Source: a virus. From it: 36,297 nt of DNA. The stretch covers positions 1 to 36,297 of the IMG/VR virus record IMGVR_UViG_3300017527_001024; one strand, written 5' to 3'. The stretch's first letter is position 1. Each line of letters opens with the position of its first letter. Position numbers and translations under genes: made by a program. Below, in pieces: positions 1 to 36,297 of this stretch. Below the pieces are notes generated by a model. That model was not told where the DNA came from and made no database searches. It saw only the letters and a list, made by a program, of their open reading frames with translations.

Positions 1-333
1 CAGGAGTTATTGAAGGCTGGAGACGATATCATCTTTGAGATCAAAGAAATGGATCTGGAGGGCAGTGAAATGTCTTTCAACAATCCAGTTTTGGTATGTC
101 AAAAGATGATCATAAATAAAAAGGATGAGTTAGAACTTGTTGAATATGGGTTCTTTCGTTTAACGGTCCAATGGGTTCCTTTGAAGGTTTCCCTTGGATT
201 GGATGAGCGGTATCCAAAGAAGCCAGAGCATACGGCTGCAGTTGGGAAGATCTGTCATCTCACTTATAATGGGATGATCAAGAACAAAGCTGATAAGGAT
301 CAGACCACTTGGAGCACTGAGTGGGTCAAGTAA
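1..333 (+). CDS. Unrecognised protein, first gene of the rightward operon (cut by window edge)
   Basis: The reading frame is open from base 1 to a TAA at 331-333. The last six bases of the window (36292-36297) are ATG AAA and join in frame to base 1, so on a circular molecule the gene is complete with 112 residues starting MKQELLKAGDD. I do not recognise the family. The protein is mixed alpha/beta in character, has only two cysteines, and has an aromatic stretch (FFRLTVQWVPLKV) in the middle. No membrane segment is visible. Its place at the head of the rightward unit, before the zinc-ribbon genes and the primase, suggests an early protein, possibly in replication or host takeover; that is inference only. 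Confidence 0.8.
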   Translation, partial: QELLKAGDDIIFEIKEMDLEGSEMSFNNPVLVCQKMIINKKDELELVEYGFFRLTVQWVPLKVSLGLDERYPKKPEHTAAVGKICHLTYNGMIKNKADKDQTTWSTEWVK

Positions 334-363
334 GGCTTTTTTCGGTCGGGTGGGGGTTTTTTT
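334..363 (+). terminator. T-rich stretch after first gene, possible terminator
   Basis: Two runs of six to seven T (about 337-342 and 357-363) follow the TAA directly. Archaeal RNA polymerase can terminate on such T-tracts. The interval 334-510 otherwise holds no convincing gene: it has C/T-rich sequence and the tRNA-like element listed next. Confidence 0.35.
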
Positions 364-413
364 ACTCACACACCCATCTCTTCTATCTTTTTCCCCCACC
401 CATCCCATCCTCT

Positions 414-507
414 GCGATCTGGCTGGTGTCCTCCGTCCTTTTACTGGTGCATCCCATTCTACTAGCCTTTTGCCAAACGGAGCTGGGTTCAATCCCCGGG
501 GATCGCT
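414..507 (+). other. tRNA-like element (acceptor plus T-arm), possibly a remnant
   Basis: Bases 414-420 (GCGATCT) can pair with 500-506 (GGATCGC), six Watson-Crick pairs and one G-U. Directly inside lies a T-arm: stem 483-487/495-499 and the 7-base loop TTCAATC, a good match to the conserved T-loop. The 62 bases between do not fold into a clear D-arm or a standard 7-base anticodon loop; the best inner hairpin is CTGGT/ACTAG with a 12-base loop (444-465). It may be an intron-bearing, decayed or mimic tRNA, or an attachment-site relic, or chance. No integrase gene is present to support an attachment site. Confidence 0.3.
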
Positions 508-510
508 TCT

Positions 511-741
511 ATGTCTCTGTCTACGGTGAAAACATTTCGATGCGCGAATCCTCGTTGTGATTTTTATTTTCATGCGAGGAAGAGGGGGTTGCGTCGGTTT
601 TGTAGTGAGCGATGTCGGGTGAGGATGTCGAATCATCGTAACAGGAAATATAGAGCAAGGTGGAATCGACAAAAGTATCGTCGGTTAATAAAGGAGGGAT
701 TGAATACAGATGTCAAGCAGAAAGGAAAGGATTTGCCGTAG
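511..741 (+). CDS. Small CGNR-like zinc-finger protein
   Basis: 76 residues. Cysteines 11, 16, 31 and 35 (CANPRC, then CSERC) form a C-x4-C-x14-C-x3-C pattern close to the CGNR zinc finger, followed by an Arg/Lys-rich helix (about residues 36-62) suited to nucleic-acid binding. A weak GGGGAT ribosome site lies about seven bases before ATG 511. It overlaps the next mini-gene by 32 bases. The same CANP-x-C knuckle recurs in the protein at 1042-1365, so the two are probably paralogues. It is likely a DNA- or RNA-binding early protein; the target is unknown. Confidence 0.75.
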   Translation: MSLSTVKTFRCANPRCDFYFHARKRGLRRFCSERCRVRMSNHRNRKYRARWNRQKYRRLIKEGLNTDVKQKGKDLP

Positions 742-805
742 TTGTGGAAAACTCTGTTGGGGCCATTACTGCCGTGAATGTTGGCGTGTTTTTATGCATG
801 GGTGA
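710..805 (+). CDS. 31-residue zinc-ribbon mini-protein
   Basis: ATG 710 to TGA 803-805, preceded by AAGGAGGG at 691-698. The peptide has four to five cysteines in CRSC and CREC pairs with intervening Cys and His, the signature of a single small zinc ribbon. It lies in a dense series of similar mini-genes. The function is unknown; the short length makes the call moderate. Confidence 0.55.
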   Translation: MSSRKERICRSCGKLCWGHYCRECWRVFMHG

Positions 806-812
806 TTTTATC

Positions 813-932
813 ATGAAACGATGTATGTTGTGCGGTAAATTTAAAAAATGTCTGGTCATATGTGAGGATTGTTTTAACGAGGTACTGAATAAAGATGCGT
901 ATGAAGATGCAATTACACCATTACCAAAATAA
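813..932 (+). CDS. 39-residue zinc-ribbon mini-protein
   Basis: A GGTGAT ribosome site at 801-806 sits seven bases before ATG 813, which decides the start over longer in-frame options. The protein begins MKRCMLCGKFKKC and has CxxC at residues 4-7 and CEDC at 17-20, a classic one-knuckle zinc ribbon, followed by a short acidic tail. Member of the mini-protein series; specific role unknown. Confidence 0.65.
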   Translation: MKRCMLCGKFKKCLVICEDCFNEVLNKDAYEDAITPLPK

Positions 933-935
933 GGG

Positions 936-1049
936 GTGATTACAACGGAAACAAGATATTGTGTGAATTGTGGAAGATGTTGGGCTTGTGGTAAAAGAAT
1001 ACCTGATTGCAAATGTAATCATAAGGAGAAAGTGAAAGGTAATGGGTAA
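936..1049 (+). CDS. 37-residue Cys-rich mini-protein with unusual start
   Basis: The frame has CVNC, CWAC and CKC clusters (seven cysteines in all) and ends at TAA 1047-1049, overlapping the next start by eight bases. A perfect GGGGTGAT ribosome site at 933-940 precedes it, but no ATG follows. GTG 936 lies inside the site itself, so initiation at ATT 939 or ACG 945, or at the GTG, must be considered. The Cys pattern matches the zinc-ribbon neighbours. Confidence 0.5.
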   Translation: MITTETRYCVNCGRCWACGKRIPDCKCNHKEKVKGNG

Positions 1050-1365
1050 TCCATTAGGTCAAGTAATAGAGGTTTGTCCATTTTGTAATTCAGAATATAT
1101 ACGATTTGCATATCCTGATAATTTAGGGATGGGAACGATTTGTAAAGTTTGTCGAAAGCGTAGTGATAGAGAAAGCCATAATAAATTTAGGAGATGGAAA
1201 GCACCAAGTTTTGTTGAGTGTGCAAATCCAGGATGTGCTAATGGTTTTTATAAGGGTGGTCACCAATTATATTGTGGTGAATGTATGGATTATTTCAGAT
1301 TAAAAAAGATGAGGGAATATTCAAGAGAATGGAGAAGGAAAAATAAGGGGGAACTTAAACCTTGA
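1042..1365 (+). CDS. Double zinc-ribbon protein
   Basis: 107 residues with two zinc-binding units: C12-x2-C15 with C34-x2-C37, and C60-x4-C65 (CANPGC) with C78-x2-C81, followed by a basic helix rich in Arg and Trp (SREWRRKNKG). The second unit resembles the protein at 511-741. It ends with a TTGA overlap into the next gene, so translation is likely coupled. Probably nucleic-acid binding; partner unknown. Confidence 0.75.
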   Translation: MGNPLGQVIEVCPFCNSEYIRFAYPDNLGMGTICKVCRKRSDRESHNKFRRWKAPSFVECANPGCANGFYKGGHQLYCGECMDYFRLKKMREYSREWRRKNKGELKP

Positions 1366-1589
1366 AACCGTTAGAAGTTGAAGATGCAAATCCCTGCATG
1401 AAATGTGGAAGTGTTCAATGTGCTTTTTGCAGTCAAGATGTTATTGATGCTTTCAATGGGTTTCACGAAGATGTCGCTAAATATATTGAACACGATGGTA
1501 GGGTTAGATGGATTAAATATTATGCACTTTTGAAGAAGTGGTTTCCTGCTGTTGTGAAGATAATTAATAAGGAGGAAGTGAAACCATGA
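1362..1589 (+). CDS. 75-residue zinc-ribbon protein
   Basis: Starts at TTG 1362, overlapping the previous stop by four bases, with a GGGG-containing site upstream. CMKC and CAFC (residues 12-23) make a tight zinc knuckle near the N-terminus; the rest is a helical segment rich in Trp, Tyr and Lys. It ends in an ATGA overlap with the next gene. Function unknown. Confidence 0.7.
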   Translation: MKPLEVEDANPCMKCGSVQCAFCSQDVIDAFNGFHEDVAKYIEHDGRVRWIKYYALLKKWFPAVVKIINKEEVKP

Positions 1590-1708
1590 AGGAAGGATTC
1601 TGTAGAGAATGTGGTCGGTATCAATGGTTGTTTGAACCGAGGGATATTTGTGAAAGATGTGCTGAACCTGTGAATAAAAAACTTAAGAGGGAACTGAATG
1701 GTAAATGA
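1586..1708 (+). CDS. 40-residue zinc-ribbon mini-protein
   Basis: GGAGGAAG at 1571-1578 precedes ATG 1586 at good spacing. The peptide starts MKEGFCRECGRYQ and holds CREC and CERC pairs 12 residues apart, followed by a basic tail. It overlaps both neighbours and is the last of seven consecutive genes with paired cysteines. Confidence 0.65.
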   Translation: MKEGFCRECGRYQWLFEPRDICERCAEPVNKKLKRELNGK

Positions 1709-1817
1709 AGAAGAATTAAGAAAAATCGTCAGGGAAGAAATTAAAGATTATTTATCTGGTTTATTGGATTATATAAATGAGAAGCATGAGAAAAAATTTG
1801 GAAAAAAATTATTCTAA
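1698..1817 (+). CDS. 39-residue charged helical protein
   Basis: ATG 1698 overlaps the previous gene and has AAGAGGGAA just upstream. The sequence is almost entirely charged and predicted helical (starts MVNEEELRKIVREEIKDYL), with no cysteine. It may be a small dimerisation or regulatory peptide; no family is recognised. Confidence 0.6.
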   Translation: MVNEEELRKIVREEIKDYLSGLLDYINEKHEKKFGKKLF

Positions 1818-1843
1818 GGAGAAAAGCCAACTTTAGGTGGATA

Positions 1844-1964
1844 CATGAAGGTGATAGTCGGAAGTAACTGTGACGATAAGCATACTCAAGATTATCGTAT
1901 CAAAGGAATAAATCCATCTGTGGTGGATGGAAACTGCGGTGAAGTTAAACGGCTACCCTTCATG
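1844..1964 (+). ncRNA. Candidate structured RNA (three-stem element)
   Basis: CATGAAGG (1844-1851) pairs with CCTTCATG (1957-1964) as a perfect 8-bp closing stem. It encloses hairpins CGATAA/TTATCG (1874-1879/1892-1897) and CCATC/GATGG (1914-1918/1926-1930). This is a possible multi-branch RNA. It matches no riboswitch or ribozyme I recognise, and chance pairing cannot be excluded. Confidence 0.3.
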
Positions 1965-1988
1965 CCACATTCTAAGGAGGAATCATAA
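1845..1988 (+). CDS. Possible 47-residue protein overlapping a structured RNA candidate
   Basis: An AGGTGG site at 1835-1840 precedes ATG 1845; the frame ends at TAA 1986-1988. The product (starts MKVIVGSNCDDKHTQ) matches nothing I know and is not strongly protein-like. The same bases carry a closed set of stems described in the next entry, so coding status is uncertain. Confidence 0.45.
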   Translation: MKVIVGSNCDDKHTQDYRIKGINPSVVDGNCGEVKRLPFMPHSKEES

Positions 1989-2030
1989 CGTATTAACCTA
2001 TTAGTTGATATGTATATATGGTGGAATAAA

Positions 2031-2126
2031 ATGACAATAAAAATCCGTCGTCGAGGACTACTACCACGTCTTTGTATCCTTCTATTGCTGATATTAATGG
2101 GATATGTACTCGGTAAGTTTTATTGA
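2031..2126 (+). CDS. 31-residue single-span membrane peptide
   Basis: GGTGG at 2020-2024 points to ATG 2031, giving a basic N-terminus (KIRRR) followed by a hydrophobic helix of about 17 residues. An in-frame ATG at 2010 would add seven residues (MYIWWNK) but lacks a ribosome site. It is likely inserted in the cytoplasmic membrane with the basic end inside. Role unknown. Confidence 0.6.
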   Translation: MTIKIRRRGLLPRLCILLLLILMGYVLGKFY

Positions 2127-2130
2127 AATC

Positions 2131-2159
2131 CTATTTAAATAACAACCAGAGGTGGTGAG
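2131..2159 (+). promoter_or_regulatory. TATA-like box and ribosome site before the primase gene
   Basis: CTATTTAAAT at 2131-2140 resembles an archaeal TATA box. GAGGTGGTGAG at 2149-2159 is a strong ribosome site, but it is 25 bases from the first ATG (2184) and only about eight from an in-frame ATA at 2166. Confidence 0.4.
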
Positions 2160-2183
2160 AGAAATATAAAACGAGAAGAGTTA

Positions 2184-4271
2184 ATGGAACAGTGGGTCTG
2201 GTGGTATTGGAACCATGGTTTTAGTATCATCCCCGTGAAGCAGAATAAGGCTCCTAATATAGATCGATGGGAAGACTTCCAGTATCGACGACCCACAGAA
2301 AATCAGATCCAGAAATGGCTGGATTCAAAGAAATTCCAAAATGTGGGTATTATCTGCGGTGCAGTATCCGACAATTTGGTGGTCATCGATATCGATGATG
2401 CCTCTATTGTCGATGAATTAGATTTAAACCTTGATAAGATCTCTGAATATGGATGGGTTGCGAGGACGGGAAAAGGCTATCATATTTATCTGAAAGATAT
2501 AGGAAATCCGGGGGGCCCACAACGATATCGTCGATTAAAACTCGACAAATGCGCCAATGGATCCTATGTCGTCGCTCCACCAAGTAAGCATCAGAACACC
2601 GCCATCTATTCTTTTATGAATATCTCAAAGCCGGAGGATCTCCATCCATTGAAGGAACGAGATGTTGGACGGATGTGGAATCAGATCATCGAACAGGTTG
2701 CTCATCTGAAAGGGGAACAGGTGCAGACACCTACTGTCTTTTCGGAGAATGGCGATGCTGATTGTGTGGAGCTTATCAAGAAAGGTGTTGATGAAGGGCA
2801 ACGGAATGAGGCAGCGTTTGCATTGGCGAACTATTATAAAAACATAAAGAAGCTTTCAGCGACTGAGGTGGAGACGTTGGTTAAAAAGTGGAATACAGAG
2901 AACAAACCAAGTCTTCCAATTGGTGAGATCTCAGCGGTTATCAACTCAGCGATGAAACCAAAGTATAAGACAGGGTGTCCTCGTATACGGGAGATTGGAT
3001 TTTGTCCGTATAAGACAACGAAGGAATGCCCTTTCATCAACAAAGAGATCCCACGGAAACATTTTAGTTCTGCCCCACAATCTCTTCAGGATGTATATAC
3101 ACGTATCGGTAAATGGTTATTTGTTCCCGATACCGATAGGATTGATGTTGTCCTTGCGGTTGCTTTATCAAATCAATATAAGGGGCTGCCATTATGGTTG
3201 TTTATCATCGGTAGTTCAGGTGATGCAAAATCAGAGATCGTTGCCACATTAGATGGTATGCCGAATCTCATTAAGATCGATCAGATTACACCAAAGACAT
3301 TAGCATCTGGTGCTAAGGAAGGAGGGAAAAAGGTTCACGATCTTGGTGAGGAGCTTCAAAACAAGTCGACAATCCTCTTGTTTAAGGATCTCGCTTGTCT
3401 AACAACATTGAAGTCTGATGATAAACGGGAGATCTGGGGGCAGTTCCGTACGCTCTATGATGGGGAGATCAATAAGAAGACCGGATCTGGCGTACACACT
3501 TTATATAAGAACTGTCATGTAACGATTATCGCTTGTATGACTAAACTGTTTAAACAAGAACAGCTGGTGAAGGAGCAGCTTGGTACCCGTGAGCTTCAAT
3601 ATGAGATCTGGGCGAATCCTAAACATGATATAGAGAAAATGAAGAAGGCGATGTCTCATCGTGGGAAGGAAAAAGAGATGAGGGAGGAGCTCCGTGAGAC
3701 GGTGCAGGGGTTTCTTTCTACAAAAGAGTTCGATGAAAGTATTGTGATGCCTGCGGACATCTTTGATTTTTTGCTGAAGAAATGTGCTAAACTGCGGTTG
3801 CTTCGTGCTACGGCATATAATGATTATTATTCTCCTCGTGCTGAGCTTATTGGTGATGCTGATGCAGAGGTTACTACTCGGGTGATGCAACAATTTGATG
3901 TGTTGTATTGTTCATTAAAAAGCTTAGACGAAGAGTATCCTTTAGAGAAATTCAAAAAAATAATAGAGAATGTTGTGAAATCTAGTAGTCATCCTATTAG
4001 GTATAAATTGTACAACTTTTTTGAGAAAAAATCGTTCGAATGGTATAATTTAAACCAGTTGCATAGTGAGTTACGTATCGGACGAAAGAGCATCAGCGGA
4101 CAATGTGAGATCCTTTGGAATCTTGATTATCTTGAAAAACAAAATAGGGAGGAAGAGGTATATTTTGGGAACAAATGGCAGGATGTTGTCTACTATAAGA
4201 AAAAAAGCCCATTGACTCCCGCCAAAAACGATGAGGATTGGCATAATAAAGGTCAGCTGTTCTTTAAATAA
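2184..4271 (+). CDS. Viral primase-polymerase with superfamily 3-like ATPase domain
   Basis: 695 residues. The N-terminal bifunctional primase-polymerase domain (about 1-160) shows GFSIIPVK, the catalytic D69-x-D71 in VVIDIDD, and His100 in GKGYHIYL. A primase C-terminal helical part follows (GQRNEAAFALANYY), then a C-x7-C-type segment near 263-283 (GCPRIREIGFCPY) that could bind zinc. The ATPase has Walker A GSSGDAKS near 343 and a Walker-B-like strand STILLFKDL near 397. The C-terminus (about 600-680) looks like a winged helix for DNA binding. It would prime and unwind the viral genome. The strongest ribosome site suggests a start at ATA 2166, adding six residues. Base composition becomes more AT-rich from about 3900, hinting at a mosaic C-terminus. 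Confidence 0.93.
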   Translation: MEQWVWWYWNHGFSIIPVKQNKAPNIDRWEDFQYRRPTENQIQKWLDSKKFQNVGIICGAVSDNLVVIDIDDASIVDELDLNLDKISEYGWVARTGKGYHIYLKDIGNPGGPQRYRRLKLDKCANGSYVVAPPSKHQNTAIYSFMNISKPEDLHPLKERDVGRMWNQIIEQVAHLKGEQVQTPTVFSENGDADCVELIKKGVDEGQRNEAAFALANYYKNIKKLSATEVETLVKKWNTENKPSLPIGEISAVINSAMKPKYKTGCPRIREIGFCPYKTTKECPFINKEIPRKHFSSAPQSLQDVYTRIGKWLFVPDTDRIDVVLAVALSNQYKGLPLWLFIIGSSGDAKSEIVATLDGMPNLIKIDQITPKTLASGAKEGGKKVHDLGEELQNKSTILLFKDLACLTTLKSDDKREIWGQFRTLYDGEINKKTGSGVHTLYKNCHVTIIACMTKLFKQEQLVKEQLGTRELQYEIWANPKHDIEKMKKAMSHRGKEKEMREELRETVQGFLSTKEFDESIVMPADIFDFLLKKCAKLRLLRATAYNDYYSPRAELIGDADAEVTTRVMQQFDVLYCSLKSLDEEYPLEKFKKIIENVVKSSSHPIRYKLYNFFEKKSFEWYNLNQLHSELRIGRKSISGQCEILWNLDYLEKQNREEEVYFGNKWQDVVYYKKKSPLTPAKNDEDWHNKGQLFFK

Positions 4272-4340
4272 ATAGTGGGTGTATTATCATTAAAAAAATT
4301 AAAATGCGTCAGCGTGGCTTAAAATAGCTTTTAAATTGAT

Positions 4341-4374
4341 TTATAGAAAAAAAGAAAAGGTGGAAATATCCACC
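4341..4374 (-). terminator. Terminator of the leftward operon
   Basis: Reading leftward, stem GGTGGA/TCCACC (4369-4374 with 4359-4364, 4-base loop) is followed by TTTTCTTTTTTTC. It lies six bases past the last leftward gene. The convergent intergenic stretch 4272-4379 holds nothing else I would call; a 17-codon frame after the primase is too short to support. Confidence 0.75.
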
Positions 4375-4379
4375 ACGGT

Positions 4380-4559
4380 TTACCATCCAAGAGGTTCTTT
4401 GGTGACAGCTCTCAATACAACATTAACGACGACAAGTATTGCTCCTGCTTCTTCAGCAGTGACATCAAAACCTAGTAATCCTTTTGACAGCAATACAACT
4501 ATGGCTATAATGTTTACCCATAGCGTCTTAGAGAGATACCAAGATTTGCCTTCTGGCAT
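4380..4559 (-). CDS. Holin-like small membrane protein
   Basis: 59 residues, with a perfect GGAGGTGAA ribosome site before the ATG. The pattern SKTLWVN at the start, two hydrophobic segments (about 14-30 and 38-50), and the end LRAVTKEPLGW match small phage membrane proteins encoded beside lysis genes. It is probably a holin or holin partner that would permeabilise the host membrane at the end of infection. It is the last gene of the leftward unit. Confidence 0.75.
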   Translation of the reverse strand: MPEGKSWYLSKTLWVNIIAIVVLLSKGLLGFDVTAEEAGAILVVVNVVLRAVTKEPLGW

Positions 4560-4577
4560 ATTTCACCTCCTTAATGC

Positions 4578-4739
4578 TTATAATCCCATCGACACTGAAA
4601 TGTCAAATGTAAAGTCTAACACTTTGTTGAGTATGAGAGCTGTACCTATAATGATGGCACCAAATGTGGTCACTTTCATAAACAAACCAAATGCTTTCTG
4701 TATTTCTTCATTACTCACAATAGTTTCTTTTATTGTCAC
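4578..4739 (-). CDS. 53-residue single-span membrane protein
   Basis: GTG start at 4739 after AAAAGGAGGTGAAAAA, a near-ideal ribosome site. A charged N-terminal half is followed by one hydrophobic segment (TTFGAIIIGTALILN, about residues 24-38). It stands between a coiled-coil/TM protein and the holin-like protein, so a role in lysis as pinholin or anti-holin is reasonable but unproven. Confidence 0.7.
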   Translation of the reverse strand: MTIKETIVSNEEIQKAFGLFMKVTTFGAIIIGTALILNKVLDFTFDISVSMGL

Positions 4740-4753
4740 TTTTTCACCTCCTT

Positions 4754-4954
4754 TTAAGACAGAAATGCGGTTAAAAAACCAGCGATAGCTCCAATAGTAC
4801 CGCTCATTGCTGCAGTCTTAATAAGTAAGCCCGTCAGCTTCGAGTTGATCTTATCTATCTTTTTTCCTAGAGCGATTTGGCTCTTTTTTACCTCCTTCAT
4901 TTCTTGGTCAAGGTCCTCCAACGCTCGAATGACATAGCCACGCCATTCGGTCAT
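4754..4954 (-). CDS. XhlA-like coiled-coil membrane protein
   Basis: 66 residues from ATG 4954 (AGGATGA seven bases upstream). An alternative ATG at 4987 has GAGGAG eight bases upstream, overlaps the cupin gene by eight bases, and gives 77 residues. A charged coiled coil (about 8-42 in the short form, EDLDQEMKEVKKSQ) is followed by a C-terminal membrane helix. This is the architecture of the haemolysin XhlA family found in phage lysis cassettes. It probably associates with the two neighbouring membrane proteins. Confidence 0.7.
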   Translation of the reverse strand: MTEWRGYVIRALEDLDQEMKEVKKSQIALGKKIDKINSKLTGLLIKTAAMSGTIGAIAGFLTAFLS

Positions 4955-4979
4955 CTTCATCCTAAAATCGTTATTGTGT

Positions 4980-5417
4980 TCAGGCATCTGGATACTCCTC
5001 TGATGCTGGTATGGTTATACCAATAATCCATGTATCTTCAAGCATGATACCACCATGTGGTTCATTCGGTGGGAAATACACTCCGTCTCCAACACCGACA
5101 ACCCTGTTTGGTTTTTTCATATCCCGTGTAGATTTTCCATCTTTGAGAAATCCAAAACTCGGTTGTTTATATAATTCAAATGCTCCCACATACACTATAC
5201 AGTATTCTTTTTCTGGATGGTTGTGTTCTGGTATCTTTGTTCCCTTGCTCATAAACACTCGCTGCACAGCTACAACTGGTTCCTTATGTAAACCAAAACC
5301 GATGAATGTCCCACTATCTACTGTTGTATATTCAAAGAGATGGTCTCTGTTGTGTTTACTATCGACTTGCAGTTCAATCTCCCTTGTTTTGTCGATAAGT
5401 CTCTTTAAATTAACCAT
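4980..5417 (-). CDS. Cupin-fold protein
   Basis: 145 residues from ATG 5417, chosen because GGAGGATGA ends about six bases upstream. Both cupin motifs are present: G59-x5-H65-x-H67-x3-E71-x6-G78, and the second motif GDGVYFPPNEPH ending at H121. The four ligands H65, H67, E71 and H121 would bind one metal in a small beta-barrel. The substrate cannot be read; it may be a sugar or small metabolite, or a structural role. It is unusual to find one inside a viral lysis-like cassette. An eight-base overlap links its start to the end of the NrdD-like gene. Confidence 0.85.
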   Translation of the reverse strand: MVNLKRLIDKTREIELQVDSKHNRDHLFEYTTVDSGTFIGFGLHKEPVVAVQRVFMSKGTKIPEHNHPEKEYCIVYVGAFELYKQPSFGFLKDGKSTRDMKKPNRVVGVGDGVYFPPNEPHGGIMLEDTWIIGITIPASEEYPDA

Positions 5418-5553
5418 CTTCATCCTCCAGTTCAAATGCTGTTCGGTCATGGAACTCTTGTCGTTTACCGATATTCCACTGGTCTACCGGTCGGAGATAG
5501 CCGACGACACGGCTGTAAACTTCACATCGTATTCGTTTCTGTTTCTTCTTTAT
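5410..5553 (-). CDS. Stand-alone C-terminal tail of class III ribonucleotide reductase (NrdD-like glycyl radical peptide)
   Basis: 47 residues with CEVYSRVVGYLRPVDQWN followed by GKRQEFHDR. This is the C-terminal motif of anaerobic ribonucleoside-triphosphate reductase NrdD; the G in RVVGY corresponds to the glycyl-radical loop. The catalytic barrel and most of the Zn-cysteine pairs are absent. There is no ATG, GTG or TTG: the frame opens directly after an in-frame TAG. GGAGGTG lies five bases before ATA 5553, so an ATA start is the simplest reading; read-through of the TAG is the alternative. By analogy with YfiD and T4 Y06I, which repair oxygen-cleaved pyruvate formate-lyase, it could serve as a spare radical domain for the host NrdD. 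That role is inference. Confidence 0.75.
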   Translation of the reverse strand: MKKKQKRIRCEVYSRVVGYLRPVDQWNIGKRQEFHDRTAFELEDEDG

Positions 5554-5703
5554 CTACCCACCTCCATTCAATTCTTTTTGTAATCTCTCCCTATAGTTCA
5601 GTAATAGTGTTCCAAGCTTTGGGCTTACTGCACCCAAGCTGAGTGCGTTTATGAGTTGTATGGTTGCCTTTATTTCATCCGATGTCGCTTCAATCATATG
5701 CAT
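5554..5703 (-). CDS. 49-residue helical protein
   Basis: ATG 5703 (or ATG 5697, two codons on) to TAG 5554-5556. The sequence is helical (starts MHMIEATSDEIKATIQLI) and ends ELNGGG. The stop TAG and the TAG of the upstream fibre gene lie in the same frame as the NrdD-like peptide, so the three frames differ only by TAG codons. Family not recognised; similar short helical proteins occur between fibre and lysis genes in phages. Confidence 0.65.
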   Translation of the reverse strand: MHMIEATSDEIKATIQLINALSLGAVSPKLGTLLLNYRERLQKELNGGG

Positions 5704-5706
5704 AGT

Positions 5707-6675
5707 CTAACTTCCAACCATCACCTTTATAGTGCTACCAGTTGATGTCTTCATAGTCATATATCCACGTGATGTAACTGTTCCATGTGTATAGGTTCCA
5801 AAACTAATATTCCCACTTGCGAAAAGTTCTATGTTTCCACTATCACCACGCAACTGTATATATGGTTGTTTTTGTGCAGTATTTGCTTTCAATGTGAAAG
5901 AACTAGCGGCACTTATCCCACCTTCGATTGTTGAACTACCAGTACTGTTCTCATATTTAAATGTAAACATCCTATTATCCATTTCTTTGAAGAGGATATC
6001 AGTAGCACTATCAAGTTCGATATCTCCAGCATTGTCTCTTCCATGAAACGTCATATATGGTCGTCCACCTTGATTTGATGGATAGATAACCAAGTCAGTA
6101 GATGTGCTATCTCCACCATACCAACGACATACATCACTACCTGCTGCATCAGCAATTATAGCTGTAAACATACGTTTCCCTGCACCCAATACAAGAAAGT
6201 CATCATCAGATGTAACAGTGATATCTCCACCGCCTTCAATGAGTATAGCACCATCATCTGATTCATTGGCTTTCAACCGTACATCTTTATTTGCAGCAGC
6301 ATGACCACGAATCTCCGATACATCACCACTGACATAGAAACGGTAATATTGTGTTGTTGCATCTCGAAATATAACATCTCCACCAGCAACAACAGAGAGA
6401 CGAAGGTCTGCTCCATCTATAAAATCAATATATGGATATACTGCACTCTTCCCCCATAACCGGCTGTCGCCACTGTTTTCATCGAAATGAAACATCTGAA
6501 CCGTAGATGCCTTAAAATATACATTATCTCCATCAGCATCGAAGATGAAATCGGTAGCCGTTGAAAACGTACTCCACAAATCTGAAGCACCAGTATGCCG
6601 TATCGCAGATACCATACTATTCCATTCACTGGTTGAAATGTTTGTACTCGATGTCTGAGTTGCCTGCCATGTCAT
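5707..6675 (-). CDS. Short tail fibre protein
   Basis: 322 residues with GGGTGATTT before the ATG. The N-terminus (MTWQATQT, then SEWNSMVSAIR) is shared with the 641-residue fibre at 16822-18747, so both probably dock onto the same tail site. The rest is repetitive beta sequence of alternating Asp/Gly/Thr strands (such as GDNVYFKAS, NIELFASGNISFG), typical of trimeric fibres. It ends with TAG. Likely receptor binding. Confidence 0.75.
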   Translation of the reverse strand: MTWQATQTSSTNISTSEWNSMVSAIRHTGASDLWSTFSTATDFIFDADGDNVYFKASTVQMFHFDENSGDSRLWGKSAVYPYIDFIDGADLRLSVVAGGDVIFRDATTQYYRFYVSGDVSEIRGHAAANKDVRLKANESDDGAILIEGGGDITVTSDDDFLVLGAGKRMFTAIIADAAGSDVCRWYGGDSTSTDLVIYPSNQGGRPYMTFHGRDNAGDIELDSATDILFKEMDNRMFTFKYENSTGSSTIEGGISAASSFTLKANTAQKQPYIQLRGDSGNIELFASGNISFGTYTHGTVTSRGYMTMKTSTGSTIKVMVGS

Positions 6676-6686
6676 ATTAAATCACC

Positions 6687-7109
6687 CTAAACTTTTTCGA
6701 GCGTGATGCTCCATATATATTCATTTGGTCTCCCTCCAACTTCCTCATAATTAAAATCTTTAAACAAATAAGTCGCATTTAATGTGGGATATTTTAAATC
6801 CGTTATGGTGACATGTTCCCCAGCGTTCACCATATCCTCCAAATCCTGCATCTCATAGTAGATGAGCTCACTATCAAACCCTATGGGAAACCCCAATGGG
6901 AAATCTGGCGACTCACCACATGCAGTCGATGTACTATACTGCAAACCATTCAATGTTATCTCATCAGATGATTTTCCGACATCTTTCACCGCTGTCGATG
7001 CCCAGAAATACAACCGTCGGATATCCTTCGTCTTTATTTTATCATATGATTCCGGCTGTCGTAGTTTCACATGTGTCGTTCCCCTACTAATACGAAAATA
7101 TTGTGCCAT
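6687..7109 (-). CDS. Distal tail protein
   Basis: 140 residues from ATG 7109 (GGAG ten bases upstream; TAATG overlap with the upstream stop). The C-terminal half (DMVNAGEHVTITDL ... IWSITLEKV) resembles the C-terminus of the 469-residue protein just upstream (WNMVLEKA), suggesting a duplicated domain. By position after the tape measure it is probably part of the tail tip. Confidence 0.65.
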   Translation of the reverse strand: MAQYFRISRGTTHVKLRQPESYDKIKTKDIRRLYFWASTAVKDVGKSSDEITLNGLQYSTSTACGESPDFPLGFPIGFDSELIYYEMQDLEDMVNAGEHVTITDLKYPTLNATYLFKDFNYEEVGGRPNEYIWSITLEKV

Positions 7110-8518
7110 TATGCTTTCTCCAAAACCATATTCCACCGATAGATAGTCGGTGCGCTTGCATCCATACCAAAGCTAAAGTCCTGTACGAAATAGCTTCCAT
7201 CATATCGATCTTCATCTAATCCACTAACACTCACGCTACTCTCATATTCCATGATATCCTGTATGTTGTCTATTCTACTTTCACCGGTTGCACCAGTTTC
7301 AAAGCCTTCCATGATGAGTGTCGAGTTGGCTAGATTGATATCAAACACTTCTCTATCCTCACTCCAAAATTCTATTGCACCAGTATCCCGTCCAATCTCT
7401 TTTCGTATGTTTATCGGCTTGTTGAGATAATAGTTCACATTTGTTGGAGTGTACTTTACTCGTGCATAACATTGTGTCGTATGGATGTTTGGACTGTCCA
7501 TGTCTTCCCCAGTGTAGTAGACAACAATATATGCATTAGCAAATCCACTACCATATGTTTGGGTTGCCTCAAGACGAAATCCAAGTTCTATCTGATTGAC
7601 AGCAGTCCATGTCCATGCAGACCCCGATGGCTGGGATGTAAACTCTTTTGATTGTAGTGTCCAACTCGTATGACAATATTCGTGATGCCACTGTGTCTGC
7701 GTCGGATCATTGTTCATAGACACATAGATATGATGAGCTGCTGAATCTGTATATGATGCTGAAACATAATATACAGCAACCTTTGTGATATTAAACGATG
7801 TGTCATCGACAGTGTGATCTTGAAATTCAATTGTTGCAGTAACAAGACTAGCACCACAATAAAGCGGTTCAGTCTCCACACGATTTTCTACATCATATGG
7901 TGTCTCATTGAGATAATGATGCCATTCACTCCCATCTCCGCATGTCGGGCATGGTGTACCAATCTTTACACATGCATCAACGAAATCGGAATAGGTAACA
8001 ATAGATTCATTTGGATATAACGTTTGTGTTTTTTCAGCTCCGGCTACATTTGACGGGCTACTACATTCAACTCCTATCTCAAGATTATCGATATCACTCC
8101 AGTCCCAATCACTACCATCCGTTGGGCTGCTCGATGATACAATACTATAGTTATTCCAGTTGTTGAGTATAGCCTGACTATCAGAAGCATAGGTCGAACC
8201 ACTTACACTACATAGAATCTTATAGATATAAGTCGGTGATGGTGAACTCTCAGCCTTTGCACGAGTGTTTACTTCAACCCATTGGATACTCCCTATCTCA
8301 TCACTACGATTTGGAAGTGTATAGATGTCAGATGAGATGCTGATAGATGCCGTCGACACAAAGGATGATGTATCCGGCACACCTTTTACATCGTCTACAC
8401 AGAGATAGTTGTCTGTATCTCCATATGCCGCTAGCTGTTTGAACTGATTACCACTAGGATAAAAAAACGCATACTGCGGTGTTTGATTAAACCCAATGGT
8501 AAACGTCGGTATGCTCAT
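7109..8518 (-). CDS. Large distal tail/tip protein
   Basis: 469 residues, mainly beta, with repeated jelly-roll-like segments (residues about 60-160 and 190-330) and a C-terminal domain shared with the next protein (ends YRWNMVLEKA). A Cys pair PCPTCGDG lies mid-protein. The gene follows the tape measure and a 193-residue tail protein, as distal-tail and tail-tip genes do in siphovirus-like genomes. No enzymatic motif is seen. Confidence 0.7.
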   Translation of the reverse strand: MSIPTFTIGFNQTPQYAFFYPSGNQFKQLAAYGDTDNYLCVDDVKGVPDTSSFVSTASISISSDIYTLPNRSDEIGSIQWVEVNTRAKAESSPSPTYIYKILCSVSGSTYASDSQAILNNWNNYSIVSSSSPTDGSDWDWSDIDNLEIGVECSSPSNVAGAEKTQTLYPNESIVTYSDFVDACVKIGTPCPTCGDGSEWHHYLNETPYDVENRVETEPLYCGASLVTATIEFQDHTVDDTSFNITKVAVYYVSASYTDSAAHHIYVSMNNDPTQTQWHHEYCHTSWTLQSKEFTSQPSGSAWTWTAVNQIELGFRLEATQTYGSGFANAYIVVYYTGEDMDSPNIHTTQCYARVKYTPTNVNYYLNKPINIRKEIGRDTGAIEFWSEDREVFDINLANSTLIMEGFETGATGESRIDNIQDIMEYESSVSVSGLDEDRYDGSYFVQDFSFGMDASAPTIYRWNMVLEKA

Positions 8519-8522
8519 ATCA

Positions 8523-9104
8523 TCAATCCAATGCTAACGGTATCGTCATTTTCAAATCTTCATAGGTACTGTCATTATCATGATACAGCCAAGCTGTTGT
8601 TGAAGACTCCGCTGTATATTTTTCTCCACCAAAATTCCACCTTACTTTGATGGCAAGATATTCATTTTCACCAACTTCCTGTGGTGTATTCACATCAATC
8701 CAATAATGATAGACCTCTTCATCGCCAACAGCATATCTCCGTTTTATAGATGTACTACCAGTCGATGCAAGGTCGCTTTCTGTTGTATCAGTATGTATCT
8801 TCTGTAATATCACATCAAATGATGAGACAAAAGACACCAATGTCGGGTCACTCATAAAGGTTATTTGACCTTCGATGACTCCCTCAATCCAATATTTCTT
8901 TTTCACACGATGTGGATATAAAAACTGTACATAATCTCCACCATTGTATATCCACTGTGTCGAAGGAACACTTTTTACGGCATCAGATAGATAGTTTTTT
9001 ATGAGATGATAGCTAGTATTGCTAATGCCTCCCCAGCTCGTAGACCAATCCCACAGACAGATTCCATAGAAAGTCTCATATTGCCTCATATCCCCTGTTG
9101 CCAT
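8523..9104 (-). CDS. Distal tail protein downstream of tape measure
   Basis: 193 residues from ATG 9104, chosen because GAGGTGATAAAA directly precedes it; a GTG at 9113 lies inside the ribosome site. Aromatic N-terminus (YETFYGICLWDWST) followed by beta-rich sequence. Position immediately after the tape-measure gene fits a Dit-like baseplate component, but there is no recognisable family signature. Confidence 0.65.
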   Translation of the reverse strand: MATGDMRQYETFYGICLWDWSTSWGGISNTSYHLIKNYLSDAVKSVPSTQWIYNGGDYVQFLYPHRVKKKYWIEGVIEGQITFMSDPTLVSFVSSFDVILQKIHTDTTESDLASTGSTSIKRRYAVGDEEVYHYWIDVNTPQEVGENEYLAIKVRWNFGGEKYTAESSTTAWLYHDNDSTYEDLKMTIPLALD

Positions 9105-9109
9105 TTTTA

Positions 9110-11833
9110 TCACCTCAACCTATATTTACTATTATCCTCACGTGTGAGTTCCTGTTTCGTCGCAATCGCCAGTTGTTTTGCCAGATCGGTAACACCAGCT
9201 CTGTTTTCGATGACAACATTCATGTTGATGGTTGCATTTTTGAACGATGCACCTCCACCACCAGTCCGTCCAGATCGTGGTGGGTCGATTTGTTCACCTC
9301 GATGCAACTGATACATACCAGTCTGTGGTACGAAATGTGTACCACGTTGATAGCTCACACCAAGTCTATTCATCATTCTATCTCTATAGCTCCCTCTGAA
9401 TCTTTCAGGCATAAGATTCGCTGTAGCATTAATCGCCATGTTTGCAAATGTGCCAACTGCTCTAGCAGCTGATGATGTTACCTGTTGCATACCAGCTTCT
9501 TTCTGTTTTGCAAGAAGCCTATCTAATGCATTGATACTCAACTGTATATCAGCTGGAAGCTCACCAGCATAGAAATCATGTGCCAATGTTTTATATATAT
9601 CTAGAGCGGTCTCCATCTCACCGCTCATGCGTAATATATCAGCAGTATATCCAATAATAGCATTTTCTTTTCCTGCAATCGTCTTTATGAGATTATTTAT
9701 ATCTTCAGCACGAGTATCCTTTAACCTCGCAAGAAAATCCTTAGCTGCCTGCACCTGAGAACTATATCCATGTTCATCAACAGCTATCTCTTGTTCCATC
9801 CCCTCAATACGGAGTTTCATATTGTCAATCTGATATGTTTTAAGCCGCTTTTTTTCCATCCGATTGAGACCACGTCGTCGCTGCATCCCACGAAGTTGTA
9901 TTTTCATCATTTCGAGATTGTTTTTATTCTGTGCTAATGTAAGCCTATCTGTTGCTTCCTGTAAATCTTTTTGTGCTCTTTCATTGGCTTTTAAAGCTTC
10001 CACATGTCCAGCGAGAACAGGATTTGCAGCTCTGAATGCATCAGTGAGTTCATATGTCGCATCATCTATCGCAAGTTCAGCTTGTGCAATCTTCAATTGT
10101 TTACCAAGTGTCCCATCATATAAAACTCCAACCTCACCGACTTCTTCACCAAGCTGTGATAGTCTTAGAATGAGATTATCTATTGCATCTGAATGACTAT
10201 TTATATATTGTTCTGCATCATGCAATGCAGATATAAAATATGCATTCCCATCTGCAAGATCTTCAACGGCCCATTTCGCCTGCATATATAATGTTTGAAG
10301 TCTTTGTATATCTCCTGGATCTATGTCTCTATCTACAGCATCAGCCCATTTGTCATATGCTTCTTGTGCTGCTTCAACAGCATATCCATAGTTCCTAGCA
10401 TCTTGGATATAACTACCATATGGTGATTCACCCGGAGTACCCATCGTGAACTCCTGTCTCCCGGCTCTATCCATACCCATCATTTCTTGAAACAATGGTT
10501 TTGTTTCCTCTCTATCAAATGTTTCAGCTTCCATTTGTTTCATAAATTGTTCTTCATATCTCGCTTGTGTGGCAACAACCCGTGTCTGCCTCCATCTACC
10601 AGCAGCAATATTTCTTTCGAAGATAACAGATTGTAATGCCATCATCCATCGTTCCCACATCAACGCAGGACCAGCCATCATCTCACCCATCTCACGAGAA
10701 AGCTCCATTTGTGCCTGTTTGATGATATTCATCTTCATCTCAAAGGTATCAGCCATTTTAGCAAATGCTTTCTCTGTCTGACCGAGGGATTCAGACATCA
10801 ATACCATATCATCTTTGAATCCTTCAATGCCTTTACCAGCGAGAACCATCATAATACGATAGGAACGCATATTTGGTATGAGCTGTGAAATTATTGCAGC
10901 ATTTCCTTCTGTAACACGATTTAGTTCCTCTAAAAATCCTATGAGACCCTTCGACTGAAGCGTAACCATAGATAAATCAATACCAAGCTGCGCAGCCATA
11001 TCAGCAGCCTGTTTTGATGGTTTGATAATATTCTGGATAGCTAATGCCAATCCACGAGCGGTCATATCAATATGTAAACCATGACGAGTCGCAGTCGCAA
11101 TAGCTGCTGACAACTCTTCAAATGATACACCAGCTTGTGCAGCTATTGGTGCAACATATCCAAGAGCATTTGCTAATGCATCAAATGTAAATTTACCACG
11201 TATAACCGACTGGAACATCACATCAGAAACATGTGTCATCTGTTCAACCGTAAAACCATATGAATTGAGGACAGAGGTCATAATGTCAACAGATTTCTCT
11301 ACAGATGACAAACCAGCAATTGCTGCTTTTGATGCAGTAGCTAATAATTCTATTGCATCCGATGAATCTACAGCCGCTGACAGTATATCATATAAACCTC
11401 GTGATAGATCCTTTGTTGATTTACCAAATGCTACACTGAGATACTCTATTTCCTCTGTGAACTGTGGAAGATCTTTATATGCTACATCACCAAGGATTGT
11501 ACCAACTTCACGCATCTGATTTTCAAAATCCCTAAATCTTTGAACTGATTCATTGACATATTGTATCGTCTTTTGGAATACCTGAGAAATATACATCAAC
11601 GCAAAGTTAAACCCGATAGCAGCAACAGCTGTTCTTTTTAACTGGGATGCAAAAGCTGATTGTGTTTTTGCCGCCTTCGATGTTTGAGATCTCCCTCTCA
11701 TCATCAGACTATGATTTTTCATCTGTTGATTATTCATAATGAGAAGATGGCGGTTTGTTTCCTGCAACTGTCTAACCATTTTTTGTTGCCCAGTTAGCAA
11801 CATCCCTACTTCTATCGTTCCTGCTTTTGCCAT
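9110..11833 (-). CDS. Tail tape measure protein
   Basis: 907 residues, the longest gene in the window. Residues about 90-420 match the TP901-type tape-measure core (FENQMREVGTILGD, SAAVDSSDAIELL, GVSFEELSAAIATATRHG). A hydrophobic segment near 70-85 and long coiled-coil stretches (about 550-760) follow. It sets tail length and probably exits during DNA injection. The long protein implies a tail of siphovirus type. The start overlaps the chaperone frame by one base (TAATG). Confidence 0.93.
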   Translation of the reverse strand: MAKAGTIEVGMLLTGQQKMVRQLQETNRHLLIMNNQQMKNHSLMMRGRSQTSKAAKTQSAFASQLKRTAVAAIGFNFALMYISQVFQKTIQYVNESVQRFRDFENQMREVGTILGDVAYKDLPQFTEEIEYLSVAFGKSTKDLSRGLYDILSAAVDSSDAIELLATASKAAIAGLSSVEKSVDIMTSVLNSYGFTVEQMTHVSDVMFQSVIRGKFTFDALANALGYVAPIAAQAGVSFEELSAAIATATRHGLHIDMTARGLALAIQNIIKPSKQAADMAAQLGIDLSMVTLQSKGLIGFLEELNRVTEGNAAIISQLIPNMRSYRIMMVLAGKGIEGFKDDMVLMSESLGQTEKAFAKMADTFEMKMNIIKQAQMELSREMGEMMAGPALMWERWMMALQSVIFERNIAAGRWRQTRVVATQARYEEQFMKQMEAETFDREETKPLFQEMMGMDRAGRQEFTMGTPGESPYGSYIQDARNYGYAVEAAQEAYDKWADAVDRDIDPGDIQRLQTLYMQAKWAVEDLADGNAYFISALHDAEQYINSHSDAIDNLILRLSQLGEEVGEVGVLYDGTLGKQLKIAQAELAIDDATYELTDAFRAANPVLAGHVEALKANERAQKDLQEATDRLTLAQNKNNLEMMKIQLRGMQRRRGLNRMEKKRLKTYQIDNMKLRIEGMEQEIAVDEHGYSSQVQAAKDFLARLKDTRAEDINNLIKTIAGKENAIIGYTADILRMSGEMETALDIYKTLAHDFYAGELPADIQLSINALDRLLAKQKEAGMQQVTSSAARAVGTFANMAINATANLMPERFRGSYRDRMMNRLGVSYQRGTHFVPQTGMYQLHRGEQIDPPRSGRTGGGGASFKNATINMNVVIENRAGVTDLAKQLAIATKQELTREDNSKYRLR

Positions 11834-12099
11834 TATTTTCCCCCTTTTGCTTTCGCTATCATATCTTTCTGGCTCTGCCGCAACGGCTTCGTCGATGATT
11901 TCTTATTCAATGTATCAGATCTCTCCACGGTAAACTGACAAATGTCATTGAAATCCCACGGTGTCATATTGAGGATGTCCTCCATATCGCCAACCTCAAG
12001 ATACAATGCGTATCTATTTTTACGGTAGCTTTCAAGATGCTCCGCAGGATAGATTATCTTCGGCTGCTTTTTATCATCGAAATTTCGTATCAGACTTCC
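11833..12099 (-). CDS. Tail assembly chaperone extension (T-type frame, frameshift product)
   Basis: An open frame of 88 codons with no normal start except a late internal ATG (11985) covers the gap between the chaperone gene and the tape measure. It is +1 relative to the upstream frame and overlaps it at 12074-12099. The position matches the G/GT pair of siphoviruses, where ribosomes shift frame to make a longer fusion. A UUU-C site just before the upstream UGA would allow a +1 slip. An ATA with GAGG seven bases upstream is an alternative start. Confidence 0.7.
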   Translation of the reverse strand, partial: GSLIRNFDDKKQPKIIYPAEHLESYRKNRYALYLEVGDMEDILNMTPWDFNDICQFTVERSDTLNKKSSTKPLRQSQKDMIAKAKGGK

Positions 12100-12367
12100 T
12101 CAAGCGACCACTATTCCAGACAATTCCAAACAACTCTATATAATCATCTGGATGCATCTCATTGATGTGATCAATTGTTGTCTTTTCGTCGATTTTTTGC
12201 AACACCTTTAATATGAGGTGTTTGTTGAACAGCCTACTATATTTGGTTTCGTCCATCTTCCCATACTGCACCATATCATCCATAGCCTCTTCATGGATGA
12301 GTACGGTCATTTTGGGTAGATTGAACTCTTTTCCGTCCAAAATGAACGGCAATTTATATTTTGTCAT
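12074..12367 (-). CDS. Tail assembly chaperone (G-type)
   Basis: 97 residues, helical, starting MTKYKLPFILDGKEFNLPKM. Position between the tail tube and tape-measure genes, size and helical content are those of tail assembly chaperones. It ends SDTKFR-TGA at the point where the +1 frame opens. It would bind the tape measure during tail assembly. Confidence 0.75.
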   Translation of the reverse strand: MTKYKLPFILDGKEFNLPKMTVLIHEEAMDDMVQYGKMDETKYSRLFNKHLILKVLQKIDEKTTIDHINEMHPDDYIELFGIVWNSGRLRKSDTKFR

Positions 12368-12385
12368 ATCCTGATGAAAGAATAT

Positions 12386-12404
12386 GATAGGTGGTTAGCC
12401 TATC
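12386..12404 (-). terminator. Hairpin after tail tube gene, weak terminator or attenuator
   Basis: GATAGG (12386-12391) pairs with CCTATC (12399-12404), 7-base loop, immediately past the tail-tube stop codon. Downstream leftward sequence is only modestly T-rich. It may lower read-through from the abundant tube gene or protect its mRNA end. Confidence 0.4.
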
Positions 12405-13330
12405 TATGCAGTGACAACACTCACATTATACGCTGTGAATGGGCAACTGCCAACCATACCACCCTGTTCATTGGTGATATCAACTGTTGCACTATCCCAG
12501 TAGACATCCCCTATCGAGAGACTTGGAGATGAATCACCGAGTATGAAGACAACATCTGCTTCAGTCGCACCAGCGATAACATCTCTCACATGCATCGCCC
12601 CACCATGGTCAAACGATATGTCACATGTTCCAGATACATCAAGTGCTCCTTCAACAATTGCACTTTTCTCAATCTTTCCAATGTTCCAGAAATCCTCGAG
12701 ATTATGGTTCACCGTCAAGCTAAATGCAGATGTAATATATGCGAGCTGTCGTCCACCGGCATCCTGAATCGTTCCAGCACTGTTGAATACACAAAGACTA
12801 CCAGCTGGTCCCGATGATGCAGCAGATTGGTATTCAGCAATATTTGCCTTCATTGATGCAACACTGAAATCCGCTGAGATAACAAAGTCATCTCCCTGAC
12901 TGCCGTTAATCGTTACACTGTTACATTTACATCCTTGTAATACGTACCACGAAGATTCTGTCCCGTCGACATCTGCACCTATTTCAAACCCAAGAGCCTG
13001 AACAGTTCCCTCAGATGTCAACTCTAATAGATGTGTAATCAGCCAGTCATCAGTATGTGGTATATATTCAAGATGGAATGTATTGTTAAATGCAGTCCGT
13101 TCAGTGTTTTTCAACGCTCGACTATCAATCCCACGGTGATGACGAAGCATATCTCCTGTTTCTACTCGTGCAACATTTACAACATCTGATACCTTCATCA
13201 CTCTTCCAGCAGTTGCTGGTGTTATTTTTCCAGCCGTCCCTGAACTCAAATCACCTTCAGTCCACCAGACAACTTTTCCTTTAAATGGCTTACCTACGTA
13301 ATCGCCAATTTCATAATCTTGCCATGCCAT
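12404..13330 (-). CDS. Major tail tube protein
   Basis: 308 residues, beta-rich, with the order and character of phage tail tube proteins (LEYIPHTDDWLITHLLEL, CKCNSVTINGSQGDDFVISADF). It lies directly before the chaperone pair and tape measure. AAAGGAGG precedes the start. It should form stacked hexamers of the tail. The TAG stop lies in a hairpin. Confidence 0.8.
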   Translation of the reverse strand: MAWQDYEIGDYVGKPFKGKVVWWTEGDLSSGTAGKITPATAGRVMKVSDVVNVARVETGDMLRHHRGIDSRALKNTERTAFNNTFHLEYIPHTDDWLITHLLELTSEGTVQALGFEIGADVDGTESSWYVLQGCKCNSVTINGSQGDDFVISADFSVASMKANIAEYQSAASSGPAGSLCVFNSAGTIQDAGGRQLAYITSAFSLTVNHNLEDFWNIGKIEKSAIVEGALDVSGTCDISFDHGGAMHVRDVIAGATEADVVFILGDSSPSLSIGDVYWDSATVDITNEQGGMVGSCPFTAYNVSVVTA

Positions 13331-13347
13331 TTTATTTTTTCCTCCTT

Positions 13348-13836
13348 TTAATTATAATTTATTGCTTTACATTCAATTACCCTATGAAAGACGACACCCT
13401 CAGAAGATGGCTCCACAATTTCAAAGCCACTATTGATGACTTCCACGAAGTAGTTGCTCGAAACCGATGCACGGTTCGTATGTATCTTCTGGCATATCTC
13501 ATCAGCCACCAGTCGTCCAAATGTAGTCCCACTGATATTATCCAGATTGTTTGGATAATAGAGATGGAAATCAAAATATGATTCCTGAAATTTTATCTTC
13601 CCACTCACATCCATCGACGTTTCGGGAGATGAAACCATCAGCATCTCAATCGCTGGCATATAGGGAACCTCCCCACCACGCATCTCAGCCGGAAGATACA
13701 TCGGGATATACAATGTATCGTTGAAATCATCTGACACTGTTATACAGTATTCATCGATTCCATCGCTATCGTAGTCCCAGACAGTTCCGATCTGGTTTCG
13801 AACTCGTTCACGTACGTCTCCTGAGTATTTCGGCAT
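13348..13836 (-). CDS. Tail terminator/completion protein
   Basis: 162 residues from ATG 13836, with GGTGG upstream; it overlaps the previous gene by two bases or so. Mixed alpha/beta sequence (FDFHLYYPNNLDNI ... GFEIVEPSSEGVVF). Gene position between the connector-like protein and the tail tube is that of tail terminators. No diagnostic motif is seen, so the call rests on order and size. Confidence 0.6.
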   Translation of the reverse strand: MPKYSGDVRERVRNQIGTVWDYDSDGIDEYCITVSDDFNDTLYIPMYLPAEMRGGEVPYMPAIEMLMVSSPETSMDVSGKIKFQESYFDFHLYYPNNLDNISGTTFGRLVADEICQKIHTNRASVSSNYFVEVINSGFEIVEPSSEGVVFHRVIECKAINYN

Positions 13837-13837
13837 C

Positions 13838-14776
13838 CTACACGCCACCTATCATCGGTCGTCTTATAAGATTCAAAAGTCGTTTATATTCATAGAAAAA
13901 CCTATTCTGATTTGCCACCATAACTACATTGTTACGGTTCAAATCAGCCATTGTAACCCTGTCGCTAGTCTTGAATCGCTGTTCTACATAGTGCGATGCA
14001 AGAAACGAAACAGCCTGTTGAAATATATAATTGTTGAAACTGGGAGATTCGCTGTAGTAGTCGAGATATACTCCTTCCTGTGAACTGGGGATTGCTGCAT
14101 CCGCTGTCGTCGTAATCGTGAGTTCTCCATTGGTTGCATTATTCACTGTCACCTTCCCCTGATTAAAACTACCAGCATTGTTCTTATACCAGAAGTTGAC
14201 ATCTGTCCCACAACTCCTCTTACCATTCTGTCCATATCCATATATATTTCCATCACCATTAAAATCGGCAATTGGTGTATGTCGTGTTTGGAAACTCGTA
14301 TTTGTTCCATTAAAGGCAACACCTGTATCAGGATTTCCCAATGGGATCTCATTGCTATGATGCGCATAGACCTCTCGTAGAGCTCGCTGATACGCCATCC
14401 AGACGATGTTATCCAAATCCTTATCCGATATATCCTTCTTCGATGAGATGCCAGATATCTGTCGTACCTCTGTCGATGCATCCCATGGCATCACATAGAA
14501 CTCATCAACATCTTTCCCGATGTTTCCACCACTATTTGAAAAGGATACCGCTGATTTGTATTTACCATATGTAGCACTACTTGCTATGTCATAGTTGTAG
14601 ACATACACACCCTTACTATCACGTGTCATACTCCCCGTGCTGACAAGAGCCAGATCACAGGGATCTGATATGTCTATGAGTTTCCAATCGGTGTCGACTA
14701 GCTGGTTGCTCCGATTCTTTATGGTGACTCGGTGAACAAATGTTTCCCCTCTTTGAAAAATTGCTATCTTTGACAC
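13838..14776 (-). CDS. Virion protein with N-terminal Ig-like domain, head-tail connector candidate
   Basis: 312 residues. Residues about 1-95 form an Ig-like beta domain (RGETFVHRVTIKNRSNQLVD) common in archaeal-virus and phage proteins. Next comes a helical segment (DKDLDNIVWMAYQRALREVY) and a C-terminal helical region (FLASHYVEQRFKTSD). It lies just upstream of the tail terminator-like gene. It may be an adaptor between portal and tail. Family not firmly recognised. Confidence 0.6.
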   Translation of the reverse strand: MSKIAIFQRGETFVHRVTIKNRSNQLVDTDWKLIDISDPCDLALVSTGSMTRDSKGVYVYNYDIASSATYGKYKSAVSFSNSGGNIGKDVDEFYVMPWDASTEVRQISGISSKKDISDKDLDNIVWMAYQRALREVYAHHSNEIPLGNPDTGVAFNGTNTSFQTRHTPIADFNGDGNIYGYGQNGKRSCGTDVNFWYKNNAGSFNQGKVTVNNATNGELTITTTADAAIPSSQEGVYLDYYSESPSFNNYIFQQAVSFLASHYVEQRFKTSDRVTMADLNRNNVVMVANQNRFFYEYKRLLNLIRRPMIGGV

Positions 14777-14791
14777 CTCCTATTCTTTATT

Positions 14792-15229
14792 TCATATTAA
14801 GATAAATCTAATCTTCCACACGCCATCATATATTTTGGCTGTGTCATTTTGTGGCTCTATAAGCCAGATTCTATAGTCTTTGTCGATGAAGATATTCATC
14901 GCATGCTGGAGCTTTCCCTTCTGCGCATAGACAATTCCAAACGGAAGAGCACTCCATCCACTTTCACTGCTGATACTCCCATGGAGGCTGAAGCTGAAAT
15001 CATCGCAGTCCATGTATTCGTCGGTGAACCAGTTTTTATCTGTGGGATCGTTGGCTAGGAATCGTCGTACATCGCTGATGGTTGTCGTCTTATATTTTTT
15101 ATCTGAAACGAAGATAGCTGCCTTCGGGAAATCAGATTTCAGCCGTGTACGCAGCTCCGTCCCATCCATATCGATCTCCATCATCGGTGGAGATATTGTT
15201 TCCTTTTTTTTAAACCAGTTAAAGCACAT
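14792..15229 (-). CDS. Papain-like cysteine peptidase candidate (MOA C-terminal-like)
   Basis: 145 residues from ATG 15229 (GGTGA nine bases upstream). The order YMDCDDFSFSLHG (C75), QHAMNIFIDKD (H109) and IWLIEPQ (E125) matches the Cys-His-Glu layout of the Marasmius oreades agglutinin C-terminal domain, a papain-like protease often annotated in phages as lectin MOA-related. It would act on a peptide bond in the envelope or process a virion protein. It lies among fibre genes rather than beside the holin-like genes. Family assignment comes from motif memory. Confidence 0.65.
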   Translation of the reverse strand: MCFNWFKKKETISPPMMEIDMDGTELRTRLKSDFPKAAIFVSDKKYKTTTISDVRRFLANDPTDKNWFTDEYMDCDDFSFSLHGSISSESGWSALPFGIVYAQKGKLQHAMNIFIDKDYRIWLIEPQNDTAKIYDGVWKIRFILI

Positions 15230-15231
15230 GG

Positions 15232-16809
15232 TTACCATTCACCGTTGTCTTCTACAACAGTATTGCTACCATTTGCATCATCATCAATAGTTTCAGCACC
15301 ACCACCAACGAAAATATTATCAGTAATCATATAAAAATTGCAATCAGCATTCTGAATAAATATACCATCGTTAGCATTATTGATAAACATATTGTCGCTA
15401 ATCTTAAAAAACATATGTTGAACTGTTTCGAGTCCGATACCATAGACTCCAGCATCACGAATAATAGAATCTGTTATGGAAATATTATTCGATGCAGTGC
15501 TAGCAAGATAAAGATTACGACTCGCTGCGCTAATAAATTGACATCCATCTATAATTAGACTTTCACTGCCATAAATTGCAAGATTATGTGAACCGGCATT
15601 CTTAAAGATACAATTTGAAAGAGACATATTATTAACACCATTAATAAGATTATATGAGTCTGTACCATCAAAAAGACAATTAGACATTGCAACTTTGTCA
15701 GCCGTAATAGATAAATCACTTCCTATGCTGTCGGTAACTATGCCATTTGTTATAATAATATTTTCACCAGCAACACTTAATCCAATATCTGCCGAACTGT
15801 TAATGTTGAAACCATCAAGTGTTATATTCGAACAGCCAACATTTAAAATAAGACCATGACCGTTTGAGTCAACAACCCGGATATTGCTAAAAGTACTTTC
15901 ACGGCAATTTATTTCACCACCCCATCCACCTGATGTCGTAGCATTCAAAATCTGTATATTGTTCATCATAATGTTTTTCGGATATGCACCAGCCACTCCT
16001 GTAACTTTAAATCCATAACCGCCCTCCATAACCATATTGTTTACAGTAATGTTTTCACATTCTGTGTTGATATCAAATACCATACCATCTGCATCATCGT
16101 TATACCCGTAACAATTTGAGATGAGAACTCTATGCCCCTGCGCAAATCCAAAACATTGCTGACTAGAATCAGAACAATTCGCAATGATATTGGAAATCAC
16201 TCCTCGTTTCGTTGATAACCCCTGTATATATATTCCACCACCACCGCCATCATTTTGAATTAATATATTATCGATAAAGAAATCTTTTACGTCATTAATA
16301 TTTAATGCATGATTATTTACAGAATTGCCATTTATCGTCAAATCAGATATTGAAAAATTATTGACATTTAATACATGAATACATCCATTACCAACATAGT
16401 TCCATTCGAGTATTGTGTTTCCAATACCATCTCCATCTATAGTTATTCGACTGTTATTTATCCACCACGTACCAGACATTGGAAACAACCCACTAGGGAT
16501 GCTTATGGTCCCATTTGTTGAATTGAGACTATTATATGCCCTGCGGATACCTTGCCCTGTTGCTGGAAAACTTCTTCCTTCGCTAGTAGTCACAAGATTC
16601 AATATATTTGGTCTATATGCCTCTGGTACAAAATCTTCAAACAATATTGCTGTACCACCTGCTCCTATCATCGTTGTAGCAACTGCAGCCGCTGATATTT
16701 TCTTCTTGTTTTTCTTAAAGTAGCCGGTAAGACCTTCACGGTAATACCAGATAAGCCCGAGTGCGACTGCGATTCCAGCCACAAGTAATAGTATTGTATA
16801 TATATTCAT
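15232..16809 (-). CDS. Membrane-anchored beta-helix surface protein
   Basis: 525 residues. Two membrane helices (about 2-21 and 38-55) flank a basic loop (FKKNKKK) and are followed by LFEDFVP, a module shared with the 833-residue protein. From about residue 80 the sequence is a right-handed parallel beta-helix of the pectate-lyase type with many Asn-rich turns (such as ISDLTINGNSVNNHA). AAGGAGA precedes the ATG. The membrane anchor is unusual for a tail fibre; the protein may sit in the host envelope or bind glycans. No clear catalytic residues. Confidence 0.8.
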   Translation of the reverse strand: MNIYTILLLVAGIAVALGLIWYYREGLTGYFKKNKKKISAAAVATTMIGAGGTAILFEDFVPEAYRPNILNLVTTSEGRSFPATGQGIRRAYNSLNSTNGTISIPSGLFPMSGTWWINNSRITIDGDGIGNTILEWNYVGNGCIHVLNVNNFSISDLTINGNSVNNHALNINDVKDFFIDNILIQNDGGGGGIYIQGLSTKRGVISNIIANCSDSSQQCFGFAQGHRVLISNCYGYNDDADGMVFDINTECENITVNNMVMEGGYGFKVTGVAGAYPKNIMMNNIQILNATTSGGWGGEINCRESTFSNIRVVDSNGHGLILNVGCSNITLDGFNINSSADIGLSVAGENIIITNGIVTDSIGSDLSITADKVAMSNCLFDGTDSYNLINGVNNMSLSNCIFKNAGSHNLAIYGSESLIIDGCQFISAASRNLYLASTASNNISITDSIIRDAGVYGIGLETVQHMFFKISDNMFINNANDGIFIQNADCNFYMITDNIFVGGGAETIDDDANGSNTVVEDNGEW

Positions 16810-16821
16810 ATTTTTTTCTCC

Positions 16822-18747
16822 TTAGATAATCCACCAGTTGCTCCCATCAGCAAAAATGCTGATGCTTTCATATTGACTATACATGATATAGGTACTGTCT
16901 CCATCTATATTATTTCCATTACCATCCACTGTTACAGCATTTGCACTGCTATCCGTCTTTTTTACATCAATAACTACACCAGCGGTTGGAGTTGATGGAA
17001 GCGTTACGCTGAATGCCCCACCGGATGCATCAGCTAGAATAATATCATTCATAGTAGCTGTAAATGCACCAGTTTTTGTTAAAGCATTACGACTTGTTGT
17101 ATAACCATAACGAAGGTCTACAAATCCCTCTGGCTTCGGAGACGGAAAGGTTACCCCATCAGATAGATATGAATTACCAAGAGTGCAATATGTTGCATCT
17201 GATGTTAACTCAAGAGATGTTGTATCACTACTACTGCGGAAATCACAACTATGAATACCACAATACGGTGAATCAATATATGCACGTTTTGATTTTCCAC
17301 GGCAACTGTTCAATGAATTGCCGATATATGCACCATGTGGGCAACTCGTACGATATGAATAAAGACCGTTGTTGTCTGCATAGCATCCGTTTAAAGAATG
17401 TGTTGCAACTCTTTGTAGATTGACACCACAACTCGTATTGCTTTCAAAGACAGTACCTGTTATGCTCCCTGCATGTGCATTACTGACCATCAATCCATCT
17501 TTTCCATTGTTGGTTAGGCGACCACCTACAATAACGATACCGCCTCCAGCTTGATCAAGATTACGAAACATTATTCCATTATTATCACAATGGTCTGCAT
17601 GCGGATATATAAATACATTGTAATATCCTTTTTCTATTTCAAATCCAGTATTGCAATAATCACAGGCGACACTGTAAAATACATTGTTGGAAGGGAAACC
17701 ACTTCCTTTATGTGCATATATCCCCCGGTCTGCTTCAAGGATTCTGAAGTCTTTAAATGTGCAGAACTTACCAACGATATCAAAACAGTCACATGCTTGA
17801 TAATTATCAATATTAAATTCTGTCTTCCTACCACATCCTTGTATCACAAGATAGTTGTTTCTTATGTACATAGGCGATGTGATAGAAAATGTTCCCGTTG
17901 ACATCTGTATCTTTCCACCTTCATGGAGTTGGTCTATGGAATATTGCATAACATGATGACACGCAGCGTTACTCGATGCGACACTACCATCTCTATCCTT
18001 TGCATAATAGGTGCTACCATCCTTATAGATAAAATAGTCACATGGAATTGTTGCTGCACTATAATTTGTGCTATGTATCGTTCCAGCACCAGATGATGTC
18101 CAGTCAATATGTTCGTTTGCTGCAAAATTAGTTGTTGCATCATGGTCAATATCTGTAGTTAGATTATGTGTATTGGTAATATTATCATGGTCGATAGATG
18201 CTTCAGTATAATGTTCATTGGCTGCGAAGTTTAATAATGTATCATGGTCTATTTTAGCAGTCACCACTGATAATGTTCTATTCGCACTAAGGTCTCCACC
18301 ACCAGTAATAGTTGTATTATCAAGTATTGATACACCTGTATGATCTACATGTTCATTTGCATCATAATTATTTAGATTATCATGGTCTATGGCTGTCTCA
18401 TCGACATTGAATGTACGATTTGCAGATATATCTCCTCCACCAGTAAGAGCTGTTCCAGCCGTAAGTGTAACGCTCGTATGGTCTTTGTGTTCGTTGGCTA
18501 CAAAGTTTTTTGCTGCATCATGATCAATGCCAGATGTCGGTCTACTGGGATAAATATTATCGATATGGATATCAGCTGATGATGCAACACTCCAGTCGAC
18601 ATGGTATTTCCGTTTATAGTTCTTCAGACTGTCATGGTCTATCTTATTAGTTGCTTGTGATGCCTCATTTTTAATATATGAAACCATAGCATTCCATTCA
18701 ACATGTGTAATGTCATCGCTGCCTGTCTGTGTACTATCCCATGCCAT
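16822..18747 (-). CDS. Long tail fibre with IDHD stalk and beta-helix domain
   Basis: 641 residues, GGAGGTTT before the ATG. The N-terminus MAWDSTQTGSDD ... EWNAMVSYIK is shared with the short fibre at 5707-6675. Six IDHD repeats (residues about 36-215) with GTALTGGGDISANRT segments form a stalk typical of phage fibres. Residues about 260-500 are a pectate-lyase-like beta-helix (YLVIQGCGRKTEFN), and the C-terminus (ESISIFADGSNWWII) is a usual fibre tip. Likely host recognition, possibly polysaccharide binding or cleavage. Confidence 0.85.
   Translation of the reverse strand: MAWDSTQTGSDDITHVEWNAMVSYIKNEASQATNKIDHDSLKNYKRKYHVDWSVASSADIHIDNIYPSRPTSGIDHDAAKNFVANEHKDHTSVTLTAGTALTGGGDISANRTFNVDETAIDHDNLNNYDANEHVDHTGVSILDNTTITGGGDLSANRTLSVVTAKIDHDTLLNFAANEHYTEASIDHDNITNTHNLTTDIDHDATTNFAANEHIDWTSSGAGTIHSTNYSAATIPCDYFIYKDGSTYYAKDRDGSVASSNAACHHVMQYSIDQLHEGGKIQMSTGTFSITSPMYIRNNYLVIQGCGRKTEFNIDNYQACDCFDIVGKFCTFKDFRILEADRGIYAHKGSGFPSNNVFYSVACDYCNTGFEIEKGYYNVFIYPHADHCDNNGIMFRNLDQAGGGIVIVGGRLTNNGKDGLMVSNAHAGSITGTVFESNTSCGVNLQRVATHSLNGCYADNNGLYSYRTSCPHGAYIGNSLNSCRGKSKRAYIDSPYCGIHSCDFRSSSDTTSLELTSDATYCTLGNSYLSDGVTFPSPKPEGFVDLRYGYTTSRNALTKTGAFTATMNDIILADASGGAFSVTLPSTPTAGVVIDVKKTDSSANAVTVDGNGNNIDGDSTYIMYSQYESISIFADGSNWWII
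18103..18642 (-). repeat. IDHD-NEH stalk repeats in long fibre gene
   Basis: Six protein repeats of the form IDHDxLxNFxANEHxDH, spaced irregularly, inside the fibre gene. Such His/Asp repeats are known in trimeric phage fibre stalks and may bind metal ions. Confidence 0.75.
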
Positions 18748-18748
18748 A

Positions 18749-20488
18749 TTAATAAACCTCCGATGTTAACGTATAAACAGAATTTAATTTTTTAGATGTA
18801 ATCGTATATGGTTCCTCAGTCTCACTTCGTACAACAAATGATATGTATTTTCCACTGAATGAAAATGGGAACCGTAGAGGAAACTTGTTTGGGACTCCGG
18901 AGATATCTCCCGGTTTTGCTTCAATTGTATATGCTTCCTCCGATGTTGGATAAATAAAATATGGTTGTTCCAACGATGGTTGCATCTGTATCTTTTCAAC
19001 CGTTGAATACCATATTGCATAAACAGATACACTATCATCAATTGACATCGTATCTGATATACTACGGTTATATGTTATCGGACTGATAGCTACTGAATCC
19101 GATATAGAAAGTGTATCTGATGCCGTTCTCATATACGCTGCAACACTTGAGAGACTATCAGAAATATTTAATGTATCAGATGCCGTTCGCAGATATGCCA
19201 AAAGAGTTGATGCACTATCCGAGATACTCAATGTATCTGTTGCCGTCCGTAGATATGTTACCAATGCCACAGCATTGTCAGATATCGATAACGTGTCGCT
19301 AGCCGTTCTAATAAATGCAGCCAGTAGAGATACAGAATCAGATATTGTAAGTGTGTCACTTGCTGTCCGTAGATAAGTCGCAACTGATGATACAGAATCC
19401 GAGATGTTTAATGTATCTGTTGCTGTTCGTAGATATGTTATCAATGTAGATGCTGAATCTGAAATTGATAGTGTGTCACTAGCCGTCCGTAGATACGTTA
19501 CCAATGCTACAGCTGAATCAGAGATTGATAATGTATCAGTAATACTCCGTAGGTATGTCGCTACAGTTGAAACGCTATCAGAGATATTTAATGTATCAGT
19601 AGCTGTTATCAGTTTTATAAGTATAGATGAAACCGAATCCGATATTGTAAGTATTTCAGATGCAGTTCGTATTGTCGTTGCAACAGCAGACACTGAATCT
19701 GAAATTGAAAGGGTATCAGATGCTGTCCGTATATATGGTACAACTGTTGAAACACTATCAGAAATATTGAGTGTCTCAACGGCAGTCGCAAATTGAACCA
19801 TCACCGTAGAAATCGAATCTGAAATAGAAAGCGTTTCAGTTGCAGTTTTTATATAAGTTGCAACTGTTGAAACACCGTCAGATATTGATAATGTATCAGA
19901 TGCTGTACGAAGATATGCCGCCACAGATGAAACATTGTCAGATATTGAAAACGTGTCGCTGGCTGCTCGTATATATGGCACAAGAGTAGACACACTGTCT
20001 GAAATAGATAATGTCTCTGATGCTGTTCGTAATATTGTTGATACAGCAGCTGCAGAATCAGATATAGACATTGTATCGGCAGCTGTACGAATATATGGCA
20101 CAACAGTTCCCACTGCATCAGAAATACTTAATGTCTCAGCAGCAGTACGTGCATAGACAGCAAGTAATGCAACACTATCAGCAATAGAAAGCGTATCAGT
20201 TGGTAATGTCTCAGCGAGGGCTAGATTTACCTCTTCAGCAGCTCCTGTGACATCCAATGTAAATGTTTCAATCTTATAATTCCCAGAATCAAATGACCAT
20301 ACCTGTATTGTACTACCATCTGTTGCATAATCCTGTATATCTATCAGATAATATCCACTAGCATCTGTTGTACCAGTAGTTGTACCCTGTGGTGCTGTTG
20401 TATCTTTTATATAAACTGTTGCACCAGCGACAGGTGTACCACCATCTGTTACCTGCCCATAGACAGGATATGCATTATCCAACGTCAT
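18749..20488 (-). CDS. Repeat-rich surface stalk protein (ISDS repeats)
   Basis: 579 residues from ATG 20488, which overlaps the previous stop (ATGA). A carboxypeptidase-regulatory-like beta domain (about 5-92, VYGQVTDGGTPVAGATVYI) is followed by about 20 near-identical 20-residue repeats of the form ASDTLSISDSVSTVATYLRT, then a beta-rich C-terminal domain of about 85 residues. Each repeat alternates a beta-like half and a helical half, suggesting a long solenoid or stalk. It is encoded between two host-contact proteins; probably a spacer that presents them. Similar ISDS repeats occur in archaeal surface proteins. Confidence 0.75.
   Translation of the reverse strand: MTLDNAYPVYGQVTDGGTPVAGATVYIKDTTAPQGTTTGTTDASGYYLIDIQDYATDGSTIQVWSFDSGNYKIETFTLDVTGAAEEVNLALAETLPTDTLSIADSVALLAVYARTAAETLSISDAVGTVVPYIRTAADTMSISDSAAAVSTILRTASETLSISDSVSTLVPYIRAASDTFSISDNVSSVAAYLRTASDTLSISDGVSTVATYIKTATETLSISDSISTVMVQFATAVETLNISDSVSTVVPYIRTASDTLSISDSVSAVATTIRTASEILTISDSVSSILIKLITATDTLNISDSVSTVATYLRSITDTLSISDSAVALVTYLRTASDTLSISDSASTLITYLRTATDTLNISDSVSSVATYLRTASDTLTISDSVSLLAAFIRTASDTLSISDNAVALVTYLRTATDTLSISDSASTLLAYLRTASDTLNISDSLSSVAAYMRTASDTLSISDSVAISPITYNRSISDTMSIDDSVSVYAIWYSTVEKIQMQPSLEQPYFIYPTSEEAYTIEAKPGDISGVPNKFPLRFPFSFSGKYISFVVRSETEEPYTITSKKLNSVYTLTSEVY
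19003..20205 (-). repeat. Array of about 20 tandem 60-base repeats
   Basis: In-frame direct repeats encoding A-S/T-D/E-T-L-S-I-S-D-S units. Copies share phase exactly at 60 bases but differ in many synonymous positions, so the array is old or under protein-level selection rather than freshly amplified. Confidence 0.85.
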
Positions 20489-22986
20489 ATCGCCCAAGTC
20501 CTATCAGTAGATATATGTGTAAGACATACATCCCACCGATGTATATTCACATTTGTGTTTCCAGCGAAATGCGAAATCCAGAAGTTCCATTTGAAATCTG
20601 TTGTATTCCACAATGCTATAAAATATCCAGAGGCAAGCCCAATTGATGTATTTGCAGCAGATAAATCTGTCTTCGTTGCATTTGCCCAACTTGTATAGTT
20701 GTTACCAGCATCAACATCAACCAGTGTAATCGTGCGTGCTTTGTTGTATCCCATTTCTGTATTGTTGGTCATGTTGAATGTCTGATTTCCGACTGCATCG
20801 GTAAGATATGATTTCACTGCATCAAATGTATTAATACTCCAGTTTCCACCATCCCCACCATGATGACTATAATTCCACCAGTTCCCAGATGCATTGAGTA
20901 TCGCTAGATATTCTGCTCCCTCATCGAATCCTGTAATATTCTTTGCAACATGCCATGCTGATACATTTTGTCCAAGCCATGTAAAATAGTCGATACCATT
21001 GTTTCGTATGGTTGTATTCGCAAAAACTTCATCATCTTCTGCTTCAGGCTGTTCAGCCCCAAAAGTCATAAAGGTATCTGTCTGGTTTTCACTATGATAT
21101 GATGCATTCATCCATGATTGATTTCGAGCGATATCAGAAAATCGTATCTCATCCTCAACACCTACAAACTCCCTACCACCAGCAGAACGATCACTAAAAT
21201 ACATAGCTTCAGATGGAAACGATGGTGCAGCAATACTCGTTGACTTTTTATATAATGTTGCATTGACATTAAATTCTACAATATCAGGACCACCATCATA
21301 AGACATAGTGACACGTGACCATTCATTAAGTGTTGCAGCAAGTGTATCCTTTGCTCCATTTACATACCACTGAAACGACGGAGCACCATATTGGATAAAT
21401 GTACCTTGTTGTCCACCAGTTGCAGTCCATTGAGATATAAAATATCGAGCACCCGTCTGTGTATATACCCATGCTTCCAAACTATATGTATCTTCAGATG
21501 CAAAAATCTGCGGTAATACAATACTATCATCACTACCATCAAATGTTACAGCATATCCAATTTTTCCAGTCTGCTGATAAGATGGATTACCTGCATCCCC
21601 GGTTGCATCATTATCGTTACTGGTGCTATCATCAATACCAGCGTCATTGGAACCATTTAGATGATAGACACCGAGATAATGTGAATCCCATACCCCCTCT
21701 GGATTGTGACCAGTTGTAGCATCTACATTATTATAATAACAAAAAAAACTATAATCGCTTCCGGATGGCAAACCCTCAGATATATTTACCCACAGATAAC
21801 AATTCCCACTATCATCCCATTTTTCTATCTCATGTAAAAATACTGTTGAATTATCAGCACCGAGAAACCGGATACTCTTACTATTGTCAATATTCCATGT
21901 ACTATTATCTATCGCAACAAGTATCGGAAAATTAGTGAGAGTTGTTTCGATATAATCTGATTCAACGGTAACGACTCTATAATTACTCCAACCAGCATCA
22001 GTAATTGTTTCAGTTGTAAAACTATAGGTATCATTGTCCCACAAACCATATTCGTCAGTAGTATTACTACTCCAATAATATTTTGTCGAATACGAAGTAA
22101 ATACTGATGTACTATTAGAAAATGTTGCATTATATGAATCATTGTTCCATGCAATATCTTCCCAACTTCCAGAGGCATTTGTTCTAAATGTTTGATTCAT
22201 ACTATACCCAAACTCATCATCGACCGTAATATTTAAATCTGGATTCAAAGAAATATCAACAGCACCATCTGAAGGAACTGGGACACTATTTATCGGCAAC
22301 ATTTTATAATTAACATATAAAATATATCTATGATTAACTATCTCAGTTAAACTAGCTGGATCGCTATATGTCGGGTATCCATTTAAAACAGTTTGATACC
22401 AACCACTACCACCACTAGCTGCATCAGAACGCAATGCAACCGTATAAGTTTCACCTGCATTAACCACTAAATGGTCTGCTTCAATACCAAACCTATATTC
22501 CGTTCCATCTACCAATAAAAAAGGAGTAATAAATGGTAATTTCAACCAATAAACAGATTCATTACCTGCTGCAAGTTTTTCTTCTGTTATCGACATTAAG
22601 TCACCATTTGAATCATAGATGACCCCAGAAGTTTTTGTTGTACCGTTAGTACTCCAAATTTTTGCATTCAATACGACAGCATATTTATCTGAACCACCAT
22701 TGAATGTATAATTACCAGCTCGAATCCGGGTATATTTATTACCACCAGCAAATACATTACAAGTATTAGAAGCATCACCAGCAATATTGACACCAAACCA
22801 ATTAGCTGTTCTTTCCGTTGGGGTAAAATCCTCAAACAACAATGGAATACCAGAAAGACCAAGACTAGATGCCATCAAAATAGCTACAACCTTCCCACGA
22901 TGTTTTCGTTTCGATAGAGCATACACTAAACCAGTTGAAATACAAATCAGAGAAAGCAATAATGCAGCTATGATCATAGCATCCAT
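20485..22986 (-). CDS. Membrane-anchored DUF2341/LamG surface protein
   Basis: 833 residues, with GGTGAAT before the ATG. Two N-terminal membrane helices (about 4-24 and 33-49) surround SKRKHRGK and end in LLFEDFTP, the module shared with the 525-residue protein. Then an Ig/fibronectin-like part, a DUF2341 domain (about 325-450, KSIRFLGADNSTVF, YYNNVDATTG) and a LamG/concanavalin-like lectin domain (about 460-640). The C-terminal 190 residues are Asn/Trp-rich. Dozens of N-x-S/T sequons suggest N-glycosylation outside an archaeal cell. It probably binds host glycans. DUF2341-LamG proteins are typical of archaeal surfaces. Confidence 0.85.
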   Translation of the reverse strand: MDAMIIAALLLSLICISTGLVYALSKRKHRGKVVAILMASSLGLSGIPLLFEDFTPTERTANWFGVNIAGDASNTCNVFAGGNKYTRIRAGNYTFNGGSDKYAVVLNAKIWSTNGTTKTSGVIYDSNGDLMSITEEKLAAGNESVYWLKLPFITPFLLVDGTEYRFGIEADHLVVNAGETYTVALRSDAASGGSGWYQTVLNGYPTYSDPASLTEIVNHRYILYVNYKMLPINSVPVPSDGAVDISLNPDLNITVDDEFGYSMNQTFRTNASGSWEDIAWNNDSYNATFSNSTSVFTSYSTKYYWSSNTTDEYGLWDNDTYSFTTETITDAGWSNYRVVTVESDYIETTLTNFPILVAIDNSTWNIDNSKSIRFLGADNSTVFLHEIEKWDDSGNCYLWVNISEGLPSGSDYSFFCYYNNVDATTGHNPEGVWDSHYLGVYHLNGSNDAGIDDSTSNDNDATGDAGNPSYQQTGKIGYAVTFDGSDDSIVLPQIFASEDTYSLEAWVYTQTGARYFISQWTATGGQQGTFIQYGAPSFQWYVNGAKDTLAATLNEWSRVTMSYDGGPDIVEFNVNATLYKKSTSIAAPSFPSEAMYFSDRSAGGREFVGVEDEIRFSDIARNQSWMNASYHSENQTDTFMTFGAEQPEAEDDEVFANTTIRNNGIDYFTWLGQNVSAWHVAKNITGFDEGAEYLAILNASGNWWNYSHHGGDGGNWSINTFDAVKSYLTDAVGNQTFNMTNNTEMGYNKARTITLVDVDAGNNYTSWANATKTDLSAANTSIGLASGYFIALWNTTDFKWNFWISHFAGNTNVNIHRWDVCLTHISTDRTWAI

Positions 22987-23007
22987 ATATTCACCAAAAA
23001 AATAAGC

Positions 23008-23499
23008 CTAACTTGCACCGTATGTAATCGTCCACGTGACCGTCAACGTATCAGATGCACCCTTGTTGATAGCAGATGCAGGTTCATTATAACACATCAT
23101 CTTATCGCTATTGGTCCCAAGGCTCTTAAACAACCCAAGCTCTGTGATAGATTTTGTACAGCTACCAGCAGAAATCGTTCCCACAATCACAAGGTCATTA
23201 TCATCTCCACCAGCAGATGTTGTAGCACTTGTAACAGCCTGTCGTTCATCAGCTGCCTCACCACATCCATCATCGAGGTCTGTATCAGATGCACCTTGAC
23301 CGCTACCAACACCAGCCCAAATATAGTTGATAGTTCCATAGCTGGTACTCTGGTTATGCATACGACCACATACAACAGCATCATGCCAGTTGGTAATCGT
23401 ATTCATGCAGAACCCTTTATCTTTCAGGTTGCCATCCTCATCACGCAGCTCATAGTGAACTTTACCTTTTATACCCATTCCGTCTTTTGTATCAGACAT
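23008..23499 (-). CDS. Virion protein, possible decoration or tail-tip protein
   Basis: 163 residues from ATG 23499 (GAGGTGAGAAAA upstream; an in-frame GTG at 23508 lies within that site). It begins with a beta segment (GKVHYELRDEDGNLKD) and contains IWAGVGSGQGASDTD, features seen in phage fibre-base or tail proteins. Five cysteines. It ends with TAG in frame with the next gene. Function unassigned. Confidence 0.6.
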   Translation of the reverse strand: MSDTKDGMGIKGKVHYELRDEDGNLKDKGFCMNTITNWHDAVVCGRMHNQSTSYGTINYIWAGVGSGQGASDTDLDDGCGEAADERQAVTSATTSAGGDDNDLVIVGTISAGSCTKSITELGLFKSLGTNSDKMMCYNEPASAINKGASDTLTVTWTITYGAS

Positions 23500-23556
23500 T
23501 TTTCTCACCTCACATAATTAATTTTTGATATCTAAAATAATAGGATGCTTGCCCTG

Positions 23557-23682
23557 TCACCCAAGGACGACAAGCTCCTGATAATCCTTATCCTTTTCAA
23601 GACTCGCTATGAGATGTTTATCATGCACCTCATCGAGAGTCATTCTCTTCCCTGTTTTCTTGTTGCGAAATACTCGCTTCAT
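23557..23682 (-). CDS. 41-residue basic protein
   Basis: Starts at ATG 23682, overlapping the previous stop by one codon; GGAATG lies upstream. Sequence begins MKRVFRNKKTGKRMTLDE and is charged and helical. Unrecognised. Small genes between capsid and fibre genes may be accessory virion parts. Confidence 0.55.
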   Translation of the reverse strand: MKRVFRNKKTGKRMTLDEVHDKHLIASLEKDKDYQELVVLG

Positions 23683-23683
23683 G

Positions 23684-23782
23684 TTACATTCCACGTAGAA
23701 TATGTATACAGAGACAGTTTACAGACATCGCCTTTTTGCATATGTTACAATACCACTTTTTATTTGGTGGATATGAAACCAT
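23684..23782 (-). CDS. 32-residue Cys-rich peptide
   Basis: AGGTGG five bases before ATG 23782. Contains CNIC and CLC pairs (WYCNICKKAMSVNCLC), a compact zinc-knuckle pattern like the early mini-proteins. It is in frame with the previous TAG stop but has its own ribosome site. Confidence 0.55.
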   Translation of the reverse strand: MVSYPPNKKWYCNICKKAMSVNCLCIHILRGM

Positions 23783-23791
23783 ATATACCAC

Positions 23792-23899
23792 CTACTTTTT
23801 GCGACATACAAGATTACAGCCTGTTCTACCCATGATACGAATCAGTGCATTAAATGTAGCACTACTCTGATCCCAATTTATTCCATTATTCCAAACCAT
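23792..23899 (-). CDS. 35-residue peptide after capsid terminator
   Basis: GGAGGATT eight bases before ATG 23899, ending at TAG. The product starts MVWNNGINWDQSSATFNALI. No family. It begins just downstream of the capsid terminator, so its expression may depend on read-through. Confidence 0.5.
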   Translation of the reverse strand: MVWNNGINWDQSSATFNALIRIMGRTGCNLVCRKK

Positions 23900-23915
23900 A
23901 ATTTAATCCTCCATT

Positions 23916-23954
23916 GAAAAAAAGAAAAAAGATAGGCGTAGATTTTACGCCTAT
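23916..23954 (-). terminator. Strong hairpin terminator after capsid gene
   Basis: Reading leftward, ATAGGCGTA and TACGCCTAT (23946-23954 with 23932-23940) form a perfect 9-bp stem with a 5-base loop, followed by CTTTTTTCTTTTTTTC. The hairpin overlaps the capsid stop codon. It would separate high capsid expression from downstream genes. Confidence 0.85.
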
Positions 23955-24925
23955 GGGTTCTCGATTCGTGCAATAGCACTGTTGTCTATCTTCGCAGTTC
24001 CCCAGTATGCATGAACAGCATGGTTATATCGGTCACATGCAACATTATAATCAGAGACAAACTTTGGTCTCATACCCCATGCTTCTCCAACAGCCTTACG
24101 GCTATCGATAACACATGCTATTGTTACAGAACTCGTAAAGTACCCAGATGCTGTACTCGCACCAGCTGGATTAGGTCCATGTGGCTTTGCATTACCAGAT
24201 TCGATAACCTTTAATCCTGCAACATTCGTCAGAATACCACTGTCATTTACTGTTATCTGTGCTTTCAGAGTAGAATCATCTGCAACCATTTTAATGAACG
24301 CAGCAACCTCTGGGTTCATAATGACGTAATCTGGCTCATAGCAATCTGCTCTCATAGACGCAGCAGACCATACAATACTGTTGTATAAATTCTGTGCAGT
24401 CCCATAGATGCCAGACGCTTGTGATTCATGTACCCACCATTTCGGCTGTAATACAGCACCAGTATTATCAATTCTTGACAATGCTGAACCTAATGATAAT
24501 TTATTACCAGCTGCTCCACCATCTAACAATGCAGTCCAGATTTCCTCATCACGTTTCTTTGCGAAACCTTTCGACATCTCACGCAATACAGCTTTTACAA
24601 CAGGTCCTTTTGCTTCCCACAACGCAAAACCAACGAATTCATCGTAGTCGCCATATCTTGAGATGGTAATATCAGCTTTCCCAAGAGTTGTACTGGTTGC
24701 TGATAGACAGCCATCCTCATTAGGGGTTTGTGCAGTTCGAGCTGGGACAGTACGAACACGTACGATTTTCCCGTTTCCGGCAGCGAGATCATAATCAACA
24801 GCAGTAATCACGCCAGATAGTTGACCATAGCACACAGATGCCTCAAGTATGAGGTCAGCCCATGCTTCGCTAGGAATCCAGTTGGCAGCAGTACCTACAT
24901 CTGTAAGTTCTATAAAATCTTTCAT
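23951..24925 (-). CDS. Major capsid protein (HK97 fold)
   Basis: 324 residues, AGGTGGTAATCA before the ATG. The sequence (LTDVGTAANWIPSEAW, GYGDYDEF-like ISRYGDYDEFVGF, DYVIMNPEVAAFIK, GLKVIESGNA, SVTIACVIDSRKAVGEAWG) has the layout of HK97-type capsid proteins: an N-terminal region, a spine helix and the P- and A-domain strands. It directly follows the protease and scaffold genes and carries the strongest terminator in the window. It forms the icosahedral head. Confidence 0.88.
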   Translation of the reverse strand: MKDFIELTDVGTAANWIPSEAWADLILEASVCYGQLSGVITAVDYDLAAGNGKIVRVRTVPARTAQTPNEDGCLSATSTTLGKADITISRYGDYDEFVGFALWEAKGPVVKAVLREMSKGFAKKRDEEIWTALLDGGAAGNKLSLGSALSRIDNTGAVLQPKWWVHESQASGIYGTAQNLYNSIVWSAASMRADCYEPDYVIMNPEVAAFIKMVADDSTLKAQITVNDSGILTNVAGLKVIESGNAKPHGPNPAGASTASGYFTSSVTIACVIDSRKAVGEAWGMRPKFVSDYNVACDRYNHAVHAYWGTAKIDNSAIARIENP

Positions 24926-24928
24926 TGA

Positions 24929-25276
24929 TTACCACCTATCACATGCATCAGAGATAAACTCATCATATGGTCTACCTGTTATTTTCTTCCCAGTCTCTTT
25001 AGCTATAGATTCGATTGCCTTTTTTGAAAATACCTCAAACTTCGTATTGGGGTCTTTCTTCAATGTTTCCGTTTCACTTCCAACTTTCGAACCGACATCC
25101 ATCTCTGAAATAAGTTCCTCACGAATCTTATTCCGTAGCTCTTCCTCAGCCTTTTCTTTTTCGAGTTGCTCAGCTTCCTCGGCTTTCTTGCGCTCATTCT
25201 CCAACTCTTTTTCTAAGTTGGATTTCTTCAACGCATCCAATTCAGCTTTAAGCTCCTCTATTGTTTTATCTTCCAT
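24929..25276 (-). CDS. Capsid scaffold-like coiled-coil protein
   Basis: 115 residues. Residues about 5-58 are an almost uninterrupted Glu/Lys coiled coil (AELDALKKSNLEKELENE), followed by a short basic C-terminal part. It lies between protease and capsid genes, where scaffolds or delta domains are encoded, and overlaps the protease gene by 11 bases. It probably guides prohead assembly and is cleaved by the protease. Confidence 0.75.
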   Translation of the reverse strand: MEDKTIEELKAELDALKKSNLEKELENERKKAEEAEQLEKEKAEEELRNKIREELISEMDVGSKVGSETETLKKDPNTKFEVFSKKAIESIAKETGKKITGRPYDEFISDACDRW

Positions 25277-26120
25277 TTAATTCCTCCTTCCTAATTTTCT
25301 CTTTTAGGATTTGTTTACTCAAATTAGCCTTCTTTTTATGTTCTTCCTCTGTATAATCCTTTAACCATACATGATTTTCTGGCTCAGTATAAATAAAATC
25401 ATGTCCATCACTCGTATGGAATGTATATTTTATCTCCAACTCACTAGTATCTTTATTCAGACCGATACCGCAGCCATCCTCTGGACTACATGCACCACGA
25501 TTCACAAGTGCCAGATGGTCACCCTGTAGATTTCGTGCGATAATACGCTCCAACTCCCCATCATCGTTGAACTCATGTTCACGGTCAACCCAGACACCGA
25601 CTGATACCTCTGGATGACGACCAGCAGTCATACGACTGTTGATATAGCCTTTTGCAACCTGATATTTTACTGTTTGGGCATCAAGAATTGGTTTGACTGT
25701 TAAACGATGTCCCTCACTCTTATATTCAGGAGCCTCAACCCATCCTACGATGTCCTCCACAAGGTCACTATGATTGATATTTATCGGTTGTTTATCAAAT
25801 GTCGGCAATGCCTTTTTTACTTCTTCGGCAGGAAAATAAATGCCGTTGAATGTTTTATCACCAACAAGAACAGTTGAACGCTCGAGACCTATATCGGGTT
25901 TTTCTTTCTCCAAATCAATATATGGTTCTAATTCAGCATGTAAATGTAACAATACTCTATCATCTTTCTTGGTTTCTTTCACCCCCTTACTACGCCTCCA
26001 TATGCTGTGACATATTGCCGCAGCCTGTTTATTATCCTTAGCTGTACCTTCATGTATCACATACGGGATACAACGGCTTATAAAATCATTTTTACTCTCA
26101 TTTTTATTTGGAGTTGGCAA
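25266..26120 (-). CDS. Prohead protease (DUF2213-like)
   Basis: 284 residues, TTG start at 26120 with AAGGAGAGGATGG upstream. An N-terminal part (MPTPNKNESKNDFISRC ... EGTAKDNKQAAAIC) common in phage protease genes precedes the protease domain with ININHSD (H117), EVSVGVW (S173) and GDHLALVNRGAC. The His/Ser pair fits a DUF2213/S78-type serine protease. It would cleave the scaffold during head maturation. Confidence 0.85.
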   Translation of the reverse strand: MPTPNKNESKNDFISRCIPYVIHEGTAKDNKQAAAICHSIWRRSKGVKETKKDDRVLLHLHAELEPYIDLEKEKPDIGLERSTVLVGDKTFNGIYFPAEEVKKALPTFDKQPININHSDLVEDIVGWVEAPEYKSEGHRLTVKPILDAQTVKYQVAKGYINSRMTAGRHPEVSVGVWVDREHEFNDDGELERIIARNLQGDHLALVNRGACSPEDGCGIGLNKDTSELEIKYTFHTSDGHDFIYTEPENHVWLKDYTEEEHKKKANLSKQILKEKIRKEELNGR

Positions 26121-26645
26121 TTACCATCCTCTCCTTCGTTGTTCTTTTTTGATATGTTTTTCCATTTGTTGTATTTGATGCTCTGGCACAAATGCAAGTT
26201 CATCGGGGCTCATTACCGTCTTCGGGATCTTTCCATCCTCCTGCAAACGCAATGAGTTGTCCTTGCTTTTCTTCCAAGCATTGATATACCAGTCTTCCGG
26301 CTCCTTATAGTATTTCAATACGTCATCATAGATGTCATCCTTCATATCGAGAATGTGTTTCAACGCCCAGAAAAATGGGTCTCGATATGCTGTATCTTTA
26401 TAGGCTGTAGCCCATAATAATATCTCTGATGCCTCTCTAATCATCCTACCTTGATAGACATGCTTGATATTATCCGCTGTCTTGCAGATGATTTTATATA
26501 ACTTTCGTATCGTTTTATTTCCACAGGATTCTATATCATCATGGATTGCATCCTTATCCCGTCCCTTCGTAAACTCCTTTCGGAGATAATGCAATGCAAG
26601 ACGATATTTTATCTTATACCAGTCACCAGCAGTAATATCAGGCAT
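26121..26645 (-). CDS. Unrecognised helical head-region protein
   Basis: 174 residues, helical and charged (YRLALHYLRKEFTKGRDKDAI, QIQQMEKHIKKEQRRRGW at the end). ATG 26645 overlaps the upstream stop by eight bases. It lies between the portal/gp10 block and the protease. Position suggests a head-assembly or internal head protein; nothing in sequence confirms this. Confidence 0.65.
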   Translation of the reverse strand: MPDITAGDWYKIKYRLALHYLRKEFTKGRDKDAIHDDIESCGNKTIRKLYKIICKTADNIKHVYQGRMIREASEILLWATAYKDTAYRDPFFWALKHILDMKDDIYDDVLKYYKEPEDWYINAWKKSKDNSLRLQEDGKIPKTVMSPDELAFVPEHQIQQMEKHIKKEQRRRGW

Positions 26646-27078
26646 CTAAATCATCCTTATCGAAGCCAGACTGTGATAGTCGCTTCCTTAATATTTTATA
26701 TACCTGCAGCAAGGCACCGTTGAATTCATCTGTTTTATGCTCAAACTGTCCCTGAACACCCTTCATCTGGTTATCTATCAGATTACGGTTTTCTGTCAAC
26801 ATCTTCAATATATCTTCCTTCTCCGATCTTGGAACAGTTTTAAATACATTTTTTCCAATAGGAAATATAAGTGGAAACCCTTTTCCCTTTCGTATATCTT
26901 TGATTTGTTTGCGGGCATTTTTTAAATTGAATGTTATCTCTTTGAGCTGCCCAGACAACCCGAGCACCATTTGGTTCATATTCATCAGCTGTGTAATCTT
27001 ATCCTGCTCCTGTTTACTAAGACCTACCTGCTCGGAGGAGGTCTTATCAATATGATCAACCACCATTTTATCTGGCAT
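26638..27078 (-). CDS. Unrecognised coiled-coil protein of the head cluster
   Basis: 146 residues from ATG 27078 (a GTG at 27087 would add three). Long coiled coil with a glycine/proline break near 70-80 (GKGFPLIFPIG). Helical ends (TENRNLIDNQMKGVQGQF). Overlaps the next gene by eight bases. May act in head or connector assembly. Confidence 0.65.
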   Translation of the reverse strand: MPDKMVVDHIDKTSSEQVGLSKQEQDKITQLMNMNQMVLGLSGQLKEITFNLKNARKQIKDIRKGKGFPLIFPIGKNVFKTVPRSEKEDILKMLTENRNLIDNQMKGVQGQFEHKTDEFNGALLQVYKILRKRLSQSGFDKDDLDA

Positions 27079-27079
27079 C

Positions 27080-27259
27080 TTAACCACAGCTCACACTATC
27101 AAATTCGCCATCCTCGATTTTTTCTTTGAGGATTTTAAACTGATTGGTTGTCATTGTCACTTTATTGTCGTCATCATCTATAATTACCACCGTATCAAAA
27201 TCAAGGTGGATTTCCGGGCAACCACGTGGTTTTCCGCAACATAATACTATAGTCTTCAC
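27080..27259 (-). CDS. 59-residue protein with CCGK-GCP motif
   Basis: GTG start at 27259, overlapping the previous stop as GTGA. It begins MKTIVLCCGKPRGCPEIHLD and continues VVIIDDDDNKVTMTTNQF. Short proteins with this CCGK..GCP then DD motif occur in phage genomes, function unknown. The close Cys trio could bind metal. Confidence 0.7.
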   Translation of the reverse strand: MKTIVLCCGKPRGCPEIHLDFDTVVIIDDDDNKVTMTTNQFKILKEKIEDGEFDSVSCG

Positions 27260-27684
27260 TTCATAACACCTTCAACGATTCTTCTTCCCACAATTCTATG
27301 AGCTTCATGCACAGCCCTATAAACTCCAGCGCGCATAAACGGACGATATCCAGAGCCGTAAAATTTAGGTGCTTTAGGTGTACCAATACCAGTAGGGGCT
27401 AATTCCTTAATTATTCCATAACGACCCCATGGGCTAGCACCATACTCATTGAATATAGCATAAGGAGTATCATTTGTGAGTGTAAATTCAAAATCTCCTG
27501 TTTTCTGATACTGGATATTCCTTCTCAGTTCACCAGTTAAATAAGGAGACAACTTTTTTGCATGCTTTTCAGCAATTTTCCCTGTTTCTTGAATAACAGC
27601 ATCCCATTTTTCTTTTGTAGTAATCTTTTTCAATTTAGATACAATAGAATTAATACCCTTTACTGTAAGAGCAACACCTACCAT
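27256..27684 (-). CDS. HK97 gp10-like tail/neck completion protein
   Basis: 142 residues from ATG 27684 (GGAG six bases upstream). Sequence elements KLSPYLTGELRRNI, TPYAIFNEYG and a late FMRAGVYRAVHEA match the gp10-like family, which joins head and tail. It lies next to the portal block. The gp10 family in HK97-type viruses helps form the neck. Confidence 0.85.
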   Translation of the reverse strand: MVGVALTVKGINSIVSKLKKITTKEKWDAVIQETGKIAEKHAKKLSPYLTGELRRNIQYQKTGDFEFTLTNDTPYAIFNEYGASPWGRYGIIKELAPTGIGTPKAPKFYGSGYRPFMRAGVYRAVHEAHRIVGRRIVEGVMK

Positions 27685-27686
27685 AG

Positions 27687-27830
27687 TTAACTCCAAGTCG
27701 CCCGAGACACCCACACATTACGTGCCTCCTGACGTTGTATCTTACAATTGCCATTATGCGTAACAATACGCCAAGGATGATTCAACTCACCAGATGTTGG
27801 TCGTGAAGCAGATTCCGTTATAATAACCAT
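27687..27830 (-). CDS. 47-residue protein between portal and gp10-like gene
   Basis: ATG 27830 with AAGGTAAG upstream, ending at TAA. The product (starts MVIITESASRPTSGEL) has beta character with two Trp residues and one Cys (NGNCKIQRQEARNVW). Unrecognised. Its tight packing supports that it is real. Confidence 0.6.
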   Translation of the reverse strand: MVIITESASRPTSGELNHPWRIVTHNGNCKIQRQEARNVWVSRATWS

Positions 27831-27836
27831 TAAATC

Positions 27837-29330
27837 TTACCTTTGCTTTTTCTTGTTTGTTTTCTTCGTCTTCGAAAGTCCCTGCCTTTTTTTTGCTTCT
27901 TTAACTCTCCTCTCCTGTTCGACAAGCTCTTTCTCACCAAGTTCTTTTTCTTTTTTAGCCTGTTCGATCATCATACGACTAGCCGGACTCAACGGCTTTA
28001 CCACATAATGTTCCTTTTCCTCACCTTTTTTATCGACAGGCTTCTTTGGCTGGGGATAGTTCGCATCACCAGTAGGAACGATGGGTGCATCCTCCTTGAC
28101 ATCAGATGGTTTTTCATCTGGATTAATGTCAATCACACCGTTCGCAATGATGTTACGAGCTTCTGTAAACCCAACCAGTTTGTTCGTATATCCAATCATC
28201 GAGGCGTTCATCCGTTTCTCCATAATCTTTCCTTCGGATAATTCATCTACAAAGATTGGATTCCATTTGATAACATACCGCCATTTCCTACCCCTACTTT
28301 TTAGTATTTCTGTAAATAAATCCTCTAATGTAGGGGTAAACACAAGCTCCTGTACATTAGCTACATCATTATAATAATCAGAGATACCGATCTCAGAACC
28401 AGTAACATGCCCCGGTTGGATACCAGTTAAAATATGAGTAGGCATAACTAACGCAGCAGCGATATTTGTATAAAAATAATTAAAATATTCCTCCGGCTTC
28501 GCAATAGTCGTCGGATTTTTAATATCAAAATCAAAACGCTCATCAAAAACTAATACATTTGGTTGCTCTTTGAAGATGCCCATCATCTTATCAAAATCTT
28601 CCTGACCCATATTGTCAATCTTCATTGTACGGACACCATTACCGATCCATGTCATCAGCTCACCAGTGGCTTCATCAGTATTCATCTTTGATTCCAATAT
28701 TTTACGCAGGATCTGTATGACCGATGTCCCAAACTCATTATTTGGTAGAGGCTCATTTCGGATATGAATCAGACGATCTGGGTGGATTAATTCATCTTCA
28801 CCATATGAGACCTTATACACATAATATTTTGGACCTACACCATCTTTCGTTTTATGTTTCCGCTCTGTTATCTTCTCAGAGTTTAGATTTTTTAAAGCAA
28901 TAATCCTCCCATTCTTTGGAGGAGCAGACTCAGCAGATTTTCCTTTTCCCTCAAGATATATCTTCTCAATGAATCCATCACCATACAGCATACTACAATA
29001 ACCGCAGGTCTGCAACTTTTGTTTCAATTTTGTATCAAAAATAAAATTATCCAAAATATTTTTATCAGTCTGTGGAACATCTTTTCCATCACGAGTTTTG
29101 ACAACAATCCACGATCGAAATGTATCGGTATTCTTCTTACGAATGCCCTTCAATGTCATCGGCTCAGCATGAGCAATAGCCCGATATGTCCCGGGAGATA
29201 ATCCAGACGATTTTTTATTTTTTGTATCATGGATGACTCCCCTTCCGAAATCAACTTTACCCTGCGGTTCACTTTTCAGCTGGGTACGACCCCAGAGCCA
29301 TCTTTCGCCTAAATCTCGTAGACTCGTCAT
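27837..29330 (-). CDS. Portal protein (DUF1073-like)
   Basis: 497 residues. It follows terminase with an ATGA overlap. The core (IHIRNEPLPNNEFGTSV, SKMNTDEATGELMTW, GSEIGISDYYNDVANVQE) has the pattern of portal proteins of the DUF1073 type, with a long clip/wing region. The C-terminal 100 residues are Lys/Glu-rich and likely disordered. It forms the dodecameric gate for DNA packaging and binds the terminase and neck. Confidence 0.88.
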   Translation of the reverse strand: MTSLRDLGERWLWGRTQLKSEPQGKVDFGRGVIHDTKNKKSSGLSPGTYRAIAHAEPMTLKGIRKKNTDTFRSWIVVKTRDGKDVPQTDKNILDNFIFDTKLKQKLQTCGYCSMLYGDGFIEKIYLEGKGKSAESAPPKNGRIIALKNLNSEKITERKHKTKDGVGPKYYVYKVSYGEDELIHPDRLIHIRNEPLPNNEFGTSVIQILRKILESKMNTDEATGELMTWIGNGVRTMKIDNMGQEDFDKMMGIFKEQPNVLVFDERFDFDIKNPTTIAKPEEYFNYFYTNIAAALVMPTHILTGIQPGHVTGSEIGISDYYNDVANVQELVFTPTLEDLFTEILKSRGRKWRYVIKWNPIFVDELSEGKIMEKRMNASMIGYTNKLVGFTEARNIIANGVIDINPDEKPSDVKEDAPIVPTGDANYPQPKKPVDKKGEEKEHYVVKPLSPASRMMIEQAKKEKELGEKELVEQERRVKEAKKRQGLSKTKKTNKKKQR

Positions 29331-30577
29331 AACTTCATACCACCCACAAACATCTTACTACGAAACGGTTGAAAACCCGTTACACTATAACGAAGAGCAT
29401 CCATAGCATGATCATCCTTTTTGATTGGACGTTCTGTCGCATTCTTACTAAACCGATCCTTCTCATATCGATACGACTGCAACTCCTTAATAAGATTTTT
29501 ACAGCCAAAATCAATTCTTAAAAGATCATTTTTAAACAGCATCTTTAACTTAGCAATCCCATTATCAACATTATTGTCTGCCTCGAAAACACGAAGCCGT
29601 CGATCTCTGGAAGTATTAATAAAGTTTTGAGCAGATGGATCCGCATAGATCTTCCTCATCGGATACACCTTATTGATTTCAGAAATCTCTGAAATATGCT
29701 GATCATCAGTTCTCCCCTTCTCATAATACTCATTTACTATGTATAGACAGTTCTCTGCGTCAAGACCCAAGGTAAGGAGACACGCAGGGTTTCGATATCC
29801 TGCATCGAACCCTCCAATATAATTCTTGAACCGTTTGTCGCGGTAATTTCCAACATGTCTATCATAATCGAAATCTTTATAGATCAACCCCTCAAACTCA
29901 CCCCAATGACCAAGAAGATACCTATTTGCATACTCAACATCAAACGATTGTTCACAGCTTGGGATGTAATCAGGGGGAAGAAACGTATTATCATATGAAC
30001 TGGTCTGCACCACATAATATTCATTCGTTGGGTGCTCAAAGAACCGCTGATATACCCAATTAGTCTTACCAGCAGGGTTTCCAGCCATAATTCCCAAATG
30101 GTGGGATGTATGATTACCTCGAAGACGCCCCTGTAGCATTAAAAACACCTGTTCATCAATGTCGACAGGTTCATCTAGTGCAAACCCTTCCAAATTCAAA
30201 GATTTAAACTTCGAGGGTTCATCACAACTCCGAAACAATATATCAGAACCATTATGGAACCGATAGGACATCACACTTGGGCGATAACGACCCAACTCAT
30301 AGATCGTACCAGCCTCACGCATAGCCTCCTGAAATAACTCAGCCTCATCCAAGAACGTCCGAAGAACCGTATCACGAAGCTGCGGTACAGTCTGCGAGCC
30401 GATAAACCACAAACTCTTCGGATGCTTCAAACATTCCATTAAGACAATATTACTGATAAGAAGCGTCTTACCAGCACCATACGCCCCACTATAAAGAACA
30501 AACTTGTGTCTCTTACATGCGTTAATAACCCTTTCCTGTTTCGGTAGAAACACACGGGGATAGTTAAAGACCGACAT
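29327..30577 (-). CDS. terL: Terminase large subunit
   Basis: 416 residues. The ATPase has Walker A G31-A-Y-G-A-G-K-T38, Walker B GFALDE (131-136) and a coupling motif GNPAG (166-170). The nuclease domain shows D258 (GGFDAGY), D313 (YADPS) and the DDHAMDALRY motif near 388-397. It cuts concatemeric DNA and drives it into the prohead through the portal. The start overlaps a small coiled-coil gene by 14 bases. No classical small terminase is recognised. Circular permutation of the sequence fits headful packaging. Confidence 0.95.
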   Translation of the reverse strand: MSVFNYPRVFLPKQERVINACKRHKFVLYSGAYGAGKTLLISNIVLMECLKHPKSLWFIGSQTVPQLRDTVLRTFLDEAELFQEAMREAGTIYELGRYRPSVMSYRFHNGSDILFRSCDEPSKFKSLNLEGFALDEPVDIDEQVFLMLQGRLRGNHTSHHLGIMAGNPAGKTNWVYQRFFEHPTNEYYVVQTSSYDNTFLPPDYIPSCEQSFDVEYANRYLLGHWGEFEGLIYKDFDYDRHVGNYRDKRFKNYIGGFDAGYRNPACLLTLGLDAENCLYIVNEYYEKGRTDDQHISEISEINKVYPMRKIYADPSAQNFINTSRDRRLRVFEADNNVDNGIAKLKMLFKNDLLRIDFGCKNLIKELQSYRYEKDRFSKNATERPIKKDDHAMDALRYSVTGFQPFRSKMFVGGMKL

Positions 30578-30737
30578 GACGACGCAATATCCTAACTTCT
30601 TCCTTCAAAAGAGCGATTTCCTTCTTCAACGAATTCACATCCCTACACAAATCCGACCTCTGCCTTCTCTTATCAATCCATCTTAATACAATATATGCGC
30701 CCTCCATCCACCACGGCATAGCTTGCCGCTCCTTCAT
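30564..30737 (-). CDS. 57-residue basic coiled-coil protein before terminase
   Basis: ATG 30737 (ATGs at 30719 and 30707 also in frame) to TAA 30564-30566. It begins MKERQAMPWWMEG and its second half is a coiled coil (SLKKEIALLKEEVRILRR). Placed immediately before the large terminase. It could replace the small terminase subunit as a DNA-binding or bridging peptide, but at 57 residues this is speculative. Confidence 0.6.
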   Translation of the reverse strand: MKERQAMPWWMEGAYIVLRWIDKRRQRSDLCRDVNSLKKEIALLKEEVRILRRHVGL

Positions 30738-30746
30738 TAACTCTCA

Positions 30747-30780
30747 ATATATATAGGTGTCATAACCAAAAGATTTAAAT
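30747..30780 (-). promoter_or_regulatory. Possible promoter for packaging and structural genes
   Basis: Two TATA-like sequences are present leftward, TATTTAAAT (about 30772-30780) and CTATATATATT (about 30746-30756), in the only gene-free gap before the terminase block. The first would place the transcript start near 30751, 14 bases before ATG 30737. Confidence 0.4.
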
Positions 30781-30993
30781 ACCAAGTCGTTTTTTTTCCT
30801 CTTTTATTAGTTTTTGTTCCTTCTGGAAGTCTTTACACGCACCTCCGAAGAAATCAGTAGTACCAAGTGTCCGTAAACGACGCATTCGGATCCTTTTCTT
30901 AAGATCATGAGCAATTTTTGCACATTTATATCCACAATACATCTGATTATACGTCTTCCGTTCGAAAAAACCTCTACAAATCTTACAATACAA
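30775..30993 (-). CDS. Small zinc-finger protein
   Basis: 72 residues if started at TTG 30993, which lies seven bases after GGAGGT (31001-31006); a TTG at 31008 lies before that site. Contains CKIC and YCGYKC (C-x2-C ... C-x3-C) followed by a basic helix (KKRIRMRRLR), like the left-arm zinc proteins. The stop codon falls in the TATA-like sequence. Probably nucleic-acid binding. Confidence 0.7.
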   Translation of the reverse strand: MYCKICRGFFERKTYNQMYCGYKCAKIAHDLKKRIRMRRLRTLGTTDFFGGACKDFQKEQKLIKEEKKRLGI

Positions 30994-31014
30994 AATAAAT
31001 ACCTCCAAATTTTT

Positions 31015-31061
31015 TGGTGGGTAAAAGCCTCAAGGAGATCCTCAGGGTGAAAACCCCACCA
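31015..31061 (-). promoter_or_regulatory. Hairpin in leader of the zinc-finger gene
   Basis: TGGTGGG (31015-31021) pairs perfectly with CCCACCA (31055-31061). Inside, short CC/GG and GGA/TCC pairs extend the fold. It lies in the 112-base gap 31009-31120, just before the GGAGGT ribosome site. It may control translation; a weak 6-bp hairpin (TGCCTG/CAGGCA, 31084-31098) lies upstream. Confidence 0.4.
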
Positions 31062-31120
31062 GAAAGTCACTAAAGTCTAATATTGCCTGATACAGGCATC
31101 AAGCCAATCCAAAAAACTGG

Positions 31121-31552
31121 CTACACGACGACGAATTGATACCATAGAAATGTAAATATAAACCATACAATGAAATACAGCAGATAATGACCCTTCATAT
31201 AGTTGTCTCTGTCAACAGAGTCTAAATAGGAAACCTCATACCATGCATAAAACAAGTTTATCGTTCCAACAGCTCCAAATCCATAAGCCAGAGAACGACT
31301 ATACATAAACATAAGAGTAGCAAGAAAAACACAAACAACGCCAGCCACCAGTCCTCCTGAGAGAAGAAACCGGTTTCTATTGCTAATTGTGCCGGAATAA
31401 TCGCACCTAAGACTAGGTATCCAACCACGATAAAACCACAGCCTAATAGAAGAACTGCATCCCTGAAACGATGCTTCGATATAATGTCCATATTCATGCA
31501 CCACAAATCCTATAATCCACGCCAACACCAAGGCAAGGAGATAGTTAATCAT
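31121..31552 (-). CDS. Membrane protein with HEYGH protease motif (M50-like)
   Basis: 143 residues with about four membrane segments (1-19, 65-85, 90-105, 122-140). HEYGH at residues 19-23 lies at the end of the first helix, as in site-2 (M50-type) intramembrane metalloproteases. A second metal ligand may come from the D/N residues near 105-115 (YLDSVDRDN), but the usual NPxxD is not seen. It could cut a membrane-bound regulator or a viral surface protein. ATGATT start overlaps the previous gene by eight bases. Confidence 0.6.
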   Translation of the reverse strand: MINYLLALVLAWIIGFVVHEYGHYIEASFQGCSSSIRLWFYRGWIPSLRCDYSGTISNRNRFLLSGGLVAGVVCVFLATLMFMYSRSLAYGFGAVGTINLFYAWYEVSYLDSVDRDNYMKGHYLLYFIVWFIFTFLWYQFVVV

Positions 31553-31769
31553 TCTTCAAAACCTTCTTATGGAACTTATAATAGTTTCCAAAATGGTTAT
31601 CTACCAGAACTGCTGGCTCATTCGCCTCAGCATATCCATAGATGTGCATCTTGTACATCACTGGCTTTCCTCTAATTATGTTCCAAATCATTCTTAGTTT
31701 CATTTTCCTTAAACTCCAAATCTCTTGTTTGTAATGAACTTTATCCTTCAGACTCCAATCATCAGACAA
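31545..31769 (-). CDS. 74-residue basic protein
   Basis: TTG start at 31769 after GGGGTGAT. Basic helical N-terminus (WSLRKMKLRMIWNIIRG) then a Tyr/His-rich part (VYKMHIYGYAEANEP-like). No family seen. Sits between a membrane peptide and the HEYGH protein, possibly its partner. Confidence 0.6.
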   Translation of the reverse strand: MSDDWSLKDKVHYKQEIWSLRKMKLRMIWNIIRGKPVMYKMHIYGYAEANEPAVLVDNHFGNYYKFHKKVLKND

Positions 31770-31770
31770 C

Positions 31771-31857
31771 TCAAATCACCCCAAGAATAAGAACACACAG
31801 AATCATCAACAACACCCAAAATATTGCTAAAAAACACCACCACTCAGAATCATCCAT
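31771..31857 (-). CDS. 28-residue membrane peptide
   Basis: ATG 31857 overlapping the previous stop by one base, with GGAGGAAT upstream. Short acidic N-terminus (MDDSEWWC) then one hydrophobic helix of about 20 residues. Role unknown. Confidence 0.55.
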   Translation of the reverse strand: MDDSEWWCFLAIFWVLLMILCVLILGVI

Positions 31858-31967
31858 CAGGATTCCTCCTCCACTCTGACATCAACAACAGACTCATATT
31901 CCTGTTTCATTGGATTCCACCGTAAACAAAGTTCCCATATTCTTAATGATATTTTCATAGAAGCCAT
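31857..31967 (-). CDS. 36-residue peptide
   Basis: ATG 31967 overlaps the previous stop; the upstream GGAGGAATCC would serve as ribosome site. Amphipathic start (MASMKISLRIWELCLRW) and an acidic end. Unrecognised; supported by tight packing. Confidence 0.5.
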   Translation of the reverse strand: MASMKISLRIWELCLRWNPMKQEYESVVDVRVEEES

Positions 31968-32158
31968 CAGGATTCCTCCTCCAGATTAAAGAAATGACGA
32001 ATAAACCATCTACCACCATGGATGCCAGATTTTTCTATCTCCTCAAGCCACTCACGAGCAGCAGAACGCAACTCATCACCATATATGAGAGAAGGGTCTT
32101 TAGGATACATCTCAGATTTAATCTCCAAATCACGAAGTGTCTTCAACTTCTTAGTCAT
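31967..32158 (-). CDS. 63-residue acidic helical protein
   Basis: ATGA overlap with the upstream gene. Helical, acidic, with a Trp-rich middle (AAREWLEEIEKSGIHGGRWF). No family recognised. Confidence 0.6.
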   Translation of the reverse strand: MTKKLKTLRDLEIKSEMYPKDPSLIYGDELRSAAREWLEEIEKSGIHGGRWFIRHFFNLEEES

Positions 32159-32313
32159 ATTCCATTCTCCATTAAAACAACACCAACAAGCATCATAACA
32201 ACCGATACAATAAATAATACAACATATTCACGTAAATCATCAGACTTCCTACAAATATCTATGAGACAAGAAAGACAACCAGCTATAAAAATACCAACAC
32301 CGATTTGACTCAT
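32155..32313 (-). CDS. Two-span membrane protein, 52 residues
   Basis: ATGAGT start overlapping the previous stop. Two hydrophobic segments (about 4-20 and 30-48) joined by a charged turn (DICRKSDDLRE). Small membrane proteins of this kind are common in accessory operons; function unknown. Confidence 0.6.
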   Translation of the reverse strand: MSQIGVGIFIAGCLSCLIDICRKSDDLREYVVLFIVSVVMMLVGVVLMENGI

Positions 32314-32414
32314 TCTTCTTTTTCCAACTCCGCAGCAATCATCTTCTCAATGATATTCAGCGTCTCACGCTCACGCTGAAGCAATGATTCCAAACAAGTT
32401 AAACAATCGCTCAT
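32310..32414 (-). CDS. 34-residue helical peptide with CxxC
   Basis: ATGA overlap with the upstream stop; GAGGT upstream. MSDCLTCLESLLQRERET then a helical acidic tail. The single CxxC could pair in a zinc-bound dimer. Unknown function. Confidence 0.55.
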   Translation of the reverse strand: MSDCLTCLESLLQRERETLNIIEKMIAAELEKEE

Positions 32415-32689
32415 GCGACCTCAATACTAGAAATCTTTTTATGAGTATTAGGATACTCCTTCTCCAAATACTTTTCCAATCTGCCAATAAACTGTTTCGC
32501 TTCAGCACCAGTTAACAATGCATCCTCAGGGTCATTATCATTACGATTACCATTCAAAAGAAACACAGTCTCACTAGGATTCGTATACAGATAATGATGC
32601 ACGATTTTAGCCATCTCCTGATTTGTCAAACGAATACCGATAGACTCCTTCATACTATCATGCAACTTGTTTTTTATTTGGATTATCAT
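32411..32689 (-). CDS. Unrecognised 92-residue protein
   Basis: ATG 32689 overlaps the previous stop and has GGTGTG upstream; a GTG at 32698 is an alternative. Helical N-terminal half (GIRLTNQEMAKIVHHYLY) and second helix (AEAKQFIGRLEKYLEKE). No family signature. Confidence 0.65.
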   Translation of the reverse strand: MIIQIKNKLHDSMKESIGIRLTNQEMAKIVHHYLYTNPSETVFLLNGNRNDNDPEDALLTGAEAKQFIGRLEKYLEKEYPNTHKKISSIEVA

Positions 32690-33447
32690 ACAGGACACAC
32701 CGACACCTTTTTAATGATACCATCATCATACTCGATTTTAATATAACCCAACGGCAACGGATGATACCCCTTACGCTCACCATAGCTACACGTATCCTCC
32801 TCATAGTTCGTAAGGAAACTACCAGTGCTACAACTATACAAAAACTTCTGCGTCAACCTACCATCACCGAAAACCAATGGCGTAATCTGCATATTAACAC
32901 CGAGCTTATGTGTATGACCCACAGCGATGACATCCAAATCACCAAAGATATGACTCAGATACTCAAGCTTATTATAAGCATAACCAGCAGAAATACCACC
33001 ACCGACACCATGAAAAGAAGCAATATTAGTCGTACCAGCATCTCCTTTGAATTGATGAACTGCAAAACCCTCACCCAAATATTTTATATTATGACGTTTA
33101 CAAATCTTCTGAAGCTCATTTGTATCATGCCTCACAATCAACACATGCTCATGGTTGCCAGCATGAAGACCGATGATCTTATCAGAAATATAAGAAATGT
33201 CTTCCTCAAATGTTGCCCACTGCTCATCGATATTCAAATTGAACGGAGTCTCCTCCGGATGATAACGAGGATCTGTATGAGAGATGCCCTCAATCCAATC
33301 ACCGAAACCGAGCAAACGGGCATTACGGTTGTGTTTTATTTCATCAAGAACTGCTTTGAACTTCGAACGGCTGCCTCTAGGGTAATGAGTATCACCCAAC
33401 AGATATATATCTTTCTTACCACATAGGTTTATTTTATTTTCTATCAT
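32686..33447 (-). CDS. Calcineurin-like metallophosphoesterase
   Basis: 253 residues with all family motifs: GDTH (18-21), GD-W (49-51), GNHEH (97-101), FHG (145-147) and GHTH (177-180). GGAGTGAT precedes the ATG. These residues bind two metals and hydrolyse phosphoesters. In viruses such enzymes may act on nucleotides, 3'-5' cyclic signals or DNA ends; the substrate cannot be read here. One possibility is degradation of cyclic nucleotide signals made by host defence, which is speculation. Confidence 0.9.
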   Translation of the reverse strand: MIENKINLCGKKDIYLLGDTHYPRGSRSKFKAVLDEIKHNRNARLLGFGDWIEGISHTDPRYHPEETPFNLNIDEQWATFEEDISYISDKIIGLHAGNHEHVLIVRHDTNELQKICKRHNIKYLGEGFAVHQFKGDAGTTNIASFHGVGGGISAGYAYNKLEYLSHIFGDLDVIAVGHTHKLGVNMQITPLVFGDGRLTQKFLYSCSTGSFLTNYEEDTCSYGERKGYHPLPLGYIKIEYDDGIIKKVSVCPV

Positions 33448-33822
33448 TTACATCACTCCAGCGAAGAGTTTTTTAAAATTACATCTATCTTTATTATATT
33501 TGTTTAATTTTTCTCTATTTAAATTATAATATTCTTTATACCAAAGAAGTCTTTCTTCCCTATGATTATAATAATATCTCCTATGAATCTCTGCAGATTT
33601 CTGAGGGTGTGTTTTTTCCCATTTTTTTTGTTTGGCATAATTCGTTCTTTTAGCATAACGTCGAGCACGTTCTCGTGCTCTCTCAGGATTATCTTGGTCC
33701 CACTTTTTTCTCTTAATATAATCACATTTTTTACATATATGTCTCACACCAAATTTTTTCCCTTTTTCTTTATAAAATTCAGACAACTCCTTCTGCTTAT
33801 GACAATGACTACAACGCTTCAA
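33448..33822 (-). CDS. Zinc-ribbon protein with basic repeats
   Basis: 124 residues, TTG start at 33822. N-terminal C4-x2-C7 and C30-x2-C33 with KELSEFYKEKGKKFG between, the pattern of HNH-associated or phage zinc-ribbon proteins. The rest is Arg/Lys/Tyr-rich repeats (RYAKRTNYAKQKKWEK). No HNH catalytic residues are seen. Probably binds nucleic acid. Confidence 0.75.
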   Translation of the reverse strand: MKRCSHCHKQKELSEFYKEKGKKFGVRHICKKCDYIKRKKWDQDNPERARERARRYAKRTNYAKQKKWEKTHPQKSAEIHRRYYYNHREERLLWYKEYYNLNREKLNKYNKDRCNFKKLFAGVM

Positions 33823-33944
33823 TCACGACCCTCCAAATGACCATCCAACTTATAGAAATGATTCAACATAATCGAAAACAGGAGTTCAAACTCCGTCAAC
33901 GACATATCATTCACAAACCCAATCCAAAAGTCACGATCCCTCAT
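33819..33944 (-). CDS. 41-residue helical protein
   Basis: ATG 33944 overlaps the upstream stop (ATGA); GGTGAAG upstream. Starts MRDRDFWIGFVNDMSLTEF, helical, ends basic-acidic. A longer upstream extension in this frame is glycine-rich and lies across the neighbouring gene, so I use the short form. Confidence 0.6.
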   Translation of the reverse strand: MRDRDFWIGFVNDMSLTEFELLFSIMLNHFYKLDGHLEGRD

Positions 33945-34147
33945 TTCTTCACCTTCTGAGCAGCAAACAACGTTTTCAGGTCCTCCTGATACTGACGACC
34001 ACACCGGATCGTCGCGCGAATACAGATCTCCAAATACGGGAAGATCTTCGCCTTCGACAACTCCAACTCCTGCTTCTCCCAAGCACTAATAAACTCATCA
34101 AACAACTCAAGGACGCGCAACTCATCCTTCTGAATATCCTTCTTCAT
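33941..34147 (-). CDS. 68-residue helical protein
   Basis: ATG 34147 (ATG 34150 and GTG 34156 also possible) with GGTGAG just upstream. Helical and charged (LELFDEFISAWEKQELEL), two Cys (YLEICIRATIRC). Unrecognised. Its 5' end overlaps the previous gene by up to 26 bases. Confidence 0.6.
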   Translation of the reverse strand: MKKDIQKDELRVLELFDEFISAWEKQELELSKAKIFPYLEICIRATIRCGRQYQEDLKTLFAAQKVKK

Positions 34148-34283
34148 CATACTCACCAGATTCCAAACTTACAATATACGACATAGCAATACGAATCTCC
34201 TCACACAGCGTATTACACTGCTCACGCGTCTTAATACCATCGATTAGGATAAACGTACAATCCTCACCGATAATCAAACGCAC
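34122..34283 (-). CDS. 53-residue acidic protein
   Basis: GTG start 34283, GGAG five bases upstream. Sequence starts VRLIIGEDCTFILIDG with three Cys and an acidic C-terminus. It overlaps the next gene. Unknown; possibly a small regulator. Confidence 0.55.
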   Translation of the reverse strand: MRLIIGEDCTFILIDGIKTREQCNTLCEEIRIAMSYIVSLESGEYDEEGYSEG

Positions 34284-34285
34284 GG

Positions 34286-34408
34286 CTACTCCACACTCCA
34301 ACCGGGCAACTGACCCATAGTCTCAGAAAAACACTTCCGACATAAGCTATTACCCTCATAGACAACCTCAGCAGCCTTCTCACAATAGATACAGGAAATA
34401 AAGGTCAT
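34286..34408 (-). CDS. 40-residue zinc-ribbon protein
   Basis: ATG 34408, one-base overlap with the upstream stop, GGAGT upstream. CIYC and CRKC pairs 14 residues apart form one zinc ribbon. Ends with TAG. A right-arm relative of the left-arm mini-proteins. Confidence 0.65.
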   Translation of the reverse strand: MTFISCIYCEKAAEVVYEGNSLCRKCFSETMGQLPGWSVE

Positions 34409-34776
34409 CAATATCGACTCCATACATCAGAAACCATATTATTTTCTTCATTCCAAAACATAATAACCAAAGATTTCAAATCCTTATCACGAATCTTTTT
34501 AATTTCACGAGTCCTAATCTCATTCAAAAACATAGTACCAATCAACGGATGATATATACCAGCACCATGGATATTTTGAGAATGTTTACGTTCCCGTTGT
34601 ATATCTACACTACCTTCTGTTTCAATGTTAGCATGACGAGCAATATCAGAAATCTTTTCATATTTCTTTTGAGCAGCACGAAGTTTCTTCTTACAATCTG
34701 AACAACCATATGTTAACCACACCTGCAAATCATTAGCCTTCTTAGCCTTCACACATACATGAGTATGAATTGACAT
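34408..34776 (-). CDS. 122-residue protein with Cys pair
   Basis: ATG 34776 follows AAAGGTGG at good spacing. N-terminus MSIHTHVCVKAKKAND, then CSDC (TYGCSDCKKKLRAAQ), a His/Cys set that might bind zinc. The middle and C-terminus are basic and helical with GAGIYHPLIGTMFL. Family unknown. Confidence 0.65.
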   Translation of the reverse strand: MSIHTHVCVKAKKANDLQVWLTYGCSDCKKKLRAAQKKYEKISDIARHANIETEGSVDIQRERKHSQNIHGAGIYHPLIGTMFLNEIRTREIKKIRDKDLKSLVIMFWNEENNMVSDVWSRY

Positions 34777-34778
34777 AA

Positions 34779-35021
34779 TCAACCACCTTTTTTGGTCGAG
34801 CTTTTATTTTTCAAAAGGTCGTGCTCCCAAGGAATTGAAATGAAACGCCCCTCAAGATATGTATAATAATCAAACAACGACCGAGGAACCTTCAAATACA
34901 CCAGCCCTAACACACAGTCGAAACACAGCTCACAACACTCGAACCGTTCACCATCCTTCGACATCCACTTCTTACGGACATACCGCAGATGCCCCATATC
35001 CAATTCATCTTTCTTCTTCAT
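34779..35021 (-). CDS. 80-residue Cys-rich protein
   Basis: ATG 35021 with GAGGTG upstream; overlaps the previous stop as ATGA. ECCELCFDC gives four closely spaced cysteines in the middle, followed by aromatic sequence (FDYYTYLEGRF). Likely a zinc-bound fold; function unknown. Confidence 0.65.
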   Translation of the reverse strand: MKKKDELDMGHLRYVRKKWMSKDGERFECCELCFDCVLGLVYLKVPRSLFDYYTYLEGRFISIPWEHDLLKNKSSTKKGG

Positions 35022-35194
35022 TTCTTACACCTCAACTTCTTAATCTTATCAGCATTAAATACACTAGGCAGCAACTCAGCATACCGACACACACCGTTTT
35101 TTTCATAGAAACACGGCATATCAACACACCACTCCACCGGGACAACCACCGGGGACTCCGGACGAGGACATGTTCGAGATGCACCCGAAAGCAT
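35018..35194 (-). CDS. Small Cys-rich protein, start uncertain
   Basis: 58 residues from ATG 35194, whose AAAGGAG abuts the start codon too closely; GTG 35149 with GGAG six bases upstream (43 residues) fits better. The reliable part is EWCVDMPCFYEKNGVC, a Cys-rich knot, then a basic C-terminus. Function unknown. Confidence 0.55.
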   Translation of the reverse strand: MLSGASRTCPRPESPVVVPVEWCVDMPCFYEKNGVCRYAELLPSVFNADKIKKLRCKK

Positions 35195-35202
35195 CTCCTT
35201 TC

Positions 35203-35352
35203 TCAAACGATGGGGGGGTTTTCGTCGAGCCACCTCCCAACCTCCGTCCAATCAATACCACGAATACAAAAAAAAGGGAAACGCTCATCACACTTAAACG
35301 CACACCGACGGATACACTCACGATACACCGGATCCTTCGAAAGACTACTCAT
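35203..35352 (-). CDS. 49-residue Cys-rich protein
   Basis: ATGA overlap with the upstream gene. Four cysteines (ECIRRCAFKCDERFPFFC) in a basic context, ending WTEVGRWLDENPPIV. Probably metal or nucleic-acid binding; no family. Confidence 0.6.
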   Translation of the reverse strand: MSSLSKDPVYRECIRRCAFKCDERFPFFCIRGIDWTEVGRWLDENPPIV

Positions 35353-35630
35353 CCATACAACCTTTCATACGCCTCCAATTCCGACAACGAAACACCCGTC
35401 TTCTTCATAATCAAATCCAACTTCTCCAACACAAGCTTGTTCAACTTACGCTGCTGGTCCAACGTCCGCTTTACCTCCTTAAATGTATTCAACGCCTCAC
35501 GATCAGAAGCAATCAAACCATCCAACACAGCATTCAATCCGTCCTTAAAATCCCAGAACTCACCCTGCGTAAAGAAACAATCATCATACTGACCGCGCGA
35601 ACGGTTATTCCACCACAATAACAGACCCAC
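35349..35630 (-). CDS. 93-residue coiled-coil protein
   Basis: GTG 35630 start within TAGTG, GGAG six bases upstream. Residues about 40-75 form a coiled coil (TFKEVKRTLDQQRKLNKLVL). No family recognised; the second gene of the leftward unit, so expressed early. Confidence 0.65.
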   Translation of the reverse strand: MGLLLWWNNRSRGQYDDCFFTQGEFWDFKDGLNAVLDGLIASDREALNTFKEVKRTLDQQRKLNKLVLEKLDLIMKKTGVSLSELEAYERLYG

Positions 35631-36109
35631 TACGACTCCTCCTCATCTTCATCATCATCTTCCTCTTCTTTCACCACAGGGACCTTCCCAAACTGAAAAA
35701 CAGGAGGACCACCACCAGCAGAACCAGTACCACCAGAGCCTTGCTTACTCCTCCGACGCGTATTGATGCTACTCTCCACAGAAAGAATGTCCTTCCCCAA
35801 CACAGAGACAATCTTACTCGCGGCACGACGCTCCGCAGGACTCCCAGCGGCATCAAAATCCTTCTGCACCTGCTGAAAGTTCTCCCACAAAGCCGTCTTA
35901 ATATCATCTTCTAAATTCAAAAACTCAATGTCATCCATCTCATCTTTCAATATACGGAGATCTGAGCGGAGTAATTCAACCGAAGCGGAAAAACCTTGGC
36001 GTTTTAGCTTATCGCGGAGATCGAGAAGGTTTACCCAAGCTTCAGTACGAGAGATCTGCTTGATCATCTCACGACGAGCAGTCTGCAGCTCTTTCTTCTT
36101 CTTATCCAA
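35630..36109 (-). CDS. 159-residue protein with acidic tail, first leftward gene
   Basis: TTG start at 36109 with GGTGAGGGAG upstream. Helical, charged first 110 residues, then Gly/Ser-rich linker (GSGGTGSAGGGPP) and a run of Asp/Glu at the end (EEEDDDEDEEES). Ends with TAG. Its position right behind the main leftward promoter suggests early expression. The acidic tail could mimic DNA or bind a basic host protein; unproven. Confidence 0.75.
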   Translation of the reverse strand: MDKKKKELQTARREMIKQISRTEAWVNLLDLRDKLKRQGFSASVELLRSDLRILKDEMDDIEFLNLEDDIKTALWENFQQVQKDFDAAGSPAERRAASKIVSVLGKDILSVESSINTRRRSKQGSGGTGSAGGGPPVFQFGKVPVVKEEEDDDEDEEES

Positions 36110-36151
36110 TAATCTCCCTCACCAGTAATATATACAAGAATGCGTTGTCGG

Positions 36152-36159
36152 TTTATAAA
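36152..36159 (-). promoter_or_regulatory. TATA box of the leftward operon
   Basis: TTTATAAA, 43 bases before the first leftward codon, places the transcript start near 36127 and a short leader with the ribosome site. TTGACA farther upstream is spaced 24 bases from it, wrong for a bacterial -35/-10 pair. Confidence 0.6.
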
Positions 36160-36182
36160 TGTGTCTGGAAAAGCACATTTAT
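36155..36182. promoter_or_regulatory. Inverted repeat overlapping leftward TATA box (operator)
   Basis: ATAAATGTG (36155-36163) and CACATTTAT (36174-36182) are a perfect 9-bp inverted repeat with a 10-base spacer. One arm covers the TATA box, as expected for a dimeric repressor site that blocks transcription-factor binding. Confidence 0.55.
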
Positions 36183-36224
36183 GTCAAAAAACCCCCCTTT
36201 TTCGTTATACTGTAAACGTAGGAG

Positions 36225-36233
36225 CTTTATATG
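36225..36233 (+). promoter_or_regulatory. Possible TATA box of the rightward operon
   Basis: CTTTATATG lies about 60 bases before the rightward start codon at 36292. The 36183-36291 stretch is AT-rich and gene-free with a C-run (36191-36197); it may also hold a replication origin. Confidence 0.4.
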
Positions 36234-36291
36234 TATATGGCTTTAATCGTATACATAACAACAGGGATTATTAGCATATATATTATATATA

Positions 36292-36297
36292 ATGAAA
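36292..36297 (+). CDS. First two codons of the gene continuing at base 1
   Basis: ATG AAA at the very end continues in frame as CAG GAG TTA at base 1 if the molecule is circular. No ribosome site is seen, so initiation may be leaderless or depend on the AT-rich upstream sequence. Confidence 0.65.

Follow-up and report, generated by a model that had tools for sequence, protein, structure and literature searches.

The left end of this viral genome raises the question of why a row of very small genes, all encoding cysteine pairs, should stand directly ahead of a primase, and what their products may do. The window, that is, the whole stretch of DNA analysed, is 36,297 bases long and constitutes the whole viral record. 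Transcription of its left part, with small genes and then the primase, runs rightward; that of the structural genes and right arm runs leftward. Seven consecutive ORFs of 31–107 codons had been described in the left part, each with paired cysteines. All seven were found, on the + strand, and every one has at least two pairs, spaced as CxxC, CxxxC or CxxxxC. The seven (g1 to g7) and the genes downstream are as follows.

511–741, + strand: g1, an ORF of 76 residues, very basic, with CANPRC...FCSERC followed by a long basic helix; treble clef predicted.
710–805, + strand: g2, an ORF of 31 residues, CRSCGKLCWGHYCREC; strong SD sequence (aaaggaggga); no family match.
813–932, + strand: g3, 39 residues, CMLCGKFKKCLVICEDCF; like the gene at 34286–34411 and weakly like archaeal uS14 type Z.
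936–1049, + strand: g4, 37 residues, CVNCGRCWACG...CKC (six Cys); GTG start uncertain; weak Zn_Ribbon_1 match (E 0.0086).
1042–1365, + strand: g5, 107 residues in two modules, a ribbon-like N-terminal one (CPFC/CKVC) and a g1-related C-terminal one (CANPGC/CGEC plus basic helix).
1362–1589, + strand: g6, 75 residues, TTG start, CMKCGSVQCAFC near the N-terminus; SD sequence aagggggaa; no family.
1586–1708, + strand: g7, 40 residues, double-CxxC (CRECG...CERC); weak DZR/DZR_2 matches (E 0.005–0.02), below cut-off.
1698–1817, + strand: next ORF of the operon, 39 residues, no Cys.
2184–4271, + strand: Prim-Pol primase with PriCT_1 (PF09250, E 9.5e-19; PF08708, E 1.6e-4), downstream of the array.

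The array is tightly coupled. From g1 to g7, neighbouring genes are joined in order by an overlap of 32 nt, gaps of 7 and 3 nt, and overlaps of 8, 4 and 4 nt, and g7 overlaps the Cys-free ORF at 1698–1817 by 11 nt. SD-like sequences lie ahead of five genes (710, 813, 1042, 1362 and 1586), with none ahead of 511, and the start of g4 (936) is uncertain because the SD-like GGGGTGAT overlaps its GTG.

Two sites carry a hint of non-standard start codons or start-codon changes: an ACG at 945 that follows GGGGTGAT in ORF 936, and an ATA codon at 2166, at which the SD-like AGGTGGTGA (window 2150–2184) aims and which lies in frame with the first ATG of the primase, 18 nt before it. Upstream of the array, window 414–507 contains a tRNA-like element with acceptor stem and T-arm (GCGATCT...CTGGGTTCAATCCCCGG GGATCGC), whose end lies 3 nt ahead of the start of g1. 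As a tRNA this element was rejected: there was no Rfam tRNA match and folding was no better than that of shuffles (z 0.12), so it is possibly due to chance or a decayed att-type remnant.

Cysteines make up 8.9% of the array proteins (36 of 405 residues) but 1.2% (98 of 8,094) of the products of 22 large genes in the window (binomial P about 5e-20). A mechanical chain search returned six such genes in a row here; it took the longest GTG ORF for 813–932 and so passed over that gene, which brings the count to seven when read from its ATG. Elsewhere the same search gave no run longer than three (202 other loci, 2.7 Mb) or two (120 Markov-simulated sequences). Among the annotated CDS of five archaeal tailed viruses (HF2, BJ1, HSTV-1, Hardycor1 and psiM2; first 50 kb, mainly non-structural parts entered), the longest run was two with at least two pairs per gene and three with at least one pair. 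Seven uninterrupted Cys-pair genes in a row are unusual.

Codon-usage scores were positive and above those of the reverse frames in six of the seven ORFs. The coding status of g2 (710–805) is the weakest of the seven because its own-frame score was negative (−0.29 bits per codon). This short ORF with its poor score, and the uncertain start at 936, are what could be cited for some of the seven being chance ORFs in a non-coding leader; we find that reading scarcely credible, given that no run of this length occurred in the simulations or in the 2.7 Mb of other loci and that six frames outscored their reverse strands.

The structural set comprises a terminase, a portal (phrog_146, E 3e-32), a capsid (phrog_267, E 5e-6), a head-protease-like protein and a tail protein (phrog_290), and a 907-residue protein has the size and position expected of a tape measure; the virus is therefore a tailed one. 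A protein encoded on the − strand at 18749–20497 is made of repeated ‘RTASDTLSISDSVS’ units with a period of about 60 nt, probably a fibre or surface repeat. The preliminary description had assumed an archaeal host, which has gained indirect support: the primase matched 3 of 72,556 plasmids, all three archaeal. These matches support such a host without proving it, and the virus is probably archaeal.

Close relatives did not emerge. Viral-contig scans with the primase, g5, capsid and portal returned no relative from collections that may omit very near records, and the terminase scan returned distant relatives only (34–35% at best), which share no other window protein beyond chance-level matches. 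Against 84,980 genomes, the terminase matched distant bacterial prophage terminases, mostly of Clostridia (28% at best). Of the four loci that a Prim-Pol motif scan returned, three had genuine primases, though distant (about 27–30% identity to the window primase), and no Cys-pair array stood beside the primase in these nearest viral-contig primase relatives.

A fold can be suggested for g1. Its AlphaFold2 model (mean pLDDT 78; about 80–92 over residues 11–60) has a hairpin (7–10/19–22), a helix (33–71) and cysteines at 11/16 and 31/35, giving a predicted treble clef: a putative zinc knuckle, a β-hairpin, and a helix with the second Cys pair near its start. The alignment behind the model held four sequences, one of them fetched with the CANPxC pattern, and the resemblance is partly selected because that sequence came in through the motif. 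The CANPxC scan itself gave two matches, one of them a NinG-like protein. Fold searches with g1 returned E-values that were all above 0.05. The PDB neighbours were both weak, 3h0n (DUF1470) and then YacG (second; probability 0.18), and the viral neighbours were mostly HNH nucleases, together with several short stand-alone proteins of 42–94 residues. We rejected a zf-CGNR/DUF1470 finger for g1, which has CRVR in place of CGNR and gave no reported zf-CGNR match at E 10; the 3h0n match is a weak likeness of fold and sequence.

The best phage sequence match to g1 was a stand-alone 76-residue protein of a Pantoea phage, AAM37_gp46 (E 0.1; 36% identity over 56 residues), whose family is present in 85 phage records. 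Proteins of this type (phrog_17137) share with g1 the length of 76 residues and the arrangement CAN-x-x-C...KRG-x-x-RFCS-x-x-C, but their hosts are bacterial, and g1 has no match to phrog_17137 itself. YacG, a 65-residue zinc protein that binds GyrB (PMC10886550), is likewise a small zinc protein, a gyrase inhibitor of the TRASH/FCS treble-clef kind, but it is bacterial and its GyrB-contacting tail was not recognised in g1. Treble-clef families including S14, HNH/EndoVII and YacG/TRASH have been reviewed (PMC4999995).

A CANPxC knuckle with a basic helix had been reported in at least two of the genes, and this held for 511–741 and the C-terminal half of 1042–1365. With every Cys held in place, the likeness between g1 and the C-terminal half of g5 scored z 5.5 and was reached by 1 of 2,000 shuffles; the single-sequence model of g5 was of low confidence (pLDDT 52). 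As the C-terminal half of g5 resembles g1, the array would have grown partly by duplication. The leaders of g5, g6 and g7 are also alike (15–18 of 25 nt shared, where all pairs average 9.8, s.d. 1.8), which fits duplication, although convergence of SD sites could explain the likeness too. An origin partly through duplication and divergence is part of the explanation we prefer, to which as a whole we give an even chance. The label ‘zinc ribbon’, applied earlier to all seven, is right in part: it suits the ribbon-like N-terminal half of g5, and less well g1, a predicted treble clef, or the treble-clef-like C-terminal half of g5.

In the remaining five the picture is sparser. No Pfam or NCBIfam family passed its curated cut-off for any of the seven, and g2, g3, g4, g6 and g7 appear to be minimal double-CxxC or Cys-cluster proteins without a recognisable family. 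The Cys clusters of g4 (CxxCxxCxxC, six Cys in 37 residues) and g6 (CxxC-x4-CxxC) point to no particular metal. Such clusters, with a weak Fer4_12 match of g3 (E 0.09), could suggest metal or redox proteins, g4 and g6 being Cys-cluster peptides that bind Fe–S or buffer zinc instead of fingers. We rate this highly unlikely: g2, g3, g4, g6 and g7 have CxxCG knuckles typical of Zn sites, and no ferredoxin family matched above cut-off. Taken together, our results support a description of the seven as consecutive small metal-binding genes of one operon, the metal probably being Zn, among which g1 and the C-terminal half of g5 at least are related.

Further Cys-pair genes had been noted in the right arm. 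This holds in part: two clear pairs are present in those at 30775, 33448 and 34286, listed here; 34779 and 35203 have compact Cys clusters (CCELCFDC and CIRRCAFKC), and a single pair was counted in 34408 and in 35018.

30775–31008, − strand: gene like the zinc part of NinG/HNH proteins, CKIC...YCGYKC; phrog_1333 and phrog_13750 (E 1.5e-5), phrog_171 NinG/Rap (E 0.004).
33448–33822, − strand: N-terminal Zn part like that of endonuclease VII, CSHC...CKKC; phrog_1035 endonuclease VII (E 4.5e-9).
34286–34411, − strand: g3-like double-CxxC protein of 41 residues (z 3.1 against g3).

The Pfam NinG match of 30775 (E 0.005; 17.2 versus 25.4 bits) lies below cut-off. A full endonuclease VII was rejected for 33448, as the DHDH-type catalytic residues between the Cys pairs are absent from CSHCHKQKELSEFYKEKGKKFGVRHICKKC, read directly. 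A NinG/Rap nuclease was likewise rejected for g1, g5 and 30775: at 76–107 residues these share with the zinc module of NinG/Rap and HNH nucleases the Cys spacing, the basic helix and the fold-search neighbours, but lack the catalytic C-terminal half. The array could then consist of remnants or stand-alone Zn parts of HNH, NinG or endonuclease VII homing or recombination nucleases, now without function, as the resemblance of g1, 30775 and 33448 to such Zn parts and the missing catalytic motif of 33448 would allow. That seems unlikely to us, as the array retains start–stop coupling, SD sites and intact frames, five of its seven genes have no nuclease resemblance, and similar stand-alone proteins are widespread in phages.

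Two other features of the right arm were observed. An exact 20-nt duplication (31854–31873 and 31964–31983) covers the ribosome-binding sites of two small genes, and a small membrane-type protein on the − strand at 31121–31552 contains the HExGH-like motif VHEYGHYIEA, reminiscent of site-2-type metalloproteases, with no family match at the thresholds used.

Single-sequence searches gave weak matches to ribosomal proteins: the C-terminus of g5 to yeast eS31 (E 7e-4), g3 to archaeal uS14 (E 0.12) and g7 to eL37 (E 0.09). No match to the Pfam ribosomal S27, S14 or L37 profiles was reported at E 10, a setting at which HMMER filters drop most weak matches. The eS31 match of g5 was gone after a few non-Cys substitutions, in a query with a handful of residues changed by hand as opposed to a full shuffle control. 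Mimicry of eS31 by the g5 C-terminus was rejected, as no ribosomal family profile matched, and ribosomal mimicry was dropped as a claim, the matches being weak, fragile and mostly a matter of Cys spacing. Defence models likewise gave no convincing match to the array proteins; the only ones, PADLOC matches of g5 to PDC-M62B (E 0.02–0.04), were taken as chance, and a defence or anti-defence role was set aside.

These likenesses bear on a reading in which the array is a host-takeover toolkit, in which every mini-protein would bind a host machine of its own, be it RNA polymerase, the ribosome or a defence complex. Short, diverse genes in an early-looking operon, as in host-takeover clusters generally, speak for it, as do the faint eS31, uS14 and eL37 matches; against it stand the profile and editing results above and the lack of any convincing defence or polymerase match, and we hold it as a tentative possibility. 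Its stronger form, a tandemly expanded, diversifying operon that would act as a modular kit with one module per host complex, ribosomal zinc-knuckle mimicry included, strikes us as improbable. An adaptor role toward host RNA polymerase, ribosome or defence proteins is supported neither way by our results.

The closest parallels lie in archaeal viruses. Haloviruses carry 21–23 CxxC genes, which are unevenly distributed and for the most part lie outside the virion module, and Hardycor1 has three consecutively (PMC7230728, PMC7911831). The array matches this class of CxxC microproteins (under about 100 residues, outside the virion module), six of the seven being shorter than 100 residues, with the structural genes on the opposite strand. 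As in HF1/HF2, Serpecor1 and Hardycor1, many such genes are tightly packed and some lie directly upstream of replication genes: the HF2 CxxC genes at 31215–31334 and 31797–31916 precede PolB, and the array precedes the primase. Unlike in the haloviruses, the run here is seven, and no clear relationship links the sequences. As many small halovirus CxxC proteins have already been published, what is new is how long the run is. AFV1p06, an archaeal-virus zinc microprotein with experimentally shown DNA binding (PMC3541406), is also small and viral, but has a C2H2-type fold, not a four-Cys one.

We consider it an even bet that the array is an early operon of zinc microproteins that bind nucleic acid or protein in support of replication and host takeover. 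On this reading, the left arm of a probably archaeal tailed virus would hold an early or accessory operon of seven translationally coupled microproteins, each probably folding around one or two structural metal sites, most likely Zn2+ to judge from the cysteines. Their position suggests that they may be made early, before the Prim-Pol primase. Both g1 and the C-terminal half of g5 would probably be stand-alone treble-clef, basic-helix modules like the Zn part of NinG/HNH nucleases and like single small proteins in many phages, the nuclease half having been lost or never had. Their likeliest ligands would be nucleic acid itself or an enzyme acting on it (compare YacG and gyrase), with an accessory part in viral replication or recombination. 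The remaining five would be minimal double-CxxC modules that most likely contact viral or host proteins, with any choice of partner a guess.

Among the genes of archaeal viruses that recur without an explanation are those for small CxxC proteins. A single compact operon of seven such genes, with a recognisable treble clef and an internal duplicate among them, offers a handy set for systematic interaction tests, and such tests could reveal the role of the small CxxC class.
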